From Archangium gephyra (GTDB lineage Bacteria; Myxococcota; Myxococcia; Myxococcales; Myxococcaceae), in NCBI RefSeq assembly GCF_001027285.1, contig NZ_CP011509.1, forward strand, positions 5,914,501 to 5,978,500: 64,000 nt of DNA, in the 5' to 3' direction. Positions 1-64,000 of this stretch are shown in pieces. A program made the position numbers and the translations under genes. A model generated the notes under the pieces. The model searched no databases. It worked only from the letters and a program-made list of their open reading frames with translations, and was not told where the DNA came from. Numbering within the stretch: position 1 is the first letter of the stretch; each line of letters opens with the position of its first letter.

Positions 1-739
<739 letters not shown>

Positions 740-913
740 TAGACTCCCGCAGTCCCTCGTCCCTCGGGGCGGCATGGCCGCATACCCCGGGGGAGGAGGG
801 GGCCCTCCCAGGCCCAACACAGCAACGGTGGAGCCCGTGCCGGTTCCATCCTTCCCACCCGGTACCTCGTACGGCCGGAGTGGTGGGCCCCGAAAGGGCC
901 CGAGGTCAGCACC

Positions 914-1330
914 ATGCGTCACAAGGTAGGCCAGAGGAAGCTCCACCGCACCACGAGCCACCGGCTCGCGATGCTCCACAACATGGTCACCTCGCTGCTC
1001 GAGCACGAGGCCATCCGCACCACGCTGCCCAAGGCCAAGGAGGCCCGGGCGATCGCCGAGCGCATCATCACCCTCGGCAAGCGCGGTGGCCTGGCCAACG
1101 TGCGCCTCGCGGAGCGGACAGTTCGCAACCGCGTCATCCTCCAGAAGGTGTTCAGCGAGTACAAGGATCGTTACGCCAGCCGCCCGGGCGGGTACACCCG
1201 CATCGTGCGCCTCGGCTTCCGTCGCGGTGACGGCGCTGAGATGGCCCTGCTGGAGCTGGTGGATCGTCCCGCCAAGGCCGCTCCCGTGGACACCGAGGCC
1301 GCCGAGGCCACGGAGACCAAGGCGGAGTAG
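914..1330 (+). CDS. rplQ: 50S ribosomal protein L17
   Basis: 138 residues beginning [17 protein letters not shown], the typical L17 opening, followed by [17 protein letters not shown] and later [15 protein letters not shown], both family hallmarks. L17 is a large-subunit protein near the peptide exit tunnel. The last ~25 residues are an Ala/Glu/Thr-rich extension. It lies 174 bp behind rpoA; that gap holds no gene I can support. A strong hairpin directly follows, so this is probably the operon end. Confidence 0.97.
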
Positions 1331-1354
1331 TCGGCCGTCGGTAGGGTAGTGCAC

Positions 1355-1387
1355 GAGAGCGTCCTTCCCCTTGGGAAGGGCGCTCTC
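1355..1387 (+). terminator. Hairpin terminator after rplQ
   Basis: Near-perfect 15-bp stem (1355-1369 with 1373-1387, including one T-G pair at 1362/1380) around a 3-nt loop, 24 bp after the rplQ stop. No long T tract follows (gcgctttg), as is common in high-GC genomes. It also lies between convergent genes, so it may serve both. Confidence 0.75.
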
Positions 1388-1431
1388 GCGCTTTGTGGGC
1401 TCCCGGAAGAGCCCTCGACGCCCGCTCCGAG

Positions 1432-2076
1432 CTACTGCGCGTCGGTGAGGTTCTTGCCGTTCTCGAGCAGCACGGCGTCACCCTCGGCGGTCTGCATCTC
1501 GACGCCGACGATCTTGATGTCCGAGGGCGCCGCCTGGCCGTTCGCGTTCAGCAGCTGCTTGGGCGTGATGGTGACGTCATAGCCCGCCTCGACGCGCGGC
1601 ACGAAGGCATTGAACTCCACGCCCCGGTTGTCCTTGACGATGATGCGGACCTTCTCCCACGCATCCTCGCTCTTGTTCATGATCGTCACCCCGGCGCGGC
1701 CAGCGGGGACGGGCACGAGCTTCGCGCCGAAGTCTCCCGTCTGCTTCACGCTGCCCCGGGCGCAGGTGATACCGAACGTGCTGATCGACAGGAACACCCA
1801 GCCGGCCACGATGAAGGCCTTGTACTTGAAGAAGCTGTCCTGCTCGCGGAACTCCTCCACCTTCTCCTTCACGATGGAGAGGGCGTTGAGGGCCACGTTG
1901 GCGGACTCGGCCTTCAGCTTCTGGCTGAGCGGGCCCTGCTGCTGCTCCTTGGGCAGGGGCGCCGCACGCGCGGCGCTCATCACGCGCGGATTGTTCGTCT
2001 GCGAGACGCGGGGCATGCTTGTCGACGACGGCGTTCCGCGCGGCGGCTGCTGGGGCTGGTTGGCACCTTCACTCAT
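1432..2076 (-). CDS. Hypothetical membrane-anchored protein
   Basis: 214 residues. The first ~65 are polar and Pro/Gln/Ser-rich with no signal peptide. There follows a helical stretch ([15 protein letters not shown]) and one transmembrane segment ([19 protein letters not shown], about residues 97-115). The C-terminal ~100 residues look like an extracytoplasmic beta domain ([35 protein letters not shown]). I do not recognise a named family. It is last in a minus-strand run behind plsC and a TPR lipoprotein (46-bp gap), suggesting an envelope role; that is inference. Confidence 0.75.
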
Positions 2077-2122
2077 CGAGTCCCCAGTGTAGAAGGCCCG
2101 GGCTCCCGCTGGCTACTGGGCC

Positions 2123-3517
2123 CTAAGGACTCTTGAGCTGTTGCAGGGCCCTCGAGGCCATAGCGTTCTCCGGCTGGCTCTCCAGCACCTTGCGCAGCCA
2201 GCGCTCCGCCTTCCCGGCCGCTTCCTTCCGCTCCTCTGGCCGCGAGGACTGCTTCGCCTGCTCGGTGAAGAGGATGCCCAGCCGCAGCGTGAACTCCAGG
2301 TTGTCCGGATTCTTGTCCACCACGTGCAGCAGCTCGCGCTCCGCGCCCGCCCAGTCGCCCTCCAGCTGACGCACCAGCGCCAGCTTGCCCCTCGGCGCCT
2401 CCTCGTCCGGCGCCAGGTACGTCAGCACCCGGAAGGACTCTCCCGCCGCCTTCAGGTTCCGCTGCTCCAGGTGGATGTCCCCCAGCCGGAACCACGCCAC
2501 GTCCAGCAGCGGGTTGAGCTCCACCGCCTTCTCCAGGTGTGGCCGCGCCGCCTCCGGCCTCTGCCTCCCCAGGTACAGCTCGCCCAGGTAGAAGTGGTTC
2601 TTGCCGTCCTCCGGCGCCAGCTCGATGGACCGCTTGAACTCCTCCACCGCCCGGCCCGCGTCGTCCAGCCGCTGCCACGCCAGCCCCATCAGCGCGTGCA
2701 CCACCGCCAGGTCCGGGTAGTCCCGCAGAATCTCCTCGAACGCCACGATCGCCGGGTGCGGCGCGTCCAGCTCCCTCAGATAGCGCAGGCCCTCCTCCAG
2801 CTTGGGCTCGGCCGCCTTGGGAAAGCGCGCGAACGGGTCCGCGATCTGATCCATCAGCGCCCGCGCCGTGGCCACCTCGGCCGGACTCGGGCTCATCCGC
2901 ACCAGCGCGCCCAACGCCGCCACCGCCCCCGCCGCGTCTCCCGTGCGGTGCAGCGCCTTCGCCAGCGGCAGGCGGATGCCCGCGCGCTCCGGGGCCAGCT
3001 CGGCCGCGCGCCGCAGCGGACCCACCGCCGCCGCGTACTGCTCGGACTCCAGGCGGGCGAGACCCAGCCGGTAATGGAGCTCGGGCTCGTCCGGCTTCAG
3101 CTCCACGGCCCGCTCGAAGGCGGCCACCGCCGGCCCCCCCGCGTCCGACGCCCGCGAGAAGTACGCCAGCCCCAGCATGTAGTGGTTCACCGCCCGCTCC
3201 GCCTGCGCGTTGCGGCGCAGCAGCTCGGTGATCCACGCGTCCGTGTGGCCCGCCTTCACCTGGGCCTCCGTCAGCATCCGCGCCAGCTCCAGGTCCTCCG
3301 GCGCCCGGGCCGCCTCGGCCTCCAGCAGCGGCAGGGCCCGCTCGGGCTGCTTCTTCTCCAGGTACTCGCGGGCCTGCGCTCGCGCGTCCAGGGGGCGCTC
3401 GGCCGCGGCGCCATGGCGGCAGCCGGTGACCAGGCCCAGTCCGAGCACGGCCACACCCGCCCAGGAGCGCAGCCGGCGGCCAGCGGTACGACGGGAGTCA
3501 GGGGACGGAAGGCGCAC
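2123..3517 (-). CDS. TPR-repeat lipoprotein
   Basis: 464 residues from a GTG start. The N-terminus has arginines, a hydrophobic segment (AGVAVLGLGLVTGC) and a lipobox ending in Cys, so it should be a lipid-anchored periplasmic protein. The rest is a tandem array of tetratricopeptide repeats, seen as repeated motifs such as AVAAFERAVELKPDEPELHYRLG and AVEEFKRSIELAPEDGKNHFYLG (each given in part). TPRs are protein-binding scaffolds; no catalytic domain is visible. The start lies 15 bp behind the plsC stop, so the two are probably cotranscribed. The partner is unknown. Confidence 0.85.
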   Translation of the reverse strand: MRLPSPDSRRTAGRRLRSWAGVAVLGLGLVTGCRHGAAAERPLDARAQAREYLEKKQPERALPLLEAEAARAPEDLELARMLTEAQVKAGHTDAWITELLRRNAQAERAVNHYMLGLAYFSRASDAGGPAVAAFERAVELKPDEPELHYRLGLARLESEQYAAAVGPLRRAAELAPERAGIRLPLAKALHRTGDAAGAVAALGALVRMSPSPAEVATARALMDQIADPFARFPKAAEPKLEEGLRYLRELDAPHPAIVAFEEILRDYPDLAVVHALMGLAWQRLDDAGRAVEEFKRSIELAPEDGKNHFYLGELYLGRQRPEAARPHLEKAVELNPLLDVAWFRLGDIHLEQRNLKAAGESFRVLTYLAPDEEAPRGKLALVRQLEGDWAGAERELLHVVDKNPDNLEFTLRLGILFTEQAKQSSRPEERKEAAGKAERWLRKVLESQPENAMASRALQQLKSP

Positions 3518-3532
3518 GGGGAGACGGTCTCC

Positions 3533-4321
3533 TCAGGAGGCGTTGCGGCGGGCGGACACGTTCCCCTCGAGACCGGCGGCGGCGGTGACCTTGTCGGGAT
3601 CGCCTCCCTTGCCGCCCAGCTCGAGGCTCTGCTGGATGATGACGTTGCGCACCGCCCGGGCCAGCCCCTCGCGGTCATCCTCGTCGAAGCCCGTGGTGTC
3701 GATGGGCTTGCCAATCTTCACGTACACGGGGCCCGGCTTGATGTTCCACGAGTTCTTCGGCATCACCGAGCCCGAGCCCTCGATGGTGATGGGCACCACC
3801 GGCACCCGGCTCTTGAGCGCCAGCGCGAAGGGGCCCTTCTTGAAGGGCAGCACGCTGCCATCGTCCGAGCGCGTGCCCTCGGGGTAGAGGAACACGCTCG
3901 TACCACCGCGGATCTTCTGCGCCGCGGCGTCCAGCGAGGCGATGGCCTTCTCGCGCCGGCCCCGGTTCACGAAGATGTGCCCCGCGAACCACAGGTACCA
4001 GCCGATGAGCGGCACGTACTTGAGCTGGTGCTTGGCCACGTACCGGAAGTTCACCGGCACCGTCACGAAGTGGATGGGGATGTCCAGCGTGGACTGGTGG
4101 TTGGAGACGTAGATGGTGGGCCGGTTCGGATCCACGTTCTCCTGGCCCGTCACCACCACCTTGGCCCCTCCCGTCGCGATGAGGATGGGCGACCACAGCC
4201 GGCGGGCGACCCACACCGTGGCTCCCGGGTTCAGGGTGATCAGCGCCACCACCACCGTCACGGGGAAGAAGATGGCGGTGGCGACCACCGCGACTACTAT
4301 GCACAACAGGTTGCGTAACAT
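3533..4321 (-). CDS. plsC: 1-acyl-sn-glycerol-3-phosphate acyltransferase (PlsC family)
   Basis: 262 residues. Two hydrophobic segments occupy residues ~3-30, followed by the PlsC domain with the acyltransferase signature NHQSTLD (74-80, catalytic His75 and Asp80) and the substrate-binding EGTRS (148-152). The family transfers an acyl chain to lysophosphatidate to make phosphatidate at the inner membrane. The length fits single-domain PlsC. It is the first gene of a minus-strand operon with the TPR lipoprotein. A second, much larger acyltransferase of this superfamily lies at 27326-29047, so the exact substrate of each is uncertain. Confidence 0.92.
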   Translation of the reverse strand: MLRNLLCIVVAVVATAIFFPVTVVVALITLNPGATVWVARRLWSPILIATGGAKVVVTGQENVDPNRPTIYVSNHQSTLDIPIHFVTVPVNFRYVAKHQLKYVPLIGWYLWFAGHIFVNRGRREKAIASLDAAAQKIRGGTSVFLYPEGTRSDDGSVLPFKKGPFALALKSRVPVVPITIEGSGSVMPKNSWNIKPGPVYVKIGKPIDTTGFDEDDREGLARAVRNVIIQQSLELGGKGGDPDKVTAAAGLEGNVSARRNAS

Positions 4322-4559
4322 CCTGGCGACCTCGTCAGCGTCTTACGGAGAGCCCACCACGGCGCGCAGCCCGGTGTCCCGCCAAAAACGCCCGAACAGC
4401 GGGGCCGCCCACACCTCTTCCAGGTGCCAGCGGCCGCTCGCACGCTCGCGCGCCCGGCGATGAGGTGGGGTAGGGCAGGGTGGAGACATGAAGGCCCGTA
4501 TCTAGCATGCCACCTTGGTTCTGGTGTGCGCCGCCCGGTGGGGGTACAAGCGCGGTGCT

Positions 4560-5174
4560 TTGGCCAAGAAGAAGTTCATCGCGATCGCGGGCAACATCGG
4601 GGCCGGGAAGACGGAGCTCACGTCCTTCCTCTGCCGGAAGTACGGCCTCACCCCCTTCTTCGAGCCCAACGAGGAGAATCCCTACCTCGCTGACTTCTAC
4701 AAGGACATGAAGACCTGGGCCTTCCGCTCCCAGCTCTTCTTCCTCACCGCCAAGTTCCGCCTCCAGCGAGAGCTCGAGCGCTCGCCCGGTACCGCCCTCC
4801 AGGACCGGACCCTCTACGAGGACGCGGAGATCTTCGCCAAGAACCTCCACCGCCAGCGCTACATCGACAAGCGCGACTGGCAGATGTACTGCAACCTCTA
4901 CGAGACCTTCGCCCAGACGCTCACGCCGCCGGATCTGATGATCTACCTGCGCTGCCCGGTGAAGACCCTGCGCCAGCGCATCCGCCTGCGCGGCCGGGAG
5001 ATGGAGCAGGACATCCCCACCGCCTACCTCAACCGGCTGAACACCCTGTACGAGGAATGGTTCAGTGGTTACAAGATGTCCCCCGTCCTCGTTCTCCCGA
5101 CGGATAAGCTGGACTATCTGACGAACCTGGTGGACCGCGTGGACCTCTTCCGACAGATCGAGAAGCACCTGTGA
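4560..5174 (+). CDS. Deoxynucleoside kinase (deoxyadenosine/deoxycytidine kinase family)
   Basis: About 204 residues. P-loop GNIGAGKT lies at the N-terminus; QDRTLYEDAEIF matches the family DRS-type motif, and the Arg-rich lid RCPVKTLRQRIRLRGR follows. The family phosphorylates deoxynucleosides with ATP in the salvage pathway. I chose the TTG at 4560 (Met-AKKKFIAIAGN) because family members usually begin just before the P-loop strand. An upstream in-frame ATG at 4515 would add 15 residues that look non-coding. The stop overlaps the next gene's ATG (TGATG), implying translational coupling. Confidence 0.88.
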   Translation: MAKKKFIAIAGNIGAGKTELTSFLCRKYGLTPFFEPNEENPYLADFYKDMKTWAFRSQLFFLTAKFRLQRELERSPGTALQDRTLYEDAEIFAKNLHRQRYIDKRDWQMYCNLYETFAQTLTPPDLMIYLRCPVKTLRQRIRLRGREMEQDIPTAYLNRLNTLYEEWFSGYKMSPVLVLPTDKLDYLTNLVDRVDLFRQIEKHL

Positions 5175-6343
5175 TGGAGGTCTACCTCGTCGCCATCTCG
5201 CGCGCCTCGCCAGTCCCCCTCGACGAGCTGCGCGCCGCCTTCGAGTCCGAGGAGATGGTCTTCTCCGCCGCCTCCGACGGCCACGGCTTCACCGTGGAGG
5301 CCGAGGAGTCCCGGGTGGAGGTCGTCTTCGAGCAGCGGCCCGCTCCCGTCGACTGGACCCCGGACATGTTCTCCGGCAGCGAGCCCGCCCTGGAGTCGCT
5401 CACCCGCGCCCGGGCCTTCTACCGCTTCGCCTTCGAGACCAGCTCCACCCAGCCCACCGTGCCCGTCTTCGTGGCGCTCATGTGCGCCCGCATCGTCCTG
5501 GCCCACGTGGAGGGCGTGCTCGTGGACATCACCTCGTCCAAGGTCCACGAGTCCGAGGACGTGGCGGAAATCACCGAGCTGGACTTCGACATCCGCGACC
5601 ACGTCAACCTCCACGCCGTGGAGGTCATCGAGGGCGATACCCCCCTGTGGGTGCACTCGCACGGGATGGAGAAGTTCGGCGCGAGGGATCTGGAGATCTT
5701 CCACCTGGGCGAGCAAGACCTGTTGCCCGCCGAGGCCTTCCTCCACGAGCTGTGCACCGACCTGGCCTTCGGGCAGGCACCGCCGCTGCGCAAGGAGATG
5801 GGGACCAGTGAGGGGCAGACCTTCATGATGGTGCCCTCGGAGGAGGCGCGCACCAACCTGCTCGGCGTCCCCCTGGAGGCCTTCGAGGGCCATGAGGGCC
5901 TCTTCCTCACGGTGGTGTCGCCCCAGGGCCGGCACAACACCGCGGAGCTGCTGCGCCCCTTCCGCGAGCGCTTCGCCCAGGAGCCCACCGAGCAGACCGA
6001 GTCCATGCACCAGGAGGCCCAGGCCCACCTGCCCGCCTTCAAGGCGCGCTTCCTGCGCCGCGGCCTCATGGAGCCGCTCACCTTCGTCGTGCGCGCCCCC
6101 TTCGAGACCCACCCCGAGGGCAACACCGTCACCGAGCAGCTCTGGTCCGAGGTGCTCTCCTGGGAGGAGGGCGTCATCGTCGGCCGGCTCGTGGACGGCG
6201 CCGTCCACACCACCGAGTGGCGCAAGGGCGCCCACGTGGAAGTCGCCGAGGCCGATGTGAACGCGCTCGCCCTCAGCCGCGAGGGACGCACCCTGGAGGA
6301 GGACGAGGTCCGCGCCCTCCTCAACGCCGAGCGCCCGATGTGA
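5174..6343 (+). CDS. DUF2314-like hypothetical protein
   Basis: 389 residues starting MEVYLVAISRAS; the ATG at 5174 overlaps the kinase stop, and the GTG one codon earlier is also possible. There is no signal peptide or membrane segment. The C-terminal ~110 residues (LWSEVLSWEEGVIVGRLVDG, then WRKGAHVEVAEADVNAL) resemble DUF2314, a domain of unknown function found in small cytoplasmic proteins. The N-terminal ~270 residues are acidic and unrecognised. Coupling to the nucleoside kinase suggests a shared transcript, but no shared function is evident. Confidence 0.75.
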   Translation: MEVYLVAISRASPVPLDELRAAFESEEMVFSAASDGHGFTVEAEESRVEVVFEQRPAPVDWTPDMFSGSEPALESLTRARAFYRFAFETSSTQPTVPVFVALMCARIVLAHVEGVLVDITSSKVHESEDVAEITELDFDIRDHVNLHAVEVIEGDTPLWVHSHGMEKFGARDLEIFHLGEQDLLPAEAFLHELCTDLAFGQAPPLRKEMGTSEGQTFMMVPSEEARTNLLGVPLEAFEGHEGLFLTVVSPQGRHNTAELLRPFRERFAQEPTEQTESMHQEAQAHLPAFKARFLRRGLMEPLTFVVRAPFETHPEGNTVTEQLWSEVLSWEEGVIVGRLVDGAVHTTEWRKGAHVEVAEADVNALALSREGRTLEEDEVRALLNAERPM

Positions 6344-6373
6344 GCAGGGCGGTGGTACCATCCGCCGCCCGCC

Positions 6374-8092
6374 ATGCCCGCCCTGTTGCTCCTCTCCGGC
6401 CCCTCCGCCGGCCTGCGTTTCGAGATCCAGGCCGAGGCGACGATCGGCCGCAGTCCCTCGTGTGAGATTCCCCTCCCCGAGGACGACCATGTGTCCCGCC
6501 GCCATGCACGCTTCTTCGTGCAGGAGGGACAGGTGCACCTGGCCGACCTGGGCTCGCGCAATGGCACCTCCGTCAATGGCGAGCGCGTCTCCGGCGAGGT
6601 GCTGCTCCACCCCGGCGACCGCGTCCAGGTGGGCAAGACGACCGTGCTCATCGAGCCGCTCGGCGCCGCCTCGCTCGCCGGCACCGTCCCCGAGGGCACC
6701 AGCCTCCTGCACGTCGAGGAGGTGCTGCCCCACGTCGGCACCGAGGCCGCCCTGTACTCGGCGGGCGCGGCGCTGCTGGGCGCCACCAGCGAGGCCATGG
6801 TGCTGCGGCGCATCGCCGAGGCCTCGCTCCATGCGCTGCATGCCGACGCCGCCGCGGCGCTCCTCGGCGATACCAAGGGGCTGCTCACCGCGGCCGTGGT
6901 CGGCGCGCCCTCCGTGGAGGTGCCCCGTGACATGGCCCGCGCCACCCTGGAGCACTCCGAGCAGGGCCGCTCCGCGGGTGTCCTGTGCTCGCCGCTCGTG
7001 GCCTCGGGCGGACTGCCCTTCGGCGTGCTCTACGTGGAGCGCTCGGAGCCGGACTTCTCCGATGCCGACGCCCGGCTCGCCGCCATGCTCGGGCGGCTCG
7101 GGGGCGAGGCCTACGCCGCCGTGCGCTCCCGCGCGGGGACCCAGACCCAGCAGCAGCCGGGCCGCGTGGACATGGCCGGCAACTCGCGCCCCTTCCGCAA
7201 GGTCGTGGAGCAGGCCCGCCGCGCCGCCGCCAGCGCCGCCCCCGTGGTGCTCTCCGGCCCGTCCGGCTCCGGCAAGTCCCTCTGCGCCAGCTACATCCAC
7301 GCGCGCTCGCCCCGGGCCCTCGGGCCCCTCGTCCGCGTGGACTGCCGCGACCCCGCCTCCTCCCTGGAGGAGGTGCTCCTCGGGCGCTCCAGCGTGCCGG
7401 GTCAGCCTCCCGTGGCCTCGGCCCTGCTGCGCGCCGATGGAGGCACGCTCCTGCTGCACCACGTGGAGCTGCTCCCTCGCGCCCTCGCCGAGCGGCTCGC
7501 CCGGTTGATCGCCCGCAAGACGGCTCCGGCCCTCCAGGGCGGCGAGGAGCCCGTGGACGTCCGCCTCGTCGTCACCGCGAATGCTTCGCTCCAGGCGCTC
7601 GTCGTGAAGGGCGAGGTGGATGCCTCGTTCCTCCGGCAGCTCGCCGGGATCGAGCTGGTCCTTCCTCCGTTGCGCGAGCGGCGCGCCGACATCCCCATCC
7701 TCTTCGAGCTCTTCGCCGCCCGCGGTGCCCGCGCCGTCCGCATGGAGCCTCCCGTGCTCGATCCCGACGCCCGCCAGCTCCTCCGGGACTACGAGTGGCC
7801 CCACAACGTCCGCGAGCTGGAGCTGCTCGCGGAACGGCTCGCATTGGTGCACGCCGGCACGCAGATCCACGCGCTGGCGCTGCCTCCGGAGATCCAGGCG
7901 GGCAGTGCCTCGCCTCCCCAGCTCACCCTGCAGGAGCGCGTCTCCCGGCTCGAGCGCGACGCCATCGCCGAGGCCCTGCGCACCGCCGGGGGGAAGAAGA
8001 TCGTCGCCGCGAAGCTGCTCGGCATCAGCCGCCCCACGCTGGACAAGAAGATCGAGGACTACGGCCTCACCGTGTCGCGGCGGCGCGCGTGA
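6374..8092 (+). CDS. FHA-GAF-AAA+-Fis regulator with degenerate sigma-54 activator motifs
   Basis: 572 residues. An FHA domain covers ~20-95 (IGRSPSCEIPL, VSRRHARF, GSRNGTSVNGE), binding phosphothreonine. A GAF-like segment (~120-245) follows, then an AAA+ domain of bacterial enhancer-binding-protein type (~260-490) and a Fis-type helix-turn-helix (AEALRTAGGKKIVAAKLLGISRPTL in part). Walker A is intact (GPSGSGKS). The GAFTGA loop that touches sigma-54 is missing, and the Walker B acidic pair is replaced (GGTLLLHHVELLP where DE is usual). It retains LPPLRERRADIPIL and WPHNVREL. It may bind DNA without activating sigma-54, or act as a phospho-responsive repressor; that is inference. Confidence 0.88.
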   Translation: MPALLLLSGPSAGLRFEIQAEATIGRSPSCEIPLPEDDHVSRRHARFFVQEGQVHLADLGSRNGTSVNGERVSGEVLLHPGDRVQVGKTTVLIEPLGAASLAGTVPEGTSLLHVEEVLPHVGTEAALYSAGAALLGATSEAMVLRRIAEASLHALHADAAAALLGDTKGLLTAAVVGAPSVEVPRDMARATLEHSEQGRSAGVLCSPLVASGGLPFGVLYVERSEPDFSDADARLAAMLGRLGGEAYAAVRSRAGTQTQQQPGRVDMAGNSRPFRKVVEQARRAAASAAPVVLSGPSGSGKSLCASYIHARSPRALGPLVRVDCRDPASSLEEVLLGRSSVPGQPPVASALLRADGGTLLLHHVELLPRALAERLARLIARKTAPALQGGEEPVDVRLVVTANASLQALVVKGEVDASFLRQLAGIELVLPPLRERRADIPILFELFAARGARAVRMEPPVLDPDARQLLRDYEWPHNVRELELLAERLALVHAGTQIHALALPPEIQAGSASPPQLTLQERVSRLERDAIAEALRTAGGKKIVAAKLLGISRPTLDKKIEDYGLTVSRRRA

Positions 8093-8095
8093 GGC

Positions 8096-9010
8096 TCAGC
8101 GCCTCCGGCTCACCAGCACTCCGGAGATGACGAGCAGCGCGCCCACCGCCTGCATCCACGTGGGCCGCTCGCCTCGCACCAGCCACGCGGTGAGCGCCGC
8201 CACCACCGGCGTCCCGCTGTTGTAGATGGCCGTCCGGCTGCTGCCCACCGCCTGCACGCTGCGGCTCCACACCACGTACGCCAGCACCAGCGGGATGAGC
8301 GCCGAGTACACCACGCCGAACCACGCCCCCGCGCTGATGCTCTCCACCTTCAGCGCCATCACCGACGGCAGGCCCATCAGCACCACCCCGGGCGCCCCGG
8401 TGAGCATCGAGAGCGCGGTGATGCGCAGCGCCGACACCTCGGGGCCGATCGTGCGGATGCCCACCGTGTAGAGAGCCCAGCACAGCGAGGCTCCGAGGAT
8501 GAGGAAGTCTCCCTGCCTCGTCGACGCATCCAGGTCGGGGCCCCGGGCGCTGACGATGAGCAACATCCCCGGCACCGCGAGCAGCAGTCCCATCGCCAGT
8601 GGCCGGCGGAGGCGATCCACTCCGATTGCCGCACCCAGCAGCGCCGTCACCACCGGCGTGCCCGAGGCGAGCATCCCGCTGTTCGCCGCCGTGGTGTGCG
8701 CCAGGCCCATCACGAAGCAGAACTGGTAGACCGTGTTGCCCACCAGCCCGAGCACCACGAGCTTGAGCAACGTGGCCCGGGGCAGGGGCTTCCAGCCCTC
8801 GCGTATGTGCAGCACCACCGCCATGGCCGCCGCCGCCAGCCCGAAGCGCAGCGCCATGAAGGCCATCGGCGGGAAGGCGCTCAGCGACTCCTTCACCACC
8901 GTGTAATTGGTGCCCCAAATGATGACGACGAGAACGAGCGCGAGATCCGAGAGGGAGAACGCGCGAGGGGCGGCCGGGGAGGGCACGGCGGTGCTGGGGG
9001 TGGTGCTCAA
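8096..9010 (-). CDS. EamA/DMT-family transporter
   Basis: 304 residues, mostly hydrophobic, with about ten predicted transmembrane helices in two EamA repeats. The first repeat begins FSLSDLALVLVVIIWGTNY, the typical opening with a WG motif. The second begins near LILGASLCWALYTVG and ends in ALTAWLVRGERPTWMQAVGA, the EamA C-terminal pattern. The family exports small metabolites at the inner membrane; substrates cannot be predicted from sequence. It is convergent with the FHA-AAA gene across a 3-bp gap. Confidence 0.92.
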   Translation of the reverse strand: MSTTPSTAVPSPAAPRAFSLSDLALVLVVIIWGTNYTVVKESLSAFPPMAFMALRFGLAAAAMAVVLHIREGWKPLPRATLLKLVVLGLVGNTVYQFCFVMGLAHTTAANSGMLASGTPVVTALLGAAIGVDRLRRPLAMGLLLAVPGMLLIVSARGPDLDASTRQGDFLILGASLCWALYTVGIRTIGPEVSALRITALSMLTGAPGVVLMGLPSVMALKVESISAGAWFGVVYSALIPLVLAYVVWSRSVQAVGSSRTAIYNSGTPVVAALTAWLVRGERPTWMQAVGALLVISGVLVSRRR

Positions 9011-9067
9011 GGCGAGGGCGGCATACCGCCCGCCGCGCGTGCTGGCAATGCTCCCGCGCTCCCGGGC

Positions 9068-9880
9068 TCAGTTGCCTCGTCGCAGCAACACGGCGCGTCC
9101 GTCCACGTTGAGCACCTGCGCTCCCCCCGCCAGCTCCGCCAGCGGCTCCTCCCAATGGCTGTGCCCGCAGATGACGAGCAACTCCTCCCGTCCCTCCAGC
9201 TCCGCGCGGATGGCCGGGCTTCCCCGCCGCTCGCCCGACGGCTCGTCCGGACCCTGGTGCAGCACCAGCACCTCGGGGACCGGGCGGAGCACCTCCCTCA
9301 GGGCCGCCAGGTAGTCCTCCTCCTCGCGCCGCCAGAGCTTCCCCGCCTGGCCGATGATGCCGCTCAACCCTCCCACCCGGAGCCCGTCGAGCTCGCGCAC
9401 CTCGCCATCCAGCAGGTGCAGGCCCGGGCGCTGTTGCAGACGCTCCCGCTCGCGCGGCGTCCCGAAGGTGTCGTGGTTGCCCGCCACGCCCACCACCCAG
9501 CGGAACCGCTCCGCGAACGCACTCCAGACGCTCCGCACGTCCCCCGAGGCCCCTCGCACCGCCGCCGAGGCGTCCGAGTACAGGTCTCCCGCGAGCAGGA
9601 TGCCGATGTGGTTCGGATGGGGCAGCTCCCCCAGGTCCGCGAGGATCGCCAGCTCCTCGGCCAGCACCTCGCCCAGCAGCGCGGATGCCCCCTCGAAACC
9701 GGCGTTGGTGGCCACTCCCTGGAGATCCGACGTGACGATGAGGGCCTCCAGGTCCGGAGGCAGGGTGTCCACCGTCGCGGGGAGCAGCGGGAGATGCCGC
9801 AGCTCGCTCCCTCCGCGTGGGGCGGCGGACAGGTACGTCCACTCGTGGACGGGGTTCTTCTCGATGGAAAGGATTCGCAT
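9068..9880 (-). CDS. Calcineurin-like metallophosphoesterase
   Basis: About 270 residues from ATG at 9880 (MRILSIEKNPVHEW); the open frame runs further upstream but those residues look non-coding. Metallophosphoesterase motifs appear in order: LIVTSDLQG (Asp with Gln in place of the usual His), GDLYSD, GNHDTFG and CGHSHWE. These bind two metal ions in the family. There is no signal peptide, so it is cytoplasmic. The substrate is unknown. It is divergent from psuG, with 115 bp between the starts. Confidence 0.88.
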   Translation of the reverse strand: MRILSIEKNPVHEWTYLSAAPRGGSELRHLPLLPATVDTLPPDLEALIVTSDLQGVATNAGFEGASALLGEVLAEELAILADLGELPHPNHIGILLAGDLYSDASAAVRGASGDVRSVWSAFAERFRWVVGVAGNHDTFGTPRERERLQQRPGLHLLDGEVRELDGLRVGGLSGIIGQAGKLWRREEEDYLAALREVLRPVPEVLVLHQGPDEPSGERRGSPAIRAELEGREELLVICGHSHWEEPLAELAGGAQVLNVDGRAVLLRRGN

Positions 9881-9995
9881 GTGGCGTACTTCGTCGGACG
9901 AGCACCCCCCTGCCTGACCGGCGCCGAACGCTCTCCGGGACGCGCCGTGTCTCCGTGCTTGTCCTGCCCTCGGGCCCGTGGCGTATATGCCCCCC

Positions 9996-10913
9996 ATGGA
10001 ACTGCGTTACTCCGAAGAGGTCCGGCGCGCGAAGGAGCAGGGCGTGCCGCTGGTGGCGTTGGAGACGAGCGTGGTGGCGCAAGGGCTGCCCTACCCGGAC
10101 AACCTCGGGGCCGCGCGCGCCTGCGAGGAGGCCGTGCGCCGCGCCGGTGCCGTGCCCGCGCCCATCGCCGTGGTGGATGGGCAGGTGTTCATCGGGCTCG
10201 AGGAGTCCCAGATGCGCCGGCTCGCCGAGGGCCGCGAACGTCTGTTCAAGCTGGCCTCGCGGGACTTGCCCGTGGCCATCGCCCAGGGCGCCACCGGAGG
10301 CACCACCGTGAGCGCCACCTGCGAGCTGGCCGCCGCCGCGGGCATCCGCGTCTTCTCCACCGGTGGCATCGGCGGCGTCCACCGCGGCGTCGCCGAGCAC
10401 ATGGACATCTCCCAGGACATCTGGGCCCTGGCGCGCTTCCCGGTGGCCGTGGTGTGCGCCGGCGCCAAGTCCGTGTTGGACCTCCCCAAGACCCTGGAGG
10501 CGCTGGAGACCGCCGCCGTGCCCGTCATCGGCGTGGGCACCGGTGAGCTTCCGTCCTTCTACAGCCAATCGTCCGGCCTGACGCTGGAGCACCGCGTGGA
10601 CGACGCCACGGCGGGCGCGCGCATCCTCCGGGCCCGCTTCGACACGCTGGGGCAGGGGGGCATCCTCTTCACCGTGCCTCCTCCCGAGGAGACCTCGCTG
10701 CCTCGCGCCGACGTGGAGCTGCACATCGCCTCGGCGATGGCGGAGGCCGATCGGCAGGGCATCCGCGGCAAGGCCGTGACGCCCTTCCTGCTCTCCGAGA
10801 TGGCTCGCCGCACCAGCGGGAAGACCCTGCGCGCCAACCTCGCGCTGCTCACCAACAACGCCCGTTTCGCCGGGCAGCTCGCCGTGGCCTACGCCCAGGG
10901 CTCACGGGGCTGA
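9996..10913 (+). CDS. psuG: Pseudouridine-5'-phosphate glycosidase
   Basis: 305 residues from ATG 9996 (MELRYSEEV). The sequence matches the PsuG family end to end: ALETSVVAQGLPYPDN near the N-terminus (catalytic Glu region), QGATGGTTVSAT, FSTGGIGGVHRG, DISQDIWAL, GAKSVLDLPKTLE and GKAVTPFLLSEM. The enzyme reversibly splits pseudouridine 5'-phosphate into uracil and ribose 5-phosphate. The partner pseudouridine kinase psuK, often adjacent, is not in this window. The last 12 bp overlap tail-to-tail with the next minus-strand gene. Confidence 0.95.
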   Translation: MELRYSEEVRRAKEQGVPLVALETSVVAQGLPYPDNLGAARACEEAVRRAGAVPAPIAVVDGQVFIGLEESQMRRLAEGRERLFKLASRDLPVAIAQGATGGTTVSATCELAAAAGIRVFSTGGIGGVHRGVAEHMDISQDIWALARFPVAVVCAGAKSVLDLPKTLEALETAAVPVIGVGTGELPSFYSQSSGLTLEHRVDDATAGARILRARFDTLGQGGILFTVPPPEETSLPRADVELHIASAMAEADRQGIRGKAVTPFLLSEMARRTSGKTLRANLALLTNNARFAGQLAVAYAQGSRG

Positions 10914-11750
10914 GCCGCCGTCCTCGCCGGAGCCGCCCCGTTCCTTCTCTCCGGCCAGCGCGAGCTCGCCGGTGAGGAGCAGTGTGGGCCGCACCTCGGC
11001 CACTCCTCCAGGACCCAGGCGTGCGGGGACACCCACGCCCAGTTGGAACCAGGAGGCGGCGCGCCAGACGAGCCCTGGCGCGAGCCACACGCGTGCCTCG
11101 TCCTCCTCCCAGCTCAGTCCCAGCTCCAGCAAGGGGACCAGCGGGCCGCGCGTCACGGTGACGGCGACGTTCACGGCGGGCTCCAGCTCGAGCTCCCGCT
11201 GTTCCCCCTCCGGCACCTGGACCCCGAGCGCGAGGTTCAGGTGCAGACGTACGGCTCCCAGCCACTGCGCCACGCTGACGGAGGGGGTGAGCTCCAGCCC
11301 CGGCGCATTGGCTCGTGACAAGGACAGGGGCAGCTCCAGCTCGAGCTGGGGAGAGACGACCAGTCCCAGGTCCTCCCGGGAGACGAGCGCGTAGAGCAGT
11401 CCGAGCTCGAGGCCCGGCCCTGAATCGCCGCGGCCCTCCGCACCCAGGGACCATTGCACGGGCACGCGCGCCCCCACCTGGAGCCGATCCGTCAGGCCCA
11501 GCTCCGCGATCAACGAGAGCTCCATCGACTCCCAGGTGTCTCTCCACCCTCCCTGGATGCCGAGCGTCGCTTGCAGCTCGAATCGTTCCTGCGGGTCCGC
11601 CGTCTCGGTGAGGAAGAGCTCCTGGACATCCTGGGGCGGAGCTTCTCCGGCATGGACCGGTGCACCCAGCAGCAACACGGGCAGCATCGACACGAGCAGG
11701 GCGGGCGAGCGCATGCGTCGCATCATCTCGCGGCTGCTCACCCGGGTCAT
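10902..11750 (-). CDS. Secreted outer-membrane-type hypothetical protein
   Basis: About 282 residues. I chose ATG 11750 because an AGGGGTG sequence sits just upstream; ATG 11768 adds six residues. The N-terminus is a signal peptide (ALLVSMLPVLLLGAPVHAG). The mature part consists of alternating short amphipathic stretches (MELSLIAELGLTDRLQVGARVPVQW, in part) typical of a transporter-like outer membrane beta-barrel, as in proteins that report surface-exposed barrel folds. No enzyme motif is seen. It lies 80 bp downstream of the small GK-repeat gene and may share its promoter. Confidence 0.72.
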   Translation of the reverse strand: MTRVSSREMMRRMRSPALLVSMLPVLLLGAPVHAGEAPPQDVQELFLTETADPQERFELQATLGIQGGWRDTWESMELSLIAELGLTDRLQVGARVPVQWSLGAEGRGDSGPGLELGLLYALVSREDLGLVVSPQLELELPLSLSRANAPGLELTPSVSVAQWLGAVRLHLNLALGVQVPEGEQRELELEPAVNVAVTVTRGPLVPLLELGLSWEEDEARVWLAPGLVWRAASWFQLGVGVPARLGPGGVAEVRPTLLLTGELALAGEKERGGSGEDGGSAP

Positions 11751-11830
11751 GTCACCCCTGTTGGCCATGGACAGACCCTGTCCCGCGCGGGGGGCGGCAC
11801 GCGAGGGAGCCGCGAGCCACCGTGACGGCT

Positions 11831-12130
11831 CTACTCCTCGCCGCCCTTCTCCTTGCCCTTGCCTTTCCCCTTGCCCTTGCCTTTCCCCTTGCCCTTGCCT
11901 TTGCCCTTTCCCTCGCCGCCGGCCTCTCCTGCGCTGGCGCTCTCCTCCGAGGACTGAGCAGGCGCTTTGCCCATGGCATCGGGCGTCTTCTCGGTGCCCG
12001 CGTTGGCTTTGGCCGTGCCCATCTTCGTGTCCGCCTCCTTCTGGGCCGGAGCAGCGCTCTTCGTGTCGGAAGGCTGAGCGGCCAGGGCGGTACCGGCGAT
12101 GAATACGAAAGCGGCGATGAGCTTCTTCAT
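11831..12130 (-). CDS. Small exported protein with a Gly-Lys repeat tail
   Basis: 99 residues from ATG 12130 (MKKLIAAFVFIAGTALAAQ), a clear signal peptide probably cleaved after LAA. The mature part is Ala/Lys/Glu/Thr-rich and disordered, ending in about ten Gly-Lys repeats followed by EKGGEE. The tail is strongly basic and would bind anionic polymers (LPS, DNA, polysaccharide) electrostatically; that is inference. No family is recognised. The repeat is encoded by three 18-bp tandem units, so its length may vary among strains. Confidence 0.8.
   Translation of the reverse strand: MKKLIAAFVFIAGTALAAQPSDTKSAAPAQKEADTKMGTAKANAGTEKTPDAMGKAPAQSSEESASAGEAGGEGKGKGKGKGKGKGKGKGKGKEKGGEE
11853..11906. 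repeat. Three tandem 18-bp units encoding Gly-Lys
   Basis: Units at 11853-11870, 11871-11888 and 11889-11906 are identical except near the end of the last. They sit within the small exported protein's coding region and encode part of its Gly-Lys tail in frame. Slipped-strand length change would preserve the reading frame. Confidence 0.9.
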
Positions 12131-12393
12131 GCGGGGAGCTCCATGCTTGGACGAGGACGGGGCGCGACATGCGACCGTCTCAGGCCCTCGGCAGCAAGCA
12201 GGATACCAACAGTGAACGTATTCCTGGCGGGAGCACCCGTCCTCCGTTGCCGCGGCTCGCGCACGGTCTTCGCCACGAGGAGCTGACGTGTCCGTGGGGC
12301 CGCTGGCACGGCACTGACGTCTCAGGGACGGCGGGCCGCGTGCTCCGGGCCCCGAGGTGGAGTCCAGGCCCCAGGTGTTGATAGACAGGGGGC

Positions 12394-13020
12394 ATGAACA
12401 TTCCCTCTCTTCGTGCGGTTTCACTCGTCGCCGTGTCCTTCCTCTTCGCCGCGGCCCTGCCGGGCTGCAACGACGAGGTCGGCTCCGATGAGCAGGCCCG
12501 CCGTGCGTACCTCGGGCTCGACAAGTCCGTGGAGAAGTCCCTGCAGCTCGGCTTCGCTGGCTTCAACGCCGCCACGAGCGCGAACATCCCCGCCCAGACG
12601 GCCAATGGAGACGCCTCGGGAACGCTGACCATCACCGGGCAGGTGGACCAGGGGTCGTCCTCGAACAAGGGCATGCGGCTGCGCGTCGGGATGGCCACCT
12701 ACTCCGACGGCGAGGTCACCCCGGCCGAGGGGGAGGAGCCGGTGGAGATCACCTACCAGACGGTCACCGACACGACGATGCAGCCGGAGCTGACGCTCTC
12801 GCTGCGCAACATCCCCAACGGCACCTTCACGGGAACGCTCGTGGGCACCTTCCAGATGGACGGGGAGCTCGAGGGCGAGGTCACGCTGAACCTGACCATG
12901 TCCGGGCAGATCGAGGACGATGGGACGGGCAAGGTGCGGCGCAAGGCGGGCAGCACCACCATCACCGGGACCGCGAAGTCCGGCGGTGATGGCGAGTTCC
13001 AGGTGAACGTCACGCTGTGA
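12394..13020 (+). CDS. Hypothetical lipoprotein
   Basis: 208 residues. The signal peptide ends in a lipobox (FAAALPGC, Cys about residue 24), so it is a lipid-anchored envelope protein. The mature part is Thr/Gly/Glu-rich with repeated beta-strand patterns (LTITGQVDQG, LTLSLRNIPNGTFTGTLVGTF, VTLNLTMSGQIEDDG), suggesting a single beta-sandwich or barrel-like domain. No named family is recognised. It is a stand-alone gene: the preceding 263 bp hold no gene, and a perfect hairpin follows the stop. Confidence 0.8.
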   Translation: MNIPSLRAVSLVAVSFLFAAALPGCNDEVGSDEQARRAYLGLDKSVEKSLQLGFAGFNAATSANIPAQTANGDASGTLTITGQVDQGSSSNKGMRLRVGMATYSDGEVTPAEGEEPVEITYQTVTDTTMQPELTLSLRNIPNGTFTGTLVGTFQMDGELEGEVTLNLTMSGQIEDDGTGKVRRKAGSTTITGTAKSGGDGEFQVNVTL

Positions 13021-13032
13021 GTTGACGGACCC

Positions 13033-13059
13033 GGAGCCGCTCACGAACAGAGCGGCTCC
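13033..13059 (+). terminator. Hairpin terminator
   Basis: Perfect 10-bp GC-rich stem (13033-13042 with 13050-13059) around a 7-nt loop, starting 13 bp after the lipoprotein stop. Only one T follows, so it is terminator-like without a T tract. Confidence 0.7.
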
Positions 13060-13125
13060 TGACTGCCTCGCGCTTTCACCTCCGCGCTCTCACCTCGGCA
13101 GCAGATTCGTCGGCGCTTCATCACA

Positions 13126-13154
13126 CTCCTGGTGCTAGTCTTGATTACCAGGAG
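13126..13154 (+). promoter_or_regulatory. Hairpin overlapping the ribosome-binding site of the DUF1592 gene
   Basis: An 8-bp inverted repeat (13126-13133 with 13147-13154) encloses a 13-nt loop. Its 3' arm contains most of the AGGAGG Shine-Dalgarno (13150-13155) of the gene starting at 13164. If it folds, the RBS is blocked; this could be a translational control or just a weak chance stem. Confidence 0.4.
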
Positions 13155-13163
13155 GAAACTGGA

Positions 13164-15479
<2,316 letters not shown>

Positions 15480-15483
15480 CCAC

Positions 15484-16878
15484 ATGTTGACCCGACGCGC
15501 GTTGCTCAAGTCCGCCGTGGCCACTGGATTGTTCGCACCGTTCTACCGCGAGGTGCTCGCCCAGACCGTGAAACCCATGCGGCTGGTGCTGGTGCTGGAG
15601 TGCAATGGCATCTACCCCGAGGCATTCCTGTCCAAGGGAACCCGCACGGCCCTGGGCTCGGGGATCGGCACGCGGCACAACTTCCGTGACGTGTATCCGG
15701 AGACGCCTCTGGTTCGCACGGGCGATGACCTCTCCAGCGCGCTGTGCCTCGGGCCGCTCGCCGGAGGCAGTGGCGTGCAGTCCCTCGTGAGCCGGTCGGC
15801 GGTGCTGCTCGGGCTGTCGTCGATGATCGCTGGAGGAGGGCACTCCGCGGGAACGGGGGCGCTGAGCTGCGCGGTGCATGGCTCGGCCGCCACCCTGGAT
15901 GCGGTGCTGGCGCCGAGGCTCAAGCGCACCGCGCCCTTCGACGCCATCCGGCTCGGCACCAGCTCCGCGCGCACCCCGATCGTCTACGAGACGTGTGCGT
16001 ACGGTCCGCGCAGGCCCGCCGGCATCCTGGTGAACCCGATGCTCGCGTACAACACGATCTTCGGCTCGCTCTCGACGGGCGCGGCGGTGGGGCAGGAGCG
16101 CCGGATGCTCTTCGATTTCGCGCGCGAGGACGTGAAGGCCGCGCTGGGAACCTTCAAGGGCAACTCCCACGAGCGCGCGAAGCTGGAGCAGTACCTGGCC
16201 TCGCTCGAGACGCTGCGTGCGAGGGAGACGCAGCTGCAGGGGATGGCGGCGCAGGTGAGGCCGCTGCTGCCCCCCGACCCGTCCGTGAACCCGCTGCTCC
16301 AGGGCGGCACCACTCCCCCCGACTCACTCAAGTGGCTGGAGGCGCAATTCCAGATCGCCACCACCGCGCTGCTGGGCGGACTGACGAACCTGGTGGTGCT
16401 GGCGGCGGGGACCTCGGGGTTCGACGTGGCCTACGATTCGAGCATCGCGAACGTCGGGCGGCATGATCTCCAGCACGGCATCGACACCGCAGCCAACTGG
16501 ACCGGCATCGCGGCGGTTACCCGTCAACACGTGGCGCTGGTGGCGAAGCTCGCGCGGGCGCTGGCTGCGACGCCGGAGCTCAACGCGTCCGGCTCGATGC
16601 TGGACCATACGGCGATCGTCTTCATGTCCGACAACGGCGAACAGCACCACTCGGAGGCGAGGGAGTGGCCCAAGCTCGTCGTCGGTGGCAACGCGCTGGG
16701 GCTGAAGACGGATGGACGGACCGTGGTGTACCCGGCCGAGGGCAAGGCACGGAATCGCCAGGTGTCGAACCTGTTCAACACCCTGGGCCACGCCTTCGGT
16801 GATTCCGACTTCAACACCTTCGGCTCGGAGGGCCCGACACGGATCGCCCCGGGACCCTTGTCGGAACTGCTCGGCTAG
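15484..16878 (+). CDS. DUF1552 protein, Tat-exported
   Basis: 464 residues. The start MLTRRALLKSAVATGLFAPF has twin arginines followed by a hydrophobic stretch, consistent with Tat export of a folded protein. The rest matches DUF1552 (LVLECNGIYPEAFL, HSAGTGALSCAVHGS, SIANVGRHDLQHG, VFMSDNGEQHHSE). The SDNGEQHH block resembles metal-binding residues of the sulfatase/alkaline phosphatase-like fold that this family is thought to share. It is cotranscribed with the upstream DUF1592/1588 heme protein (4-bp gap). Substrate and role are unknown. Confidence 0.88.
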   Translation: MLTRRALLKSAVATGLFAPFYREVLAQTVKPMRLVLVLECNGIYPEAFLSKGTRTALGSGIGTRHNFRDVYPETPLVRTGDDLSSALCLGPLAGGSGVQSLVSRSAVLLGLSSMIAGGGHSAGTGALSCAVHGSAATLDAVLAPRLKRTAPFDAIRLGTSSARTPIVYETCAYGPRRPAGILVNPMLAYNTIFGSLSTGAAVGQERRMLFDFAREDVKAALGTFKGNSHERAKLEQYLASLETLRARETQLQGMAAQVRPLLPPDPSVNPLLQGGTTPPDSLKWLEAQFQIATTALLGGLTNLVVLAAGTSGFDVAYDSSIANVGRHDLQHGIDTAANWTGIAAVTRQHVALVAKLARALAATPELNASGSMLDHTAIVFMSDNGEQHHSEAREWPKLVVGGNALGLKTDGRTVVYPAEGKARNRQVSNLFNTLGHAFGDSDFNTFGSEGPTRIAPGPLSELLG

Positions 16879-16984
16879 CCCGGATGATTCACCGGGACAG
16901 AGGAGAAGGAGGGCGGCTGCGGGCGTAACGCTCTGATTTAGCTTGGGTTTGCTCAAGACTCAGGCTGCATCAGAAGCGTACGCC

Positions 16985-17225
16985 CGCATGACACACCGTC
17001 CTCCAGCCGTTCTCCACTCTCATCCCACTCTTCCGGTCCACATCACGAGCGACGCGCCGGACACGTCCAGCGATGGCGGAGCGCTGCTGCTCGGGCAGAT
17101 GGATGAGCGCTGGCTCCATGAGCGCCACGTGGTGATGAAGGCCGAGGTGAGCGCCAAGGGAGAAAACCCGCGCTTCGTCGTCACCTCGCTGCGAGGCTTC
17201 CTACCCGAGCTGCTCTACGACGCCT
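16985..17225 (+). pseudogene. IS1380-type transposase remnant, internally deleted
   Basis: The short frame contains an N-terminal IS1380-like piece (TSDAPDTSSDGGALLLGQMDER) joined directly to a piece typical of the far C-terminal half (ERHVVMKAEVSAKGENPRFV in part, VTSLRGFLPELLYD). In family members these parts are separated by some 250 residues, so the catalytic core is deleted. Beyond ~17225 the frame runs into unrelated sequence. This is a dead relic. Confidence 0.65.
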
Positions 17226-17398
17226 CACCAATCCGCATTTCCTGCCGTTGCATGTCCTTTTGGAGCGCTGGGGTGGCCTCTGCCTCGGGACGATTGGCTG
17301 GGGTGACCTGCAAGCTCCCAGTGAGTGGTTGCCCTGCTCCCCGCGGCCACGGGTACTGTATGTGTTTGTTTTGAGCACCCCTTCCCATCACGGACTCC

Positions 17399-18361
17399 AT
17401 GACAATCCTCCGAAACACACTCTGGCTGTTCCTTCTCGTCCTGGCTGTCCCCGCCGCACACGCGGAGCAGCCCTCCAATGTCAAGGTGCCACAAACGCAG
17501 AACCCCTATATCAAATCGATCGCCACACTCTACGAGCAGGCTCGGTACGAGGAGGCCCTGTCCAGGCTGCAGAAGGTCCTGGACTGGAAGGCCAATGACA
17601 CCCAGGAACTGCTCTGGCTCAAGCTCATGCAGGGGGTGCTGCAAGTGGAGTTGTCCCAAGGCGAGGCGCTGGAGTCCTTCAAGGAGGCCCTGGCCCTGGA
17701 CAAGCAGTCGCAACTCCCGGTGCAGGGCTCCAGGCGTTTGCGCAAGCTTTTCGAGCAGGCTCGCGACACCCTCGACCTGCCTGCGGACAAGGAGTTGTTG
17801 GCCAAGGAGTTGGATGCTGTCGTTCCCAAGGCCCCGGTGGTGCGTGGCCCTCCCCCGCGGCGCTATGGACTGAGCGTGGACGTGCGCGTCGAGGTGGATG
17901 TCCTCGGGATCGGTCTCAGTTCCAGCGAGGTGGATATGCTTGGGATCGGCCCCACTTCCAGCGAGGAGGAGTGGCTCAATGCCGGGGCCAGCTTCAACGT
18001 CCCCCTCGCTCCCGCCATGAGTGTCGGCTACACCCGCGAGAGGCTGGGAGGTGTGCTCACGGTGCTGGTGCAGCCCGCTCCAGGCCTCAGGGCCGAGGGC
18101 CAGTTCCACCCCCTCACCCTGGGTTGGGTGCGTCCCTATGCACGGTTGGGCGCCACGGCTTTCTATGGAGAGAAGAATACGCAAGGGTCCACCACCTTTT
18201 TCGGCGGCGTGAGTGCGCGAGGGGCACTCGGCATAGACGTGCAGTGGAATTCGCGCATGTATGCCTTCGCCGATGTGGCCTACGATCACTTCCTCTACGG
18301 TGGGGGGAGTTACAGGTCTCAGTCGCTGCTGTTGTCGGTGGGTGTGGGGCTGTTTCCCTGA
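17399..18361 (+). CDS. Exported TPR-like plus beta-barrel-like hypothetical protein
   Basis: 320 residues. A signal peptide (LWLFLLVLAVPAAHAEQ) is followed by a helical region (~25-145) with TPR-like helices (YIKSIATLYEQARYEEALSR). The C-terminal ~170 residues show strand patterns of an outer membrane barrel ending in LLLSVGVGLFP. Between them a 12-residue segment is duplicated (VDVLGIGLSSSE / VDMLGIGPTSSE). Codon use is visibly less GC-biased than its neighbours. It sits between two transposase remnants, suggesting transfer; that is inference. No family is recognised. Confidence 0.8.
   Translation: MTILRNTLWLFLLVLAVPAAHAEQPSNVKVPQTQNPYIKSIATLYEQARYEEALSRLQKVLDWKANDTQELLWLKLMQGVLQVELSQGEALESFKEALALDKQSQLPVQGSRRLRKLFEQARDTLDLPADKELLAKELDAVVPKAPVVRGPPPRRYGLSVDVRVEVDVLGIGLSSSEVDMLGIGPTSSEEEWLNAGASFNVPLAPAMSVGYTRERLGGVLTVLVQPAPGLRAEGQFHPLTLGWVRPYARLGATAFYGEKNTQGSTTFFGGVSARGALGIDVQWNSRMYAFADVAYDHFLYGGGSYRSQSLLLSVGVGLFP
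17891..17962 (+). repeat. 36-bp tandem duplication in coding sequence
   Basis: Two adjacent 36-bp units (17891-17926 and 17927-17962) differ at a few positions and encode a 12-residue repeat in frame. It marks the junction between the helical and barrel-like parts of the protein. Confidence 0.85.
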
Positions 18362-18450
18362 GTCCCGAGCCCGGGAAATACATATCCCGCAGCCCACCAT
18401 TCGCGGCATGGTGGGAGCCTTGCACTCTCACTCGTGGACGACGCGCTGGA

Positions 18451-18567
18451 GTGGGGCTGCGGCCGTATGTGGTGCTGGCCGACCCGGGCTACGGAGACTG
18501 CCGGGAAGTTTGTCGCGAGGAGCTCACCCGGCGTGGGCTGCCCTACCTGCCGGTGGACTGCCGCTGA
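18451..18567 (+). pseudogene. DDE transposase fragment (IS701/IS4-like)
   Basis: An open stretch encodes LRPYVVLADPGYGDCREVCR followed by EELTRRGLPYLPVDCR and a stop. The pattern (V-L-A-D-x-G-Y-G-D, R-x-x-L-x-x-R-G-L-P-Y) is the catalytic-Asp region of IS701/IS4-type DDE transposases. No start or remaining domains are present, so it is a relic. The following ~185 bp up to 18753 may contain further decayed sequence but nothing I can identify. Confidence 0.55.
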
Positions 18568-18753
18568 GCGAGCGGGAAACATCCGCCGCCCTCGGAGCGC
18601 GCGGAAGTCGCGAGTGCTTGAGGCATCTGGAAGAGCTCATGGAGGACCTCTGGCGCAAGACGCTGGAGGCCTGGTGCCCTGGAGGCCCCGCGTCAGTCCG
18701 CGAGCACCTTGCCTCCACGCTCCACCGAGTAGCACCGTTGCCTGGCGAGACGC

Positions 18754-20904
18754 TCAGAAACTCACGCCCTCGGTGGCGGGGGAGGGGACGGTGAGGGACA
18801 GCCGCTGCGAGGCGGCGGCCTCCTTCCCGTAGAAGGACTGGTAGAGGTACAGGTCCGCCAGCACCTGCTTCACGTACCCGCGCGTCTCGCGGAACGGAAT
18901 CTCCTCGACGAACAGATCCAACGGGAGCGCGCCCTTCTCCTTCACCCACTTCACCGCCGCGTCCGGGCCCGCGTTGTACGCCGCCGCCGCGAGCGCCGGG
19001 TGCGAGAAGCGCTTCATCAACTGCGACAGGTACCACGACCCGTACCGGATGCTCAGCGAGGGCGAGAACAGCTCCGCGGGCGCCGGCTCCGGCTCCGCGA
19101 GCTTCTTGGCAATCGCCCGCGCCGTGGGCGGAATCACCTGCATCAGCCCCCGTGCATCCGCGGCGCTCGCCACCTCCGGGCGGAAGGCGCTCTCACGCCG
19201 CATGATGGCCCACACGAGGAACGGGCTCACCTGGTAGCGCGTGGCCTCGCTCTCCACCGCGTTGGCGAAGGCGCGCGGATAGAAGGCCGCGAGCGCCTCG
19301 GGAACACGGGCCCCGAAGGCCCGGCCCCACAGGTGCCTCGCCGCCACCGCGTGCGCGTGCCCGTACTCGCCCAGCCGCAGCAGCGCGTGCGCGAAGGCCA
19401 GCGCCTGCTCCTGGTTGCGGATGCGCGAGGTGCGCGATTGCACCTCCTCGGCCGCATCGCTGAACAGTCCCGCTCCCGTCAGCGCCACCGCCAGCTTCAG
19501 CTCCGGCGGCACCTCGCCCGACTCCAGCTGCTTGGGCGTCTCGGGGAAGGCCGCGGGCGGCTGGCGGCCCAGCTCGCGCAGCCGCTCCGAGGCCAGCAGC
19601 GCGTAGTACGAGTTGGGCGCGCCGGTGATGACGGCCTCGTACGCGGGCCCGGTGACGTCCACCTTGGCGCCCTCCAGCTCGTGGCTGCGCGCCGACCAGT
19701 AGCGCGCCTGCGGCACCAGGCTGCTGCGCGAGAACTTGTCCACCAGCGTGTCCAGCACCTCGCGTGCCTTGCCGTACTGCTCCAGCCGGATGTGCGCCAG
19801 CGACCGGTACCACATCGCCTCGTCCCGCTTCCGCGAGCCCGCGTGCCGCTGGTCGAACGCCGTGAAGGACTTCACCGCCTCCTCGAAGCGCCCGCCCTGC
19901 AAGTCCAACCAGCCCACGTAGAAGCCCGCCTCGTCGGCCACGTTCTCCTGGGGCCAGGTCTTCTCCACCGAGGCCATCAGCTCGCGGGCCTTCTCGTTGT
20001 CGTCGCTCTTGAGCGCGCGGCGCGCGGTGACGTAGGCGGCCTCGGCGGCCACCGCGGGAGGCCCCTGGCGCGCCACGGCCAGCGCCTGCTCCGCCTCCTC
20101 GCGCTTGCCCGTGGCGTACAGCGCCTGGGCCCGCACCAGCGCCACCTGCGCCTTGTCCTGCTTCGTGCGCGCCAGCTTCGCCGCCTCGGCCTTCTCCAGC
20201 TCCTCCAGCGTGCGCTTCGCCTCACCGGCGTCCAGCAGCCCGCGCGCCCGCTGCAGGTGCTCGGCCAGCGTCAGCTTCAGTGCCGGCTTCTGCGCCTCGA
20301 GCTTCGCCAGCGCCTCGGCCCCGTACGGGTGCGCCGGGTAGCGCAGCGCCACCGTCTTCAGGTCCGCCTTCTCGCCCGCGGCATCTCCCGCCGCCTTCCG
20401 GGCCTGCGCCCGCTGGTAGAGCAGCTCCGCCGAGGGCTCCTCGGTGGCGGCGAGCTCCAGCGCCGGAGCGGCCTCCTTCGCCTTGCCCGCGGCCAGCAGC
20501 GCCTCGCCCAGCCGGGCCCGCGCCCGGGACACCAGGGCCGGAGTCCCCTTGTCCACGGCGCGCTGGAAGGCCTCCGCGGCCGCCGCCGGGTCTCCCGCGT
20601 AGAAGTGCGCTTGCCCCTGGTAGTAGGCCAGGTAGGGCTGGAGCGGCTCGGACACGGACGCGCCCGTCAACAGGGTGCGCGCCTCCGTCACGTCTCCCTC
20701 GGACAGGGCGAGCGTCCCGGCGAGCAGGGCGATGCGGCCCGCGTCGGCGCACTTGCCGCTCTTACAGCTTTCCAGGTCCTGCCGGGCCAGGGTGCGCGCC
20801 TCGGCGCGGTGCAGCCGGACGGCCTCCAGCGTCGCGGGGGACTGTGCCCACGCTCCCGTGCCCACCACCACCGTGAGGAGCCCCGCTCCAGTCCACCGCC
20901 GCAT
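18754..20904 (-). CDS. slt: Soluble lytic murein transglycosylase (Slt70-like)
   Basis: About 716 residues from ATG 20904, which has AAGGAG six bases upstream; ATG 20910 adds two residues. A signal peptide (GLLTVVVGTGAWAQ) precedes a long superhelical TPR-like region (~20-540). The C-terminal SLT domain follows: RRESAF with the catalytic Glu near residue 571, GLMQVIPPTA, and AAYNAGPDAA. The enzyme cleaves peptidoglycan glycan strands, forming 1,6-anhydromuramic acid ends. It stands alone on the minus strand, divergent from the small Cys gene at 21302. Confidence 0.93.
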   Translation of the reverse strand: MRRWTGAGLLTVVVGTGAWAQSPATLEAVRLHRAEARTLARQDLESCKSGKCADAGRIALLAGTLALSEGDVTEARTLLTGASVSEPLQPYLAYYQGQAHFYAGDPAAAAEAFQRAVDKGTPALVSRARARLGEALLAAGKAKEAAPALELAATEEPSAELLYQRAQARKAAGDAAGEKADLKTVALRYPAHPYGAEALAKLEAQKPALKLTLAEHLQRARGLLDAGEAKRTLEELEKAEAAKLARTKQDKAQVALVRAQALYATGKREEAEQALAVARQGPPAVAAEAAYVTARRALKSDDNEKARELMASVEKTWPQENVADEAGFYVGWLDLQGGRFEEAVKSFTAFDQRHAGSRKRDEAMWYRSLAHIRLEQYGKAREVLDTLVDKFSRSSLVPQARYWSARSHELEGAKVDVTGPAYEAVITGAPNSYYALLASERLRELGRQPPAAFPETPKQLESGEVPPELKLAVALTGAGLFSDAAEEVQSRTSRIRNQEQALAFAHALLRLGEYGHAHAVAARHLWGRAFGARVPEALAAFYPRAFANAVESEATRYQVSPFLVWAIMRRESAFRPEVASAADARGLMQVIPPTARAIAKKLAEPEPAPAELFSPSLSIRYGSWYLSQLMKRFSHPALAAAAYNAGPDAAVKWVKEKGALPLDLFVEEIPFRETRGYVKQVLADLYLYQSFYGKEAAASQRLSLTVPSPATEGVSF

Positions 20905-20910
20905 GTGCAT

Positions 20911-21301
20911 CTCCTTTTCGCCTCCTTCGAGAAAGCGAAGGGGCGGAGAACGTCGGGCCTCGCGAACCCATTCCCACCCTACATCCACTCACCAGCGCGG
21001 AAAGCGCTTGCTCAGGGTGCGGTTTGACAGCCGGGCCGACAAGCCCTAGATCGGCCACCGCAACGACAGGACCAGCTGTTCGGCAGCTGTCAATTCATTC
21101 GCTGCCGGTATCCGTGAAATGAGTATTAGTGGGCGTAAACGGTCCTGGCCCGTTGCGTCAAAAGGGGGCGCTTCTTAGGTTGCGCGGCCGTATCAACCGC
21201 ACGACCTGGAAGGTTGCCGAAGTAGGTGACCGCGCGTTCCGGGCCGATGTTGGCTCCATGCGTTCGGGGGGGAAACAGCTCTAGAGGGAGGGCTCCGTTC
21301 C
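20911..21301. other. Divergent intergenic region, no gene seen
   Basis: About 390 bp between divergent genes, noticeably less GC-rich around 21080-21180 than the flanks. It must hold promoters for slt and the small Cys protein. I see only weak short inverted repeats (for example 5 bp near 21075-21090) and no confident -35/-10, sigma-54 or riboswitch pattern. Confidence 0.5.
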
Positions 21302-21538
21302 ATGCTGAAGCCGTGTCCGACTGATCTGCCGCAGACCATCAACCCCGAGGCTGGCCCGAAGCGGGCTGGTGTCGAGACGCACCGCAATCTCAACTGCAAC
21401 TACTACGACAACTGCCTCGACGAGGCGGTGCGCCGTGGGTGGCAGTCCTTCACCTGCGTGAAGTGCCAGATGAACCAGCAGGTGGCCCCGCCGCAGATGG
21501 GCATCGAGGCCTACGCCACGCAGCGCCGCGCCATCTGA
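21302..21538 (+). CDS. Small four-cysteine protein, putative zinc-binding
   Basis: 78 residues. Four cysteines other than an early one are arranged as C-x5-C (NCNYYDNC) and C-x2-C (CVKC) about 18 residues apart, which could ligate a zinc ion. Aromatic and Asn-rich residues surround them. There is no signal peptide or membrane segment. It is preceded by a long divergent control region and followed by a strong terminator hairpin, so it is a monocistronic gene. The function is unknown; a regulatory or protein-protein role is plausible. Confidence 0.82.
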   Translation: MLKPCPTDLPQTINPEAGPKRAGVETHRNLNCNYYDNCLDEAVRRGWQSFTCVKCQMNQQVAPPQMGIEAYATQRRAI

Positions 21539-21562
21539 GGCGGCAAGCCGTCACGTGCGGAG

Positions 21563-21589
21563 GGGCTCCCGGCGGCTGGCCGGGAGCCC
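21563..21589. terminator. Bidirectional hairpin between convergent genes
   Basis: Perfect 11-bp stem (21563-21573 with 21579-21589), 5-nt loop, lying between the stop of the plus-strand Cys gene and the stop of the minus-strand CAP gene. It can end transcription from both sides. Confidence 0.75.
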
Positions 21590-21592
21590 TGC

Positions 21593-23104
21593 TCAGCGGG
21601 TGGCGGCGTAGATGATGACCATCCAGTACTGTCCCGGCCCATAGGTGCGCGAGTCACCGCGGACGGCTCCCACGCCGACCTGTGTGTTCTTGCGGTCTCC
21701 CAGACTCTTGGAATCCGGGAGCAGGGAGGGACTCTCCGCCACATAGAAGTCCACCGAGGCGCTCTTCGCCGACTCCAGGGCGGAGAAGACACGCTCGTGC
21801 ACCGTGGAGCCGGGCAATTGCACGCGGGGCTGGTCCAGCTCGAGCGCACGCCGGGCATGCTCCAGGGCAATGCGCTCCAGCGCGGGGTTGCGCTCCAGGG
21901 GCGGCAGGCCGCGCGAGGCGCGGTGGGTGGCCAGGGCCTGGTAGGCCTCCTCGCGCGGGTCCTTCGCGGCGGCGGCCGCGGCCGGGGTGACGGTGGAGGA
22001 GAAGACCTCGGTGAGCAGGGCCTGGTCGCGTCCGTCCACCTTCTGGAAGGTGACGCCGATGCCCGCGTGGGTGAACTGGGTGCCGAGCAGGTTGTTGCGA
22101 TGGCCGGGGCTGTGCTCAATCCCGAAGTGGGCGGAGAGGGGACCGGAGGCCAGGCCGAGGTTCTCGCCGGCGGTGCGGTACTGGGAGCCGGCGGCGGTCA
22201 GGCGGCCGCGCAGGTCCGAGCCATCCGGAGCCACGTGGGCGAAGAAGCCCTCGCGCGCCATGCGATCGCTGTAGGCCTGGGCCACGCCGTTGAGGGTGTC
22301 GTCGAGCACGAGCGGCTGCACGCCATGGGCGCGGCGCAGGGCGTTGATGCGGGCGAGCACGGCCTCGCGGGCGTCCTCCACGGTGGTGGGCTCGACGATG
22401 CGCTCGCGCTTGTCCCGTGCGTGGGAGGCGCCCACGTCCACGAGGAAGAGCGAGGCCACCTCCGGCCCGCGGGCGCCGCGGCCGATGAGCTCCACGGTGT
22501 AGCGGCCCTCCGTGGGGAAGAGGAGGCGGGCGCAGAAGGAGGGGCCGGACTCGCGGGTGAGGGGAGGGCGCTCCACGCGGCCATCCGGGAGGGTGACGTA
22601 GACCTCGGACCAGCGCAGGGGCTGCTCGAGCTGGCCGCACAGGCTCTGGCCGGTGCCGGGCTTGTCGAAGGTGCGGGGGAAGCGCTGGAGGGTGGCCTTG
22701 CGCTCGGCGAGCAGCACGACGATGGAGGCGCGCTCGCCGTCCACGGCCACGCCGACGCCCACGTGGGAGGCGGGCTCCTGGTTGAGGTCCTTGCGGTCGA
22801 GCAGGGTGCCCACGGCGTGCTCCCGCACGGAGGCGCGGACGACATAGGAGCGGGGGCTGGGGTCGGCGCCACCCGCGTCGCTGATGGCCTCGGTGAGGGC
22901 GAGCAGCTCCACGGCCCCGGAGGGGCTGTCCTCGAGCGCCTCCCGGGCGAGCCTGCGCGCGGCCTGGGTGAGGGCGGGATCGGCCTGGGGGGAGCGCCGG
23001 CCCACGCGCTCGAACTCCTGGAGGACATGGCGCGTGGCCTGCTGCTCCATGGCGGTGGGCGAGGGAGAGGCGGCCAGGAGGACGCTGAGGGCGAGGGCGA
23101 GCAT
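21593..23104 (-). CDS. CAP-domain (SCP/PR-1) exported protein
   Basis: 503 residues from ATG 23104 (MLALALSVLLAASPSPT), a signal peptide. The N-terminal ~260 residues are unrecognised and include a beta-rich part (RSYVVRASVREHAVGTLLD). A CAP domain follows (~275-400): RINALRRAHGVQPLVLD, FFAHVAPDGSD, ENLGLASG, HSPGHRNNLL, typical CAP signature histidines and glutamates. The last ~100 residues look like a second, degenerate helical copy. It starts 2 bp behind the DUF721 gene. CAP proteins in bacteria are secreted, with sterol/lipid- or protein-binding roles suspected. Confidence 0.85.
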   Translation of the reverse strand: MLALALSVLLAASPSPTAMEQQATRHVLQEFERVGRRSPQADPALTQAARRLAREALEDSPSGAVELLALTEAISDAGGADPSPRSYVVRASVREHAVGTLLDRKDLNQEPASHVGVGVAVDGERASIVVLLAERKATLQRFPRTFDKPGTGQSLCGQLEQPLRWSEVYVTLPDGRVERPPLTRESGPSFCARLLFPTEGRYTVELIGRGARGPEVASLFLVDVGASHARDKRERIVEPTTVEDAREAVLARINALRRAHGVQPLVLDDTLNGVAQAYSDRMAREGFFAHVAPDGSDLRGRLTAAGSQYRTAGENLGLASGPLSAHFGIEHSPGHRNNLLGTQFTHAGIGVTFQKVDGRDQALLTEVFSSTVTPAAAAAAKDPREEAYQALATHRASRGLPPLERNPALERIALEHARRALELDQPRVQLPGSTVHERVFSALESAKSASVDFYVAESPSLLPDSKSLGDRKNTQVGVGAVRGDSRTYGPGQYWMVIIYAATR

Positions 23105-23106
23105 CG

Positions 23107-23400
23107 CTAGCCGAGGCGGAAGACGAGGGCGGACACGGCACCAGCGCCGAGCCGGGTGTTGAGCTGCTCGAGCAGGGAGGCTTCCTGGCGGGCGAGGGTG
23201 TGCGCCCACTCGGCGCTGGCCACGGTGACCACGAGGGTGCCTCCTTCGAGGGAGTGGGGCCGGGAGTGCTTGGAGATGTGGGGCCCCACCGAGGCATTCC
23301 AGACCGGGGCGAGGGCACGTCCCTTCCCGGACTGCTCGGCCAGACGGGCCAGGACACGGGGGAGGAGCTGGTCGAGGGTCTGCGGATCGCGCCGGGCCAT
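23107..23400 (-). CDS. DUF721 (DciA-like) protein
   Basis: 97 residues from ATG 23400 (MARRDPQTLDQLLPRVL); an ATG at 23415 would add five. The pattern ARLAEQSGKGRALAPVWNAS, then VGPHISKHSRP, LVVTVASAEWAHTLARQ and LLEQLNTRLG matches DUF721. DciA members of this family load the replicative helicase DnaB in bacteria lacking DnaC. Whether this short copy does so is inference. It is adjacent to the CAP gene, an association of no obvious meaning. Confidence 0.8.
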   Translation of the reverse strand: MARRDPQTLDQLLPRVLARLAEQSGKGRALAPVWNASVGPHISKHSRPHSLEGGTLVVTVASAEWAHTLARQEASLLEQLNTRLGAGAVSALVFRLG

Positions 23401-23599
23401 GGGAGGGCCAATCATCGGCCGGGGCGCGGGGGAATGCCAACGAGGGAATGCAGGGCGGCGGTGTCGTGGGTTGGAGGGGATGCGGACGTGCAACCACGCG
23501 GAATCCGGGCCCGGCACGAAGCTGGCTAGAGGGTGGGGCGCGACCTCCGCTTGACAGGCCCAAGGGGAGCCGCTTCCCTCCCCCTGACTGGAGCCGCCG

Positions 23600-26227
23600 A
23601 TGAACCCCCCCCTTCGTCTGGCGCTATGCGCCGTCCTCTTGTCGTTCTCGAGTCTCTGGACCGCCTGCGGTGACTCCCGGCCCCTGCCCGGTGAGCCGGA
23701 TGACACCCCGCCCACGGACGCGTGCCAGGTGGATCAGGACTGCCCGGATCCCGGGCTCTTCTTCTGCGACACGGTGACGTCGAGATGCCAGGCGGCCTGC
23801 AAGACGCAGGAGGACTGCACGGCGGCGAAGCGGGGCCAGTACCGGCTCGCGCAGTGCGACGGCAACGCCCTGGGCTGCCGGTGTGACAACAGCCGGTGCG
23901 TGGTGGCGCAGTGCTCGGCGGACGCGGAGTGCGCGGCGGCGGGGCAGGTGTGCCGCAACGGGAGGTGTGGGGCGGCGCCGGAGGCGAGCGCGGTGACGGC
24001 GTGCCGGGTGACGCCGGACTTCGTGGTGGGACGGGAGGGGACGTTGGCGCGCTTCTCGGTGCTGGCGATGGACGCGGCGGGCCGGGCGGTGGTGGTGCCC
24101 TCGGGCGCGGCGTGGACGGCGCTGGACGAGAGCGTGGTGGTGGAGGGAGGGGGCACGGGGGTGGAGTCCGTCTTCGTGCTGTCGGCGGTGACGGAGGGGG
24201 CGAGGGAGTCGGTGCGGGCGCGGGTGGGGAGCGCCACGTGCACGGCGCGCGTGTCGGTGTTGGGGGCGGTGGTGGTGCCGGGGCAGCTGCGCGCGGTGGT
24301 GAAGGACGAACTGACGGGCCGTCCCCTCGCGGGGGCGGCGGTGGTGGTGGCGGATGCGGCGGGGGCGGTGACGGCCACGGGCAAGACGGACGCGAGCGGC
24401 GTGGTGACGCTGGCGGCCCCGGTGGAGGCGGGGAGCGTCTCCGTGTTCCACGAGGACTTCGGCTACCTCACGGTGGCGCACGAGGGGGCGGCGGGCCCGA
24501 GGGACCTGGCACTGCCGCTGCGGCGCAACCCGACGGACCGGTACGGTGGGTACCAGGGCACCTTCCGGAACATGCCGGTGAGCGCGGACATGCACACGGG
24601 GCTGGCGGGGCTGTCGGCGCCGGACGCGGTGACGGACGTGTCGGCGTCGCTGCTGGCGGGGCCGGTGCGCGAGGTGGCCTTCACGATGGGGGGCCAGGCG
24701 CGCGAGGCGACGCTGCCGGCGGGGGCGTACGTGGTGCTGCCGGGCAGCACACTGGCGGTGACGGACGTGTCGGCGCGGGGGCTGGCGGGGGTGTGCGGCG
24801 CGGCGCCGGAGGGCTCGGCGAGCGCGGAGGAGGCGATGGCCGCGGGGGCGTGTGGCACGCGGACGGCGTGGGCGCTGGGCGGGGACGTTCCGCTGAACGC
24901 GCTGCCGCTGGTGTCGGGCGGGACGGTGGACGTGGGACAGCTGCTGGCGCAGACGATTCCGCTGCTGCGCACCTTCAGCTCCTCGGTGGTGCGGGACGTG
25001 GAGTTCCGGCTGAAGGAGACGCCGGAGACGGACTCGGGCGCGCCGGACTTCCGGGACCAGACGCACTTCGTGACGGTGGACCACGATTTCAAGGAGGACC
25101 AGCGGATGGGGCTGGGCTTCCAGTTCGCGGTGCGGGTGCCGGCGCTGCCGAGCTACCGGGGGTACATGGACAGCGCGGCGGTGATGGGTGCGGTGCGGGT
25201 GCCGGGGCGCGGCGTGGTGCCGCTGGGCCTGGGCATGGGGGTGAACACGAACCCGGCGGACCACAACACGGACACGCAGGTGGGCCTGCCGGCGCCGGGA
25301 CTGGTGAGCGTGCGGATGGCGCCCGCGCACCACGGGCTCGAGGGCAGTCCGTACGAGCTGATGATCACCGCCTCGTCCTCGGCGGCCAGCCGTGACGCGA
25401 CGGCGGGAGCGGCCTCCAGCATGCTCATCCACCGGACGCTGCAGAAGCTGCCGTTCGATCCGAAGGGAGCCACGCCGGTGATGGTGTCCGGGCCCTTCCT
25501 GCCGGTGCCGGAGGGAGCGCGCTACAACTACAACCGGGTAGCGGGGGGCGGATTGGAGGGCCGGCAGCTGCGCTTCCTCGGAGCGCCGGAGCTGCCCGCG
25601 TCGACGGTGCTGCGCGCGGTGTTCACGAACCAGGCGGAGCGTGGCTGGGTGGTGCTGATGGACGCGGCGAGGGCCGGGACGGGCGTGCGGCTGCCGTTGC
25701 CGCCCGAGGGCTTCGAGGATCGGACGTACTACGGGGACACGGTGGGCTCGCGCTCGCCGATGGGGATGCAGGCGCTGGCGGCGCGCCGGACGGGAACGTC
25801 GGCGGGGGCGGCGGTGAATCTGCACGGACTGGTGGAGGCGGATGGGGTGGACCTGGAGCACCTGGGCGAGCTCACCGTGGCCTGGTCGGCGCTGGACTAC
25901 GGGCGGCCGCTGGTGACGTGGCTGGAGCCGGAGGAGGACGGCCAGAGCGTGTCGAAAAGCTCGAAGGTGAAGGTGCGCGTGTTGGGCTTCCGGGTGGGAA
26001 GCGGCCCCCTGGACGAAGGCTACGTGCGGCTGACGTTCGCGGGAGGCACGGGCTGCGAGAGCGCTCCGGTGAACGGGTACGTCGTCGAGGGCCGTGGCGA
26101 GGTGGAACTGCAACTGCCCGAAACCTGTACGGGAGCGGGCGTGCAACTCAACGCGACGCTGGTGGACACGGCGGGAGTGGAGCTGAGCCCGCCGGTGAGG
26201 AGCCAGCGCACCCTGACGATCAACTGA
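23600..26227 (+). CDS. Large Cys-rich lipoprotein with carboxypeptidase-regulatory-like domain
   Basis: 875 residues. The signal peptide ends in a lipobox (SLWTAC). A Cys-rich region (~40-130) has repeated C-x-x-D-x-D-C patterns (CQVDQDCPD, CKTQEDCTA, CSADAECAA), like those of many myxobacterial surface lipoproteins. An Ig-like strand-rich part precedes a carboxypeptidase-regulatory-like domain (GQLRAVVKDELTGRPLAGAA, near 230-310). The remaining ~550 residues have no recognised fold. It should be on the cell surface or outer membrane. The gene is monocistronic. Confidence 0.82.
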   Translation: MNPPLRLALCAVLLSFSSLWTACGDSRPLPGEPDDTPPTDACQVDQDCPDPGLFFCDTVTSRCQAACKTQEDCTAAKRGQYRLAQCDGNALGCRCDNSRCVVAQCSADAECAAAGQVCRNGRCGAAPEASAVTACRVTPDFVVGREGTLARFSVLAMDAAGRAVVVPSGAAWTALDESVVVEGGGTGVESVFVLSAVTEGARESVRARVGSATCTARVSVLGAVVVPGQLRAVVKDELTGRPLAGAAVVVADAAGAVTATGKTDASGVVTLAAPVEAGSVSVFHEDFGYLTVAHEGAAGPRDLALPLRRNPTDRYGGYQGTFRNMPVSADMHTGLAGLSAPDAVTDVSASLLAGPVREVAFTMGGQAREATLPAGAYVVLPGSTLAVTDVSARGLAGVCGAAPEGSASAEEAMAAGACGTRTAWALGGDVPLNALPLVSGGTVDVGQLLAQTIPLLRTFSSSVVRDVEFRLKETPETDSGAPDFRDQTHFVTVDHDFKEDQRMGLGFQFAVRVPALPSYRGYMDSAAVMGAVRVPGRGVVPLGLGMGVNTNPADHNTDTQVGLPAPGLVSVRMAPAHHGLEGSPYELMITASSSAASRDATAGAASSMLIHRTLQKLPFDPKGATPVMVSGPFLPVPEGARYNYNRVAGGGLEGRQLRFLGAPELPASTVLRAVFTNQAERGWVVLMDAARAGTGVRLPLPPEGFEDRTYYGDTVGSRSPMGMQALAARRTGTSAGAAVNLHGLVEADGVDLEHLGELTVAWSALDYGRPLVTWLEPEEDGQSVSKSSKVKVRVLGFRVGSGPLDEGYVRLTFAGGTGCESAPVNGYVVEGRGEVELQLPETCTGAGVQLNATLVDTAGVELSPPVRSQRTLTIN

Positions 26228-26302
26228 TCGCCTGTCTCAACTGTTGAGACTCTACCGAGCAACCTCCCCACAATCTCCTCCCCACAACCGCCCCACAACC
26301 TC

Positions 26303-26334
26303 CCCTCTCCCCCCGGGAGAGGGACGGGGTGAGG
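26303..26334. repeat. REP-like palindromic element, copy A
   Basis: A 9-bp perfect stem (26303-26311 with 26315-26323) is followed by the conserved flank acggggtgaggg. The same unit occurs at 34130, 59235 and 59295. Here it is intergenic. Confidence 0.8.
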
Positions 26335-26404
26335 GTGCCTGGGCCCCGGGTTGGACCCTGGAGCTGGCTTCCAGGGTTTTCCGGGTGCTACCGTCCTATC
26401 GGGT

Positions 26405-27283
26405 ATGGCGCAGAACGAGACGGTCGTCACAGTCATCTCGAAGATCTCGGAGCGGCCGGTCGATCACGACGCGGCGCTGGTGGTCATCTACGGCCTGGAG
26501 CTGGGCCGGAAGTACGACCTCTGCAAGGAGGAGACGCTGATTGGACGCTCCGCGAAGGCGGAGATCCAGGTGGATCAGGAGTCCATCAGCCGCAACCACG
26601 CGTGCATCGCGAACACGAGGCGTGGGGTCTTCATCAAGGATCTGGAGTCGACGAACGGGACGTTCGTGAACGACGAGCCGGTGAAGGGCGAGAAGGCGCT
26701 GCACAACGGCGACCTGGTGAAGATCGGGCGGACGATCTTCAAGTTCATCGAGGGGGGGAACATCGAGTCGGCGTACCACGATGAGATCTACCGGCTGACG
26801 ACGATGGACGGGCTGACGCAGATCTACAACCGGCGCTACTTCGAGGAGGCGTTGGAGCGGGAGGTGTCGAGGTCGCGGAGGTACGAGCGGAGCCTGGCGC
26901 TGGTGATGTTCGACGTGGACCACTTCAAGCAGGTGAACGATCGGTACGGGCACCTGGCGGGGGACTACGTGTTGAAGCAGCTGGCGTCGGCGCTGAAGAC
27001 GAAGATCCGGCGGGAGGACGTGTTCGCGAGGTACGGCGGGGAGGAGTTCGGGCTGCTGTTGCCGGAGGTGGACGTGCCGGGGGCGGTACAGCTGGCGGAC
27101 AAGGCGCGCAAGCTGGTGGAGAAGCAGCGCTTCGAGTTCGACAAGAACGTGATTCCGGTGACGATCTCGCTGGGGGTGGCGGTGCTGGCGGCGGAGCACC
27201 GGGACCTGGAGGACCTGAAGCGGGCGGCGGACGCGAAGCTGTACGAGGCGAAGGCCTCGGGTCGCAACCGCGTGTGCGCGTGA
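26405..27283 (+). CDS. FHA-GGDEF diguanylate cyclase
   Basis: 292 residues from ATG 26405 ([10 protein letters not shown]). An N-terminal FHA domain (~30-115; [29 protein letters not shown]) is joined to a GGDEF domain (~125-290). The catalytic loop reads RYGGEEFG, an active-type GGEEF, and RRED five residues before it fits the RxxD inhibitory site that binds the product. It would make cyclic di-GMP from two GTP, with input through the phosphopeptide-binding FHA. There is no membrane segment. A hairpin after the stop separates it from the convergent acyltransferase. Confidence 0.93.
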
Positions 27284-27291
27284 GGCCCAGG

Positions 27292-27308
27292 CCCTCGCTG
27301 AGCGGGGG
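27292..27308. terminator. Short hairpin between convergent genes
   Basis: A 7-bp stem with one T-G pair (27292-27298 with 27302-27308) and a TGA loop lies in the 42-bp gap between the GGDEF and acyltransferase stops. Confidence 0.45.
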
Positions 27309-27325
27309 CTCGTGGTTCTCCTACC

Positions 27326-29047
27326 TTAGCCCGCGAAGACGGAGCGGCGCTCCTTGAGCAGGGCCTGGAGCATGCCCTGGATGGACTCGCGGGTGCGCTC
27401 GGTGAGCCGCTGCACCTGGGACATGTCCTCGGCGGCCTCGGGCGGCAACTCGCCCATGCTGATGGGGTCGCCGAAGCGGATGGTCCACCGGGCCGGCAGC
27501 GGCGGCGGCGTCAGCGGCAGATAGGGCAGTCCCAGGAAGCCGGCCGGCAGCTTGCCGAACAGCGGCGCCGTCTCCTCGGCGCCCACGATGGCCACCGGGA
27601 TGATGGGCGCGCCCGTGCGCAGCGCCAGCTTCACGAAGCCGCCTCGTCCGAAGCGCTTGAGCTGGTAGCGCTGCGCGAACGGCTTGCTCAACCCCTGGAT
27701 GCCCTCGGGGAAGACGATGACCGGGCGCAATTCGTCCAGCAGCCGCAGCGCGTTCTCAGGGCAGGCCCGTACCGCGCCCATCCGGTTCATCAGCGTGCCG
27801 AGCATCGGCGCGTGGAAGACCTGGTCCTCCGCCAGCCAGCGCGCCTCCTGGAGATCCGGCCGCTCCCGCGACAACGCCTGCTGCAACACCGGCCCGTCGA
27901 TGGGCAGCGCTCCCGAGTGGTTGGCCACCAGCAGCACCGGCCCCGCCGGCACGTGGCTCGCGCCCTGCACCGACACCCGCCAGTACCGCTCGTACAGGAA
28001 GTCCAGCACCGGCTGCATCACGCCGCCGAGCGCCGCGTCCTTGCCGTACTCGTCGATGGCCGTCCCGCCGCCCACGCCAATGCCCGTGAGCGCCGCGCTC
28101 AACAGCCCCTGCGCCGAGCCCATCGTCTTGCCGAGCCGCTCGCTGGCCAGCGCCTGGAAGGCGGCCTCCTTCGCCAGCGACAGCAGCCCCGCGAAGCGAT
28201 CCCCCAGCCGGTGGGGCTCGGCTCCGGGAGACTCGGCGGTGAAGAAGGCGTCGGCGTTGCTGCTCACGGCGGGCTGCACGGGCGCCAGCGCGGCCTCCAC
28301 CTGCACCTCGATGCGGGCCTCCTCCGCGGCCTCGGCCTCGCTGTCCGGGGCGTACTCGTCCTGGCTCGCGTCGAGCACCTCGACGGCCACCGTCTCGGTC
28401 ACCGTCACTTCCACCGTGTCCTCGAAGCCGGGCACGGCGACCGGCCCCGTGGGCAGCGGCTCCCCGATGGCCTCTTCCAGCTCCCGCAGGGCCTCCACGG
28501 CCGACACGGCTTCCGCCGCACGCTCCAGCAGCTCCGCCTCCACCTCGGCCGCCTCGGACCGGGCGGAAGCCGCGGGCTCACGCGGCTCCTCGACGGAAGC
28601 GCGCGCCTCGGCCCGGGCCGGTGCCGGCGTGACGGACGGAGGCGGAATCGAAGTGCCCACCGTGGCCCCAGCGGCGCTGACCACCTCGGGAGGCCTGCGC
28701 GCCTCGGGCGAGCGCGGCGCGGCGGGAGCCTTCGGGGCCTTCCCCTTGGAGGCCGAGGCCTTCTTGCCCTGCGCACCCGCGGCGGGCTTGGGGGCCGGCT
28801 TGGGCGGTACAGCCGGGGACTTCGGCGTGGCGGCCCTGGCGGCGGGCTTCTCCTTCGGCGCCGAAGCCTGGGCAGTCGCCTTCTTCGCGGCCTTCGCCGG
28901 GGCGGTCTTCCCAGTGGCCTTGGCGGGCGGAGGCGTGGCCTGGGCCTTCTTCGGCTCCGGTGCCGCCGTATCCGCCGTCCTGGCCTCCCCGGGACGCTGC
29001 GCGGCGCCCCGCTGGAAGGGATCGTTCCCGAGCACACCCTTGGCCAT
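27326..29047 (-). CDS. Large PlsC-superfamily acyltransferase with disordered N-terminus
   Basis: 573 residues from ATG 29047, with GGAGGAG six bases upstream inside the end of the epimerase gene. The first ~150 residues are low-complexity Ala/Pro/Lys, the next ~120 acidic. The catalytic domain is C-terminal (~330-560): VANHSGALPIDGP carries the His and Asp of the acyltransferase NHxxxxD motif, and FPEGIQGLSKPF the Glu-Gly motif. It resembles the long lysophospholipid/diacylglycerol-type acyltransferases of myxobacteria. A role in membrane or storage lipid synthesis is inferred. It is coupled to the upstream epimerase. Confidence 0.88.
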   Translation of the reverse strand: MAKGVLGNDPFQRGAAQRPGEARTADTAAPEPKKAQATPPPAKATGKTAPAKAAKKATAQASAPKEKPAARAATPKSPAVPPKPAPKPAAGAQGKKASASKGKAPKAPAAPRSPEARRPPEVVSAAGATVGTSIPPPSVTPAPARAEARASVEEPREPAASARSEAAEVEAELLERAAEAVSAVEALRELEEAIGEPLPTGPVAVPGFEDTVEVTVTETVAVEVLDASQDEYAPDSEAEAAEEARIEVQVEAALAPVQPAVSSNADAFFTAESPGAEPHRLGDRFAGLLSLAKEAAFQALASERLGKTMGSAQGLLSAALTGIGVGGGTAIDEYGKDAALGGVMQPVLDFLYERYWRVSVQGASHVPAGPVLLVANHSGALPIDGPVLQQALSRERPDLQEARWLAEDQVFHAPMLGTLMNRMGAVRACPENALRLLDELRPVIVFPEGIQGLSKPFAQRYQLKRFGRGGFVKLALRTGAPIIPVAIVGAEETAPLFGKLPAGFLGLPYLPLTPPPLPARWTIRFGDPISMGELPPEAAEDMSQVQRLTERTRESIQGMLQALLKERRSVFAG

Positions 29048-29049
29048 GA

Positions 29050-30011
29050 TCAACTCCTCCGCATCGCCGCCACGGCGTCCCGGGCGTGGAACATGGGGAT
29101 GAAACCGAGCTCTTCCTCGGCCCGCTCGCCGTCGGCGACCCAGCCGTAATGCATGTAGTCGAGCAGGGCGGTGGGGAACCCCGGTCCCCCAGCGAGGTCA
29201 TCGTCTTCAGGGCCGCACGGTAGAGCGGTCCGGGCAGGGGGAGCGGCTGACCACCCGCCTGGCGGATGAGCCCCGAGAGCGGCAGCACCCCGCGTCCGAC
29301 GATGTTGAACTCGCCCTCGGCGTTGGCGCTCAGCGAGTGGTACAGCGCCCGGGCCGCGTCCTCCTCGTGGAGGGCCTGCCAGAGCGGATCGAACCCCAGC
29401 AACGTGGGCACCACGCGCTGGGCCAGCATCCGCGTGGCCGGGTTGTCCATGTGCGGGCCGAACAACGGCGCGAAGCGCAGGACGATGACGCGTGTCTCCG
29501 GGTGGCGCTCGCGGAAGGTGCGCACCTGCTTCTCCACCTCGACCTTGTCGGTGACGTAGCGGCTGCCGGGGCAGCCCGCCAGCGGCGTGTCCTCGCCCAG
29601 CAGGGCCGGGTGCTGGCCGCGCGCCCCATACAGGGCCGTCAGCGAGGGGACGATCAGCCGTGGCACCCGGGCTCGCCCCACCGCGCTCAGCACGTTCATG
29701 GTGCCGATGACCTCGAGCTCGTGCGCCAGGGAGCCATCGCGCACCGGCCCATGGAGGAAGGCCAGGTGGTAGAAGACGTCCACGGGCAGCTCGGCCAGAG
29801 CGTCGGACACCTCGCTCTCCGCGTCGTGCCGCGTGAGGTCCACGCGATGGAAGTCCACCTTGTCACCGGCGGGCTTGGCCACGTCCAGGACCAGGATGCT
29901 CTCCACGTCGGGGTCTCGCTCCAACAGTGGCAGCAGCAGCCGGCCGAGGTCGCCGGCAGCGCCCGTCACCGCGACGCGAAGTCCCCCCTTGCTCGCCTGA
30001 GTTGCTTCCAT
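29050..30011 (-). CDS. NAD-dependent epimerase/dehydratase family protein, frameshifted near its end
   Basis: The intact frame gives the Rossmann start (VAVTGAAGDLGRLLLPLL), FYHLAFLHGP, SLTALYGARGQ and YVTDKVEVEK (the SDR Tyr-xxx-Lys). At 29186-29190 a run of five C (G on the coding strand) breaks the frame. Adding one base restores FPTALLDYMHYGWVADGERA and EEELGFIPMFHARDAVAAMR, ending at the stop 29050-29052 beside the acyltransferase. Without it, the frame runs on into the neighbour. The likely cause is a sequencing error or recent mutation. It probably acts on a nucleotide sugar or lipid-linked substrate; the substrate is unknown. Confidence 0.78.
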
Positions 30012-30111
30012 ACGGGAGTGGGCGTGATAGCTCAGAAGCCCACCGTTGTCAGCCGCGACGCGTCAGGATTGCTGGCCAACTTCCCGGGTCCTGCGCATCA
30101 TATGACCTCCC

Positions 30112-32004
30112 ATGGCACGTATCGCCCGTCTCAGTGACGTCCTCATCAACAAGATCGCCGCCGGTGAGGTGGTGGAGCGCCCCGCCTCCGTCGTGAAGGA
30201 GCTGGTGGAGAATTCCATCGACGCTGGCTCTCGCACCATCCGCGTGGCGCTGGAGAAGGGGGGCCTGGGGCGCATCACCATCTCGGACGACGGGCACGGC
30301 ATGGGGATGGAGGACGCGCGGCTGTGCCTGGAGCGCCACGCCACCAGCAAGCTGCGCGAGCTGGACGATCTGTTCACCATCAACACCAAGGGCTTCCGGG
30401 GCGAGGCGCTGCCGGCCATCGCCTCGGTGTCGCGCTTCACCCTGCACACGGCCGAGCCGGGGGCGCAGGTGGGCACGAAGGTGGTGGTGGAGGGCGGGAG
30501 CGATCCGCTGGTGGAGGAGGCGCCGCCGCGGGTGGGGACGGTCATCTCGGTGGAGGACCTGTTCTACAACACGCCCGCGCGGCGCAAGTTCATGAAGCGC
30601 GAGGCCACGGAGCTGCAGCACGCGGAGGAGGCGGTCATCCGGCTGGCGCTGGCGCACCCGGACGTGGCCTTCTTCGTGGAGCACGGGGGCCAGCAGCTCT
30701 TCACCAGCCCGGCGAGCCCGGGAGACCCGCGCGAGCGCATCGCCGCGGCGCTGGGGCCGGGGGTGCACCCGCACCTGGTGCCGGTGGAGGAGCGGCGGCT
30801 GGGGGTGAGCGTGACGGGGCACATTGCCTCGCCCGAGTACACGCTGCCCAACGCGCGCGGCATCTACACCTTCGTCAACCGCCGCTACATCCGGGACCGG
30901 GGCCTCAACAGCGCCATCCAGCGCGCCTTCCAGGAGTTCCTCGCGTCGGGGCGCCAGCCGGTGGTGGTGCTCTTCATCGACGTGGACCCGCGGGCGGTGG
31001 ACGTGAACGTGCACCCGCAGAAGCAGGAGGTGCGCTTCGCGGACGCCAAGGGCGTGGGGGACACGGTGCACGCGGCCATCTCCCGGGCGCTCCGGGCCGC
31101 GCCCTGGCTGGGCAACAAGGGGGAGGGTGGGGGGCCCGAGCAACCGCGGCAGGCCGCCCACTACGCCATGGCCGTGGAGCGCTTCCTCACCCGCGCGCAG
31201 GAGGCCACCTGGGGTGCGCCACTGCCACTGCCTGGCACCCAGGATGCCCCCGTTCCCGGAGGGGGCCCCACCTCGCCGCTGCCCTTCGCCCCCACGTCCA
31301 TGCAGGGGCCCTCGGGCCCGGCCTTCGCGCCCGTCACCACGCTGCTGCCGGGGCGCGCGCCCGCCTTCGGCCAGGCCCAGCCCCAGCTCAACGAGGCGCC
31401 GCCGCCGGGCTACTTCGGCGCGCTGCGGCCCATGGGGGTGCTGGGCGAGCGCTTCCACGTGTGCGAGGGGCCCGGTGGCACGCTGGTGGTGCTGGACGCG
31501 CACGCGGCCCTGGAGCGGGCGCGGCTGATGGGCTTCCAGCGGATGGTGGAGCGCGAGGAGGCGCCGGTGCCCACGCTCTTCGGCGCCATGGTGGAGCTGC
31601 CGGTGTCGGTGGCCAAGGCGTTGGTGGAGGGGCGCGAGGCGCTCGCGCGGCTGGGGCTGGAGGTGGAGCCCTTCGGTGGGACGACGCTGGCGCTCAAGGC
31701 GGTGCCGCCCTCGCTGGTGGGCGCGGACGCCCGGGCGCTGCTGGAGGCGCTGGCGCGAGCCCTGCCGCCGCCCGGCTCGGCGCTGGATGGCACGACGCTG
31801 GCCGAGGGCCTCCGGGTGCTGGCCTGCCATGCCGCGCGCCATGCCGAGGGCCAGCTCAGCGAGGGCAAGCTCCGGTCGCTCCTGGGCGAGCTGGACGCGG
31901 CGGACTTCCACCCCTCCTGCATCCACGGCACGGTGGTGGTGCTCGAGGTGCCGCTGCTGGAGCTGGAGCGGCGCGCCCTGCGGCCTCCCAACCCGAAAAT
32001 TTGA
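30112..32004 (+). CDS. mutL: DNA mismatch repair protein MutL
   Basis: 630 residues. The GHKL ATPase N-terminus is textbook (IARLSDVLINKIAAGEVVER, ELVENSIDAG, DDGHGM, HATSK, GFRGEALPAIASV), then the transducer domain (~210-330) and a Pro-rich linker. The C-terminal dimerisation domain starts ~440. Its endonuclease-type motifs are altered: DAHAALERARL at residue 462 where DQHAxxERxxxE is usual, and CIHGTV near residue 603 where CPHGRP is usual. MutL couples MutS mismatch recognition to strand incision and helicase loading; nicking activity here is doubtful. mutS is not in the window. Confidence 0.95.
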   Translation: MARIARLSDVLINKIAAGEVVERPASVVKELVENSIDAGSRTIRVALEKGGLGRITISDDGHGMGMEDARLCLERHATSKLRELDDLFTINTKGFRGEALPAIASVSRFTLHTAEPGAQVGTKVVVEGGSDPLVEEAPPRVGTVISVEDLFYNTPARRKFMKREATELQHAEEAVIRLALAHPDVAFFVEHGGQQLFTSPASPGDPRERIAAALGPGVHPHLVPVEERRLGVSVTGHIASPEYTLPNARGIYTFVNRRYIRDRGLNSAIQRAFQEFLASGRQPVVVLFIDVDPRAVDVNVHPQKQEVRFADAKGVGDTVHAAISRALRAAPWLGNKGEGGGPEQPRQAAHYAMAVERFLTRAQEATWGAPLPLPGTQDAPVPGGGPTSPLPFAPTSMQGPSGPAFAPVTTLLPGRAPAFGQAQPQLNEAPPPGYFGALRPMGVLGERFHVCEGPGGTLVVLDAHAALERARLMGFQRMVEREEAPVPTLFGAMVELPVSVAKALVEGREALARLGLEVEPFGGTTLALKAVPPSLVGADARALLEALARALPPPGSALDGTTLAEGLRVLACHAARHAEGQLSEGKLRSLLGELDAADFHPSCIHGTVVVLEVPLLELERRALRPPNPKI

Positions 32005-32076
32005 CCCTCCAAGCGTCACTGCTACGGTGCGCGCCCTGCCTGTAGCACCGGGGCGGACTGACGCGAGGAGGAGCGC

Positions 32077-32232
32077 ATGCGCGGCGTGATCACCCTGCGG
32101 GACGTGATGGCCAACCTGGGCCTGGTCCGGCGGGAGTTCGGCTCGGTGTGTGTCGTGCGGTGCCTGCTCGCGGCCCTGTCCCGGCGCCGCACCACGTTCC
32201 TCGAAGTCGCGCTGCGCCTGAAGGACTCCTGA
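32077..32232 (+). CDS. 51-residue hypothetical protein
   Basis: An ATG at 32077 has a strong purine-rich RBS (gaggaggag) a few bases upstream and opens a frame of 51 codons ending 3 bp before the next gene's start. The product (starts MRGVITLRDVMANLG) is basic, with alternating hydrophobic and Arg-rich stretches, and could form one amphipathic helix. No family is recognised. The RBS and tight spacing to 32236 argue that it is real and cotranscribed. Confidence 0.5.
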   Translation: MRGVITLRDVMANLGLVRREFGSVCVVRCLLAALSRRRTTFLEVALRLKDS

Positions 32233-32235
32233 CCG

Positions 32236-32928
32236 ATGCGCCGTCTCACCCTGCTCGCCCTTCTGCTCGCCGCCGGGAGCGCCTCCGCCCAGGACGACGA
32301 GGAGCCCCTGCCGCTCAACGGCGTGGGCCGCATCTCCGTCCAGGCGGGCTGGCGGCTCTCCTCCAACGGCACCTTCTACGACAGCTACTACGCGCTGCCG
32401 TCCTCCCAGGGCTTCCAGCGCGCCCCCGAGTCACCGGGCGGCCCCTTCCTGGCGGGTTCCTTCGCGTACTCCGTCACGGAGTTCTTCGAGCTGGGGATCG
32501 ATCTCTTCGCCACCGGCGAGCAGCTGCGGCTCACGGGGGCCCCCACCATCACCAACGTCACCTACGGGGCGCTGGTGGGCGTGCGCCTGCAGACGCTGCT
32601 GGACATCCTCACCCCGGAGGGCGTAGTGCCCTTCGTGGGCGTGCAGACGGGTCCCACGCTGGCCTACTCGGTGGCCGAGGGGGTGGGCTCGCGCGAGCTC
32701 TTCACGCAGGCCTGGGCGGGCACCGTGGGAGCGACCTTCCGCTTCTCCCCCCAATGGGGACTGACGGCGGAGTACCGCCTGGCCTTCGCCCGGGGCCAGA
32801 GCGTCTTCAACAACAAACCCGAGTTCAAGGGGCTCGCCTCCTACAACGCGGGGGGCAACTGGTTCGCGCTGGGGGTGACGTACTTCTTCGCGTCGGATCC
32901 CATCCGGCCGTTCTCCTCCTCGCCCTAG
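32236..32928 (+). CDS. Outer-membrane beta-barrel-like protein
   Basis: 230 residues. A signal peptide (LTLLALLLAAGSASAQ) is followed by strand patterns with aromatic girdle residues (FAYSVTEFFELGIDLFATG, YGALVGVRLQTLLDI, PFVGVQTGPTLAYSV), ending in LGVTYFFASDPIRPF. This fits an 8-strand outer membrane barrel of the OmpA/OprF type, although no family motif is exact. It is cotranscribed with the 51-residue ORF and lies behind mutL. Confidence 0.8.
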   Translation: MRRLTLLALLLAAGSASAQDDEEPLPLNGVGRISVQAGWRLSSNGTFYDSYYALPSSQGFQRAPESPGGPFLAGSFAYSVTEFFELGIDLFATGEQLRLTGAPTITNVTYGALVGVRLQTLLDILTPEGVVPFVGVQTGPTLAYSVAEGVGSRELFTQAWAGTVGATFRFSPQWGLTAEYRLAFARGQSVFNNKPEFKGLASYNAGGNWFALGVTYFFASDPIRPFSSSP

Positions 32929-33064
32929 CGGCGTGCCGCTCGCCTGACCCCCTGCCTTCGAAGAATGCACCGGAAATTCTTCGGGGCTCGGGGTCTGTTT
33001 CCGGGGCCGACCACCACGAAGCGGGTGTGAAAAGTCACCAATCCCGCCCGACGGAGCCCCTACG

Positions 33065-34105
33065 ATGCAAGAGGCCGAGATCATTTCCGGGCCCAACAGG
33101 AAGATGTCCATGGCTGCTGAGACGAAGCCGGAGCAGAACAAGGAACTGAGTGAGATCCGTAAGGAGGTCATCGAGGCGCGCAACCTCGTGATCAAGACGG
33201 ACAGCCTGCTGAAGAACCTTCACGCGGAAGTGAAGGCCATTGGCAAGCGGCACGAGGATCTCCAGAAGCGGCAGTGGATCTCCTCCGGCGTGGCGTACGC
33301 GATCTTCGCGGCGCTGTGCGTGGCGGGCGCGGTGTTGGTGAGCTCGGCGAAGAGCTCCGGCGCGACGGCCGAGCGCGAGCGCCTGGAGAAGACGGTGACC
33401 GAGCTGACGACGCAGCTGGACAAGCAGCGCACGGAGCTGACGGCGACGCAGACGGCCCAGCGCCAGGCGGCCGAGGTCTTCCGGCTGATGACGACGCTGC
33501 CGGGTGACGAGCGGCTCAAGGGCGTGGACGAGCTGGTGAAGCTGGACACCTCGAAGCTGACGCAGCTGGAGCGTCAGGCGCTCACCGACAAGGCGGCGCA
33601 GCTGCGCCGGGAGATTGGCGACTCGGCGTTCGAGCGCGGCAAGGCGGCCTTCCGTCGCAACGACATGAAGACGGCGATCGATGAGATCTCCCGCTTCGTG
33701 GCGATGAACCCGCCGGCGGATCAGCTGTTGGAGACGTCGTTCTTCCTGGGCATCGCCTACAACATGGAGCGGAAGCACGAGCAGGCGGTGCCGCAGCTGA
33801 CGCGCTACATCGAGAGCGACCGGAAGGCGAAGAACCGCGACTACGCGATGCTGCTGCTGGCGCAGTCGCTCCAGGAGACGAACCAGCTGGAGAAGGCCGC
33901 GCAGATGGTGAATGACGGCGTGACGCAGCACCCGGCCAGCGAGTACATCCCGCAGTTCCGCGGCCGTCTGGCGACGGTGCGGCGGCTGATGTCGGGTGGC
34001 ACGGCGGCGGCTCCGGCTCCCGCGGCGGTTCCGGCGGGTGGGACCGCGGCTCCGGCTCCGGCGGCGCAGCCCGCCGCGGCGCCCGCGCCCGCTCCGGCGC
34101 AGTAG
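33065..34105 (+). CDS. Membrane protein with coiled coil and TPR-like domain
   Basis: 346 residues. A cytoplasmic N-terminal helix (~25-70, EIRKEVIEARNLVIKTDSLL) leads to one transmembrane segment (~75-97, SGVAYAIFAALCVAGAVLVS). Beyond it is a coiled coil (~100-145, RLEKTVTELTTQLDKQR). The periplasmic part (~170-310) has TPR-like helices (AFRRNDMKTAIDEISRFVAM, ETSFFLGIAYNMERKHEQAV). The last ~40 residues are Ala/Pro repeats. Such architecture suits an envelope scaffold or protein-assembly factor; no specific role is known. A good terminator follows. Confidence 0.82.
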   Translation: MQEAEIISGPNRKMSMAAETKPEQNKELSEIRKEVIEARNLVIKTDSLLKNLHAEVKAIGKRHEDLQKRQWISSGVAYAIFAALCVAGAVLVSSAKSSGATAERERLEKTVTELTTQLDKQRTELTATQTAQRQAAEVFRLMTTLPGDERLKGVDELVKLDTSKLTQLERQALTDKAAQLRREIGDSAFERGKAAFRRNDMKTAIDEISRFVAMNPPADQLLETSFFLGIAYNMERKHEQAVPQLTRYIESDRKAKNRDYAMLLLAQSLQETNQLEKAAQMVNDGVTQHPASEYIPQFRGRLATVRRLMSGGTAAAPAPAAVPAGGTAAPAPAAQPAAAPAPAPAQ

Positions 34106-34129
34106 CTCCAACACCCTCCACGCCGTCCT

Positions 34130-34150
34130 CCCTCTCCCTCTGGGAGAGGG
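34130..34150. repeat. REP-like palindromic element, copy B
   Basis: The stem is identical to copy A (34130-34138 with 34142-34150), but the flank after it reads ccgggcctgggtt rather than acggggtgaggg, so this is a partial copy of the element. Confidence 0.7.
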
Positions 34151-34152
34151 CC

Positions 34153-34192
34153 GGGCCTGGGTTCCCCACGAGGAGCCCGGGCCCTTTGTCTT
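34153..34192 (+). terminator. Hairpin terminator with T-rich tail
   Basis: A 9-bp stem with one T-G pair (34153-34161 with 34176-34184) is followed by tttgtcttt, 48 bp after the stop of the TPR-membrane gene. It also lies between convergent genes. Confidence 0.75.
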
Positions 34193-35215
34193 TCACGGGA
34201 AGTAGGGCCAGGCCATGAGGCCGTCCATCGGATCGAACGTGAAGCGCATGGCCAGCGAGCCCGTGCCTTTGTTGCGCCCGCCCAGGGCGACCGTGAGGGC
34301 GAGCTCCATTCCGACCCGGGGCACCGCGAACCGGTACGCCCCTCCCACGGTGAACTGCTCGAGCCCTCGCGAGTCGTGGAGCATGCCCAGCTCCACCGTG
34401 GTGGCGTTCAAGGCACTGTCGCGCAGGGAGAGCCCCATCCGCGTCGACACGTGGAATCCCGGCCGGTGCCCATCGAGTGTCTCGGCGGAGAGCAGCGGGA
34501 ACGAGACCCCCAGGTGGAAGGCATCGTCATTGGAGTAGTGGTTGCCTCTCCAGATGATCCCCGGCTCCAGTCCGAGCCGTCCCCCTCGTCCCTCGACGAA
34601 ACTGGAAGGCAGATGGACCCGGGCGAAGGGCCGGGCCACGCCATCGATCTCTCTCAGCAGGAAGGGGAGGCGCCAGAGCTGGTACGAGGCGCCCACCGAC
34701 GCGGGCCCCATACGCGCGGCCCCGGTTCCCAGACCATCGAGGAGCGTGCTCAGGTGGCCGGAGACGGAGAGACCCGGCAGGGCCCTGGGGAGTGGGATCA
34801 GGAAGAGACTCGTGTTGAAGGCCACCACGGCTTCGGACCGTGCGCCGGCCTTCACCGAGCCCACCTGCATCGAGGTCCAGAGTCCCCGCTCCGGGCAGGG
34901 CGGCTCCATCAGCCCCAGCTGACCTGGCCCCACACCGGTGGCGAGCGGACCCATGGGAACGTACGTGGCGCGCCTGTACTCCCGCGTCCGCCGCCACGAT
35001 TCCTTCAGCTCCGCCATCACCTCCGGGATCCGCTCCTTCGGGCCCATGTGCAGCTCCAACCGCATGTCATCCATGCTCCAGTGCGTCGCGATCAATCTGA
35101 TCGCGGGGCCGGAGAGGCAGGGCTGGCTCTGTATCTGCCAGCACCACCCCACTCCCGGAACCCCGAGGCTCAGCAGGAGCCCCAGGGCACACAGCCCTCG
35201 GTACAGACCTGTCAT
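34193..35215 (-). CDS. Exported hypothetical protein, barrel-like
   Basis: 340 residues. The N-terminal hydrophobic segment (LCALGLLLSLGVPGVGW) is a signal peptide. The mature protein has strand-rich patterns (ARVHLPSSFVEGRGGRLGLE, FHVSTRMGLSLRDSALNATT, YRFAVPRVGMELALTVALGG) and ends in MRFTFDPMDGLMAWPYFP, suggesting an outer membrane barrel. No family is recognised. It is monocistronic, with its 3' end against the terminator of the opposing gene. Confidence 0.75.
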   Translation of the reverse strand: MTGLYRGLCALGLLLSLGVPGVGWCWQIQSQPCLSGPAIRLIATHWSMDDMRLELHMGPKERIPEVMAELKESWRRTREYRRATYVPMGPLATGVGPGQLGLMEPPCPERGLWTSMQVGSVKAGARSEAVVAFNTSLFLIPLPRALPGLSVSGHLSTLLDGLGTGAARMGPASVGASYQLWRLPFLLREIDGVARPFARVHLPSSFVEGRGGRLGLEPGIIWRGNHYSNDDAFHLGVSFPLLSAETLDGHRPGFHVSTRMGLSLRDSALNATTVELGMLHDSRGLEQFTVGGAYRFAVPRVGMELALTVALGGRNKGTGSLAMRFTFDPMDGLMAWPYFP

Positions 35216-35267
35216 GGGGACGGACGGTACCCGTGGTCACCCCACGGGAATCCTCATCGAATCATCA

Positions 35268-38200
35268 TCAATTGCTCACGGTGATGGAGACGGTGGCGCT
35301 GTAGGCGGCGTTGCCGGCGGGGTCGACGGCGCGGCTCTTGAGCGTATTGGCGCCGTTGGCCCGGGTGGTGGTGTCCCAGGAGAACGAGAAGGGCGCCGTG
35401 GTGTCGGAGCCCAGCAGGGTGGAGCCCAGGTAGAAATCGACCTTGGACACGGTGCCCCGGTCATCGCTGGCGGTGGCCTCGATGAGGACGGTGCCACTGA
35501 GGACGGCACCCGCGGTGGGCGAGGTGAGGGCGCTGGTGGGGGCCGTCAGGTCGTTGTCGAAGACGACGTTGACGGGAGCCGAGACGGTGATGTTGTTGGA
35601 GGTGTCGTAGGCCCTGGAGGTCAGCGCACGGGGGCCGTTGGAGAGGCCGCGGGTGTTGTAGCTGCAGGAGTAGGGGACGGTGTTGTCGGTGCACACCAGG
35701 GTGGTGCCCGCGTAGAACTCCACCTTGTAGATGCCCCGATCGTCCGTGGCGCTGGCGGTAAGGGTGATGGTGCCGGTGACGGTGGAGCCCTCGGTGGGAG
35801 TGGTGATGACCACCGAAGGCGGGGTGAAGTCGTTGTCGGCGGTGACGGTGAGCGGAGCGGAGGTGGTGCTGTAGCCCACGGCATCCAGCGCCCGGGCGGT
35901 CAGGACACGGGGGCCGTTGGGGCCGTTGCGACTGTTCCAGGACACCGAGAAGGGGGAGGCGGTGTCGGAGCCCACCAGGGTGTCGCCGTCGTAGAACTCC
36001 ACCTTGGTGACGCCCACGTTGTCGGAGGCCGCCGCCGAGACGGTGACGGTGTTCTTGACGGTGGCGCCAGCGGCCGGGGCGGTGATCGACACCGTGGGCG
36101 GGACGAAGTCGTTGTCGACGGTGACGGTCACGGTGGAGCCTCCGGAAGAGGAGAGGCCCGCGGCGTCGAAGGCGATGGCGGAGAGGGAGTAGGCGCCGTT
36201 GGAGGCGGAGCGCGTGTCCCACGAGAAGGAGAAGGGCGCGGTGGTGTCGGAGCTCAGCAGGGTGGAGCCGGCGTAGAAGTCGACGCGGGCCACGCCGAAG
36301 TTGTCGGAGGCGGAGGCCGAGAGGGTGACCGTGCCCTTGAGGGTGGCGCCAGCGGCCGGGGCGGTGAGGGAGGCGGTGGGCGGCGTGGTGTCCACGTCGG
36401 TGCCCACGGCGAACACCAGGTCATCGTGGTCGTTCACCGTGCCCGCGTTGCACTCGGAGGTGCTCCCCCCACTGCGGTAGACGGCGCGCAAGGCCTGCTG
36501 GGCGCCCGAGGGCAGCAGGTACGTGGTGGACAGGACCCGTGCGCCGGTGGCGGTGGGGCTCAGGGTGGTGAGGTACGTCCACGACGGCGCGCCCGCGTCC
36601 GCGGCGTAGAACAGATCCAGCCGCTCATTGGCCGTCGAGCTCACCCAGACGGTGACGTCGACCTTCACCTCCTTGCCGGGGGCGAAGGGCGTCCTATCCA
36701 CCCGCGAGACCAGGATCTGATCGATCGAAGGACTGGAGTGGAAGGTGCCACTCGTCCCATCCGCGCAGGAGCCACCCAGGGTGTTGGGCTGATGGGGCTC
36801 GGGGCCGAGGTTGGCACGTCCCCTCACCAGCGTGGTGGTGTCGCAGCGGTACGTGACCTCCGGGCACAGGGGCACTCCGCGCGTGGCGTCGTACCCGGCG
36901 GTGCCGGGGTGGAGGATCGAGACGGAGACGGTGGCGCTGTAGGCGGCGTTGCCGATGGGATCGTAGGCGCGCGTCTTGAGCGTATAGGCGCCGTTGACCT
37001 GACCTTGGGTGTCCCAGGAGAAGGAGAAGGGCGCGGTGGTGTCGGTGCCCAGCAGGGTGGAGCCCAGGTAGAACTCGACCTTGGAGACGGTGCCGCGGTC
37101 ATCGCTGGCGGTGGCCTCGATGAGGACGATGCCGGAGAGGACGGCGCCCGCGGTGGGCGAGGTGATGGCGCTGGTGGGGGCCGTCAGGTCGTTGTCGAAG
37201 ACGACGTTGACGGAGGAGAGGGCCGTGTTGGTGGCGGTGTCCGTGGCCCTGGCCGTCAGGACACGGGGGCCATTGGAGAGGTTGCGGGTGTTGTAGCTGC
37301 AGGAGTAGGGCGAGGAGGTGTCGGAGCACAGGACGGTGCTTCCGGAGAGGAACTCCACCTTGGACATTCCCCGGTCATCCGTGGCCGTGGCGGTGAAGGT
37401 GAGGGTGCCGGTGACGGTGGAGCCCTCGGCGGGCGCGGTGAGGGCGACCGTGGGCGGGGTGAAATCGTTGTTGGCGGTGACGGTGACCGGAGCGGAGGTG
37501 GCGTTGTTGCCCACGGCATCCAGTGCGCGGGCGGTCAGGGTGCGCGCGCCGTTGGAGCCGTTGCGGCTGTTCCAGGACACCGAGAAGGGGGAGGAGGTGT
37601 CGGAGCCCACGAGGGTGGAGCCGTCGTAGAACTCCACCTTGGTGACGCCCACGTTGTCGGAGGCGGTCGCCGAGACGGTGACGCTCCCCGTGATGGTGGC
37701 TCCGGCGGCCGGGGCGGTGAGGGACACCGTGGGGGGGATCCAGTCGTTGTCGACGGTGACGGTCACGGCGGAGCCTCCGGAAGAGGAGAGGCCCGCGGCG
37801 TCGAAGGCGATGACGGAGAGGGCATGGGCGCCGTTGGAGACGGAGCGGCTGTCCCACGAGAAGGAGAAGGGCGGGGAGGAGTCGGAGCCCAGCAGGGTGG
37901 AGCCGGCGTAGAACTCGACGCGGGTCACGCCGAAGTTGTCGGAGGCGGAGGCCGAGAGCGTGACGGTGTTCTTGACGGTGGCGCCAGCGGCGGGAGCGGT
38001 GAGGGAAGCGGTGGGCGGCGTGGTGTCCACGTCGGTGCCCACGGCGAACACCAGGTCATCGTGATCATCCATCTCGCCCGGGGAGCAGGGCATGGGCATG
38101 CCGTAGGTCCGGTAGACGCCGCGCACGGCCTGCAGGGGGCCCGCGGGCAGCACGTACGTGGTGGACATCGTCAGGTAGCCGCTGGTGTACGGGCGCAGGG

Positions 38201-38550
38201 TGGTGAGGTACGTCCACGACGGCGCGTTCGCATCCGCGGCGTAGAACAGATCCAGCATCTCGTTGGAGGGCTCGAGACTCGCCCAGAAGTTGACCTCGAG
38301 CTTCACCTCCTTGCCGGGGGCGAACGGCGTCCCATCCATCCGGATGACCCGGAGCCGCTCCAGCGAGGGGTCGAACTGGTACAGGCCGTAGAGGCCCTCC
38401 TGGCCATCCGCGCAGGAGCCCCCCAGGGTGTTGGGCTGGTGCTGCTCGGGGCCGAAGTTGACGCCCCGGCCGGCGAGCAGCCCCATGGAATCGCAGCTGC
38501 TGCTCGGGGTGAGGCAGCGCGGGACGCCCATCACCGGGTCGTAGAGCGCG
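35268..38550 (-). repeat. Two ~1.65-kb tandem units within the subtilase gene
   Basis: The QPNTLGGSCADG site recurs about 1.65 kb apart (near 38430 and 36785). Each is followed by an LFYAADA-containing stretch, DDHDDLVFAVGTDVDTTPP and four Ig-like repeats. Nearly identical DNA stretches (for example the DTTPPTASLTAPAAGAT coding parts) show recent duplication or gene conversion. Confidence 0.85.
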
Positions 38551-40049
38551 ATGCCCGGGTTGTCGAGCGTCACCTCGACGGAGCTGGCCGCGCTGTTGCA
38601 ACTGCTGTCGAAGGCACGCGCGGAGAGCGTGGCCGCGCCGTTGTTGTGGTCCCGGCTGTCCCAGACGATCGAGTAGGGCGCCGTCGTGTCGGAGCCGATG
38701 AGCTGGCCATCGGCGGAGAAGTCCACGCGGGTGACGCCCACGTCATCGGACGCGGTGGCGGTGAGGGTCACGTTGCCACCGAGCGTGGCGCCGTGGGCGG
38801 GCGCGGTGAGCGACACCACCGGGCGCACGGAGTTGCCCTTGCCCATGCAGGCCGAGTGCAGCAGCCGGTTCGGCGAGCCGAGGCCGGGCTCGACGACGAG
38901 ATCGGGAGTCGAGCGGGCGGTGATCTCCTCGTTGACCTCGGCGGGCGCCGCCGTGGGGTGCCCCTCCAGGTAGAGGGCGACGGCACCGGCGACGTGGGGC
39001 GTGGCCATGGAGGTGCCATCGGCGTACTCCATGTCCGTGTCGCCCGTGAACCAGGCCGAGAGGATGCCCTGGCCCGGCGCGAAGAGGTCCACGCAGGTGC
39101 CGTAGTTGGAGAACCAGGCGCGCGCGTCGGACTCGTCCGTCGCGCCGACGGTGAGGGCCTGGGGTGCGCGGGCGGGAGACGTGGAACAGGCCTCCCAGCC
39201 GTCATTGCCCGCGGCGACCACGAAGGTGACGCCCGCGGCGATGGTGGCCGTCACCGCGTCATCGAGTGACTGCGTCGCCTCGCCTCCGAGGCTCAGGTTG
39301 GCCACCGCCGGCTTCTCGTGGTGGGCGGCGATCCAGTCGATGCCGGCGAGCACCTGCTCCAGGGTGCCCTGGCCCTCGCAGTCGAGCACGCGCACCGGGT
39401 GGAGCAGCACGTCCTTGGCCACGCCCACCGTGCTCCCGCCCACCGTGCCGGCCACGTGGGTGCCATGGCCTCGGCAGTCCTCCGTGCCCAGCCCGTCCCC
39501 GATGGAGTCGAAGCCCGGGCGCATCCGGCCCGTGAACTCGACATGGGTGGACAGCACGCCCGTGTCCACGATGTACGCGTGCACCCCGGCGCCCGTGTAC
39601 TCGTAGCTGTAGGTGCCATTGAGTGGCAGGTTCCGCTGGTCGATGCGATCCAGGCCCCAGATGGCGTTGCTCTGCGTGCCCGACTGGCGGAAGAGACGAT
39701 CCTGCTCGATGTAGCGCACGCGCGGGTCCGTGCTCATGCGCCGCGCGGCCTCCTGGGACATGGCGGCCGTGAAACCCTTGAGCGCGTGGGTGTACGTGCG
39801 CCGCGGTTGGGCCCCGTGGGCTCCCGCGAGCGACGTGATGCGCTTCCGGGTGTCCTCGGCGGAGGCCGCCACTCCCTTCTCCTCCGCGAGCACGACGATG
39901 TAGCGGTCCTGCACGGCCCGGGCCGGCTGCGCGAGCCGGAGCTTCTGGGGGGCGAAACCCTCCGGGAGGGCTGTTTCCGGTGACTGTTCGCACCCTACGG
40001 CGAGCAGGCAAGCAGCGAGGAGGACGACGGTCCACAGCCGAGAGCGCAT
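35268..40049 (-). CDS. Subtilisin-family (S8) protease with nine Ig-like repeats
   Basis: 1,593 residues. A signal peptide with probable lipobox (LLAVGC, Cys20) precedes an I9-type inhibitor propeptide (~45-120), then the S8 catalytic domain with Asp162 (VDTGV), His195 (GHGTHVAG) and Ser347 (GTSMATPHVAG). From ~405 on, Ig-like repeats alternate with two copies of an unrecognised domain X (marked by QPNTLGGSCADG, LDLFYAADA, DDHDDLVFAVGTD). The order is one Ig, X, four Ig, X, four Ig. A block of X plus four Ig is tandemly duplicated (~1.65 kb). It is secreted or surface-bound and probably used in predation or matrix digestion; that is inference. Confidence 0.93.
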   Translation of the reverse strand: MRSRLWTVVLLAACLLAVGCEQSPETALPEGFAPQKLRLAQPARAVQDRYIVVLAEEKGVAASAEDTRKRITSLAGAHGAQPRRTYTHALKGFTAAMSQEAARRMSTDPRVRYIEQDRLFRQSGTQSNAIWGLDRIDQRNLPLNGTYSYEYTGAGVHAYIVDTGVLSTHVEFTGRMRPGFDSIGDGLGTEDCRGHGTHVAGTVGGSTVGVAKDVLLHPVRVLDCEGQGTLEQVLAGIDWIAAHHEKPAVANLSLGGEATQSLDDAVTATIAAGVTFVVAAGNDGWEACSTSPARAPQALTVGATDESDARAWFSNYGTCVDLFAPGQGILSAWFTGDTDMEYADGTSMATPHVAGAVALYLEGHPTAAPAEVNEEITARSTPDLVVEPGLGSPNRLLHSACMGKGNSVRPVVSLTAPAHGATLGGNVTLTATASDDVGVTRVDFSADGQLIGSDTTAPYSIVWDSRDHNNGAATLSARAFDSSCNSAASSVEVTLDNPGIALYDPVMGVPRCLTPSSSCDSMGLLAGRGVNFGPEQHQPNTLGGSCADGQEGLYGLYQFDPSLERLRVIRMDGTPFAPGKEVKLEVNFWASLEPSNEMLDLFYAADANAPSWTYLTTLRPYTSGYLTMSTTYVLPAGPLQAVRGVYRTYGMPMPCSPGEMDDHDDLVFAVGTDVDTTPPTASLTAPAAGATVKNTVTLSASASDNFGVTRVEFYAGSTLLGSDSSPPFSFSWDSRSVSNGAHALSVIAFDAAGLSSSGGSAVTVTVDNDWIPPTVSLTAPAAGATITGSVTVSATASDNVGVTKVEFYDGSTLVGSDTSSPFSVSWNSRNGSNGARTLTARALDAVGNNATSAPVTVTANNDFTPPTVALTAPAEGSTVTGTLTFTATATDDRGMSKVEFLSGSTVLCSDTSSPYSCSYNTRNLSNGPRVLTARATDTATNTALSSVNVVFDNDLTAPTSAITSPTAGAVLSGIVLIEATASDDRGTVSKVEFYLGSTLLGTDTTAPFSFSWDTQGQVNGAYTLKTRAYDPIGNAAYSATVSVSILHPGTAGYDATRGVPLCPEVTYRCDTTTLVRGRANLGPEPHQPNTLGGSCADGTSGTFHSSPSIDQILVSRVDRTPFAPGKEVKVDVTVWVSSTANERLDLFYAADAGAPSWTYLTTLSPTATGARVLSTTYLLPSGAQQALRAVYRSGGSTSECNAGTVNDHDDLVFAVGTDVDTTPPTASLTAPAAGATLKGTVTLSASASDNFGVARVDFYAGSTLLSSDTTAPFSFSWDTRSASNGAYSLSAIAFDAAGLSSSGGSTVTVTVDNDFVPPTVSITAPAAGATVKNTVTVSAAASDNVGVTKVEFYDGDTLVGSDTASPFSVSWNSRNGPNGPRVLTARALDAVGYSTTSAPLTVTADNDFTPPSVVITTPTEGSTVTGTITLTASATDDRGIYKVEFYAGTTLVCTDNTVPYSCSYNTRGLSNGPRALTSRAYDTSNNITVSAPVNVVFDNDLTAPTSALTSPTAGAVLSGTVLIEATASDDRGTVSKVDFYLGSTLLGSDTTAPFSFSWDTTTRANGANTLKSRAVDPAGNAAYSATVSITVSN

Positions 40050-40230
40050 GGAAACCCCCTGGGTTTTTAGGTGGCGCGTCGGTGGATCATCTCAGGAACG
40101 CTGTACTCGGGACAGTCCCCCAGGCCGGAATGTCGGGAGGACCCCGGTCATCCCGCCCTCTATCGGGCCGCCGTGTCTCCCGGCTAGCGTCGCGGCTCTT
40201 CTCATCGCGACCCCTCAGGGGGAGGACTTC

Positions 40231-41163
40231 ATGCATTCTCGTTGGCTGGCGGTAGTGGCGATGTCCGGGCTGTGGGTGGGATGTGGCGGCCCGGCGGCCG
40301 AGGCGCTCAACAAATACAAGCCGGCCTCCCTCGCGTCCGAGACCGATGTGAACGAGTGGGCGGAGCGCTCCAGTGCCCCCCTCATCTACGCCACCACCAA
40401 CGTGGCGGCCACGCTCGTGAGCGTGGTGGCGGGTTCGGACGGAAAGGATCCCAACTGCCCGGTCGAGAAGAAGGACGGCAACACCACGACCTTCACCGGA
40501 GGCTGCACCGACAAGAACGGTGTGGAGTGGCTCGGCTCGATGGTGCTGGTGAGCGAGGGCGAGGACACCGGGAACTCCCGCTACACCTATGACGGCTTCG
40601 GCTACCAGGAGTCCTTCAGCTGTGAGGGCCAGACCGGCAAGAACAAGGCCGTCTTCCATGGCACCATCTCGGTGACCGGCACCAAGGCGAAGAAGGAGTT
40701 CGCGATCGACCTCCGCCAGGAAGCCGCCGGGCAGCAGAACGAGGGCTCCTGCGACACCACCAACGCCTCCGCGGCCTGGGAGTACAAGGGGACCATCGAC
40801 GGCGCGGACTCCGCCCTGGGCGAGGGCAAGCAGACCTGGAGCGGCTCGGGCCGCATCGGCTACGAGACGCGGGGCCTCGTCGAGGTGGAGACGAAGGCCG
40901 AGGTGGTGGACGGCTCGGTGTGCGACTACGAGGCGGTCTCGGGGAGCACCACCATGAAGTCGGGCGGCCACACCGCGGTCATCACCTACGATGGCGCCAC
41001 GGACTGCGAGGAGCGCAGCACCGTGCAGTGGAGCCTCGACGGAAAGGCCTCGGGGGAGCTGGAGGGCATCCGTTGCTCGGCCGCCAGTGGCCCCACCTTC
41101 GCGGCGTGGAGCGTGGCCCTGCTCGGCGCGCTGGGGCTGATGCGCCGCCGCGCCCGGCGCTGA
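40231..41163 (+). CDS. Lipoprotein with MYXO-CTERM-like C-terminus
   Basis: 310 residues from ATG 40231, which has gggggagg upstream; the longer frame from 40048 runs through non-coding sequence. The N-terminus has a lipobox-like end (SGLWVGC). The mature part has paired cysteines and repeated beta patterns (FHGTISVTGTKAKKEF, WEYKGTIDGADSALG). The C-terminus has Cys-Ser, a hydrophobic helix (FAAWSVALLGALGLM) and RRRARR, the MYXO-CTERM-type sorting pattern, which the family uses for surface anchoring. Having both an N-terminal lipid site and this tail is unusual. The function is unknown. Confidence 0.82.
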   Translation: MHSRWLAVVAMSGLWVGCGGPAAEALNKYKPASLASETDVNEWAERSSAPLIYATTNVAATLVSVVAGSDGKDPNCPVEKKDGNTTTFTGGCTDKNGVEWLGSMVLVSEGEDTGNSRYTYDGFGYQESFSCEGQTGKNKAVFHGTISVTGTKAKKEFAIDLRQEAAGQQNEGSCDTTNASAAWEYKGTIDGADSALGEGKQTWSGSGRIGYETRGLVEVETKAEVVDGSVCDYEAVSGSTTMKSGGHTAVITYDGATDCEERSTVQWSLDGKASGELEGIRCSAASGPTFAAWSVALLGALGLMRRRARR

Positions 41164-41179
41164 GCCCTCGCTCCACGGC

Positions 41180-42160
41180 TCACGCCACCGGGGGAGGCTC
41201 CTTCGGGGCCGGTATCCCCGGGTAGCTCAGCGCGGGGCTGTCGATGGCCTGGTCGTTCCACTGCACCAGGTCATCGAGGATCCGCGCGATGCCGCCGGAG
41301 ATGTCCTCGAGCGGCAGGTCGTTGTCCTCGGTTCCGAAGGGCTCTTCGATCTCCACGCCAATCTCCTCGATGCCCAGGAAGGTGTGGGCGATGAGCAGGA
41401 TGACGGGCACCGTCGCCCACCCGAAGGGCTCCACGAGGGCGAAGGGCAGGCCGAGCATGAAGATGATGAGCGTGCGGCGCAGGTGGAGCATGTACGCGAA
41501 CGGCATCGGCGTCCGGACGATGCGCTCACACCCGCCCTGATAATCCACGAGGAGCTGGACGTTGCGGTCGAGCTCCATCTGGATGATGTCGGAGATGAAC
41601 CCGAGGCGGCGGGCCTCGACGAGGGTGGCGGAGATGCGCATCGCCACCGCGAGGCCGGCGTTGCGCGCGTTGAGGATCTGGTTGATTTCCGCGCGGGGGA
41701 GCACGGCCGCGGCGGGCCCGAGGTCGTCACCCCCGCTGCGGAGGACCCGGGTCAGCGCGTACGGGTACACCGCCGTCCACGCCGTCACCCGGCGCACCAG
41801 CTCGGGCGAGGAGATGTTCAATGCCGCCGCGCGCACCAGGTTCCGGGTCTCGTTGACGACGCCCCCCCACAGCTTGCGTCCCTCCCAGAACCGGTCGTAG
41901 GAGGAGTTGGTGCGGAACACGAGCAACAAGCTGAGCACGGTGCCGGCCAGCGTGTGTCCGGTGGCGGGGACGTCCACCTTGAAGACGTGCCGATGGAACC
42001 AGACCACCGCCACGGCCCAGACCACGAACACGCCGAGCCGTCCGACGATCTCCTTGAGGATGCCGCCGCGGAGTTTCAGGAGGTGCCGCCACCAGTGATG
42101 CGGGTCGTATTGGATCATGGGTTTCGACGGGTTTTCTCCCAGGACCCGCGGAAGTTCCAT
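41180..42160 (-). CDS. Bestrophin-like (UPF0187) membrane protein
   Basis: 326 residues, ATG 42160 (or 42118, MIQYDPHHWW). Several hydrophobic helices include GRLGVFVVWAVAVVWFHR, VLSLLLVFRTNSSYDRFWEGR, and TLIIFMLGLPFALVEPFGW. The FRTNxSYxRFWEGR and E-x-x-F-G-x-E-x-N-D-L-P (EEPFGTEDNDLP) motifs are diagnostic of the bestrophin family, which forms anion or cation channels. It is convergent with the MYXO-CTERM gene and divergent from puuD (starts 75 bp apart), so it may share a control region with purine degradation. Confidence 0.92.
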   Translation of the reverse strand: MELPRVLGENPSKPMIQYDPHHWWRHLLKLRGGILKEIVGRLGVFVVWAVAVVWFHRHVFKVDVPATGHTLAGTVLSLLLVFRTNSSYDRFWEGRKLWGGVVNETRNLVRAAALNISSPELVRRVTAWTAVYPYALTRVLRSGGDDLGPAAAVLPRAEINQILNARNAGLAVAMRISATLVEARRLGFISDIIQMELDRNVQLLVDYQGGCERIVRTPMPFAYMLHLRRTLIIFMLGLPFALVEPFGWATVPVILLIAHTFLGIEEIGVEIEEPFGTEDNDLPLEDISGGIARILDDLVQWNDQAIDSPALSYPGIPAPKEPPPVA

Positions 42161-42234
42161 CGGGATCTGTTGGCTTCTCCACCTTATGTTCGGGGGGCTG
42201 CTTTCGGGAAAAACGCGGTAGAGTCGCGGCCATC

Positions 42235-43800
42235 ATGTCCGCCTTCATTCATGAATGGCTGAACCTCCTGGTGCGCTGGGTCCACGTGATCGCGGCCATC
42301 ATGTGGATCGGAGATTCGTTCCTCTTCATGTGGCTCGACAGCCACCTCACCGCGCCGAGCCGCCCCCGCGAGGGCGCCGTGGTGGGCGAGCTGTGGATGA
42401 CCCACAGCGGTGGTTTCTACGAAGTGGTGAAGCGCAAGTCGCTCGCCCAGGGCGAGCTGCCGGACACGCTCTACTGGTTCAAGTGGGAGAGCTACACCAC
42501 GTGGATCAGCGGCTTCCTGCTGCTCATCATCGTCTTCCACCTCAACGGCGCGTCGCTGCTCATCGACCCGGGCGTCTACCCGCTCACCGGCTGGCAGGCC
42601 GTCGCCATCAGCCTGGGCCTCCTGCCGCTCGCGTATGGCCTGTACGAGCTGCTGTGGAAGACGCCACTGGCCAGGAACAACCGGGCGTTCGCCGCGGTGG
42701 GGTTCGTGTTGATCACCGCTCTGGCGTACGGGCTCACCCGCGTCTTCAGCGCGCGGGGCGCGTACCTGCAGGTGGGCGCCACGCTCGGCACGATCATGGC
42801 GGCCAACGTGTTCTTCCGGATCATCCCCGCGCAGCGCTACATGCTCGCGATGACTCGCGAGGGCAAGCCGGTGGACACCACCCTGGGCCTGCGCGCCAAG
42901 GGCCGCTCCATCCAGAACCACTACCTGACGCTGCCCGTGCTGTTCACGATGATCTCCAACCACTTCCCGAGCACCTATGGTGGCTCGATGCCGTGGCTGG
43001 TGCTGGGGTTGCTGTTCGTCGTGGGCGCGGGGCTGAAGTACGCGATGAACTTCCGCGCCCACACGCCGCCGCTGGCCTGGGCAGGCACGGGTCTGGCGTT
43101 GATCGGGGTGATCGTGCTGACGCGGCCGCCGCCGGATCCCGCGCTCGAGCAGTTCGCGGGCAAGCCGCCGGTGAAGTTCGAGCAGGTGGCCTCGGTGATG
43201 CAGACACGCTGCGCCACCTGCCACGCGGCACGGCCCTCGAGCCCGATGTTCGCCGCGCCGCCACAGGGAGTGATACTCGACACGCCGGACGCCATCCGCA
43301 CCCACGCCGATCGCGTCTTCGTGCGCGCGGTGGCCACCAAGACGATGCCGCTCGGCAACCTCACGGGCATGACGGAGGACGAGCGCGCGCTGGTGGGCGC
43401 GTGGTTCGCCCAGGGTGGCGAGGTGCCCGCGGACGCGAAGATGCCCGACTTCGTCGCTCCGCCCGTGGCCGCCGCTCCGGCCGCCGCTCCCACGGCGGGG
43501 GCCGCGCAGGCGGACATCCCGGAGTCCTCGCGCAACTACTTCGCCTCGGTGTGCAGCACCTGCCATGGCCCCAATGGGGCGGGGGATGGCATGGTCGCGG
43601 CGGCGCTGAATCCGAAGCCGCGCAACTTCGGCGACAAGGCGTGGCAGAAGAGCATCACCGACGACGCCATCAAGAAGATCATCGTCGAGGGCGGGGCGTC
43701 GGTGGGCAAGAGCGCGGTGATGCCGCCGAACCCACCGCTCGCGGACGATGCCGAGACGCTCAACGGCCTGGTGAGGCTCATCCGCGCCTTTGGCGCTTGA
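42235..43800 (+). CDS. puuD: Membrane urate hydroxylase (PuuD) with two cytochrome c domains
   Basis: 521 residues. The N-terminal ~300 residues form eight transmembrane helices matching PuuD (NLLVRWVHVIAAIMWIGDSF, FYEVVKRKSLAQGELPDTLYW in part, MISNHFPSTYGGS). Family members end in one cytochrome c domain; here two heme sites occur, CATCH (326-330) and CSTCH (440-444), joined by a Pro/Ala linker. The enzyme oxidises urate to 5-hydroxyisourate at the inner membrane, passing electrons to the respiratory chain through heme. It is the first gene of the purine block; allB follows 25 bp later. Confidence 0.93.
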   Translation: MSAFIHEWLNLLVRWVHVIAAIMWIGDSFLFMWLDSHLTAPSRPREGAVVGELWMTHSGGFYEVVKRKSLAQGELPDTLYWFKWESYTTWISGFLLLIIVFHLNGASLLIDPGVYPLTGWQAVAISLGLLPLAYGLYELLWKTPLARNNRAFAAVGFVLITALAYGLTRVFSARGAYLQVGATLGTIMAANVFFRIIPAQRYMLAMTREGKPVDTTLGLRAKGRSIQNHYLTLPVLFTMISNHFPSTYGGSMPWLVLGLLFVVGAGLKYAMNFRAHTPPLAWAGTGLALIGVIVLTRPPPDPALEQFAGKPPVKFEQVASVMQTRCATCHAARPSSPMFAAPPQGVILDTPDAIRTHADRVFVRAVATKTMPLGNLTGMTEDERALVGAWFAQGGEVPADAKMPDFVAPPVAAAPAAAPTAGAAQADIPESSRNYFASVCSTCHGPNGAGDGMVAAALNPKPRNFGDKAWQKSITDDAIKKIIVEGGASVGKSAVMPPNPPLADDAETLNGLVRLIRAFGA

Positions 43801-43825
43801 GACAGGGATTCCGGAGGGGAAACAC

Positions 43826-45184
43826 ATGCAGCCGTTCATCGTGCGCGGCAATCGCGTGCTGACGCCGCAGGGGATCCGCCCCGCGGCGATCCATATCCAG
43901 GACGGACGAATCACCAGGGTGGAGGCGGGTGACACCGTGCCTCCGGGCGCGAACGTGCTCGAGGCGGGCGACCTGCTCGTCACGCCGGGCGTCGTCGACA
44001 GCCACGTCCACATCAACGAGCCGGGCCGCACCGAGTGGGAGGGCTTCGAGACGGCGACCGCGGCCGCCGCGGCGGGGGGCATCACCACTGTGGTGGACAT
44101 GCCACTCAACTGCATTCCCGCCACCACCACGCGCGAGGCGGCCGAGGCGAAGCTCGCGGCGCTCGAGGGCAAGCTGCACGTGGACGTGGCGTTCTGGGGT
44201 GGGGTGATTCCCGGGAACGTGGACGCGCTCGAGGGGCTCGCGAAGTTCGGCGTGCCCGGCTGCAAGTGCTTCACCTGCCCGTCCGGCGTGGACGAGTTCC
44301 CGCACGTCTCGCGCGAGGATCTCGACGTGGCGCTGCCTCGGCTCCGGGACCTGGGACTGACCCTGCTCGTCCACGCGGAGGCACCGGGTCCGCTCGATGC
44401 CGCGGAGCGGGCCGTTTCCGGGAAGGATCCCCGGGACTACCGCACCTATCTCGGCTCCCGGCCGCGCGCGGCGGAGGACGAGGCCATCGCGATGATCATC
44501 GACCTGTGCCGCAAGCACCGGGCGCGCGCGCACATCGTGCACCTGTCGAGCGGGTCCGCCCTGCCGATGATCCGCGCCGCGCAGCAGGAGGGCGTGCAGA
44601 TCACCGCGGAGACGTGCCTGCACTACCTGGCCTTCACCGCGGAGGAGATTGCCGCGGGGGCCACGAGCTTCAAGTGCGCACCGCCCATCCGCGAGGCGGA
44701 GAACCGCGAGCTGCTCTGGCGCGGGCTGGAGGACGGGACGATCGGCATGGTGGTGTCGGACCACTCGCCGTGCACGCCCGCGCTGAAGAAGCCGGAGGCC
44801 GGCGACTTCCTCCAGGCGTGGGGTGGCATCAGCTCGCTGCAGCTCGGGCTGTCGGTGCTGTGGACGCTGGCGAAGGAGCGCGGCCACTCCGTGGAGCAGA
44901 TGTTCCGCTGGAACGTCGAGGGCCCCGCGCGGCTCGCGGGCGTGTCGGACCGGAAGGGGCGGCTCGCTCCCGGGTACGACGCGGACCTGGTGCTCTGGGA
45001 CGACACGGCCTCCTTCGTGGTCCAGCCCGAGGCCATCCGCCACCGTCACCACGTGACGCCCTACGCGGGCCGGCGGCTGTTCGGACAGGTGAAGAAAACC
45101 CTCGTCGGAGGCCGGATGGCGTATGACGCTGCGTCCAACCAGCCCCCGGCCACCGTTGGCCGCTTCCTGGCGGTTCGGAGGTAA
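43826..45184 (+). CDS. allB: Allantoinase
   Basis: 452 residues from ATG 43826 (MQPFIVRGNRVL), with ggagggg upstream. Amidohydrolase metal ligands are present: DSHVHINEPGR, the Lys of GCKCFTCPSG (carbamylated in the family), LVHAEAP, AHIVHLSSG and VVSDHSPCTP. The enzyme opens allantoin to allantoate, cytoplasmic. The next gene starts 3 bp after the stop, so puuD-allB-alc are one transcript. Confidence 0.95.
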   Translation: MQPFIVRGNRVLTPQGIRPAAIHIQDGRITRVEAGDTVPPGANVLEAGDLLVTPGVVDSHVHINEPGRTEWEGFETATAAAAAGGITTVVDMPLNCIPATTTREAAEAKLAALEGKLHVDVAFWGGVIPGNVDALEGLAKFGVPGCKCFTCPSGVDEFPHVSREDLDVALPRLRDLGLTLLVHAEAPGPLDAAERAVSGKDPRDYRTYLGSRPRAAEDEAIAMIIDLCRKHRARAHIVHLSSGSALPMIRAAQQEGVQITAETCLHYLAFTAEEIAAGATSFKCAPPIREAENRELLWRGLEDGTIGMVVSDHSPCTPALKKPEAGDFLQAWGGISSLQLGLSVLWTLAKERGHSVEQMFRWNVEGPARLAGVSDRKGRLAPGYDADLVLWDDTASFVVQPEAIRHRHHVTPYAGRRLFGQVKKTLVGGRMAYDAASNQPPATVGRFLAVRR

Positions 45185-45187
45185 CCC

Positions 45188-46750
45188 GTGGCAACGCATC
45201 AGCCCGTCCCGGCGGAGTTCAAGGGACTCGTGGATCTCTCGTCCGATCTGCTCGGCACGTTCGTGCTCTACGCGACGGACGACTACTTCGCCGAGAAGGA
45301 GAACCTGCTCAAGCCGGGTCCTCCCGAGTGGCGCGAGGGCGCGTACACCGACAAGGGCAAGTGGATGGATGGCTGGGAGTCGCAGCGCAAGCGCGAGCCC
45401 GGCCATGACTTCGCCATCATCCGCCTGGGCGCGCCGGGCCGGGTGCGCGGGGCGCTCGTCGACACCACCCACTTCAAGGGCAACGCGCCCCAGCAGATCA
45501 TGCTCGAGGGGCTCGAGGCGCCGCACACCGCCACCCCGGCGCAGCTGCTCGCGGACGAGCGGTGGGTGCCCCTCATCGAGCAGAGCGCGGTGAAGCCGGA
45601 CTTCCCGAACGTCTTCACGCTCGCCAATCCGAGCGCGCGCGTGACGCATGTGCGGCTGCGCATCTACCCGGATGGCGGCGTGTCGCGGCTGCGCGTCTAT
45701 GGCGACGTGGTGGCCGAGGACCGCACCTTCTGGCGTCCGGGCAGCGTGGACCTGGGGGCGGTGGAGAACGGTGGCACCATCGCGGCCAAGAGCGACGAGT
45801 TCTTCGGCCCGCCGGCGAACATGCTGCTGCCCGGGCGCGGCGTGAACATGGGCGATGGCTGGGAGACGAAGCGGCGGCGCACGCCGGGCAGCGACTGGGC
45901 GGTGGTGAAGCTCGCGCGGCGCGGGGTGCTCGAGCGCATCGAGCTCGACACGCACTTCTTCAAGGGCAACGCGCCGCAGGCGACGCTCATCGAGGCCGTG
46001 GACGCGACGGGCATGGACGCGGACGCCCTGCAGGCGCTGCTCGGGTCCGCCTCGCCGAGTGGCTGGCGGGTGCTCGTGGACAAGACGGCGCTCGTCCAGC
46101 ACCGGCGGCACCAGCTCGAGCCCATCCACGCCATGCCCGTCACGCACGTGCGCGTGCACATCTTCCCGCACGGCGGTGTGAACCGGCTCCGGCTCTTCGG
46201 GTACGCGCTCGACACCGAGGCGGAGTCCACGGTTCTCAAGCGGTTGAACGCGCTCGACGAGAAGGAGGCGCGGGCGGTGTTCCAGTCGTGCTGCGGCTCC
46301 ACGGCGTGGGTGGACGGGATGGTCGCGCGGCGGCAGTTCACGAGCGTGCGGGCCCTGTTTGCTGCGGCGGACACGGTGTGGTGGTCGCTCGGGGTGAAGG
46401 ACTTCCTGGAGGCGTTCGCCGCGCACCCGCGCATCGGCCAGACGAAGAAGGCCGCGCCCCAGAGCGAGAAGTCCGCCGAGTGGAGCAGGGGAGAGCAGCG
46501 CTCGGTGGCGCAGGCGGACGCCGCGACGCTGGAGCGGCTCGCGAAGCTCAACGACGAGTACTACGAGAAGTTCGGCTTCACCTTCATCGTCTTCGCCACG
46601 GGGAAGAGCGCGCCGGAGATGCTGGAGCTCCTGGAGCAGCGGGTGAAGCGCGGCAAGGCGGACGAGGTGGAGACGGCCGCGGCGGAGCAGGCGAAGATCA
46701 CCCGCGTGCGGCTGGAGAAGTGGCTGCGCGAGCAGATGGCGGGACGCTGA
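45188..46750 (+). CDS. Allantoicase fused to OHCU decarboxylase
   Basis: 520 residues. Residues ~10-340 are allantoicase, with its internal two-fold repeat (FAIIRLGAPGRVRGALVDTT and WAVVKLARRGVLERIELDT are the matching strands), splitting allantoate to urea and ureidoglycolate. Residues ~345-520 are 2-oxo-4-hydroxy-4-carboxy-5-ureidoimidazoline decarboxylase (UraD): HPRIG with His413, EWSRGEQ, and EYYEKFGFTFIVFATGKS. The two act on different steps, with allantoinase between them. Normally each is a separate protein. The fusion is seen directly; the junction has no stop or start. Confidence 0.92.
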   Translation: MATHQPVPAEFKGLVDLSSDLLGTFVLYATDDYFAEKENLLKPGPPEWREGAYTDKGKWMDGWESQRKREPGHDFAIIRLGAPGRVRGALVDTTHFKGNAPQQIMLEGLEAPHTATPAQLLADERWVPLIEQSAVKPDFPNVFTLANPSARVTHVRLRIYPDGGVSRLRVYGDVVAEDRTFWRPGSVDLGAVENGGTIAAKSDEFFGPPANMLLPGRGVNMGDGWETKRRRTPGSDWAVVKLARRGVLERIELDTHFFKGNAPQATLIEAVDATGMDADALQALLGSASPSGWRVLVDKTALVQHRRHQLEPIHAMPVTHVRVHIFPHGGVNRLRLFGYALDTEAESTVLKRLNALDEKEARAVFQSCCGSTAWVDGMVARRQFTSVRALFAAADTVWWSLGVKDFLEAFAAHPRIGQTKKAAPQSEKSAEWSRGEQRSVAQADAATLERLAKLNDEYYEKFGFTFIVFATGKSAPEMLELLEQRVKRGKADEVETAAAEQAKITRVRLEKWLREQMAGR

Positions 46751-46761
46751 AGGAGAGGCAC

Positions 46762-47094
46762 ATGGGCATCAGCACGCACATCCTGGACACCTCCCGTGGC
46801 CGCCCCGCCGAGGGCGTCACGGTGACGCTGCACGCACAGCAGGGCAGTGACTGGAAGGAGCTGGCGCGCGGGGTGACGAACGCGGACGGACGCGTGAAGC
46901 CGCTGCTGGAGACGATTCCCGCGGCGGGCGTGTACCGGCTCTCGTTCGAGGTCGAGCCGTACTTCGCGCGGCTCGACACGGAGAGCTTCTACCCGTCGGT
47001 GTCGGTGGACTTCCGGGTCCACGCACCGTCGGAGCACTACCACGTGCCGCTCCTGCTCAACCCCTTCGGCTTCTCGACGTACCGGGGCTCATGA
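46762..47094 (+). CDS. hiuH: 5-hydroxyisourate hydrolase
   Basis: 110 residues with the transthyretin-related signature: THILDTSRGRPAEGV at the start, HYHVPLLLNPFGFS, and the diagnostic C-terminal YRGS. The enzyme hydrolyses 5-hydroxyisourate, the PuuD product, to OHCU for the UraD domain. It is encoded 11 bp after the fused gene, with aggagagg upstream. Its stop overlaps the allA start (ATGA). No export signal, so it is cytoplasmic. Confidence 0.96.
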   Translation: MGISTHILDTSRGRPAEGVTVTLHAQQGSDWKELARGVTNADGRVKPLLETIPAAGVYRLSFEVEPYFARLDTESFYPSVSVDFRVHAPSEHYHVPLLLNPFGFSTYRGS

Positions 47095-47606
47095 GCACGC
47101 CCCGGATCATCCGCGCGAGGCCGTTGACGCCGGACGCCTTCGCCCCGTATGGAGACGTCGTCTCCGCGGGGTTGAAGAGCGGCACGTCGGCGAACCAGGG
47201 CACGGCGGTGCGGTTCGACTGGTCGGCCCGGCTGGAGAGCGATCGCTCCGGGGCGAAGCCGAACCTCGCGGTGTTCCGCTCGGTGCCCCAGCCGCTGCCC
47301 TTCACGGTGAAGCTGCTGGAGCACCACCCGCACTCGAGCCAAGCCTTCCTGCCCATGCTCTGCGCGCGCTTCCTGGTGTGCGTCGCGCCCACGGATGCCT
47401 CGGGAGGCCCGGATGTGGAGCGGCTCGCCGCGTTCGTGTGCGGCCCGGGGCAGGGGGTGAACTACCACCGGGGCGTGTGGCACCACCCCATCATCGCGCT
47501 GGACGCCCCGGCGGAGTTCGCGATGCTCGCCTGGGAGGACGGCGGCGCGGGAGACTGCGTGGTGCGGCAGTTCCCGGAGCCGCTGCGGGTCCTCGTCGAG
47601 GTCTGA
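47091..47606 (+). CDS. allA: Ureidoglycolate lyase
   Basis: 171 residues, ATG overlapping the hiuH stop. The family pattern is clear: LTPDAFAPYGDVV, LEHHPHSSQAFLPM, and PGQGVNYHRGVWHHP with the metal-binding histidines, plus FAMLAWEDG. The enzyme splits ureidoglycolate into glyoxylate and urea, completing the pathway. Urea then feeds the urease encoded just downstream. It is the last gene of this transcript; the convergent CAP gene ends 14 bp later. Confidence 0.95.
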   Translation: MSTPRIIRARPLTPDAFAPYGDVVSAGLKSGTSANQGTAVRFDWSARLESDRSGAKPNLAVFRSVPQPLPFTVKLLEHHPHSSQAFLPMLCARFLVCVAPTDASGGPDVERLAAFVCGPGQGVNYHRGVWHHPIIALDAPAEFAMLAWEDGGAGDCVVRQFPEPLRVLVEV

Positions 47607-47620
47607 GCCCCGCGTGAGCG

Positions 47621-48259
47621 CTACTGGGCGCCGAAGTCCTGCGTCCAGTAGTGCGCGTAGGTGCTGCCGGAGGCCCGGTAGTAGTAGCCCACGCCCAGGT
47701 GCTTGTAGCTGGCGCTCATGATGTTGTTGCAGTGCCCCGTGCTGTTCATCCAGCCCGTCACCGCCGCCGCCGGCGTGTTGTACCCGGCGCCGATGTTCTC
47801 CGCCGCCGCGCGCCAGACGTAGCCCGCGGACGTCATGCGCTGGAACGGCGTGGAGCCGTTGGAGCCCGTGTGGCTGAAGAAGTTGTTCACGGCCATGTCC
47901 TTGGAGTGCTTGCGCGAGGCGCAGCGCAGCCGCGTGTCCAGGGTGAGCGCGGGCACCGGGGGCTTGGCCACGCCACCGCACGTGGCTCCCGCCGCGCGCT
48001 TCTGGTTCACCAGCGTGAGCACCTGGTTCTCGAAGTCGGTCCAGCCCGCGGTCCAGGTGGTCACGTCATCGCAGTAGGCCAGGGCCGTGACGGAGCCCTC
48101 CTCCGCGGGTGCCTCCGCCTGCACGCTCTCGCCGATCACTCCTTCGGACGCCGTCTCGTCACACTGCTCGGGACACTCTCCGGCACGCTCCTCGCCCGCT
48201 CCACAGCCCGCCAGCAGCACCGCGCCCAACAGAACAGAGACTCCTCGGTTCATTCGCAT
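47621..48259 (-). CDS. CAP-domain lipoprotein
   Basis: 212 residues from ATG 48259 (or 48253). A signal peptide ends in a lipobox (AVLLAGC). After a short Glu/Ala-rich region, a CAP domain follows (~75-210): NQKRAAGATCGG, LRCASRKHSKDMAVNNFFSH, ENIGAGYNTP, MNSTGHCNNIMS and YWTQDFG. It has the usual CAP histidines and glutamate. It interrupts the otherwise plus-strand purine-urease block. Its relation to that pathway, if any, is unclear. Another, longer CAP protein lies at 21593-23104. Confidence 0.9.
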   Translation of the reverse strand: MRMNRGVSVLLGAVLLAGCGAGEERAGECPEQCDETASEGVIGESVQAEAPAEEGSVTALAYCDDVTTWTAGWTDFENQVLTLVNQKRAAGATCGGVAKPPVPALTLDTRLRCASRKHSKDMAVNNFFSHTGSNGSTPFQRMTSAGYVWRAAAENIGAGYNTPAAAVTGWMNSTGHCNNIMSASYKHLGVGYYYRASGSTYAHYWTQDFGAQ

Positions 48260-48441
48260 CACGTCACCGTTCTTTCTTTTTCGATGTGTTGTCCAGGGAC
48301 AGACCCCGCCGAGCACTCAGGCCGCCCGGGGAGGAGGCAGCCCTGTATTCCATGTTTCATCATGAATCCAGGTTTGTCTATTCTCGCGGGTTGAGAGAAG
48401 GATTGGAGATCGCGAGGCGTGTGCGGCAGTCTCACGAGCCG

Positions 48442-49293
48442 ATGATCGCCAGTGAGCACACGCCGCCCCAGGAAGTGGCCCGGACCCGTCGAGCGGGGAG
48501 CGCGAGGCTCGCCTTCGAGCGCGTGGGGAACCGGACCGTGGTGCGCACCGCGCTCGCGCACAGTCCCTTGCGGTTGCTGACGCCGCGCAATCACGGGCAC
48601 GCCGCCTGGGTCTACACCAGCTCGCTCGGAGGAGGGCTGGTGGATGGGGACCATCTCACCGTGGACCTGGACGTCGCCGAGGGCGCCGCCGCGCTGCTGT
48701 CCAGCCAGGGCTCCACGCGCGTCTACCGCTCGCCGCGCGGCTGCCGGAGTGAGCTGTCCGCCCGCGTGGCACCGGGCGCGCTGCTCGCGTGGGTGCCGGA
48801 TCCCACCATGTGCTTCACGGGCGCCCGGTACACGCAGAGCCAGGACATCCAGCTCGCCCCCGGTGCCTCGCTCGTCCTGATGGAGCTGCTCACCGCGGGC
48901 CGCAGCGCCGCCGGAGAGCGCTGGGCCTTCACGCACTACTCGTCCTCGCTCCGGGTGCACCGCGAGGGCCGGGCGCTGATCGATGAGCGTTGGTTGCTCG
49001 ACCCGGCCCATGGCGTGCTGCCCGAGCGCCTCGGCCGCTTCGACGCGCTGGGCACCGTGGTCCTCGTGGGACCCGCGCTGGACTCCGCCCGCGAGGCGCT
49101 CGCCGCGCACGTGGGCTCCCTGCCCGTGACGCCCCGCTCCGGGCTCGTCTGCTCCGTGAGCCCGCTCGGGACGGATGGACTGGTGCTCCGCGTGGCGGCC
49201 ACCTCCGCCGAGGCACTGCTGCGCACCAGCCGCGAGTGGCTGTCCTTCCTTCCCTCGCTGCTCGGGGACGATCCCTGGGCACGCCGGGGGTGA
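48442..49293 (+). CDS. ureD: Urease accessory protein UreD
   Basis: About 283 residues from ATG 48442; GTG 48421 or ATG 48352 upstream are also possible and the RBS does not decide it. UreD/UreH motifs are present: RLLTPRNHGHAAWVYTSSLG in part, GGLVDGDHL, QGSTRVYRS, and LLAWVPDPTMCFTGARYTQS in part. UreD forms a scaffold complex with UreF and UreG that inserts nickel in urease. It is the first urease gene, in the common D-first order. Confidence 0.93.
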   Translation: MIASEHTPPQEVARTRRAGSARLAFERVGNRTVVRTALAHSPLRLLTPRNHGHAAWVYTSSLGGGLVDGDHLTVDLDVAEGAAALLSSQGSTRVYRSPRGCRSELSARVAPGALLAWVPDPTMCFTGARYTQSQDIQLAPGASLVLMELLTAGRSAAGERWAFTHYSSSLRVHREGRALIDERWLLDPAHGVLPERLGRFDALGTVVLVGPALDSAREALAAHVGSLPVTPRSGLVCSVSPLGTDGLVLRVAATSAEALLRTSREWLSFLPSLLGDDPWARRG

Positions 49294-49386
49294 GCCCCAT
49301 TCCTCGCTGGCCGTGAATGACGCATCGCGCTAGGGTGGCCGCTGGCCTGTCCAGAGTCCTTGCTGGGCGGCCCACCCGGAGGGTCG

Positions 49387-50154
49387 ATGCACCTGTCACC
49401 GCGTGAGCTCGACAAGCTGCTGCTGCATGGCGCGGGCTTCCTGGCCCAGAAGCGCCTGGCGCGAGGCTTGAGGCTCAACTACCCCGAGTCCGTGGCGCTC
49501 ATCGCCACCCAGCTCCTGGAGTTCATCCGTGACGGCCAGAGCGTGGCCGAGCTGATGGACCTGGGACGGAAGCTGCTGGGGCGCTCGCAGGTGATGGAGG
49601 GCGTGCCGGAGATGGTGGCGGAGGTGCAGGTGGAGGGCACCTTCCCGGACGGCTCGAAGCTGGTGACGGTGCACCACCCCATCGAGGCCGAGCACGGAGA
49701 TCTGTCGCTGGCGCTCTACGGCAGCTTCCTCCCGGTGCCGCCGCTGGAGCGTTTCCAGCGTCCGCCCCAGCAGGAGGAGGTGCGGCCCGGGGAAGTGCTC
49801 GTGCAGCCGGGCGAGCTGGTGCTCAACGAGGGCCGCGACACCCTCACGCTGGAGATCACCAACCGGGGAGACCGTCCGGTGCAGGTGGGCAGCCACTACC
49901 CGTTCTTCGAGACGAACCGGGCGCTCGTGTTCGATCGGGCGAAGGCGTACGGCAGGCGGCTGGACATCCCGGCGGGGACGGCGGTGCGCTTCGAGCCCGG
50001 AGAGAAGAAGACGGTGTCGCTGGTGGCCATCGCCGGGGCGAGGGTGGTGTGGGGCGGCAACGCGTTGGGCTCGGGGCCTGTGACGCCGGAGAACCAGGAG
50101 CGCGCCCTGGCCGAGGTGGCCGCGCGGGGCTTCGGACACGAGGAGGGCGCATGA
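49387..50154 (+). CDS. ureAB: Urease gamma-beta fusion subunit
   Basis: 255 residues. Residues ~1-100 are urease gamma ([40 protein letters not shown]). Residues ~125-255 are beta ([49 protein letters not shown]). The two are in one frame with a short linker, as is seen in Helicobacter; most bacteria have separate genes. They are structural subunits around the alpha catalytic chain. The stop overlaps the ureC start (ATGA). Confidence 0.95.
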
Positions 50155-51866
50155 GCCGGAAGATGGATCGCCGTCACTACGCGGACATGTTCGGTCCCAC
50201 GGCGGGGGACCGGGTGCGGCTGGGGGACACGGGGCTGGTGGCGCAGGTGGAGAAGGACCTCACCGTCTACGGCGACGAGTGCAAGTTCGGCGGCGGCAAG
50301 GTGCTGCGCGACGGCATGGGCCAGAAGTCCGGGGTAGGGGATGCCGAGGCACTCGACTGCGTCATCACCAACGCACTCATCGTCGACTGGTCGGGCATCT
50401 ACAAGGCGGACATCGGCATCAAGGCGGGACGCATCACGGGGATTGGCAAGGCGGGCAACCCGGACGTGATGGCGGGGGTGACGCCGGGCATGGTGGTGGG
50501 CGTGACCACCGAGGCCATCGCGGGCGAGGGGCTCATCGTCACGGCGGGCGGCATCGACTCGCACATCCATTTCATCTGCCCGCAGCAGGCGGACGAGGCG
50601 ATCGCCAGCGGCATCACCACCTGGGTGGGTGGAGGCACGGGGCCGGCCACGGGCACCAACGCCACCACCTGCACGCCCGGCGCGTGGAACATCCGGCGCA
50701 TGCTTCAGGCCACGGACAACATTCCGCTCAACATCGGCCTCACCGGCAAGGGCAACACTTCGCGCCCCGAGGGCCTGTTGGATCAAATCGCCGCGGGAGC
50801 CATCGGCCTGAAGCTGCACGAGGACTGGGGCACCACGCCGGCCACCATCGACAACTGCCTGTCGGTGGCCGAGGGCGAGGACGTGCAGATCACCATCCAC
50901 ACGGACACGCTGAACGAGTCTGGCTTCGTGGATGACTCGATCGCCGCGTTCAAGGGCCGCACCATCCACACGTACCACTCGGAGGGAGCGGGAGGCGGGC
51001 ATGCGCCGGACATCATCCGGGTGTGCGGCCAGCCCAACGTGCTGCCGAGCTCGACGAACCCCACGCGTCCGTACACGGTGAACACGCTGGACGAGCACCT
51101 GGACATGCTCATGGTGTGTCACCACCTGGACCGGGAGATTCCCGAGGACGTGGCCTTCGCGGAGAGCCGTATCCGGGGAAGCACCATCGCGGCGGAGGAC
51201 ATCCTGCACGACCTGGGGGCCATCAGCATGATGTCCTCGGACAGCCAGGCGATGGGACGGGTGGGGGAGGTCATCACCCGCACGTGGCAGACGGCGCACA
51301 AGATGCGCGAGCAGCGCGGGCGCCTGCGCGAGGAGACGGGAGACAACGACAACCTGCGCATCCGCCGCTACGTGGCCAAGTACACGATCAACCCGGCGAT
51401 CGCCCACGGGCTGGCGCACGAGGTGGGCGCGGTGCAGGTGGGCATGCTGGCGGACCTGGTGCTGTGGCGGCCGGCCTTTTTCGGCATCCGTCCGGAGCTG
51501 GTGGTGAAGGGCGGTTTCATCGCCTGGGCGCAGATGGGAGACCCGGGGGCGTCGATTCCCACGCCGCAGCCCTTCTACATGCGGCCGCAGTTCGGAGCCC
51601 GGGGCCATGCGGTGGGCGCCACCAGCATCGCCTTCGTCTCGGGCCGCGCGCTCGCCGAGGGGACGGTGCGGGGACTGGGGCTGTCCAAGCAGCTCTCCGG
51701 GGTGAAGCGGTGCCGGGGGATTGGCAAGCGGGACATGAAGCTCAACGACGCGCTGCCGGTGCTCACGGTGGACCCGGAGACGTACGAGGTGCGCGCGGAT
51801 GGCGAGCTGCTGACCTGCGAGCCCGCCGTCCGGTTGCCCCTGGCGCAGCGCTACTCGCTCTTCTGA
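50151..51866 (+). CDS. ureC: Urease alpha (catalytic) subunit
   Basis: 571 residues, the normal length. The two nickel ions are held by HIHF, the carbamylated Lys of GLKLHEDWG, and histidines in HTDTLNESG and [15 protein letters not shown]; the flap MVCHHLD and [11 protein letters not shown] are also intact. The enzyme hydrolyses urea to ammonia and carbamate in the cytoplasm. It overlaps the ureAB stop by 4 bp; ureF follows 9 bp later. Confidence 0.98.
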
Positions 51867-51875
51867 GGGACGGAC

Positions 51876-52538
51876 ATGGGCTCCGCGTGGAGGGTGTTGC
51901 AGCTGGCCGACTCGGGCTTCCCCACGGGGGGCTTCGCGCACTCGGGAGGCCTGGAGGCGGCGGTACAGCAGGGCGAGGTGCGCGGGCGCGAGGGCCTGGA
52001 GCGCTTCGTGCGCGAGCTGCTGTGGCAGACGGGGCACGGGGCGCTGCCCCTGTTGGGAGCGGCCTGGCGCGAGCCCTCGACCGTGGAGGCGCTGGATGCC
52101 CGCGCGGAGGCCTTCCTCACCAACCACGTGGCCAACCGGGCGAGCCGCACGCAGGGGCGGGCCTTCCTGGACACCTGCGCGCGCATCTTCCCCGGGCCAG
52201 TGGGGCCGCTGCGGCAGGCGGCGCGGGAGGCCGGCGTGCGCTACCACCACGCGCCCCTGTTCGGCGCGGTGCTGCGCGTGCTGGACGTCGAGCTACCCGA
52301 CGCGCAGCAGCTCCTGCTGTCCCTCACGCTGCGCGGGGCGCTGTCGGCGGCGGTGAGGATGGGGATCGTCGGCACGCACGAGTCCCACCAGTTGCAGAAC
52401 CGGTGCGCGCCCCTGCTGGACACGGTGCTGGAGACGTGTGCCGGGCTGGGCGTGGAGTCGCTGGCCCAGACATCGCCCTTGATGGACCTGCTCGGCTCCA
52501 CGCACGACAGGCTCTACTCACGGTTGTTCCTTTCCTGA
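51876..52538 (+). CDS. ureF: Urease accessory protein UreF
   Basis: 220 residues with UreF motifs: LQLADSGFPTGGFAHSGGLE, FLTNHVANRASRTQGRAFL in part, and a C-terminal MDLLGSTHDRLYSRLF. UreF sits between UreD and UreG and gates GTP hydrolysis during nickel delivery. It lies between ureC and ureG, with 8 bp to the latter, in one operon. Confidence 0.94.
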   Translation: MGSAWRVLQLADSGFPTGGFAHSGGLEAAVQQGEVRGREGLERFVRELLWQTGHGALPLLGAAWREPSTVEALDARAEAFLTNHVANRASRTQGRAFLDTCARIFPGPVGPLRQAAREAGVRYHHAPLFGAVLRVLDVELPDAQQLLLSLTLRGALSAAVRMGIVGTHESHQLQNRCAPLLDTVLETCAGLGVESLAQTSPLMDLLGSTHDRLYSRLFLS

Positions 52539-52546
52539 GGTGAACC

Positions 52547-53284
52547 ATGCACGACGACCACCGTGGCCACGGCCATGACGACGACCATGACCACACGCAT
52601 GAGGAGTGGGACCACCCGGGCCACTTCCACGAGCGCGAGCAGCCCGAGCGGCGCGACTTCTCGGCGAGGGCGTTCACCATCGGCATTGGAGGGCCGGTGG
52701 GCAGCGGGAAGACGGCGCTGGTGCTGGCGCTGTGCCGGGAGCTGAGGGAGCGCTACCGGCTGGGCGTGGTGACCAACGACATCTTCACGAAGGAGGACGC
52801 GGAGTTCCTGGTGCGCAACCAGGCGCTCTCGCCCGAGCGCATCAAGGCGGTGGAGACGGGTGGCTGCCCGCACGCGGCGATTCGCGAGGACATCAGCCAC
52901 AACCTGCTGGCGCTCGAGGAGTTGATGGATGCGCTGAAGCCGGAGCTGCTGATTGTCGAGAGCGGGGGAGACAACCTGGCGGCGCAGTACAGCCGGGAGC
53001 TGGCGGACTACACCGTGTACGTCATCGACGTGGCGGGCGGGGACAAGGTGCCGCGCAAGGGCGGGCCGGGCATCACCCAGTCGGACCTGCTGATCATCAA
53101 CAAGACGGACCTGGCGCCGCACGTGGGCGCGGATCTGTCGGTGATGGATCGCGACGCGCGGAAGATGCGGGGCGAGGGGCCCTTCGTCTTCACCCAGGTG
53201 ACGAAGGGCGTGGGGCTGCAGGAGGTGATCAACCACCTGCTCGGAGCGTGGCGCAAGGCCACGGGCGCCACGCTCCGCACCTGA
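52547..53284 (+). CDS. ureG: Urease accessory GTPase UreG with His-rich N-terminus
   Basis: 245 residues, about 40 longer than the usual ~205. The extra N-terminus holds ten histidines in its first 28 residues, mixed with Asp, which could bind nickel. The G domain follows with P-loop GGPVGSGKT (~48-56), [20 protein letters not shown] (the metal-binding C-P-H motif), ESGGDNLAA and NKTDL. It supplies GTP-driven nickel transfer. No ureE gene is present in the window. Only 2 bp separate its stop from the convergent cyclase gene. Confidence 0.96.
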
Positions 53285-53286
53285 CG

Positions 53287-54087
53287 CTAACGGCTCTCCT
53301 GGGGAATGAAGGCCAGCACGCGTGCGGGGCTGCCGCTGCCGCCCTGCACGGCGACCGGCTGCACGACGACGTAGGCCCCTTGGGCCGGCAGGGCGGAGAG
53401 GTCCGCGAGGTTTTCGATGTGGTAGCCGCCACCGCTCAAGAAGTGCCGGTGCTGCGCGAACGTCTTGCTCGGCCCCGGATCCGTCGAGAGCGTGTCGATG
53501 CCAATGGCGCGCACCTGACGAGCGCTCAGCAACTGGCTCGCGGCCATCGACACGCCGGGGAAGTGCATCACGCCGGAGGCGTCCGCATTGCGGTAGCGCA
53601 CCTCATCCGGCCAGCGCGAGGCCCAGCCGGTGCGGATGAGCACGATGTGCCGGGGCTCCAGCGCACCATGCTGCCGCTCCCAGGCCTCGAGGTCCGCCAC
53701 CGTCACCTCGTAGTCCGCGTTCTCCGCGGCCTGGGCCGAGACGTCCACCACGGCGGCCGGGCCCGCCAGTGACTCCACGGGGAGCTGGTCCACCGTCTTC
53801 GCACCGGCGGCGAAATGGGCCGGAGCGTCCACATGCGTCCCCGTGTGCTCGCCCACCGTGAAGTCGCGGATGTAGTACCCGTCCTTCTCGACGGTGCCCT
53901 TGACGTTCGCGGACAGCGGCGTGCCCCCGGGATAGACGGGCATCCGCTCCGTGAGGGGATGGCTGATGTCGACGATACGCGTGCGCGCCATCGTATCGAC
54001 GAGGCTGGTTCGTCCACCCTGAGTGACGCATCCACCAAGCAACAGCGTCAGCGGCAACGCGAGCTTCTTCCAGGACATGTCGTTCAT
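53287..54087 (-). CDS. Cyclase-family (kynurenine formamidase-like) lipoprotein
   Basis: 266 residues, ATG 54087 (or 54078). A signal peptide with lipobox (TLLLGGC) is followed by a cyclase domain (PF04199 type): DISHPLTERMPVYPGG, HTGTHVDAPAHF (the diagnostic H-x-G-T-H-x-D-x-P-x-H metal motif) and IGIDTLSTDPG. Family members hydrolyse N-formylkynurenine or other amides/lactones. The lipobox places this copy in the envelope, which is unusual for the cytoplasmic kynurenine formamidase, so the substrate is uncertain. Confidence 0.88.
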   Translation of the reverse strand: MNDMSWKKLALPLTLLLGGCVTQGGRTSLVDTMARTRIVDISHPLTERMPVYPGGTPLSANVKGTVEKDGYYIRDFTVGEHTGTHVDAPAHFAAGAKTVDQLPVESLAGPAAVVDVSAQAAENADYEVTVADLEAWERQHGALEPRHIVLIRTGWASRWPDEVRYRNADASGVMHFPGVSMAASQLLSARQVRAIGIDTLSTDPGPSKTFAQHRHFLSGGGYHIENLADLSALPAQGAYVVVQPVAVQGGSGSPARVLAFIPQESR

Positions 54088-54113
54088 GGCCAGAACATAG
54101 CGCGGAGAGCGGC

Positions 54114-56822
54114 TCAGTGAGCCACCTTCGGCACGTTCCACCCGCTCGACTCGACCGTGGGCTCGGCCCCGTGCGCGTCCGCCTCCATGTAGCGCGCCAC
54201 CACGGTGCGTGACTCGCCGGGCAGCAGCGAGACGTAGTTGTCCTCCCAGCGGGTGGGGAGGACCTCGGCGCCACCGGGCCCGTGCGTGAGCTTCAGGCGG
54301 ACCATGAACGCCAGGTGGGCGCTGGGGTTGGTCAGGCGCACGGCCTTGAGCCGCTCGTTGCCCGCGCCCTGGGAGGGTGACACCTCCACCTCGAGCGCGG
54401 TCGGCGCCAGGCCCTGCAGACGGGTGAGGTTCGCGTAGGACGTCGTCGGCGTCATGTACCAGGCCTCCGGGCCCTCGTAGTCGTAGTCCAGGACGTCGGG
54501 CCGGGCGGGCAACCAGTAGAAGTTGGTGCTGTGCACCGTGCCATCCGCCCCCCTCAGCTCGAGCCGCACGAAGTAGGTGTCCGAAGGGGGGGACAGGACC
54601 GGGAGCACCAGCGCGGTCGCGACGCCGTCCGGGCCGAGCGAGACGGTGGCCTCCGCCTCGTGGAGCGGAGTGAGATCGAAGGCGAGGACGCGTGCGCTCA
54701 CCCTCAGGTCCGGGTGCACGCCGAGCCCCGAGTTCACCACCACGACCGAGCGGTCCAGCGCGGAGTACTGCACGTGGAGCGGCTCGAGCGCCTTCTTGGT
54801 GCCGTAATAGCCCCCGCCGGCCGAGAGCGAGTAATCGTAGAGGTGCCAGATCAGCGAGGGCCATGCGTTGTTCAGCATCCACTGGATGACCCCCGTCGCC
54901 TGGTACTTGCGCTGGCTGTAGGCCTCGAACATCGCCCGCTGGGCCTCGTAGGTCATGGCCTGTGCCTTGCGGGTGTAGTCGAGCACGCCGCTCGCCGTGC
55001 CGTAGCGAGCGGAGAGCGCGGCGGTGAACGCGTCCACGGTGCGGAACTGCACCGCCCCGCAGTGATAGCTCCACACCTCGTCGATCGGCCACAGGTGCTC
55101 CGGGCCGACCATCTCCGTCAGGCTCTCGATCTCCGGGATGGCCGGGCCAGGGGAGATTTCGCTCGCGAAGCCGAAGGCGCCGCCGCGCCGGGTGTCCTCG
55201 AGCCAGTAGTTCGGTGGCACCCAGTCGTAGGGCCCGCGCATCTTGAGCCCGGTGGGGCCGCCGAGCGCTGTCTCCACGGCCGTCGCCGAGGACTGCACGG
55301 GGTTGGGCCACCGTGTCTCGCCGAGCACCCGCAGGTACATGGCCTCCGTCTCGGGCTCGGGAGGGTTGTCGCTGCCGGACCACCACGCGATGACGCTCGG
55401 ATGGTTGCGCAGGCGCAGCGCCATGTCTCGCATCGAGCCCTCGGCCACGGCCCGCTGCTCCGCGTTCCACTTCAGGTCGCGCGTCCACTCCCCGTTGGCG
55501 TCGCGGCCCCAGTTCTCCCAGACGTCACAGCAGCTCCAGCCGGCGATGACGAGGATGCCCGCCTCGTCGAGCAGGTCGACGAGGTGGTCCGAGCCGAACT
55601 TCCCCTCGAACCTCACCGCGTTCAGCCCGAGGTCCCGCACCAGCGCGACCTCTTGCGCCTCGCGCTCCGCGGACTCCATGAACAGCATGTCCCGCGCCCA
55701 GCCCGCGCCACGGATGAGGATGGGCCGCCCGTTGACGCGGAACACCAGGCCGTGCTCCGTGACGCTGGAGGTGACCTCCCGGATGCCGAACCGGAGCCGG
55801 GACCGGTCGGACACCGCTCCCCCCTGCTCGACGAACTCGAGCTCGAGCGTGTGCAGGTTCTGGGGGCCGTACTGGGCCGGCCACCACAGGGCGGGGTCCC
55901 GGATGTCCAGGCCGCTCACCTCCGCGCCGGTGAAGCGCACCTCCCTCACCTCTCCGGGCTGGAGGGTGACAGTGGACTCGAGCCATACACCCGCCACGGA
56001 TCCGCGCAGCGTGCCCGTGCGCGGCTGCTGGCCGGGGTTGCGCAGCTCGGCGCTCACCGTGAGGTGGGCCAGCGCCTCGGACTCCAGGCGGGTCACGACC
56101 TGGGGGTTGCGGATGGCCACCGGGCCCGTGGTGGTGAGCGAGACGTCGCGCCACAGGCCCATGTTCTTGTCCGGTGGGGTCGGGTTCCAGTCGATCCAGG
56201 TGTGCGCGAGATCCGTGGGCCTGGGCGCGAAGAGCTCGACCGCCAGTGCGTTGCGCGCGCCGGGACGGGCGGCGCCGGTGACGTCCAGCTCGAACGCGCG
56301 GTAGGTGCCGCTCAGCGCTCCGACCAGCTGACCGTTCAGCCACACGTTGGCGCGGTAGTTGACCCCGTCCAGCGTCAACCAGACCTTCCGCCCCGAGACG
56401 CCGGCCGGCAGCTCGAACTCGGTGCGATACCACCACGCCGGCAGGAAGGGGCTCCCAGGCGAGAGCTCGAGGTTGGTGAAGTTCTCGCCCAGCGCGTAGT
56501 CCATGCCCGGCAGACTCCGCAGGTTCATCCCCTGGTAGAGGTCCCGGGGGAAGACGCCCGCCTCGACGAGTGCGCCGACCACCGTGGACGGGACGCGGGC
56601 TGGATGCCACCGGCCGCCCTCGAAGCCCGGGCGCGAGAGCTCGGCGCCCGTGGCGGAGAGCTCCGCCGACGACTGGAGCTGCCACCCCTCCCTCAGCACG
56701 AGGCGCTCGCCCGTCGCGAGGTCGGGCGGTGGGGGAGTCTGGCCAGGGCAGGAGCAGGACTGGCACACCCAGAGGGCCGCCAGGAGGAGTGCGCGCATGG
56801 CGCGGACTGTGTTCCAGGACAT
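54114..56822 (-). CDS. GH2 exo-beta-D-glucosaminidase-like enzyme, exported
   Basis: About 902 residues from ATG 56822, with ggtggagg upstream. A hydrophobic N-terminus ends in a Cys-rich lipobox-like site (WVCQSC). GH2 domains follow: a jelly-roll sugar-binding region (~90-250), an Ig-like domain, and a TIM barrel (~370-650). The acid/base site reads GSDNPP (Asp485) and the nucleophile region SEISPGPAIPE, both typical of the exo-chitosanase (CsxA) branch rather than the NE motif of beta-galactosidases. It should release glucosamine from chitosan ends outside the cell. The branch assignment is inference from motifs. Confidence 0.88.
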   Translation of the reverse strand: MSWNTVRAMRALLLAALWVCQSCSCPGQTPPPPDLATGERLVLREGWQLQSSAELSATGAELSRPGFEGGRWHPARVPSTVVGALVEAGVFPRDLYQGMNLRSLPGMDYALGENFTNLELSPGSPFLPAWWYRTEFELPAGVSGRKVWLTLDGVNYRANVWLNGQLVGALSGTYRAFELDVTGAARPGARNALAVELFAPRPTDLAHTWIDWNPTPPDKNMGLWRDVSLTTTGPVAIRNPQVVTRLESEALAHLTVSAELRNPGQQPRTGTLRGSVAGVWLESTVTLQPGEVREVRFTGAEVSGLDIRDPALWWPAQYGPQNLHTLELEFVEQGGAVSDRSRLRFGIREVTSSVTEHGLVFRVNGRPILIRGAGWARDMLFMESAEREAQEVALVRDLGLNAVRFEGKFGSDHLVDLLDEAGILVIAGWSCCDVWENWGRDANGEWTRDLKWNAEQRAVAEGSMRDMALRLRNHPSVIAWWSGSDNPPEPETEAMYLRVLGETRWPNPVQSSATAVETALGGPTGLKMRGPYDWVPPNYWLEDTRRGGAFGFASEISPGPAIPEIESLTEMVGPEHLWPIDEVWSYHCGAVQFRTVDAFTAALSARYGTASGVLDYTRKAQAMTYEAQRAMFEAYSQRKYQATGVIQWMLNNAWPSLIWHLYDYSLSAGGGYYGTKKALEPLHVQYSALDRSVVVVNSGLGVHPDLRVSARVLAFDLTPLHEAEATVSLGPDGVATALVLPVLSPPSDTYFVRLELRGADGTVHSTNFYWLPARPDVLDYDYEGPEAWYMTPTTSYANLTRLQGLAPTALEVEVSPSQGAGNERLKAVRLTNPSAHLAFMVRLKLTHGPGGAEVLPTRWEDNYVSLLPGESRTVVARYMEADAHGAEPTVESSGWNVPKVAH

Positions 56823-56983
56823 GCCTCCACCTATCGCGCCTTCTCCACGCGACGACAAGGGACCCTCCTGGTCCCGGACGAGCACCGGCCCCGGGCCGGC
56901 GTCCCCGACGGGATTCGAACCCTTGGAGGCCGGTGAGCCACCCGGGCGTTGCCATGGAGGGCGCGCGGTCGTAAGACGGGGCC

Positions 56984-57496
56984 GTGTCCGAGTCCGATCC
57001 CCGGAAAGATCCCCGTTACCGTCCCTTCCGCGCCGCCGCCTACGGCCTCTACATCGCCGTGGTGTCCGCGTTCTGCATCGCGGTCATCATCGGCGTGACG
57101 CGCTCGGTGCGGGCGATGACACCGGCCAGGAAGCCCGCGGAGGAGCAGGTGCTCTCCTACCGGGAGTGCCTCGACGCGGCGGACTCGCTCTGGTCCCAGC
57201 TCGAGTCCGAGCGCGAGAAGCTGGTGCGCATCTCGCCGGCCCGCGAGGTGGACCGGCAGTGGCTGGCCTTCCGCACCACCTGGCTGCAGCACATGCGCGA
57301 CGCCGAGGCCCGGTGCGCGCTCGGGTCCCGCGACCGCGTCAACCTCAAGGAGGTGTTCCGCCGCCTGGAGGAGGTGCAGGATCTCTACTCCATCCACGCC
57401 GTGCAGTACGCCGGTGAGGTGGGGGGCGTGGTGGACGCCCTGCGCGGCGCCTTCTCCACGGCGCGCAAGAACCCCGCGGCGGGCCGGCTGCCCTGA
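56984..57496 (+). CDS. Small membrane protein
   Basis: 170 residues from a GTG start. One transmembrane segment (~20-42, AAYGLYIAVVSAFCIAVIIG) is followed by a cytoplasmic or periplasmic helical domain (QLESEREKLVRI, WLAFRTTWLQHMRDAEARC). No family is recognised. It lies convergent with the FHA gene (13-bp gap). Confidence 0.7.
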   Translation: MSESDPRKDPRYRPFRAAAYGLYIAVVSAFCIAVIIGVTRSVRAMTPARKPAEEQVLSYRECLDAADSLWSQLESEREKLVRISPAREVDRQWLAFRTTWLQHMRDAEARCALGSRDRVNLKEVFRRLEEVQDLYSIHAVQYAGEVGGVVDALRGAFSTARKNPAAGRLP

Positions 57497-57509
57497 GCGG
57501 GGCCCCTGG

Positions 57510-58052
57510 CTAACCGCCCCGGTAGGGCCCCTTGGCGGAACCCTTGGCGGACGGGGTGCCGTGCAGCCGCGCGTGCAGCGTGTCCGTCGCCAGGTACCAG
57601 AACTGGACATTGCCGAAGCTGAGGATGTCCCCGTCCCGGAGCGTCGCCTCGCGGGTGCCGAGCGTGCTGCCGTTGAGGAAGGTGCCGTTGGTGGAGCCGA
57701 GGTCGCGCACGGAGCAGCGGCCCTGGGGCTCGCTCCAGCGCAGCACGGCGTGGCGCTTGGACACGGAGGCGTCGTCGATCAGCAAGTCGCAGTCCGGCAG
57801 CCGTCCCACGCTGAGCTCCTCCACGCGGGCCAGCGGGGGGAGGGTGGTGATGAGCAGGTCCTCGAATTCGAAGAGGAGCGAGAGCATGCCCTGCTCGATG
57901 GCGTCGGCGGAGGCCACGCGGGTGGGCTCGAGCGCGGCGGACGAGGGCCGGCCGGGCGCGCGCTGGATGAGGACGAAGGGGCCGAGTTGACGGCGGAAGG
58001 CCCCGATGGACAGTGACGCGCCGAGCGAGCGCAATTCCTGGATGGACAGCAC
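57510..58052 (-). CDS. FHA-domain protein
   Basis: 180 residues. The FHA domain is C-terminal (~75-165): SVGRLPDCDLLI, SVSKRHAVLRW, LGSTNGTFLNG and LRDGDILSFGNVQF. It binds phosphothreonine peptides. The N-terminal ~70 residues are unrecognised, with no kinase, signal or membrane part, so it is likely a cytoplasmic adaptor in a Ser/Thr-kinase network; the kinase is not in the window. Confidence 0.88.
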   Translation of the reverse strand: MLSIQELRSLGASLSIGAFRRQLGPFVLIQRAPGRPSSAALEPTRVASADAIEQGMLSLLFEFEDLLITTLPPLARVEELSVGRLPDCDLLIDDASVSKRHAVLRWSEPQGRCSVRDLGSTNGTFLNGSTLGTREATLRDGDILSFGNVQFWYLATDTLHARLHGTPSAKGSAKGPYRGG

Positions 58053-58249
58053 GGCGCGGCAGCATGCCAGAAGTCCGGTGGGGCGGGCGGGCGGAAGAAG
58101 CGCCGATGCTGGTGCGGACGGCGGGTTTCGTTGACCCGCCTGTCAAACGTCCCTTACAGTTTCCCTTTCGGCCCGGCCGCCGCCATCGTTGAAGGGCGGT
58201 GGCTGTGGGCCCCAGCGTTCACCTGTTGCCGTGGGAAGGAGTCGTGTCG

Positions 58250-58762
58250 ATGAGTGGGAGCGGGAACATTCCGATGACCCCGTCGGGTCTGCGGAAGCTG
58301 AAGGCGGAGCTGAAGCACCTTCAGACCGTCGAGCGCGGGAAGATCTCCCGGGAGATCGAAGTGGCGCGCGCGCACGGGGACCTGCGGGAGAACGCCGAGT
58401 ACCACGCGGCCAAGGAGAAGCAGTCCCACATCGAGGGGCGCATCCTGGACCTGAACGACTGGATCGCCCGGGCCGAGGTGATCGATCCGGCGAAGCTGGG
58501 CGGGGACAAGGTCGTGTTCGGTGCCACGGTGGATCTGCTGGACGTGGAGTCGGACAAGACGGTGACGTACCGGCTGGTGGGCGAGCTGGAGGCGGATCTG
58601 AAGAAGCGGTGGATCGCCGTGACGTCGCCGGTGGCGCGGGCGCTGATTGGCAAGAAGGTGGGAGACGTCGCCACGGTGCAGAGCCCGGGCGGCACCCGCG
58701 AGTACGAGGTGCAGGAGGTCCGTTTCGAGGACCCGCAGGAAGACGCGTCGGCGGAGGGCTGA
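58250..58762 (+). CDS. greA: Transcription elongation factor GreA
   Basis: 170 residues from ATG 58250; gaagga lies ~9 bp upstream and the GTG two codons earlier is too close. The N-terminal coiled coil has the acidic tip (EIEVARAHGDLRENAEYHAA in part; the D and E pair at the tip reach into RNA polymerase). The C-terminal FKBP-like domain follows (VFGATVDLLDVESDKTVTYR, SPVARALIGKKVGDV). It stimulates cleavage of backtracked RNA. It lies 113 bp before recG. Confidence 0.96.
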   Translation: MSGSGNIPMTPSGLRKLKAELKHLQTVERGKISREIEVARAHGDLRENAEYHAAKEKQSHIEGRILDLNDWIARAEVIDPAKLGGDKVVFGATVDLLDVESDKTVTYRLVGELEADLKKRWIAVTSPVARALIGKKVGDVATVQSPGGTREYEVQEVRFEDPQEDASAEG

Positions 58763-58875
58763 GGAACAGCTCGAGGCCAGGCGGGCGGGGGAGCGGGCGC
58801 GAGCTCGTTCCCCCGTGTCGTTCTGGTGGGCGGAGAGAAGGCCGCGTCTTAGGATGAAACGCTCGGATCCTGACT

Positions 58876-61677
58876 GTGAACCATCCGCTGACCAGCCTCG
58901 TTGGACCTTTGCGTTATGCGTGCCGGAGTGACTTCGCCCATCTGTCGACGGTGAAGGACCTGCGGAGTCTCCTGGAGCGCGCGCTGGCGGGGGCGACGGG
59001 GGTAGACGGGGAGGCGCTGAAGCAGTTGAGGGCGGCGTTACCGCACGTGGACCATCCGGCGCCGGAGCGACGCAAGGAGGCGCTGCGGAGGGTGTTGGCG
59101 GGGCTGAAGCTGAGCGGGGTGCAGTTGCCCGACGAGCTGGCCCAGGTCGCGAGTACCGCGCCCCCAGCCTCCGCATCTGCCAGTGCCCCCCCATCTTCTG
59201 CCAGTGCCACTCCATCCCGCACCGTGCCCACCTCCCCTCGCCCTCCGGGAGAGGGACGGGGTGAGGGTATCGAGTCCCCCAGGTTGAACCGCACCCCTCT
59301 CCCTCTGGGAGAGGGACGGGGTGAGGGTCGTCCCGAGCTCGTCCCCGAGTGGAAATCGAGAACCCCGGCGCCGCCGCCTCCGGGAACCCGAAGCTCGACG
59401 CCCGAGGGCTTGGTCGAGGGCCCCCTGCCGCCCCAGGCGCGCCGCCCACCCCCCGCCAGACCCACTCCCCCCATGCTCGCGCGTGGGCCCGCGAGACCCG
59501 CGGCCCCTCTACCGCTCGAGGAGAAGCCCGCCCCCGAGGAGAAACCGGCCGCGAAGCGCAAGAAGAAGAAGGCGGCGAAGGGGCAGGAGGAGTCGCGAGC
59601 GGAGGCGAAGCTGCTGTCGATCGCGCCGCGCTCGGGGCCGCTGGCGATTCCGCTGAAGACGATGGGCAAGAAGCTGGGCCCGAGGCTGTTGGCGGCGTTG
59701 AACAAGAAGGGGCTGAAGCGGGTGGGGGACATCCTCTTCCTGCTGCCGCGCTGCTACGAGGATCGGCGCAAGCTGCAGACGATCGCCGAGCTGATGCCGG
59801 GCGAGCGTGGGGTGACGGTGGGCGTGGTGAAGCTGGCGGACTTCGTGCCGAGCCGGACGGGCAAGCGCTACTTCCGGGCGGTGGTGGCGGATCGCTCGGG
59901 GAGCATCGCGGCGACGTACTTCAACGCGGGCCCGTGGCTGAAGGCGCGTTTCCCGGTGGGCAAGCGGCTGGTGCTGTCCGGAGAGGTGCGCGCGTCGCTG
60001 TCGGGGCGCGAGATGGCGCACCCGGAGATCGAGCCGGCGGAGGACCTCGAGGTGTCCTCGGTGCACTTCAACCGCATCGTCCCGGTGTACCCGGGGTTCG
60101 AGCGGGGGGACCAGCGCATGTTCCGGGAGCTGGCCTCGGTGGTGAGCGAGTCCTACGCGCATCACGTGGAGGAGCCGCTGCCGGAGAGCCTGCGCCGGAA
60201 GCTGGAGCTGATGACGCTGACGGAGGCGCTCAAGGCCATCCACTTCCCGGCGGGGGACGCGGATCCGGAGATGTTGGACCGGCACCTGAGCCCGGCGCAC
60301 CGGCGGCTGGCCTTCGACGAGCTGTTCTTCCTGCAGCTGGGCATGGGCCTGAAGCGGCAGGGGGTGAAGACGGAGAAGGGCATCACCTTCGACGTGTCGG
60401 CGCCGCGGCTGGAGAAGGCGCGCGGGGCGCTGCCCTTCCAGCTGACGGGAGCGCAGAAGAAGGTCATCGAGGAGCTCTCCCAGGACATGGGGGCGCCCGA
60501 GCCGATGAACCGGCTGGTGCAGGGCGACGTGGGCTCGGGGAAGACGGCGGTGGCGGTGGTGGCGGCGCTGGTGGCGTTGCAGGACGGCTACCAGGTGGCG
60601 GTGATGGCGCCCACGGAGATCCTCGCCGAGCAGCACGAGCGCACGTTCCGCAAGCTGCTGGAGCCGCTGGGCTACAAGGTGGGGCTGTTGAGCGCGGCGG
60701 GGACGGCGAAGCGCAAGCGCGAGGTGCGCGAGGCGGTGGCGCGTGGGGAGATCCACCTGGCGGTGGGCACGCACGCGCTCATCCAGCAGGACGTGGGCTT
60801 CCAGAGGCTGGGCTTCGTGGTCATCGACGAGCAGCACCGTTTCGGCGTGCTGCAGCGGCACACGCTGATGAGCAAGGGCGTGTCGCCGGACGTGCTGGTG
60901 ATGACGGCCACGCCCATTCCGCGCACGCTGGCGATGACGCTGTACGGGGACCTGGACGTGTCCGTCATCGACGAGCTGCCGCCGGGGCGCACGCCGGTGA
61001 AGACGCGCGTCTTCAACGACAAGCAGCGGGCGCGGGTGTACGAGGCGGTGGCGTCCGAGGTGCAGAAGGGCCACCAGGCCTACGTGGTGTACCCGCTGGT
61101 GGAGGAGTCGGAGAAGCTGGACCTGGAGGACGCCACGCGTGGGGCGGACAAGCTGCGCCAGGTGTTCCCTGGCGTGGAGGTGGGGCTGCTCCACGGGCGG
61201 ATGAAGCCCGAGGAGAAGGACCTCGTCATGGACGCCTTCCGGTCCGGCACCATCCAGGTGCTCGTGTGCACCACGGTGGTGGAGGTGGGCGTGGACGTGC
61301 CCAACGCCTCGGTGATGGTCATCGAGTCCGCGGAGCGCTTCGGCCTGTCGCAGCTGCACCAGCTGCGGGGCCGGGTGGGACGCGGAGCGGCGGTGAGCTA
61401 CTGCTACCTGGTGGCCAACCTGGCGCGCTCCTCCATGGACTCCTCGGAGCGGCTGGGGGTGATGGAGCACAGCAGTGACGGCTTCGTCATCGCGCAGAAG
61501 GACCTGGAGATCCGCGGCCCGGGCGAGTTCCTCGGCACGCGGCAGAGTGGCCTGCCGGAGCTGGCGGTGGCCAACCTCGCGCGCGATGGAGATCTGCTGT
61601 CGCTGGCGCAGCAGGAGGCGCGGCGCATCCTCGCGAGGGATCCGAAGCTCGCCGCCCCGAGCACCAGGCGCTGGTGA
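58876..61677 (+). CDS. recG: ATP-dependent DNA helicase RecG, long N-terminus, late frameshift
   Basis: 933 residues, GTG start. The first ~270 residues are an extra Pro/Ser/Lys-rich region holding two REP-like repeats. Then come the wedge/OB domain (~270-480), Walker A GDVGSGKT (~550), DEQH (VIDEQHRFG, ~650), and the helicase C-terminal part (EVGVDVPNA, QLRGRVGRG). RecG remodels stalled forks and branches. At 61655-61658 a four-C run breaks the frame: one more base would give APEHQALVKALEERWEGRLS and a stop at 61728-61730, the expected RecG end. As given, the protein ends after LAAPSTRRW. Confidence 0.93.
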   Translation: MNHPLTSLVGPLRYACRSDFAHLSTVKDLRSLLERALAGATGVDGEALKQLRAALPHVDHPAPERRKEALRRVLAGLKLSGVQLPDELAQVASTAPPASASASAPPSSASATPSRTVPTSPRPPGEGRGEGIESPRLNRTPLPLGEGRGEGRPELVPEWKSRTPAPPPPGTRSSTPEGLVEGPLPPQARRPPPARPTPPMLARGPARPAAPLPLEEKPAPEEKPAAKRKKKKAAKGQEESRAEAKLLSIAPRSGPLAIPLKTMGKKLGPRLLAALNKKGLKRVGDILFLLPRCYEDRRKLQTIAELMPGERGVTVGVVKLADFVPSRTGKRYFRAVVADRSGSIAATYFNAGPWLKARFPVGKRLVLSGEVRASLSGREMAHPEIEPAEDLEVSSVHFNRIVPVYPGFERGDQRMFRELASVVSESYAHHVEEPLPESLRRKLELMTLTEALKAIHFPAGDADPEMLDRHLSPAHRRLAFDELFFLQLGMGLKRQGVKTEKGITFDVSAPRLEKARGALPFQLTGAQKKVIEELSQDMGAPEPMNRLVQGDVGSGKTAVAVVAALVALQDGYQVAVMAPTEILAEQHERTFRKLLEPLGYKVGLLSAAGTAKRKREVREAVARGEIHLAVGTHALIQQDVGFQRLGFVVIDEQHRFGVLQRHTLMSKGVSPDVLVMTATPIPRTLAMTLYGDLDVSVIDELPPGRTPVKTRVFNDKQRARVYEAVASEVQKGHQAYVVYPLVEESEKLDLEDATRGADKLRQVFPGVEVGLLHGRMKPEEKDLVMDAFRSGTIQVLVCTTVVEVGVDVPNASVMVIESAERFGLSQLHQLRGRVGRGAAVSYCYLVANLARSSMDSSERLGVMEHSSDGFVIAQKDLEIRGPGEFLGTRQSGLPELAVANLARDGDLLSLAQQEARRILARDPKLAAPSTRRW
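59235..59267. repeat. REP-like palindromic element, copy C, inside recG
   Basis: The stem 59235-59243 with 59247-59255 has one mismatch; the flank acggggtgaggg matches copy A. It is in frame within recG, encoding [11 protein letters not shown]. Confidence 0.8.
59295..59327. repeat. REP-like palindromic element, copy D, inside recG
   Basis: A perfect stem (59295-59303 with 59307-59315) with the same flank as copy C, 60 bp downstream of it. It encodes LPLGEGRGEG in frame. Confidence 0.82.
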
Positions 61678-61748
61678 AGGCGCTCGAGGAGCGCTGGGAG
61701 GGCCGGCTGTCCCTCGCCCGCGTGGGCTGAGCGGAGGCCGGAAAAGAA

Positions 61749-61774
61749 GAGGGGTGGCCCGGAGGCCACCCCTC
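61749..61774 (-). terminator. Strong hairpin terminator
   Basis: A perfect 11-bp stem (61749-61759 with 61764-61774) with a CGGA loop. On the minus strand it is followed by ttcttttcc, a T-rich tail, 31 bp beyond the stop of the PKD gene. It also lies behind recG on the plus strand, so it can stop both. Confidence 0.85.
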
Positions 61775-61804
61775 GTTCAACAGGGCCTGGGGCCCGCGGT
61801 CACA

Positions 61805-64000
61805 CTACCCGCGGCCGAAGGAGCGGCGGCGCGAGAAGAGCAGACCGGCGCCGAGCAGCAGCATCGACACCATGGAGCTCTGGCCGGAGCCGCCCGTACT
61901 GGAGCAGCCCATGCCACCCTGCGCCTTCGGCACGTCCACCGTCACCTGGTGCTTCGCGGACGCCTTGCCGTCGGACACCGTCAGCTCGAAGACGAGCGTG
62001 GCGCCCTCCTTGGACTTGGGGGACACGAAGCTGGTGACCGCGCCATCCGCTGGGGTGAGCGTGACGGACGGGCCGGACACCTGCGTCCACTGGTAGGTGA
62101 GCGTGTGGCCGTCCGGATCCGTGGAGCCGGTGCCGTCCAGCGTGATGCTGTCACCCGCCACGCTGCCACCGGCGATCTTCCGGGCCAGCGCCGTGGGGGC
62201 GCGGTTGACGTCCGTCACCAGCAGGTTGACGGTGACGGCCTCGCTCTCCTCGCCGTCCGAGTCCTCCACCATGAGGCGGAAGGTCATCAGGGTATCGCCC
62301 AGCACCTCGGGCGTGGTGAAGCTCAGCTTCGCGGTGTCGGCACCCGACAGCGCCACCACCGGGCCACCCGTCTGCTCCCACGTGTAGCTGAGCACGTCCT
62401 CATCCTCGTCCGTGCCCTCGGCGTCGAGCGTGAGGTGGGTCCGCTCCTCCACCATCTTGTCGTTGGGGCCCTTGACCACGGGCTGGCGGTTGGACTTGTG
62501 GACGACCACCTTGACGGTGTCCTCGGCCACCAGGGTGGTCTCGGTCTCCAGGTGGGTGGTGTAGACCTCGAGGCTGAACACCAGCTCCGTGTCCACCTTC
62601 ACGTCCGGCGCGGTGAACGTCGTGGTGAGCGCGCTGTCATCCTTCAGCGTCACCGCCGGGCCACCGATCTGCTTCCAGACGACCTCGACCACGGGGTCCT
62701 CATCCGGATCCTCCACCGCACCGGAGAGGGTGACGACGCCGCGGCTGGGGGCGCGGAAGTCCTCACCGGCGTCCACCTTGGGATCGTGATCCGTGTTCAC
62801 ATAGACGGTGATGTTGGCGGGAGCGCTCTTCTCCTTCGAGTCGTTGACCACGAGCTGGAAGACGAAGGTCGCGTTGGTGGCCACGCGGGGCTCGAAGGTG
62901 GGCCGGGCCGTGTTGGCACCCGTGAGCGTCACGGGGGGGCCGGACAGCTGGGTCCACGTGTAGGTGAGCTTGTCGCCATCCGGGTCGAAGCTGCCGCTGC
63001 CGTCGAGCGTCACGGTGGTGTACAGCTTGTTCCCCGTGTCCAGCTCCACGGTGAAGTTGGGCACTGCCTGCGGTCCCTTGCCGGCATGGGCCACCGGGCG
63101 GCGGTTGCAGGCGGGAGCCGAGGGGTCACCCGCGGGGCCCTCGAAGGCCTCGCGGACGGGGCTACCGAAGGGCAGCTGCTCCAGGTCGATGCCGGTGAAC
63201 CGCAGGTCATCCACGTCCAGGCCGTGCGCGCCCACGGCCGGATCGGAGCCGAGCCGGAAGCGGAACTGCACGCGCTTGCCCGCGAGACCGCGGCGGAAGT
63301 TCAGCACCGCCTCGTTGAACTCGGGGAAGGCCGCGCTCAGACCGGTGTAGCCGGGCTGTCCGTCGAGCGGGTTGGTGAGGCTTTCATCGCCGATGTAGTT
63401 GGTGTAGCCCGGGTTCACGCCAGCGTCGTAGACGTTGTGCCACTCGAGGCCATCCAGGCTGAACTCCACCACGGCGCCGTCGTACCCGATGGACATGTTC
63501 CCGTTGGCGGTCTCGAAGGAGTGACGGTACTTGTAGCGGAAGATGAAGTCCGCGTCGTCACGCACCCGCACCCACGGAGAGGTGAGGGTGACGTCGGAGG
63601 TGAGGGGCAGGTCGCGGCCGTTCCAGAAGTGGTTGCCCTTCTCCTCTACGCGCTGCCAGGGCTGCGTCGGGCCGGAGCCGATGACGGACGAGGTCCACGC
63701 GGTCGTCCGGGCCTCCACCGTATCCAGGTCGCTGTTGCCCGCGGACTCGTCGGTGTTGACGAGGCCGTTGTAGCCCGCGGACCTCACCACGTCGGGGAGC
63801 GAGGGCTCATCGAGCGCCAGGGTGATACCGGCGCGGGGCTCGGCGCCGGTGGTGCGCACCAGCTGGAGCGGCAGCCTCCGCGTCGCCGTCTGCCCGGGCG
63901 ACAGGGCCGGGAAGGCAATCGAGTTGCCCGCGGGCAACCCGAAGGTGGCGGTGGAGCCCGTCGTGGCGAGCGTGGCGTTGAAAGCGCTGGTGTTGCCCCC
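61805..64000 (-). CDS. PKD/Ig-repeat protein with MYXO-CTERM tail (5' end outside window)
   Basis: At least 731 residues are visible; the frame is open to the right window edge, and the TTG at 63937 is not the real start. The first ~280 visible residues contain a beta-sandwich-like domain (PWVRVRDDADFIFRYKYRHS, RVQFRFRLGSDPAVGAHGLD). Four PKD-like repeats follow (VTLDGSGSFDPDGDKLTYTW is the clearest). The tail is GCSSTGGSGQSS, a hydrophobic helix and RRR, a MYXO-CTERM signal for surface anchoring. In relatives, such tails belong to metalloproteases; the catalytic part, if any, lies outside. It is a surface protein. Confidence 0.85.
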   Translation of the reverse strand, partial: GGNTSAFNATLATTGSTATFGLPAGNSIAFPALSPGQTATRRLPLQLVRTTGAEPRAGITLALDEPSLPDVVRSAGYNGLVNTDESAGNSDLDTVEARTTAWTSSVIGSGPTQPWQRVEEKGNHFWNGRDLPLTSDVTLTSPWVRVRDDADFIFRYKYRHSFETANGNMSIGYDGAVVEFSLDGLEWHNVYDAGVNPGYTNYIGDESLTNPLDGQPGYTGLSAAFPEFNEAVLNFRRGLAGKRVQFRFRLGSDPAVGAHGLDVDDLRFTGIDLEQLPFGSPVREAFEGPAGDPSAPACNRRPVAHAGKGPQAVPNFTVELDTGNKLYTTVTLDGSGSFDPDGDKLTYTWTQLSGPPVTLTGANTARPTFEPRVATNATFVFQLVVNDSKEKSAPANITVYVNTDHDPKVDAGEDFRAPSRGVVTLSGAVEDPDEDPVVEVVWKQIGGPAVTLKDDSALTTTFTAPDVKVDTELVFSLEVYTTHLETETTLVAEDTVKVVVHKSNRQPVVKGPNDKMVEERTHLTLDAEGTDEDEDVLSYTWEQTGGPVVALSGADTAKLSFTTPEVLGDTLMTFRLMVEDSDGEESEAVTVNLLVTDVNRAPTALARKIAGGSVAGDSITLDGTGSTDPDGHTLTYQWTQVSGPSVTLTPADGAVTSFVSPKSKEGATLVFELTVSDGKASAKHQVTVDVPKAQGGMGCSSTGGSGQSSMVSMLLLGAGLLFSRRRSFGRG

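Follow-up and report, generated by a model that had tools for sequence, protein, structure and literature searches.

A single open reading frame in the window (the whole stretch of 64,000 nucleotides of DNA from the soil myxobacterium Archangium gephyra that was analysed) encodes a protein with an allantoicase (Alc) as its N-terminal part and an OHCU decarboxylase (UraD) as its C-terminal part. We consider it probable, at roughly 80 %, that this is a bifunctional enzyme whose two active sites work independently and which was born of gene adjacency, and the fusion looks like the merger of two operon neighbours rather than a new mechanism.

The initial annotation had placed both enzymes in one open frame, and this was confirmed by a translation free of inner stops, by the Pfam domains and by recurrence of the arrangement elsewhere. 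The frame (alc-uraD, Table 1) has a GTG start codon and a product of 520 aa. PF03561 is matched in two stretches, the best spanning residues 24–174, with a total of 306.9 bits (cut-off 27), and PF09349 is matched at residues 354–510 with 155 bits (cut-off 24). Among the NCBIfam models, the protein passes the cut-off for the allantoicase TIGR02961 (379 bits vs 277.9) and for the OHCU decarboxylases TIGR03180 (156.3 vs 139.4) and NF010372 (159.1 vs 124) and lies below that for the other OHCU decarboxylase model, TIGR03164 (59 vs 96.25). The UraD half thus fits the UraD_2 model and not TIGR03164.

Table 1. Features of the urate cluster. Positions are those of the window, except in the last row, where they are those of locus L134 from an unfused relative in the same genus
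Feature	Position	Strand	Basis or remark
puuD, membrane urate oxidase with cytochrome c domain	42235..43800	+	PF06181 (337 bits), PF00034/PF13442
allB, allantoinase	43790..45184	+	TIGR03178 (551.8 bits, cut-off 357.85)
alc-uraD, fused allantoicase-OHCU decarboxylase gene	45188..46750	+	Pfam and NCBIfam; sole hit in the genome to either family
allantoicase part, residues 1–340, two repeats	45188..46207	+	PF03561 in two stretches; TIGR02961; 1o59 fold
junction, residues 341–343	46208..46216	+	AlphaFold model, alignment
OHCU decarboxylase part, residues 344–520	46217..46747	+	PF09349, TIGR03180, NF010372; 3o7h and 2q37 fold match
uraH, 5-hydroxyisourate hydrolase	46762..47094	+	PF00576
allA, ureidoglycolate lyase	47091..47606	+	PF04115
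ureD	48109..49293	+	PF01774 at residues 169–368 of 394
ureAB, urease gamma and beta subunits, one frame	49360..50154	+	PF00547, PF00699
ureC, urease alpha subunit	50151..51866	+	translation and gene order, by eye
ureF, urease accessory	51876–52538	+	PF01730
ureG, urease accessory	52547–53284	+	PF02492
FAD/NAD(P)-binding oxidoreductase	L134:4230–5831	+	equivalents in L135, L137, L153–L156, L162, L164, L168–L170

Four residues of the UraD domain, His413, Glu436, Gln437 and Arg508, are invariant in the 43 aligned fused proteins, and the same four are found in all 39 unfused UraD rows. In the alignment that includes these unfused rows, one fused row that is cut by a contig end has a gap at position 508. 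We take them to be active-site positions with catalytic roles. In the Alc domain, D61, W63, E64, W225 and E226 are conserved in every fused row (44 of 44) and every unfused one (39 of 39). It is therefore improbable that one of the domains is inactive and has been kept as a structural or oligomerising appendage, although fusions can in general tolerate this. A genome-wide search of the 12.5-Mb host genome found no match to alc or uraD beyond the fused gene and, hence, loss of one activity would break the pathway.

The AlphaFold model of the fused protein is a single two-domain fold (mean pLDDT 92.2, pTM 0.88) in which 507 of the 520 residues have a pLDDT of ≥70 and 13 a pLDDT of <70, with one weak stretch at approximately residues 51–60. 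The Alc half resembles the solved allantoicase 1o59 (TM 0.82 on target, E 2.6e-34), and the UraD half resembles the OHCU decarboxylase 3o7h (TM 0.89 on target), with 2q37 matched too. The last Alc strand is formed by residues 333–340 and the first UraD helix by residues 344–355, making the junction short, and residues 341–350 are modelled as ordered with a pLDDT of 97. The spacing from G338 to N354 is 15 residues in 37 of the 43 fused proteins in the alignment, 13 in five and 10 in L052; the sequence of the junction varies among them though its length is near-constant. A junction that is short and, in this model of a monomer, ordered could conceivably reflect purposeful placement of both active sites.

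The fused gene lies in a cluster with the order puuD, allB, alc-uraD, uraH, allA and urease genes, a set that from knowledge of the families we take to lead overall from urate to glyoxylate and ammonia. The real start of ureD probably lies downstream of position 48109, and the urease gamma and beta subunits share a single frame, an arrangement known elsewhere. A small minus-strand gene (47621–48316) separates allA from ureD, and by eye its product looks like a secreted CAP-type protein. The gene is matched in L136 and in L028, where allA lies about 6 kb away from the counterpart. A bestrophin-family gene (PF25539; 41180–42160, minus strand) is divergent from puuD and adjoins puuD also in L136 and L028.

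In the pathway, PuuD produces 5-hydroxyisourate, UraH converts this to OHCU and UraD converts OHCU to (S)-allantoin, from which AllB forms allantoate, and Alc then releases ureidoglycolate and urea. Taking the reaction order from the family names, we infer that the fused protein has both activities. The C-terminal domain would form (S)-allantoin by decarboxylating the OHCU that PuuD and UraH supply, a separate AllB would open the allantoin to allantoate and the N-terminal domain would hydrolyse the allantoate to ureidoglycolate and urea, with AllA and urease completing the pathway. The initial annotation was right that Alc and UraD are not consecutive, as Alc handles allantoate two steps later, once the separate AllB has acted. 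Because the AllB step falls between those of the two domains, the fused protein by itself cannot pass an intermediate from site to site, and direct channelling between the domains is unsupported. The suggestion that the fusion guards the unstable OHCU did not hold up either, as UraH supplies the OHCU and the UraD domain is itself the enzyme that uses it up. The main effect would be fixed 1:1 synthesis of the two enzymes, and perhaps loose co-location, with direct channelling presumably absent.

An unlikely alternative is that the fused protein serves as scaffold for a uricolytic complex in which UraD would bind UraH, Alc would bind AllB and the intermediates would be held in one particle. Such a complex is consistent with the short junction, ordered in the model, and with the fact that allB, alc-uraD and uraH adjoin in many loci. 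In addition, UraD-UraH fusions exist (PMC2834698), and an allantoinase-allantoicase complex is reported for amphibians, such interactions having been suggested (PMC3646786). If it were correct, an unstable intermediate would have in the fused protein a natural scaffold that links non-consecutive steps. However, no allB match was found in the sequence available for eight of 23 fused loci (three of the eight, L031, L033 and L039, have <7 kb upstream), the same genes are kept by unfused relatives and gene adjacency alone explains the fusion. Less likely still is a particle with a rigid core, in which self-associating UraD together with Alc, held by the near-constant junction, would recruit UraH and AllB such that OHCU, allantoin and allantoate are never released.

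Returning to the bifunctional enzyme derived from two neighbouring genes, we found other fused frames that share 92 and 96 % identity with the host protein in the same genus and 43–76 % elsewhere. The closest named record among the matches listed, in a search that may omit records very near the window, is from Archangium violaceum Cb vi76 (96 % protein identity). Retention of the fusion down to 43 % identity could indicate a benefit beyond convenience. In the host family (96 genomes), 74 genomes include a match and, on reading the rows, 20 have the fused gene, 53 have two neighbouring genes and one has a fragment (G012). The fused genomes include G008, as its frame (L023) is open and contains both domains despite a stop flagged in the alignment row. 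Across the 195 Myxococcota genomes, 89 match NF010371, the rows comprising 30 fused (two of them, G120 and G123, cut by contig ends), 57 unfused and two fragments (G012 and G168). Three of the six genomes of the host genus are fused and three are unfused. A contig scan found both domains in one frame in 30 of the best 80 of 570 relatives, a share that is biased toward fusion by this selection and that includes several genomes also in the family and Myxococcota counts.

Of 299 sampled Pseudomonadota genomes, 18 match at E ≤1e-80 and none spans both domains, in a search that scored at most four candidates per genome and so may miss rare fusions. Likewise, 145 plasmid records match, none with over 80 % of the query in one place. 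The genome searches sampled groups other than Actinomycetota and Bacteroidota.

The presence of unfused genes in the same genus might suggest that a sequencing or assembly error had joined two genes. However, the fused frame is in 20 of the 96 family genomes, and the recurrence of the whole two-domain frame makes chance or assembly error very unlikely. With the frames open and the junction near-constant in length, an artefact was rejected.

The arrangement in unfused relatives indicates how the fusion may have arisen. There, alc and uraD are mostly adjacent, and a start codon for uraD is available within a 4-base overlap with the alc stop in all 13 unfused rows from the family and in 21 of 39 overall; the gap exceeds 400 bases in six of the 39. 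We infer that at such an overlap a one-base frame change would be enough for fusion. Adjacent genes in the order alc-uraD would thereby have become one frame in a myxobacterial lineage, and Alc is joined to UraD, which is not the consecutive enzyme, because the two are operon neighbours in unfused relatives. All 23 fused loci that span 12 kb or more have a uraH match downstream.

Within the genus, the fused clusters compared (the window, L136 and L028) have the order puuD-allB-alc/uraD-uraH-allA, and the unfused ones (L134, L135 and L137) have allB-alc-uraD-uraH, puuD and allA both being unmatched within the 16 kb read. The Alc and UraD of these three are 44–47 % identical to those of the host. 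The two versions of the cluster would then be old, separate lineages that have been exchanged or differentially kept, and a recent fusion within the genus is disfavoured.

Trees of the Alc and UraD parts were built by a quick method (LG+G4) from 82 rows, 43 fused and 39 unfused. The rows exclude duplicates, L138 (whose UraD part is too short), L139 (which runs into a contig end) and loci with no UraD match or a UraD score of ≤60. The last group includes L123 and loci in which uraD precedes alc, such as L068, and the trees hence say little on that arrangement. In the UraD tree, 42 of the 43 fused rows fall on one side of a branch with SH-aLRT support of 98. The Alc tree, for which the program warns of long branches meeting, places the same 42 main rows in two groups, one of 24 (support 100) and one of 18 (support 91). 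Under parsimony this tree requires three changes, with a minimum of two imposed by the starred branches. The case for one main origin therefore comes from the UraD tree. The remaining row, L052:7989–9458 (plus strand), from a record titled Candidatus Cloacimonadota, is fused and lies among unfused rows in both trees, and, with its shorter junction, is apparently an independent second fusion of Alc to UraD.

The PuuD domain, PF06181, was found in 26 of the 96 family genomes, including all 20 with the fusion, and the classical uricase, PF01014, in none of the 96. Among the 53 unfused genomes, four (G039, G040, G041 and G044) contain PF06181. The other 49 have an FAD/NAD(P)-binding oxidoreductase (E ≤1e-100, exactly 49 of the 96), which at this threshold is absent from all 26 family genomes with PF06181 and has no match in the four unfused clusters with puuD. 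In all 12 such clusters read, the oxidoreductase gene immediately precedes allB. HpyO is a Xanthomonas urate oxidase that uses FAD and NAD(P)H (PMC4562309), and from this description the oxidoreductase is probably an HpyO-type urate hydroxylase. A hidden, unknown urate oxidase in the unfused clusters was also considered and was largely set aside, the known HpyO being preferred (PMC4562309). Several unfused clusters have after uraH a gene for a DUF6986 protein (PF22484; L134:9092–10474, plus strand), also seen near some fused loci (L159 and L163), and, as a guess, it is perhaps involved in glyoxylate use.

The locus offers a clear example of neighbouring genes in an operon having become a single protein, with fused genes and overlapping unfused genes in one genus. 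It is also a warning that fusion of enzymes that are not consecutive is not evidence of channelling.

The Alc-UraD architecture is not new. The initial annotation was aware of no description of it, and the literature search, covering titles and the starts of abstracts among the matches listed and subscription journals sparsely, found no paper on such a fusion. However, many examples of the two domains in one chain were found, 30 of the 89 matching Myxococcota genomes carry it and NF010371 (PRK13797, 521 positions, named 'allantoicase') spans it end to end, which places it already in a curated collection. Positions 11–518 of this model align to residues 10–513 of the host protein, and both have the two domains in identical order. 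The host protein scores 519.6 and does not reach the curated cut-off of 814, hence it is not a strict member. Each of the 43 fused proteins in alignment A1 gives a hit to NF010371 at E ≤0.001, and no lineage above the cut-off of this model was found in 195 Myxococcota, 13 further and 299 Pseudomonadota genomes. NCBI's older name for the model was presumably putative bifunctional allantoicase/OHCU decarboxylase. The current name hides the decarboxylase and, thus, genomes with the fusion may seem to be without uraD.

A further NCBIfam model, NF010373 (PRK13799, 'unknown domain/N-carbamoyl-L-amino acid hydrolase fusion protein'), resembles the host UraD half in its N-terminal part. The match is weak (36 bits over positions 4–171 of 591, far under the cut-off of 1087) and suggests a UraD-like domain fused to what we take to be an amidohydrolase. 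In contrast to the host protein, this model has the UraD-like part at its start and a partner other than allantoicase. In the UraD-UraH fusion of Arabidopsis (TTL) and some bacteria, OHCU decarboxylase is likewise joined to an enzyme of the same pathway, and for TTL both activities are reported as demonstrated in vitro (PMC2834698). That fusion joins consecutive steps, whereas the partner in the host protein, allantoicase, acts two steps later. In a fungal fusion, the enzymatic function of which its authors state they were unable to test adequately, allantoicase is, as here, joined to a pathway partner, but the partner is different and the steps are consecutive (PMC3646786).
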